A DNA stretch of 13,819 bases from Oligoflexales bacterium (lineage in GTDB: Bacteria > Bdellovibrionota_B > Oligoflexia > Oligoflexales > CACXFL01). A program made the translations under genes and the position numbers. The stretch lies in assembly GCA_028282865.1 (NCBI GenBank), contig JANQHA010000606.1, forward strand, positions 1 through 13,819. The letters are read 5' to 3'. This document shows, piece after piece, positions 1 to 13,819 of the stretch (within the stretch, counting starts at the first letter, position 1; each line of letters opens with the position of its first letter). The notes under the pieces are model-generated. The model was given only the letters and a program-made list of their open reading frames with translations, had not been told where the DNA came from and made no database searches.

Positions 1-1397
1 CGAGAAGGTTGAGTGCTCTCGCAATATGATTTGAGGTTATCTCGCTTACCTTCGCTAAGGCGATCTTCTAACTGCTTCAATACAGCTTCTGGACCGATCC
101 ATGCGCTGGCGAGCTGCTTTGCCGAGAAGCTATCTAAGATTTCTATTACTTTTTCGTCTGGTAACCTAACTAGCCATCCGAGTGATCGAACTCGCCTTGC
201 TAGGTCTAGATCAAATGGGCTTCGGTCTAGCAGATCTTGCTCATCTTCGATGCTACGAAGCCTTATTTCCTGAGAGGCCTTCAAGTTTCTAGGGTCAGAA
301 GTGGGAGCCGCGCTTATAATCTTAAGCACTTTGTCTAAGGGTATGTCACCGTCGCTTGAGTTGTTGTCTAGTTCAATTAGAACATTTGCCGGTATATCCA
401 ATTTCTCAAGTCTAAGAGGGCTGACTCTTGTAAATATAACAGGGTTGTCGAGGATAATCTTAGTAACAGCTGAGTTGTCTAGAAAGTGAAATGGTAATGG
501 ATCCAAGTAGCTTGGATGTTGCTCCAACCCTAAATCTGCTGGACTCTTAGTGGCCAGATATGCTGTATAAGACTGTAAAAATGATACCTCTTTAAGGATT
601 TCCTGCTTAACAGTTATTGGCATCTTCTTCCAAATATACGCTCCATACTCGTCATATTGAGACCAATAACAATCTGTGATTATCGATAAAAAAGATTCTT
701 TAGAGTATCCAGCATAGTTAGAAGATGACTCTCCTTGGGGTAACATAGCTACGTTAGGATCATTGACAGCTTTGATATTTGACGCCGGAGTATCTATGAT
801 TTGCTGCGATGACTCTAGCTTCTGAGATATGGCTATCGATGCTTCTGTTAATGATGACCTTAGCTTATTGATGCTTTTGATAACTAGAAATATACCTACT
901 GTTGCTAAGAAGATAAAGCTCAGTAGCAGTAGTGCGATAGTTGACCCGTAGGTCTGTAATATAGTTTCAGTCGCTTCTCTAGAGGTGCTCTCGTTGTTTT
1001 GTTTTTGACCTGGTATTTTTTGGGTGTTGAATTTAACCATGCCTGCTTTGAAACCCAATAAGTCGGCTAAGGTTCTTTTCATACTGTCATCTAACTCGAA
1101 ATTATTTGAAAAAACTGTCAAATAGACGGTTTTGATCTCTATTGAATTGTCGGATGTGCGAACGTTCATGTCCTTTACGACCAAGTTTGTGTGGGGAAGT
1201 GTAACGTTTGTGGTCTTAGGTACGAGCTTCAATGATACAATGGCATGCTCATCTATTTTTGTTATAAATGTTTGGGCTTTTTTTTCTAATTGCAATTCCA
1301 GTTCAGCTAAATGTGGCGGATTTATTACAGCATACCCTAGCGGGGCTATAAAGAAAAAGAATGAAATATTTAATAAAATTTTTGCCACAGCTCTCAT
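1..1397 (-). CDS. FliF/FliG-like fused membrane protein (partial, C-terminus beyond window)
   Basis: An open frame starts at ATG 1397 and runs without a stop off the left edge, giving 465 visible residues. Seen: a signal peptide or first TM helix at about 5-23 (basic start, then a Phe-rich core); an extracytoplasmic region at about 24-150; one strong TM helix at about 151-174; then a cytoplasmic, mostly helical region. Residues 101-130 (LDDSMKRTLADLLGFKAG) resemble the last periplasmic repeat of FliF, where an 'LV..AVGFD..RGD' helix precedes the second TM. Residues 405-458 (LVRLPDEKVIEILDSF, then AKQLASAWIGPEAVLK) follow the pattern of the FliG C-terminal domain ('LVKLDDRSIQRVL', 'DLALALKGASE'). 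Inferred: a compact natural FliF-FliG fusion acting as a rotor-like part. Its start overlaps the stop of the upstream lipoprotein gene (ATGA, 4 nt), with AAGAGAG upstream, so translation is probably coupled. The FliG match is by eye; the FliF match is weaker. It could instead be another ring protein with an ARM-like tail. Confidence 0.6.
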   Translation of the reverse strand, partial: MRAVAKILLNISFFFFIAPLGYAVINPPHLAELELQLEKKAQTFITKIDEHAIVSLKLVPKTTNVTLPHTNLVVKDMNVRTSDNSIEIKTVYLTVFSNNFELDDSMKRTLADLLGFKAGMVKFNTQKIPGQKQNNESTSREATETILQTYGSTIALLLLSFIFLATVGIFLVIKSINKLRSSLTEASIAISQKLESSQQIIDTPASNIKAVNDPNVAMLPQGESSSNYAGYSKESFLSIITDCYWSQYDEYGAYIWKKMPITVKQEILKEVSFLQSYTAYLATKSPADLGLEQHPSYLDPLPFHFLDNSAVTKIILDNPVIFTRVSPLRLEKLDIPANVLIELDNNSSDGDIPLDKVLKIISAAPTSDPRNLKASQEIRLRSIEDEQDLLDRSPFDLDLARRVRSLGWLVRLPDEKVIEILDSFSAKQLASAWIGPEAVLKQLEDRLSEGKRDNLKSYCESTQPS

Positions 1398-1963
1398 TGC
1401 TGAACTCTCTTACCTTGGATTTGATTTAACATTTGTTTTGCTATCTTATGCTCCGGGCTTTCCTTTAAAATGTCGTTAATCACTTCAACTGCTCTGGGTT
1501 GATCCCCTAACAGAACGTAACAGTTAGCCTTTAGAAGTTTTATCGCAATGATTGGAAGTTTTTTCTCGAGATCGACTATTTTTTCAAGAGCATTGGTTGT
1601 CTTCTTTTGACCGAGAAGTATCTGAACTTCATTAATAGAGTCGAGAGCCACCTGGATGTCTTGTTGCAGCTTCTTCTGATAGCTGGGTCCTCCCCAGTCC
1701 TCTATTTTTACAAGAGACGCGGTCATGGTAGATCTGGCCTCTTTGTCAGCCATCGGGTAGACCATTAGTGATATATGCCCTTCCTTCTCGATGATTATTG
1801 GTTGTGAGGTTAACTCTATTGGCTCGTTTGCCTTTATGGGCTTGCTGGCTTGCTCGCTATCCCTGAGAGTAGCACTCTGAGTCAGCACGAGTTGAGCCGT
1901 GCCTGGCTTAGCACACGAGCTAGCTAGAAAGGTGATTGATGCAAATAACCAAAAGTAACTCAT
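1394..1963 (-). CDS. TPR-like lipoprotein of the motor-like cluster
   Basis: This 189-residue protein begins with a short signal peptide ending in LASSC, so Cys17 is the likely lipidation site; Ala at +2 fits outer-membrane sorting by the E. coli rule. Residues about 48-80 look like a small beta domain. Residues about 92-185 are helical with TPR-like spacing: the pair around ALEKIVDLEKKLP and AIKLLKANCYVLLGDQPRAV then VINDILKESPEH has the usual small-residue/leucine pattern and ends in a Pro. A good ribosome binding site, AGGAGAA (1973-1979), lies 9 nt before ATG 1963. The gene overlaps the FliF/FliG-like gene by 4 nt, so the two are very probably made together. Inferred role: an outer-membrane-anchored partner or assembly factor (pilotin-like) for the envelope machine. 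No specific family is recognised. Confidence 0.7.
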   Translation of the reverse strand: MSYFWLFASITFLASSCAKPGTAQLVLTQSATLRDSEQASKPIKANEPIELTSQPIIIEKEGHISLMVYPMADKEARSTMTASLVKIEDWGGPSYQKKLQQDIQVALDSINEVQILLGQKKTTNALEKIVDLEKKLPIIAIKLLKANCYVLLGDQPRAVEVINDILKESPEHKIAKQMLNQIQGKRVQQ

Positions 1964-2133
1964 TTGTTTTGATTCTCCTGATCTTAGTATCGGAGCTAAG
2001 TATATGATCTTTAGGAAGTTAAATGTTTCTAACCGAAATAGTTATTTCCCACATATATACATTTTCTTTATCTTTTTTAGGTGTTTTAGCTATTTCTTGA
2101 AATTGTGCCAGAACCTAAGAATTAATAAATTCG
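1964..2133 (-). promoter_or_regulatory. intergenic region with possible promoter for the lipoprotein-FliF/FliG pair
   Basis: A 170-bp AT-rich gap separates the MotB-like stop from the lipoprotein start. On the minus strand a TATACT (1999-2004) is a plausible -10 box, about 36 nt before the start codon, but no convincing -35 box precedes it at normal spacing. A short imperfect hairpin (GAATT/AATTC, 2119-2132) sits just after the MotB-like gene and lacks a T-tract, so it is not a clear terminator. The gap may mark a second promoter within the cluster rather than the end of an operon. Confidence 0.25.
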
Positions 2134-2850
2134 TCAGTGAGATTGTAGAAAGTGTTTGGAAGAAATAGTGATTGATAGAGATCTGGATGCGTTTATATTA
2201 TCGGCTGCCCCACTGGTGATGATGTTTGAAGATGGAAAGCCATGTTTTTGAAAAAATAGTGCTGCTTGAGTCGCTCTTAGTGCACTCAATTGAAAGTTGT
2301 TGGTAAATTTTTCACTATGTACTGATACTTTTTGCTTGTCCGAGTGACCGATAAAATGGATCTTAAGTTTTTCTTTGTAAGGCGAAAGTACTGTGATTAG
2401 TCGTTTCATCTTTTTTTGGGTCGATGAATTTAATTGGTACCTTCTCTTGCCATAAGTATTGTTTGGGAAATTGATCCTAATAGTTTTGCCGGTGTTTGTT
2501 GTTTCGTAGGTTAAGTCTAGGTCTTTGGCTACTTGATCGATATTCGGTATCGCTGCTAATTGTCCTTGGTTTGATTGCTTAGCGGTCTTACTAGAACGAC
2601 TATCGTTTGCAGGTCGTCCAGCTTTCTGGGTCGCATTTCCTTTTAATTCGGTGGCAATTTGATCGATGATCTGCGTCTTTTGGCTCTTACCTTGAGAGAA
2701 GAAGATTACGAAGAAACCCAAAAGTACCATAAGCATGTCAGAATAAGCGACTGACCATAAATGGTCATTTTCGCTACTCGACCCGGTGTCACGAATGTAC
2801 CGAGGTTTGGCGGCAGGTAGTTTATGATTCTCATCTGGTTCATGCCGCAC
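2134..2850 (-). CDS. MotB-like stator protein with OmpA-like domain
   Basis: With the preferred GTG start at 2850 the protein has 238 residues: a short cytoplasmic N-terminus, one TM helix at about 32-52 (WSVAYSDMLMVLLGFFVIFF), a low-complexity linker at about 53-105, and an OmpA/MotB C-terminal domain at about 115-230. Asp38 in the helix matches the proton-carrying Asp of MotB. The C-domain shows GHSD (168-171) and NNFQLSALRA (184-193), which correspond to the GHTD and NWELSxxRA motifs of peptidoglycan-binding MotB domains. In flagellar motors such a protein pairs with MotA, forms the ion channel and anchors the stator to peptidoglycan. An ATG at 2895 would add 15 residues but has no Shine-Dalgarno sequence; GTG 2850 has AAAGAGG 9 nt upstream and overlaps the motA-like stop by 11 nt. 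Shorter than typical MotB. A Tol/Pal-like or Zorya role is less likely. Confidence 0.85.
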   Translation of the reverse strand: MRHEPDENHKLPAAKPRYIRDTGSSSENDHLWSVAYSDMLMVLLGFFVIFFSQGKSQKTQIIDQIATELKGNATQKAGRPANDSRSSKTAKQSNQGQLAAIPNIDQVAKDLDLTYETTNTGKTIRINFPNNTYGKRRYQLNSSTQKKMKRLITVLSPYKEKLKIHFIGHSDKQKVSVHSEKFTNNFQLSALRATQAALFFQKHGFPSSNIITSGAADNINASRSLSITISSKHFLQSH

Positions 2851-3547
2851 GGTTGCTGACCTCTTTCTCGATAATCGACCCAGCAATATCAGCATTAATC
2901 ATAGCTAGAGTCTGATAAACTTGGTCTAGCTGCTGCTCACGTTGTTTAGTATATATTTGGCAGTGGTCAGCGAATGGTAGGATAAAGCAATTCGATAGGA
3001 ATAGTCCATAAAATGTAGCTGTCAATGCTAGGGCTAATGCGAAGCCGATATTCTCGGTGCCGGACTCATTAAGTTTTGAAAACATGCTAACTAGTCCGAC
3101 TACGGTACCGGTCATACCTAGTGCCGGGGGGTATTTCGCCAAATTTTTTAAAACAGCGACAGTATTATGATACTCGTCAATTATCTCGATTCTTTTTTGG
3201 TCTAGCAAGCTATTAATCAGACTTGGTTCTACGCCATCGTCCCAAAGGCTTGCAGCGTAGTTAATAAGCACATTTGTTGAGGGAGTTGAGAGTTTTCGTC
3301 GCTTTGTTAATTCGGTCAGTTCCGAGCGTAGAGTGGCAGAGTTTGTCTTATCATTTGCTAACTCAATCAAAAGCTTGAATATTTTTCTTACAGATTTTTT
3401 TGGAGTTGAAGCTATTAGTATCGCAACAGTACCGCCAAAAACTATCGAGATAGCATGGAGATTTAAAAACAGCTGAAAAAAATCCTCTTGCGCCGTAAAA
3501 GCTATTGAGGCCAATACCAGAGCTGTACCTAGTAGCAATTTGTACAT
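2840..3547 (-). CDS. MotA-like stator/proton-channel protein
   Basis: This 235-residue integral membrane protein has four predicted TM helices, at about 3-20, 26-46, 139-160 and 168-192, with the large cytoplasmic loop between the second and third as in MotA. Residues 36-48 (VFGGTVAILIAST) match the MotA 'LGGTxAAxLIS' segment. Residues 139-155 (YPPALGMTGTVVGLVSM) match the MotA third helix, including its conserved Pro-containing start and GxxGTxxGL. Helix 4 (ALALTATFYGLFLSN) fits 'AVALLTTLYGxxLAN'. The cytoplasmic loop is a little short relative to flagellar MotA. RBS GAAAGG (3555-3560) is 7 nt before ATG 3547. With the overlapping MotB-like gene it should form an ion-driven stator complex in the inner membrane. 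The nearby FliG-like protein, rather than flagellar genes, suggests a dedicated non-flagellar motor. TolQ/ExbB is an alternative name, but the OmpA-tailed partner favours MotA. Confidence 0.85.
   Translation of the reverse strand: MYKLLLGTALVLASIAFTAQEDFFQLFLNLHAISIVFGGTVAILIASTPKKSVRKIFKLLIELANDKTNSATLRSELTELTKRRKLSTPSTNVLINYAASLWDDGVEPSLINSLLDQKRIEIIDEYHNTVAVLKNLAKYPPALGMTGTVVGLVSMFSKLNESGTENIGFALALALTATFYGLFLSNCFILPFADHCQIYTKQREQQLDQVYQTLAMINADIAGSIIEKEVSNRAA
2860..2866 (-). promoter_or_regulatory. ribosome binding site deciding the motB-like start
   Basis: AAAGAGG on the minus strand lies 9 nt before GTG 2850, inside the end of the MotA-like frame. The alternative ATG at 2895 has no purine-rich stretch at usable distance. 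The GTG start also gives the usual short MotB N-terminus. Confidence 0.55.
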
Positions 3548-3590
3548 ACTTAGACCTTTCTATACATTGCCTACGGGTAGCTATCGGGTT

Positions 3591-3619
3591 AAATTAAATA
3601 AACTTAAGTTTATCGACAA
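3591..3619 (-). promoter_or_regulatory. candidate promoter of the motor-like cluster with palindromic operator in its spacer
   Basis: On the minus strand TTGTCG (3614-3619) and TAATTT (3591-3596) lie 17 bp apart, upstream of the MotA-like gene. The spacer is filled by a perfect 16-bp palindrome, ATAAACTTAAGTTTAT (3598-3613). A dimeric regulator bound here would sit between the -35 and -10 boxes. The same palindrome followed by an AT-rich run could instead act as a weak terminator for the glycosyltransferase gene upstream. The palindrome is directly visible; the promoter call is weak. Confidence 0.35.
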
Positions 3620-3659
3620 CCGTCGCTTGGCGAAGACTTTATTATTATTTGATTTTTAG

Positions 3660-6005
3660 CTATTTTATTGATCGTAGATCTTTAATAACCGAGAAATTCT
3701 TATTGTATCTTTGTACGGTTACGTACGATTTGCCTAAAACTTTGTGGTCTTCGTATGATCTTGTGGGTACTGCTATAAAATCTGCCTCATCTTTATTTGA
3801 GGTGTACTCTAATACCTTGCTGTTTTCGGTCCATAGCATTATCTGAAGGGCCGGTCCAATGGCATGGATCTTAAAGCTGCGTCCCGGATGCTCACGCAAT
3901 AACTTATTTTCGAGTTTAGCGATAAGCTCCAGATACGAATTGCCCCAATACTCGGACTCGTACTTTTTAAAAGCATATGCTGGTCCGCCTATAAACCTGT
4001 TGTAGTAGGTATATTCATGCGGATGTAGCTTCCACATAACTTCAATTGGTAGGGCGAACAGCGCGGCGATGAGAAATAATGTCGCAGCATAAAAGCCTTT
4101 TGAGCGGATCTCGACTAACTGTAAAGCTTTGTCTAATCCCGTAGCTGCAAATATAGCGAATACTGGGCAAACAAATAGTAGGTGCCGATAGTTATCATAC
4201 AAAACTGATTTCTTAAAGATAACGTAGGCTACGGGAAACAAACCCGCCAATAAAACTATGAATCCATTTACCTTAGTTTTAGTCGGTAGTTTAGGGGCGT
4301 AATATATTAAGCCGATGATGAACAACACCATACCTAGTAAGAAAACTTCAGTGTTTTGAATCATCATAAGATGTGGAATGTAGTCCCAAGGTAAATCTAG
4401 CGAACTAACTTCTGTGCCTTTGAAAGCAATCACCCCTTCCCAATTAAATTTGGACATTTCCGACAGTGCTAGGAAAGGGTTTACTAAGGGGTTCGTTTGA
4501 GCCCAAGGCCAGAAAAGTAGCATAATGATATAGCTAATTGCTATCGCAGTAGAACAAATTTTGACGGTTTGTATCAATGCTGCCTTAACGGGTAGTTTTC
4601 CTCGGGAAATATTAATGAGTATTGTTATTGCGACACCAAACACCAGGTAGCTATAAAGGACGAAACCTCCGACTCGAACGCCTAATGCAGCTCCCATCGC
4701 TAATCCAAGCTTGATAGTTAAACCTAGGGAAAATTGAGGCAGTTGGTTTAATAACTTTATTAAGTAGTAAATCGACCAAATGTAAGCGGTCGCGAAGGGA
4801 ATGTCCTTGGAGTTGATAAACATGTGTCCGTAAAAAACCGGGCTTAGTATTAATAACAAACCGGTAAGGAAACCAGCCCGCGCCTGTCCAGTAATAAGCC
4901 TGGCTAATCGGATAGCCCCGACAACACCTAACAAACCGAATAATGCCGTGCATAGTTTTCGAACCGTATAGACAGGAAGCCAGCGAAACCACTTGTCGAC
5001 CAATGACATCCAGAATTCAAAAAAACCGCCGTATAAATACAGGTTGCTGAAGTTGAGTGCTCGATGATCTTGAAAAAAACTAGCGTACCAATTTGCTACG
5101 AGCCGACCGTAATGGTGCTGGACTGGCTCGTCCCATACACTCCCGTAGTTTGGAAATGTTAAAGATATAATTAGCACCGCTACACCAAGTAACCAAACCG
5201 TAGCGCGGTCCCAGCGTCCATCCGGTGTCTTCAGATTAAGTTGTTCATAGAATAGCTTAGTGCGGATTTTTAAAATCTCTAGTGACATTTTTACAGAATC
5301 TATCGCAGGATTAACTCTGCTGTCATCGATGGCATTCCAAGTGATTGGTTGTTCAATGATATTGATGTTTTGCCTGTTCGCTCTCATTAGTATTTCAACA
5401 TCATGAGCCCATCCTGTTAAATAAAGTTCCTGGAAAAGCTCTCGCCCCAATTCACCAGGGTAGAGTTTAAACCCGCATTGACTATCGTAGATGCTCAGGT
5501 TGCTGGAAGTTTGGACTAGTAGATTAAATACCCTGCCCATAATGCGACGCAGTTTTTTATCACTCACGATGGATTCGCTGTGCTCTCGAGATCCAATATG
5601 GATGGTGTTAGTGCAATTAAAATCAACGCGCTTGCTCGCATGCCATTTCATGACTTCCAATGGATCCGTGGCAATATCTGCATCCATAGTTAGCAACCAT
5701 TGGCCAGTGGACTTTTGAACCCCCGCTTTAAGGGCTGCCCCTTTCCCGAAATTTCTGGAAAGATTGATAATATTAAGGTCCAGTGACAGTTTGTGTTCTT
5801 TGGTGTGATCTATGAATTCTTTTTGGAGCTTGGTTAGAGCTTCGGCAGTTTGATCTATACTGCCGTCGTTTACTAAGATGAATTCATAACTTGAAAATGG
5901 CAATTGAGTCTGAGCTATGAAATCCCATAAACTTTTTTTAAGCAAAGATACTCTATTTTGTTCGTTGTACAGCGGAACAACGATTGAGAGCTTTTGGTTA
6001 TTCAT
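3660..6005 (-). CDS. two-domain glycosyltransferase: GT2 polyprenyl-phosphate sugar synthase fused to GT-C membrane transferase
   Basis: The protein has 781 residues. Residues 1-255 form a GT2 GT-A domain of the DPM1/ALG5 type: SIVVPLYNE (7-15), ILVNDGSIDQT (43-53), RNFGKGAALKAG (84-95), the metal-binding DAD at 108-110, CGFKLY (177-182), and a C-terminal part (QPITWNAIDDSRVNP) like ALG5. Such domains load a sugar from a nucleotide donor onto dolichyl/undecaprenyl phosphate. Residues about 267-655 carry about ten hydrophobic helices of a GT39/ArnT-like GT-C enzyme, with WDEP (291-294) in the first external loop as the likely catalytic acidic site, and HPHEYTYYNRFIGG (661-674), a signature seen in this class. 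The last 100 residues are soluble. Inferred: the enzyme makes a lipid-linked sugar and then transfers it to a protein or envelope glycan outside the inner membrane. The gene follows the thiolase gene by 33 bp. ATG 6005 has only a weak ribosome binding site. Confidence 0.85.
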   Translation of the reverse strand: MNNQKLSIVVPLYNEQNRVSLLKKSLWDFIAQTQLPFSSYEFILVNDGSIDQTAEALTKLQKEFIDHTKEHKLSLDLNIINLSRNFGKGAALKAGVQKSTGQWLLTMDADIATDPLEVMKWHASKRVDFNCTNTIHIGSREHSESIVSDKKLRRIMGRVFNLLVQTSSNLSIYDSQCGFKLYPGELGRELFQELYLTGWAHDVEILMRANRQNINIIEQPITWNAIDDSRVNPAIDSVKMSLEILKIRTKLFYEQLNLKTPDGRWDRATVWLLGVAVLIISLTFPNYGSVWDEPVQHHYGRLVANWYASFFQDHRALNFSNLYLYGGFFEFWMSLVDKWFRWLPVYTVRKLCTALFGLLGVVGAIRLARLITGQARAGFLTGLLLILSPVFYGHMFINSKDIPFATAYIWSIYYLIKLLNQLPQFSLGLTIKLGLAMGAALGVRVGGFVLYSYLVFGVAITILINISRGKLPVKAALIQTVKICSTAIAISYIIMLLFWPWAQTNPLVNPFLALSEMSKFNWEGVIAFKGTEVSSLDLPWDYIPHLMMIQNTEVFLLGMVLFIIGLIYYAPKLPTKTKVNGFIVLLAGLFPVAYVIFKKSVLYDNYRHLLFVCPVFAIFAATGLDKALQLVEIRSKGFYAATLFLIAALFALPIEVMWKLHPHEYTYYNRFIGGPAYAFKKYESEYWGNSYLELIAKLENKLLREHPGRSFKIHAIGPALQIMLWTENSKVLEYTSNKDEADFIAVPTRSYEDHKVLGKSYVTVQRYNKNFSVIKDLRSIK

Positions 6006-6038
6006 AGCTATGGCTGCCCATGGAAACTGATTGCGACC

Positions 6039-7217
6039 CTACAGACTCTCGACAATCACACCACTAGCTTCGCCGCCACCGATGCAAAGGGTTGCTAAGC
6101 CGCGCTTAGCGTTGCGAGCTGACATTGCATGTAATAGTGTTACTAAGATGCGAGCGCCACTGCAGCCAATCGGATGCCCCAATGATACTGCACCGCCGTT
6201 GACATTGACTTGGTCGTGATTTAAGCCAAGCTCTTTCATTGCGACCATAGTGACTGTGGCAAACGCTTCGTTAATTTCCCAAAGATCGATGTCCTTAACC
6301 TCTAACTTTGATTTATCAAGAAGTTTTTTTATACATGCGATGGGAGCGGTGGTAAACCATTCTGGTTCTTGAGCTGCAGATGCTTGATGAGTGATTTTTG
6401 CAATCGGTTTTAACCCATTTGCTTGAGCTGTCTTTAAGTCAGTCAAGCAAAGCAGTGCAGATCCATCATTGATTGACGATGCGTTACCTGCTGTAACACT
6501 GCCGTCTTTCTCAAATGCTGGGCGTAGCTGCCGCAGTTTTTCAAGATCTACAGAAAACGGCTCTTCATCTTTAGCAACCATAGTGGTTTTTCTTCGAGAT
6601 GAAACCTCGACTGGTACCAACTCAGCGTCAAACAGACCCTTCTCTGCTGCATTTCTTGATCTGGTATAGCTCTCGACGGCGAAGTCATCCTGTTCTTCTC
6701 GGCTAAATTGATACTCTTTGGCGCACATTTCGCCAAAGTTGCCCATGGGTTTGTCGCCATAAGGGTCCCAGAGACCGTCGTATTGCATCGAGTCTTGAAC
6801 TTCAACACTACCAAATCGGTAGCCCTGGCGTGAGTTAGGCAGTAGATGAGGAGCTAGCGACATATTCTCCTGGCCACCAGCTATAATGAAATTTGCATCC
6901 CCCAAGCGGATAGCTTGGTCAGCTAGCATCACCGCCTTTAAACCGCTACCGCAAACACGTCCTATGGTGGTTGCACAAACAGATTTAGGTAATCCGCCAA
7001 ACAGAGCGGCCTGACGCGCTGGGGCCTGGCCAATCCCTGAGGTCAAGACGTTTCCCATAATGATTTCGTCGACCCACTCGGGTTTAATTCCGTTTTTTAT
7101 TGCGTCCTGAATTAAGGCAGCTGTAAGTTTAGGAGCTGGGACCGAGGAGAGCGCTCCGCTCATTTTACCGATAGGTGTTCTTTTAGCATAGACAATGACT
7201 GTAGGGTTATCGCTCAT
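6039..7217 (-). CDS. acetyl-CoA C-acetyltransferase (thiolase)
   Basis: This 392-residue thiolase is full length for the family. Catalytic residues fall at the same numbers as in the well-studied Zoogloea biosynthetic enzyme: Cys89 in GRVCGSGLKA, Asn316 in NEAFA, His348 in SLGHPIG, and Cys378 in CIGGGEASG. It should condense two acetyl-CoA to acetoacetyl-CoA or run the reverse cleavage (the atoB/phaA/thlA type). The usual N-K before VCGSG is G-R here, and the end reads GGGEASG rather than GGGQGIA, so chain-length preference is uncertain. RBS GAAAGG (7226-7231) is 8 nt before ATG 7217. No hydroxybutyrate or fatty-acid oxidation gene is adjacent, so the pathway cannot be fixed from context. It diverges from carA and leads into the glycosyltransferase gene. 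Confidence 0.93.
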   Translation of the reverse strand: MSDNPTVIVYAKRTPIGKMSGALSSVPAPKLTAALIQDAIKNGIKPEWVDEIIMGNVLTSGIGQAPARQAALFGGLPKSVCATTIGRVCGSGLKAVMLADQAIRLGDANFIIAGGQENMSLAPHLLPNSRQGYRFGSVEVQDSMQYDGLWDPYGDKPMGNFGEMCAKEYQFSREEQDDFAVESYTRSRNAAEKGLFDAELVPVEVSSRRKTTMVAKDEEPFSVDLEKLRQLRPAFEKDGSVTAGNASSINDGSALLCLTDLKTAQANGLKPIAKITHQASAAQEPEWFTTAPIACIKKLLDKSKLEVKDIDLWEINEAFATVTMVAMKELGLNHDQVNVNGGAVSLGHPIGCSGARILVTLLHAMSARNAKRGLATLCIGGGEASGVIVESL

Positions 7218-7266
7218 AATTTAAACCTTTCATCTTTCTGGGCAACGGGCCAACCAATTACGCGAT

Positions 7267-7297
7267 ATTAAACTATTTAGTGAAAAACAATAGTCAA
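7267..7297 (-). promoter_or_regulatory. candidate promoter of the thiolase gene
   Basis: On the minus strand TTGACT (7292-7297) is a five-of-six -35 match, followed after 19 bp by TTTAAT (7267-7272), a five-of-six -10 match. The spacer is longer than ideal. The -35 box shares bases with the candidate carA -35 on the other strand. Confidence 0.35.
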
Positions 7298-7319
7298 TTA
7301 TTGCACATTAGGCTATGGT
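7291..7319 (+). promoter_or_regulatory. candidate promoter of carAB
   Basis: TAGTCA (7291-7296) and TATGGT (7314-7319) are each four-of-six matches with a 17-bp spacer, ending about 32 bp before the carA start. A short inverted repeat TGCAC/GTGCA (7302-7306 and 7318-7322) overlaps the -10 box and could be an operator. No attenuator-like leader peptide or terminator hairpin is seen before carA. Confidence 0.35.
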
Positions 7320-7351
7320 GCATAGAACTGACTTGGGGAAAATAGATCAGG

Positions 7352-8470
7352 ATGCGTGAGCGCTGTTCACTTACTTTATCTGACCATAGCCACCAGTTTG
7401 AAGGTGAGCTGATAGGTGCTCCCCTAAATTCCAGTGGTCAGCTGGTTTTTACCACTGGGATGGTTGGTTACAGTGAGGCGATTACCGACCCGTCATATTT
7501 AGGTCAGATCCTAGTATTTGCCTACCCACTGATTGGAAACTACGGCATTCCAAAATTCCCAGATTTAAGTGATTCTAATGTGATTATCCCGCGCGGCTTT
7601 GAGAGCGACCGGGCTCAATGCTCTGGGGTGATTATTAGCGCAGACTCTTTGGATACTTACCATTGGAATAGCTTGCAAAGCATAGATAGTTGGCTGAAGG
7701 AGCAAAATGTTCCTGGGATTGTTGGGTTGGACACTCGGCATTTAGTCCATTTGATTAGAGAAAACCCCAATATTCTTGCAGCTATCGAACCTATTGATGC
7801 GGCGGGCCATAGGCAATTTGATTTTATCGATTGGAAGCCTGAAAAAGGAAAGTTTTTTGACCCAGGCCAGTACGACGTTTTGGCTGAGGTTTCATCGAAG
7901 CAACCACGGGTTGTGGGCAAAGGTTCCCGCCGGATTGCTGTGATTGATTGTGGCGTGAAGTGGAATATTATCCGGCAGCTCATTGAGCTTGAATGTGAGG
8001 TTGAGTTACTACCTTGGGACTATGACTTCGAGCAGGTGGATTGCAGTGGCTGGCTGATTTCGAATGGGCCGGGGGACCCAGTAAAAACTGGGCGGCTTAA
8101 GTCTAAAATAGCTCGGTTATTTGACGGCGATCGTCCGGTTCTTGGCATCTGTTTGGGGCACCAACTGTTATCTTTGGCTGCTGGCGCGGTGACAGAGCGG
8201 ATGTCATATGGCCATCGAAGCCATAATCAGCCGGTTTATGAAGTCGGCACCCGTCGTGGTTATATTACAAGCCAGAATCATGGGTACGTCGTGCTCGAGT
8301 CATCTATCAGTGGCAATTGGGAGCCTTGGTTTAAAAATGTAAATGATGAATCTATTGAAGGTATTAAGCATAAATCAAAGCCTTTTCGCAGTGTGCAGTT
8401 TCACCCGGAGGCTGCTGGTGGTCCTAGAGACACTGGGTGGATTTTGGAACAGTTTGTGGCAGGAGCTTAA
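7352..8470 (+). CDS. carA: carbamoyl-phosphate synthase small (glutamine amidotransferase) subunit
   Basis: CarA, 372 residues, hydrolyses glutamine and feeds ammonia to CarB for carbamoyl phosphate, the first step of pyrimidine and arginine synthesis. The N-terminal CPSase_sm domain spans about 1-140 (GMVGYSEAITDPSY at 36-49, YPLIGNYGIP at 58-67). The class-I glutaminase domain spans about 192-368: SNGPGDP (237-243), nucleophile Cys267 in GICLGHQ, TSQNHG (306-311), and His351/Glu353 in VQFHPE. The triad is intact. Several segments (GYSEAITDP, EGIKHKS, SVQFHPE in place of the bacterial FQGHPE) resemble the amidotransferase part of eukaryotic CAD/Ura2 more than E. coli CarA. A GGGGA at 7335-7339 lies 12 nt before ATG 7352, a somewhat long spacing. 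The stop is 2 bp from the carB start, so the subunits are co-translated. Confidence 0.97.
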   Translation: MRERCSLTLSDHSHQFEGELIGAPLNSSGQLVFTTGMVGYSEAITDPSYLGQILVFAYPLIGNYGIPKFPDLSDSNVIIPRGFESDRAQCSGVIISADSLDTYHWNSLQSIDSWLKEQNVPGIVGLDTRHLVHLIRENPNILAAIEPIDAAGHRQFDFIDWKPEKGKFFDPGQYDVLAEVSSKQPRVVGKGSRRIAVIDCGVKWNIIRQLIELECEVELLPWDYDFEQVDCSGWLISNGPGDPVKTGRLKSKIARLFDGDRPVLGICLGHQLLSLAAGAVTERMSYGHRSHNQPVYEVGTRRGYITSQNHGYVVLESSISGNWEPWFKNVNDESIEGIKHKSKPFRSVQFHPEAAGGPRDTGWILEQFVAGA

Positions 8471-8472
8471 CA

Positions 8473-11400
8473 ATGCCGTTACATCCAAAACTTAATAGTA
8501 TTAGAAACCGACCAGCGAAAGTTTTGCTTTTAGGTTCTGGAGGACTTTCGATAGGTCAAGCCGGGGAGTTTGATTACTCTGGAACTCAGGCTGTCAAAGC
8601 GATGCGCGAAGAAGGCATTGATGTCGTTATTATCAACCCAAATATTGCTACCGTGCAAACTAACCCGGCGGAGGGGATCAAAGTCTATTTATATCCCGTA
8701 GAACCGGAATGGGTGGAGCGGGTGATTCAAGTCGAGAAGCCAGATGCGATTGTAGCTGGTTTTGGTGGCCAAACCGCATTGAACTGTCTGGTCGCTATCG
8801 ATCAGCTGGGTATTCTTGAGAAGTACGGCGTCATCAACCTCGGAACACCAGTTGATGTTCTAAAAATGACTGAAGATCGCGATGCTTTCGCGACTAAGAT
8901 GCGCGAAATTGATATGCCAGTTCCTCCGAGTCATGCTTGCGAGACCGTCGAAGAAGCTCGATCAGCAGCAGACAGTATTGGCTTTCCGGTGATTGTCCGC
9001 GCGGCATATGCTCTTGGTGGTCTAGGCAGCGGTTTTGCAAATAATGTCGAGGAGCTCGATGCTCTTACGACCACAGCGCTAGCAAACTGTCCTCAGGTTC
9101 TTGTAGAGAAATCTTTGAAGGGCTGGAAGGAAGTAGAATACGAAGTCATGCGAGACGGTGAAGGGAATACCATCACCATCTGTAATATGGAGAACTTCGA
9201 TCCGTTGGGAATTCATACGGGTGACTCTATTGTCGTATGTCCTAGTCAATCGTTGTCAGATGATGATTACCAAATATTAAGAAATGCTAGCCTGGCTATC
9301 GTAAACTCATTGGGAGTTGTGGGTGAGTGTAATGTGCAGATTGCCTTGGACCCACAATCATACCAGTTTTATATTATCGAGGTAAATGCGCGGCTCTCTA
9401 GATCTAGTGCATTAGCAAGTAAGGCTTCGGGATACCCAATTGCCTACATTGCTGCGAAGGTTGTGCTTGGTCATGATCTACTTGAGCTTAAGAATCCAGT
9501 GACCGGAGTGACTTATGCTTTCTTTGAGCCGGCCTTAGATTATGTCACCGTTAAAATCCCTCGCTGGGACCTAACTAAATTCCAAGGGATTTCTAGGAAA
9601 CTCGGTTCGACAATGAAGTCGGTTGGTGAAGTTATGTCTATTGGACGTAACTTTCCCGAGGCACTACAAAAAGCTTTTAGGATGGTGACTGAGGTGCCTT
9701 TAGGCCTGAGTCATAATCGCAAAGCGTCTAGCGAAGATGCACTAGAGAAAAACCTTAATCAACCCACTGATGTGCGTTTGCAGGTGGTGATGCAAGCTCT
9801 TAGGCAAGGTCTTAGCATAGAAAAAATTTATGAAATATCTGCGATTGATAAATGGTTTTTAGCTCAAGTGAAGTTGATTATCGATGTTGAGAAAGATATC
9901 GAAGGTTTTGCCAGCAAAAACTCTAAACCCAGCCAAGCCTTTTCAAAAGTCGATGAGGCGACCTGGCGGCTATGGAAACAGCGTGGTTTTGGCGATGAAC
10001 AGATTGCAGGAATATTTCTAGAAACTACTCAAAAGGAACCACCGACCGAATCGCAGATAAGAAGTTTATCCTTAGTCATTCGAAAAAATAGAGTAGATAA
10101 AAATGTGGTTCCGGTGGCGAAAAAGATCGACACTACTGCAGCCGAGTATCCCTCGCCCTCAAACTATTTGTACATGACTTATAGTGGCCAGTATCACGAC
10201 CCTGTTCCTAAGGATGATAAGGTTTTTTCTGCATTGGTATTGGGTGGTGGAGCTTATCGGATCGGGACTAGTGTCGAATTTGATTGGTGTGCGGTGAGTT
10301 GTTCTCGTAGATTGCAGGATGCTGGGTGGCGAAGCGTTCTAATTAATTGCAACCCTGAGACGGTATCGACCGATTATAACAGCTCTGATCGACTATATTT
10401 TGAAGAGCTTACTCTCGAAAGAATCTTAGATATATTCGATATAGAAAAATGTGTTGGCGCGATCGCATGTATGGGTGGACAGCTTCCAAATAAACTTGCT
10501 AAGCCACTAGCTGAATCTGGAATTAAGTTGTTAGGACATAGCTCTGACACCATTGATTTAGCGGAAGATCGCAGCCGCTTTTCTGCAATGCTTGATAAAA
10601 TCGATATTGATCAACCTAAATGGATCAATGCTAGCTCCAAGGCGGATATCGATAAATTCATCTCTGAAGTGGGTTTTCCAGTTCTTATTAGGCCTAGTTA
10701 TGTGCTTTCCGGTGCCGCAATGAGTGTAGCGACTAACGAAGCAACATTGGAATCTTTCTTAGAAAAGGCCGTGCAGATATCTTCTGAACACTCCATTGTT
10801 ATTTCAGAGTTTATTGAAGGTGCGCGCGAAATTGAACTAGATGGTATTGCAAAGGACGGTAAGATTCTGACTGCGGTGGTCAGTGAGCATATTGAAAATG
10901 CTGGGGTTCACTCCGGCGATGCGACCACAGTGGTTCCCGCTCAAAATCTTTATGTTGAGACTGTTAGAAAGGTCAAAAAAGCCGGTCGCTCTATTGCGAA
11001 GGAGCTCGGACTTAACGGTCCTTTTAATATGCAGTTCTTGGCAAAAGAAGGTCAAATCAAAGTGATCGAATGTAATGCTCGTGCGGCAAGGAGCTTTCCT
11101 TTTGTTTCTAAAGTCGTCGGGCTTAATTTAGCCGAGGCTGCCACTGATATTATTATCGGTAAATCGCCAGCTATCCGCCGTTACAATGAAGATGATTTGG
11201 AGCATGTCGGTGTTAAGGCTGCTATGTTTAGCTTCACTCGGTTAGGCACTGTTGACCCGGTCTTAGGAGTTGAAATGGCTTCGACTGGTGAGGTTGGCTG
11301 CATAGGGCGCAGTTTTGATGAGGCGTTGTTGCTCGCTATGCAGGCTTCGCATATCAGACGTCCGATAAAGGGTATCTTGGTTAGTTCAGGTCCTGAGAGA

Positions 11401-11772
11401 AATAAATTGAAGTTTTTAAAAGCTGCGAAGATTTTGCGTGATATTGGTATTAAAGTCTATGCGACTAGGGGCACGGCTGAGTATTTAGCTAATCATGGTT
11501 TTGAAGTAACTGCATGTGCATGGCCCGATGAAGCGGACTATGATGCTTTGTCAGTCATTAAAGATGGCAGCGTTGACTTGGTTATTAATATCCCTAAGAA
11601 TGAAGATCCTACAGAGCTCAAACTGGGCTACCAAATCCGAAATGCCGCAGTACGCTTTGGTTGTTCACTTATCACAAATATGGAAAAGGCCGACGCGTAT
11701 ATCCACGCTATTGGCCGGTATCCTGAATTCCTAAAAACACACGATTTAATGAAGCTCGGTGACTACCGTTAG
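8473..11772 (+). CDS. carB: carbamoyl-phosphate synthase large subunit, eukaryote (CAD)-like
   Basis: CarB, 1099 residues (E. coli about 1073), makes carbamoyl phosphate from bicarbonate, ammonia and two ATP in the cytoplasm. Seen: first ATP-grasp half at about 1-410 (LLLGSGGLSIGQAGEFDYSG at 18-37; ALGGLGSGFA 180-189; EVNARLSRSSALASK 303-317), oligomerisation domain at about 430-560, second ATP-grasp half at about 575-955 (RIGTSVEFDWCAV 596-608; RPSYVLSGAAM 740-750; FNMQFLAK 851-858), and a C-terminal MGS-like allosteric domain at about 967-1090. Both halves keep their active-site signatures. ATG 8473 is preferred: AGGAG (8461-8465) is 7 nt upstream and it gives the normal N-terminus; an upstream ATG at 8437 would lie inside carA without family support. 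Diagnostic stretches match animal CAD rather than proteobacterial CarB (LGGLGSGFA for MGGTGGGIA; SGAAM for GGRAM). Confidence 0.97.
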   Translation: MPLHPKLNSIRNRPAKVLLLGSGGLSIGQAGEFDYSGTQAVKAMREEGIDVVIINPNIATVQTNPAEGIKVYLYPVEPEWVERVIQVEKPDAIVAGFGGQTALNCLVAIDQLGILEKYGVINLGTPVDVLKMTEDRDAFATKMREIDMPVPPSHACETVEEARSAADSIGFPVIVRAAYALGGLGSGFANNVEELDALTTTALANCPQVLVEKSLKGWKEVEYEVMRDGEGNTITICNMENFDPLGIHTGDSIVVCPSQSLSDDDYQILRNASLAIVNSLGVVGECNVQIALDPQSYQFYIIEVNARLSRSSALASKASGYPIAYIAAKVVLGHDLLELKNPVTGVTYAFFEPALDYVTVKIPRWDLTKFQGISRKLGSTMKSVGEVMSIGRNFPEALQKAFRMVTEVPLGLSHNRKASSEDALEKNLNQPTDVRLQVVMQALRQGLSIEKIYEISAIDKWFLAQVKLIIDVEKDIEGFASKNSKPSQAFSKVDEATWRLWKQRGFGDEQIAGIFLETTQKEPPTESQIRSLSLVIRKNRVDKNVVPVAKKIDTTAAEYPSPSNYLYMTYSGQYHDPVPKDDKVFSALVLGGGAYRIGTSVEFDWCAVSCSRRLQDAGWRSVLINCNPETVSTDYNSSDRLYFEELTLERILDIFDIEKCVGAIACMGGQLPNKLAKPLAESGIKLLGHSSDTIDLAEDRSRFSAMLDKIDIDQPKWINASSKADIDKFISEVGFPVLIRPSYVLSGAAMSVATNEATLESFLEKAVQISSEHSIVISEFIEGAREIELDGIAKDGKILTAVVSEHIENAGVHSGDATTVVPAQNLYVETVRKVKKAGRSIAKELGLNGPFNMQFLAKEGQIKVIECNARAARSFPFVSKVVGLNLAEAATDIIIGKSPAIRRYNEDDLEHVGVKAAMFSFTRLGTVDPVLGVEMASTGEVGCIGRSFDEALLLAMQASHIRRPIKGILVSSGPERNKLKFLKAAKILRDIGIKVYATRGTAEYLANHGFEVTACAWPDEADYDALSVIKDGSVDLVINIPKNEDPTELKLGYQIRNAAVRFGCSLITNMEKADAYIHAIGRYPEFLKTHDLMKLGDYR

Positions 11773-11776
11773 CTTG

Positions 11777-13378
11777 TTATTTGCTTGATAGCGCACCACC
11801 CACAATGCCGGTTAGTAGTCCGCCGTTTAAGCCGATTTGGGTCCCTGCATAAAAACTGTTATAAATAAACTTGTCTCCAATTGGATAAGAGAAAGCTCTT
11901 TCTCCGGTACTCCAATCAACCCCTTCGAAGGTCCAGTTTGAGCCCCATATAAAGCTCGACGGCCCGTTCGCACCAACGCAGTACATTAGCCCGGTCGCTT
12001 CGCTCATACTGGGTATTCCATTAGGGCAGCTTATTTGATCGTTGGCCCACGCCGACGAGAGCGTTTTACCATTTGTATCCCAACTGAACTTTTCTACCCC
12101 CTTAGGCGAAACGGCCTTATGGTTTGATAGTGCTACGACCCTGCCTCCAGGTGATAACTTTCGGCCCATTTTTTCAGATACAAACTTCACGACTCTTTTC
12201 ATAATTGGATTAGGTTTCCCGTACTTATTGCTGACAACAACCGCATCGTAACCTCTGACTAATATCGATTGCTCGGTTACTGAAGTCAATTGGTTCATAT
12301 CGACACTACTGCGCTCATCATGCGGGACAAAAGTGATTGGCGTTGTGGCAGCTATCCTTGGGTCCTGGCCATTTTTCCCTTGCCAGTTTTCAGGGACTTC
12401 ACCTCGCCATACTAAAACTAGGTTCATGAGGTTTTGACCATCGGCAAATACTACAAACTTGTCCTGCCCAGCACCGTGCCCCATAAGAGTCGGTGTTGTG
12501 CCAGAACCGCTGCCTAGGCGTCCATCTGTGGGCTCCGATGAAGACTGATATGCCACCGCCCACTGATGACTGATACCTGCGTTTGTTTCTATTTGGATTT
12601 TATGAATCGCTCGACCTGTTAGCACGAATATTCCTCCCTCTTCGTCAATCGCAATTGAGTTAGAAATATCTGCGTTGTGTTGCTCAATAAATACTTCGTA
12701 GTACTGATCAAAATTTCGATCTATGTAGCCCACACGACCGAGGTTTGTCACAAAAACAATATGGCCATCAAATGCCAAGCTCATACCGACGATCATTTCA
12801 TTTGGTATTGGGCTAGGCATAGTGAACTCACCTAGTTTTGTGATGGCAAAGCTTTCCTCTGGGTCCGAAAACTTACCGATAGTTTGGCCGTAAGGTACGA
12901 AGAAGTTGTTTTCGTTATCGACTAGGTGATATGCACCTGACAACGCAGCCTTTTCATCGTCATCACTCTTAGGGGTAACTCGAAGCCGATTCGCAACCTT
13001 CCAGGTGTCGCTGTCTATGACAAATACCTCACCTGTTGCATACCCCCAGATGGCATGTTTGCCTGAGCTATATCTCGATGAGATCGAAAGAGTGACAGAA
13101 ACCGGAGGCGCTTGATCGCTGATTCTTGGAGAAAAATCCGACTCTGATTGGGGCCCTACATATGGTGACGAAGCTTGGGCGTAAGGGTTCCTGTGAGTCA
13201 TGGGCCATGGCGAATCAGCTAAGAAAGTATTTTTAGGAGGTTCCTTGCTTAAGGTCGGTATAGCAGCACCGTTAGCCGCAGAGTAGATAAAGTTGTCTCG
13301 TCTGGTCCTCTTCGAGCTGCAGGAAATAATGAAACCCAATATTAGGAATAGCCGTAGTCCGGTCGTAAAATTGCCCAT
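11777..13378 (-). CDS. hypothetical lipoprotein with beta-propeller-like repeats
   Basis: This 533-residue protein starts with a lipoprotein signal peptide (LFLILGFIISC, Cys20; Ser at +2 suits the outer membrane). A basic, low-complexity stretch and a WPMTHRNPYAQASSP segment (58-72) follow; the latter recalls the 'WPMxxxDPxxT' start of PQQ/Kelch-type propeller proteins. From about 92 onward there are recurring beta-strand-like blocks with Gly and Asp turns (WGYATGEVFVIDSDTW, AFDGHIVFVTNLGRVGYID, IDEEGGIFVLTGRAIHKI, GLMYCVGANG), consistent with a six- to eight-bladed propeller. No catalytic motif is recognised. The C-terminus is Gly-rich and hydrophobic. GTGAGG (13384-13389) lies 5 nt before ATG 13378. 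The gene is monocistronic in view and ends 4 bp from carB, tail to tail. Function unknown; an extracytoplasmic binding or scaffold role is the most that can be said. Confidence 0.75.
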   Translation of the reverse strand: MGNFTTGLRLFLILGFIISCSSKRTRRDNFIYSAANGAAIPTLSKEPPKNTFLADSPWPMTHRNPYAQASSPYVGPQSESDFSPRISDQAPPVSVTLSISSRYSSGKHAIWGYATGEVFVIDSDTWKVANRLRVTPKSDDDEKAALSGAYHLVDNENNFFVPYGQTIGKFSDPEESFAITKLGEFTMPSPIPNEMIVGMSLAFDGHIVFVTNLGRVGYIDRNFDQYYEVFIEQHNADISNSIAIDEEGGIFVLTGRAIHKIQIETNAGISHQWAVAYQSSSEPTDGRLGSGSGTTPTLMGHGAGQDKFVVFADGQNLMNLVLVWRGEVPENWQGKNGQDPRIAATTPITFVPHDERSSVDMNQLTSVTEQSILVRGYDAVVVSNKYGKPNPIMKRVVKFVSEKMGRKLSPGGRVVALSNHKAVSPKGVEKFSWDTNGKTLSSAWANDQISCPNGIPSMSEATGLMYCVGANGPSSFIWGSNWTFEGVDWSTGERAFSYPIGDKFIYNSFYAGTQIGLNGGLLTGIVGGALSSK

Positions 13379-13429
13379 GAATGCCTCACATGAATTGATT
13401 TTGTGTCATTACTTCTATTCTTTTTTTAG

Positions 13430-13458
13430 ATTATGTCAATTTCTATTTTCAATTGTAA
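13430..13458 (-). promoter_or_regulatory. candidate promoter of the propeller-like lipoprotein gene
   Basis: In the AT-rich region upstream, the minus strand reads CATAAT (13430-13435), a five-of-six -10 box, with TTACAA 17 bp before it. An overlapping consensus TTGACA (13434-13439) followed 16 bp later by TAGAAG is an alternative. One promoter is likely here, but which pair is used cannot be decided by eye. Confidence 0.3.
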
Positions 13459-13515
13459 TAGGTGTGAAAAAAGTTGTATAGTTATCCACTTGATTTTATT
13501 TATAAATATACGAGG

Positions 13516-13544
13516 TTGATTTAACGACCGGAAGCATTTATGAA
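13516..13544 (+). promoter_or_regulatory. candidate tRNA promoter
   Basis: TTGATT (13516-13521) and TATGAA (13539-13544) are separated by 17 bp. Transcription would start near 13551, giving a short 5' leader of about 14 nt before the tRNA, a usual arrangement. Each box matches four of six consensus bases. Confidence 0.35.
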
Positions 13545-13564
13545 TATGATTCAATTCCACCAAT

Positions 13565-13638
13565 GGCGAGGTAGCTCAGTTGGTGAGAGCGGTGGATTCA
13601 TAACCCACAGGTCGGCAGTTCAAATCTGCCTCTCGCCA
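13565..13638 (+). tRNA. tRNA-Met (CAT), elongator type
   Basis: A complete cloverleaf of 74 nt. Acceptor GGCGAGG pairs with TCTCGCC (last pair G-U), discriminator A. The D arm is GCTC/GAGC, the T arm GGCAG-TTCAAAT-CTGCC. The anticodon loop TTCATAA places CAT at 13599-13601. The anticodon stem GTGGA/CCCAC has one A-C mismatch next to the loop. The first pair is G-C rather than the mismatched C-A of initiator tRNA, so this is an elongator Met. A lysidine-modified Ile2 tRNA, which also reads CAT at the DNA level, is possible but less likely. The 3' CCA is not encoded (ACTA follows). Confidence 0.93.
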
Positions 13639-13646
13639 CTATTTTG

Positions 13647-13749
13647 GGCTCTGGCTCTCCTCACACAATGGTAGTAAATCGGGGCTCTCCTCTCACAAAG
13701 GTGGTAAATCTTCGGCTCTCCGGCTCTCCTCACACAATGGTGGGTCACC
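13647..13749 (+). repeat. short degenerate direct-repeat array after the tRNA
   Basis: Three 28-bp units begin with GGCTCTCC and continue with TCACACAATGGTAGTAAATC or close variants: 13653-13680, 13683-13710 and 13722-13749, the third diverging after ACAATGGTGG. Extra partial units (GGCTCT at 13647, GGCTCTCC at 13714) directly precede units 1 and 3. Units are spaced 30 and 39 bp apart. No open frame, terminator or CRISPR-like spacer pattern is seen. The remainder to the window end (13750-13819) shows no recognisable feature. Confidence 0.7.
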
Positions 13750-13819
13750 TCCTAATCACTCTTTAAAAACAGGCATTCAATAACCTGAGACGATAATTTC
13801 TAAACGACTTATACCCGTA

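Follow-up and report, generated by a model that had tools for sequence, protein, structure and literature searches.

A MotA/MotB-type gene pair beside a FliF-FliG-like fusion gene in Oligoflexales: a candidate non-flagellar rotor-stator machine

The window analysed, a stretch of 13,819 nt, is an entire contig (G000:C561) of the source genome, G000. A set of four genes, all on the minus strand, was located at its left end (positions 1 to 3547): a motA-like stator gene (2840..3547, 235 aa; PF01618, E 3.7e-19), a motB-like stator gene (2134..2895, 253 aa; MotB_plug 9.3e-8, OmpA 3e-8), a gene for a putative outer-membrane-type lipoprotein (1394..1963, 189 aa) and a FliF-FliG-like fusion gene (3..1397), assigned by fold and profile-profile comparison, of which 465 aa are visible and the C-terminus is missing. 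Since the window is the whole contig, the fusion gene is incomplete at the contig end, about 38 codons short of homologues of 501–503 aa. The motA and motB genes overlap by 56 nt, taking the first ATG as the motB start, and the lipoprotein and fusion genes by 4 nt. The first-pass annotation had described this same cluster, with the four genes on one strand and both overlaps, and was borne out; it had also noted that genes for the flagellar rod, hook, filament or export were not in view, and none was seen in the window, where six proteins were scanned with Pfam and the others inspected by eye.

The window MotB has one transmembrane (TM) helix with the channel aspartate and an OmpA-type peptidoglycan-binding domain. 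The equivalents of prolines P173 and P222 are kept in the window MotA according to the motif comparison; the alignment places a lysine in the R90 column and a gap in the E98 column (E. coli numbering), and the torque-interface region is shortened. The channel aspartate, the MotA prolines and a peptidoglycan-binding MotB, as expected of a flagellar-type motor pair, are therefore all present. In the MotA tree, the window protein stood apart from E. coli MotA and from three other MotAs of G000 (the MotA of G046, split across two frames, was excluded from the motif comparison and the tree). G000 carries four further MotA-type matches, and the three inspected each adjoin a MotB gene.

The lipoprotein comprises a lipobox (Cys17), a region of unassigned fold and a TPR-like C-terminus, and its location would be the outer membrane. 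Its earlier designation as TPR-like stood with regard to the lipobox and to family similarity (97.9% profile similarity to the TPR lipoproteins of sister loci), but Pfam TPR models matched it below cut-off only. The window-type and class B lipoproteins are homologous (profile E 3.7e-13). At E-values no higher than 1e-10, the lipoprotein profile A9 gave 33 matches, 21 of them (counted by eye) within 10 kb of a fusion match; 11 of the 33 are rows of A9 itself, chosen because they lie beside a fusion gene, and only 10 of the 22 outside the profile rows are near one. Downstream of the fusion gene, the sister loci carry a gene for a putative small outer-membrane barrel, so assigned by its length, its position, the look of its sequence and, for one copy of the two, a hydrophobic stretch at the N-terminus. 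This protein showed no Pfam match and no profile similarity to the class B barrels, and its gene was not found in G000.

The fusion protein is organized as a signal/TM1, a putative FliF-RBM3-like periplasmic domain (approximately residues 26–145; 963..1322, minus strand), a second TM helix (approximately residues 154–172; 882..938, minus strand; by hydropathy, and within a helix at 147–204 in the model of the homologue P0001) and FliG-like cytoplasmic helices, with a FliG_C-like stretch at approximately residues 392–464 (6..224, minus strand) recognized by comparison of its family with the profile of a broader fusion family. No FliF or FliG match was obtained by sequence in Pfam, in PDB sequences or in NCBIfam, the latter searched with P0001, nor in a PADLOC scan of P0001. 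A homologue search with the fusion yielded two further members among 7,998 and 8,000 scored candidates, relatives sharing few words being missed; of two contig scans, the first returned none and the second only the already-known G034 and G038 contigs. G018 gave one weak match (E 0.0027), which was rejected, as its frame reads by eye as a PilB/GspE-type ATPase and it was absent with a larger profile.

The structure predicted for P0001 (503 aa) is modest (pLDDT 63.7, pTM 0.34), and the fold support consists of this one model. Its best PDB matches in Foldseek were FliG (9n49_G, 3usy, 1lkv) and FliF RBM3 (6sd1; prob 1.00), and the FliG of the MotAB-FliG complex 8ucs_H was matched with prob 0.99 and TMt 0.59; the FliF-RBM3 and FliG matches fall in the expected order. 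E-values were never below 0.001, unrelated folds came soon after the FliG/FliF matches, ribosomal chains matched the periplasmic domain better than FliF did, and the FliG alignments had a large rmsd. In profile-profile comparison, the window family matched the broader fusion profile with E 2.9e-10 and a score of 85 (40 shuffled decoys ≤17.2, reversed 25.6), its C-terminal part alone with E 8e-5 and its N-terminal part with E 1.4e-3. The broader fusion profile in turn matched full-length FliG over 288 columns (E 7.2e-19) and flagellar FliF at E. coli residues 230–430 (E 2.7e-6), both by E-value alone, without decoys. The FliG homology of the window protein runs through this intermediate family, the direct match to FliG reaching only E 0.02 and a score of 25.7 (decoys up to 22.3). 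The FliF/FliG likeness proposed at first reading was therefore recovered by fold and by intermediate profiles, but not by the Pfam, NCBIfam and PDB sequence searches.

The distribution of the cluster was surveyed in 58 genomes, phylum and class holding the identical 58. The window type is rare, being present in three of the 58, one of these a remnant; its parts, together with the putative barrel, recur in another genus, and in G034 the module has MotA, a MotB that is truncated, and the overlap of 4 nt between the lipoprotein and fusion genes. At the sister locus L014, neither an export nor a rod gene was seen adjoining the cluster. Of 40 chosen regions, 23 had a member of the broader fusion family and, no more than 6 kb away, both MotA and MotB; they belong to at least 21 of the 58 genomes (22 with the window genome), a lower bound because the regions were a selection from the FliG-like matches. 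The 17 uncounted regions include contig ends, FliG_C-only proteins, one ordinary-FliG region, proteins of 750–850 aa without MotAB in the stretch, G009:C125 (MotA present, MotB not found) and G036 and G037 (fusion alone). In G034:C233 and G035:C71, MotA and MotB lie 4–6 kb from the fusion and are not adjacent to it. A TPR protein was present in 11 of the 14 MotAB-bearing loci collected after the first ten, from which the MotA, MotB and TPR profiles were partly derived. An FlhA match was found in 17 of the 22 module-bearing genomes and not detected in the other five; in two of these, G002 and G021, FliF_C was not detected either, and FliG_C matched nothing but the fusion that lies next to MotAB. 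G000 itself carries FlhA, FliG and FliF elsewhere in the genome.

In E. coli, charged contacts are formed between MotA R90/E98 and FliG R281/D288/D289. Contacts of this type are absent in the window type, whose fusion family, aligned with the broader family, has no acid at the D288/D289 columns; the interface therefore differs or is lost. Ten class B loci combine an acidic residue at D289 of the fusion with a basic one at R90 of MotA, and the 22 pairs, scored for D289 acid against linked-MotA R90 basic, divide as 10/5/0/7 (Fisher p 0.005, counted by eye; four of 26 fusions without a MotA partner in the alignment were left out). The pairing across loci is only suggestive, because shared ancestry is uncorrected.

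Sequence or fold shows a likely identity for each of the parts and a neighbourhood that is conserved. Motor-core-like genes apart from flagellum genes may therefore drive a different, unnamed machine, and we give a probability of about 0.64 to the cluster encoding a non-flagellar rotor-stator machine. The first-pass annotation had offered this reading, and the results support it on three points: FliG/FliF similarity was found by fold and through intermediate profiles; no flagellar export or rod gene was seen beside the cluster in the window or at L014; and the genes co-occur, as the exact type in G034 and as broader fusion, MotA and MotB in 21 other genomes, including some without detected flagellar genes. 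Rotation itself is predicted. In the proposed mechanism, MotA and MotB would form an ion-driven stator anchored by MotB to peptidoglycan; the fusion would be the rotor, with RBM3-like periplasmic domains that pack as a ring in the inner membrane and a FliG-like cytoplasmic part on which MotA pushes; and the TPR lipoprotein and putative barrel would pass movement or load on to the outer membrane. Ring formation, rotation and outer-membrane coupling are inferred, and that the machine serves surface motility (gliding) or moves surface components is a guess. That such clusters constitute a phylum-wide motor class, with a stator of flagellar type turning a FliF-FliG rotor made in one piece and coupled to outer-membrane lipoproteins and barrels, and without a flagellum or secretion apparatus, is a tentative extension, at somewhat below even odds.

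The cluster could instead be a flagellar accessory, which would modify the motor of the same cell by means of another stator and an additional FliG-like switch component. The FlhA, FliF and FliG genes and the additional MotA-type matches of G000 speak for it, as does the FlhA match in most module genomes; but the broader module is present in G002 and G021, where no FlhA, FliF_C or further FliG_C was detected, the fusion's own TM helix and RBM3-like part would be superfluous for a C-ring add-on, and the window MotA branches separately, which makes this explanation unlikely. A Tol-Pal-like complex for envelope maintenance or mechanosensing, with ion-driven pulling or sensing and no large rotating ring, would suit the TPR lipoprotein and putative barrel as partners, the missing charged torque contacts and the SpoIIE-type phosphatases of three class B loci (all those whose protein was scanned), which suggest signalling. 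It too is improbable, since, if there were no ring, it would be difficult to account for a full-length FliG homologue joined to an RBM3-type ring domain, and the MotB anchor is OmpA-type, as in flagellar stators and unlike the non-flagellar transporters that PMC12505986 describes. Superficial likeness, with an unrelated bitopic alpha/beta and helical-repeat protein lying by chance beside motAB, would fit the missing direct sequence-family matches, the ribosomal chains and the direct FliG score barely over decoys, and is very improbable given that two separate parts match two flagellar rotor partners in the correct order, that the score against the broader fusion profile is far above decoys, and that the lipoprotein partner is homologous and the MotA/MotB neighbours the same as in the clear FliG-fusion family.

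To our knowledge, the flagellum is the only known setting of ion-driven motors that have a true FliG-type rotor, and no description of such a non-flagellar rotor-stator machine was found in the open-licence papers searched. If the non-flagellar rotor-stator reading is true, a one-piece rotor and its stator in genomes without detected flagellar genes would show that the power unit of the flagellum functions, or in the past functioned, separately from it, which bears on the kinship of flagellar and non-flagellar motors. A phylum-wide class, if true, would stand as a motor type of its own, for surface motility or the envelope, and as a candidate for the kind of motor behind flagellum-independent gliding among relatives of Bdellovibrio. 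According to a 2026 review (PMC13104615, section 8), the machinery with which Bdellovibrio glides has yet to be identified, and the cluster, found here in the survey genomes, supplies a short list of candidate gliding genes.

With the flagellar motor, the cluster shares a MotA/MotB stator, a FliG-like rotor domain and, putatively, an RBM3-like periplasmic domain; it differs in that the FliF-like and FliG-like parts form one protein, in having a TPR lipoprotein and putative barrel where adjoining genes for export, rod, hook or filament were not seen, and, in the window type, in lacking the charged MotA-FliG contacts. The FliF-FliG fusion of Chlamydiaceae, judged from its published description, may have a similar architecture, with a short FliF periplasmic region and FliG M; the flagellar genes named in the excerpted text are FliF, FliL and FlhA, without MotAB, whereas the window fusion lies beside MotA, MotB and a lipoprotein (PMC4768692). 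In the Agl-Glt system of Myxococcus, a MotA-like/MotB-like ion-driven motor is coupled to outer-membrane proteins, as would be the case here, and Agl has a homologue of MotA and two of MotB (AglQ, AglS); the excerpts of PMC13104615 and PMC9389320 describe no homologue of FliG or FliF, whereas the window has a rotor-like fusion and one MotB gene. GldLM/T9SS of Bacteroidota is similar as a 5:2 motor powering an envelope machine, but the excerpted accounts see no clear homology between it and MotAB and describe no FliG-type rotor. A protein of the class A locus L083 has a sub-cut-off PorV/PorQ-family match (E 3.2e-6). Zorya ZorAB is likewise a MotAB-type pair, and the window MotB matched ZorB weakly in PADLOC (E 3.5e-8), with no matches to ZorA, ZorC, ZorD or ZorE among the four cluster proteins. 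Zorya comprises a ZorA with a long cytoplasmic tail, plus ZorC/D or ZorE, whereas the window MotA has only 235 aa and its partner is a FliF-FliG-like fusion.

The window is the complete contig G000:C561, from a genome in 683 contigs, and carries four genes at its left end, all on the - strand. The products of motA (2840-3547) and motB (2134-2895) were clear Pfam members, MotA keeping the two channel prolines and MotB the channel aspartate and the OmpA-type domain. In the product of the lipoprotein gene (1394-1963), Cys17 is the lipobox cysteine and TPR similarity stays under the cut-off; the fourth gene (3-1397), which encodes a large bitopic protein, the putative FliF-FliG-like fusion, extends past the contig end. 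A 170-bp gap separates motB and the lipoprotein gene, so two transcription units are possible; neither promoter-like sites (6 against a mean of 8.8) nor terminator-like sites (4 against 3.0) were in clear excess over shuffled sequence. Upstream of motA, at a distance of 112 bp and on the same strand, lies a gene (3660-6005) for a large protein that combines a GT2 glycosyltransferase domain with a membrane part weakly resembling PMT; no such protein was seen adjoining the module in G034, another genome of the phylum. Positions 11777-13378 encode a secreted or lipoprotein-like protein of 533 aa, with no family above the cut-off.

The FliG_C family search in related genomes recovered ordinary FliG and many longer proteins ending in FliG_C. 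A large group of the latter are fusions, in which a periplasmic domain lies between a signal or TM1 and TM2, followed by FliG-like helices; read in context, they mostly adjoin MotA and MotB. Fusions of 547-592 aa from loci ordered TPR-fusion-MotA-MotB were termed class A (L083, L087, L097, L126 and L127, plus the rearranged or cut loci L128 and L129), and those of mostly 630-813 aa class B. FliG_C was above the Pfam cut-off in seven of the nine class A and B fusions scanned. Outside both classes, long proteins of a further group have a membrane helix and are FliG-like in their C-terminal part (G000:C457, L081 2819-3907, cut; L082 4193-6436; L084 6555-8900; L096 4429-6810), with 747-793 aa in the three complete members and no MotA or MotB within the stretch read. 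The L082 protein, the sole member scanned, had FliG_M and FliG_C in Pfam, FliG_C being above the cut-off. Small proteins of 147-178 aa, hardly more than a FliG_C domain, were also observed (G000:C171, L080 930-1385; L093 6128-6610; L098 6742-7185; L099 6042-6578, this last copy below the Pfam cut-off).

The profile built from 26 fusions of classes A and B matched 288 columns of flagellar FliG (E 7.2e-19), as well as the RBM3 region of flagellar FliF (probability 88.6, E 2.7e-6). The window family matched this profile at FliG_C with a score of 85 (E 2.9e-10); 40 column-shuffled decoys reached at most 17.2, the reversed profile 25.6 and six unrelated profiles drawn from these loci at most 22.4. 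The C-terminal part taken alone gave about half the score over the same FliG_C columns (41, E 8e-5, with decoys up to 15.5), and the direct comparison of the family with FliG gave just E 0.02 (score 25.7, against 22.3 for the best decoy). The periplasmic part matched the fusion profile weakly (E 1.4e-3). The FliG likeness of the window family is considered real and its FliF likeness probable.

Loci of exactly the window type are rare, occurring in 3 of the phylum's 58 genomes; the broader fusion family is common. In G034, the lipoprotein, the fusion (again with a 4-nt overlap) and a putative outer-membrane barrel of 217 aa lie on one strand, and MotA and a truncated MotB on the opposite one. 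In G038 (G038:C132, L015 10314-10976) the fusion is cut down to a FliG-like C-terminal piece with an adjoining barrel gene, which looks like a remnant and is likely a decaying copy. Among 40 regions around FliG-like matches, chosen by hand, 23 from 21 genomes had the fusion, MotA and MotB within 6 kb, and a TPR protein was also present in 20 of these; with the window included, at least 22 of the 58 genomes carry the module. Homology links the TPR lipoproteins of class B to those of the window type (97.9%, E 3.7e-13), and one lipobox cysteine was invariant across 12 sequences. Their profile also matched away from fusion loci: of the 22 matches at E 1e-10 or below that remain once 11 profile rows are omitted, 10 lay no more than 10 kb from a fusion match. 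An outer-membrane-type protein is common to L083, L087 and L128 of class A, and its L083 copy has a PorV/PorQ match below the cut-off. Behind motB or the fusion in class B, the three proteins that were scanned all proved to be SpoIIE-type phosphatases (L110 2666-4459; L118 8388-10688; L092 9369-11483), with HAMP above the cut-off in L118 and below it in L110, and phosphorylation-based regulation of class B motor loci is possible. We take the gene module to be real and conserved.

Flagellar genes are present in the genome of the window, and the module is thus an extra there. FlhA was not detected in 11 of the 58 genomes, five of them module carriers (G002, G009, G021, G029 and G032), and was present in the other 17 module-bearing genomes. 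G002 and G021 (completeness 96 and 93) had no FliF_C match, and their sole FliG_C match was the fusion. Only fusion matches were obtained from G029 in the FliG-like search, this genome being outside the FliG_C and FliF_C family searches. FliF and FliG matches in G009 and FliG-type matches in G032 indicate that a gap in the assembly may account for the lack of FlhA in these two. The module seems to be retained without need for a flagellum, the absence of flagellar genes being provisional since the assemblies are incomplete.

A non-flagellar rotor-stator machine would best explain these loci. In the simplest reading, it would be the power unit of the flagellum with its rotor made in one piece: wall-anchored stators would push against the FliG-like portions of a ring in the membrane, and the lipoprotein and the barrel would lie on the far side of the wall. 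In Escherichia coli, MotA and FliG are coupled via charged residues, and many class B loci retain residues like this set. Across 22 class A and B pairs, the acid at D289 and the base at R90 were both present in 10, the acid only in five, the base only in none and neither in seven; this co-occurrence, counted regardless of kinship, is consistent with direct contact. The window type has no equivalent of E98 in MotA nor of D288/D289 in the fusion, so any stator-rotor contact there must be weaker or of a different kind, and this is the chief argument against full equivalence to the flagellar motor. In a MotA tree with no true root and some long branches, the window pair grouped with class A (96/93); across that branch fell class B, E. 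coli MotA and three other MotAs read from G000.

No description of such a system was found in the titles, abstract openings and passages retrieved from open-licence full texts, among them PMC12505986, PMC13104615 (including section 8), PMC9389320, PMC4768692 and PMC4045390, and the gene module is apparently undescribed so far. Proof of rotation and of surface movement would make it a novel kind of motor. Its parts are of flagellar-motor type, and the nearest precedent found is the FliF-FliG fusion of Chlamydiaceae, which is described without MotAB (PMC4768692).
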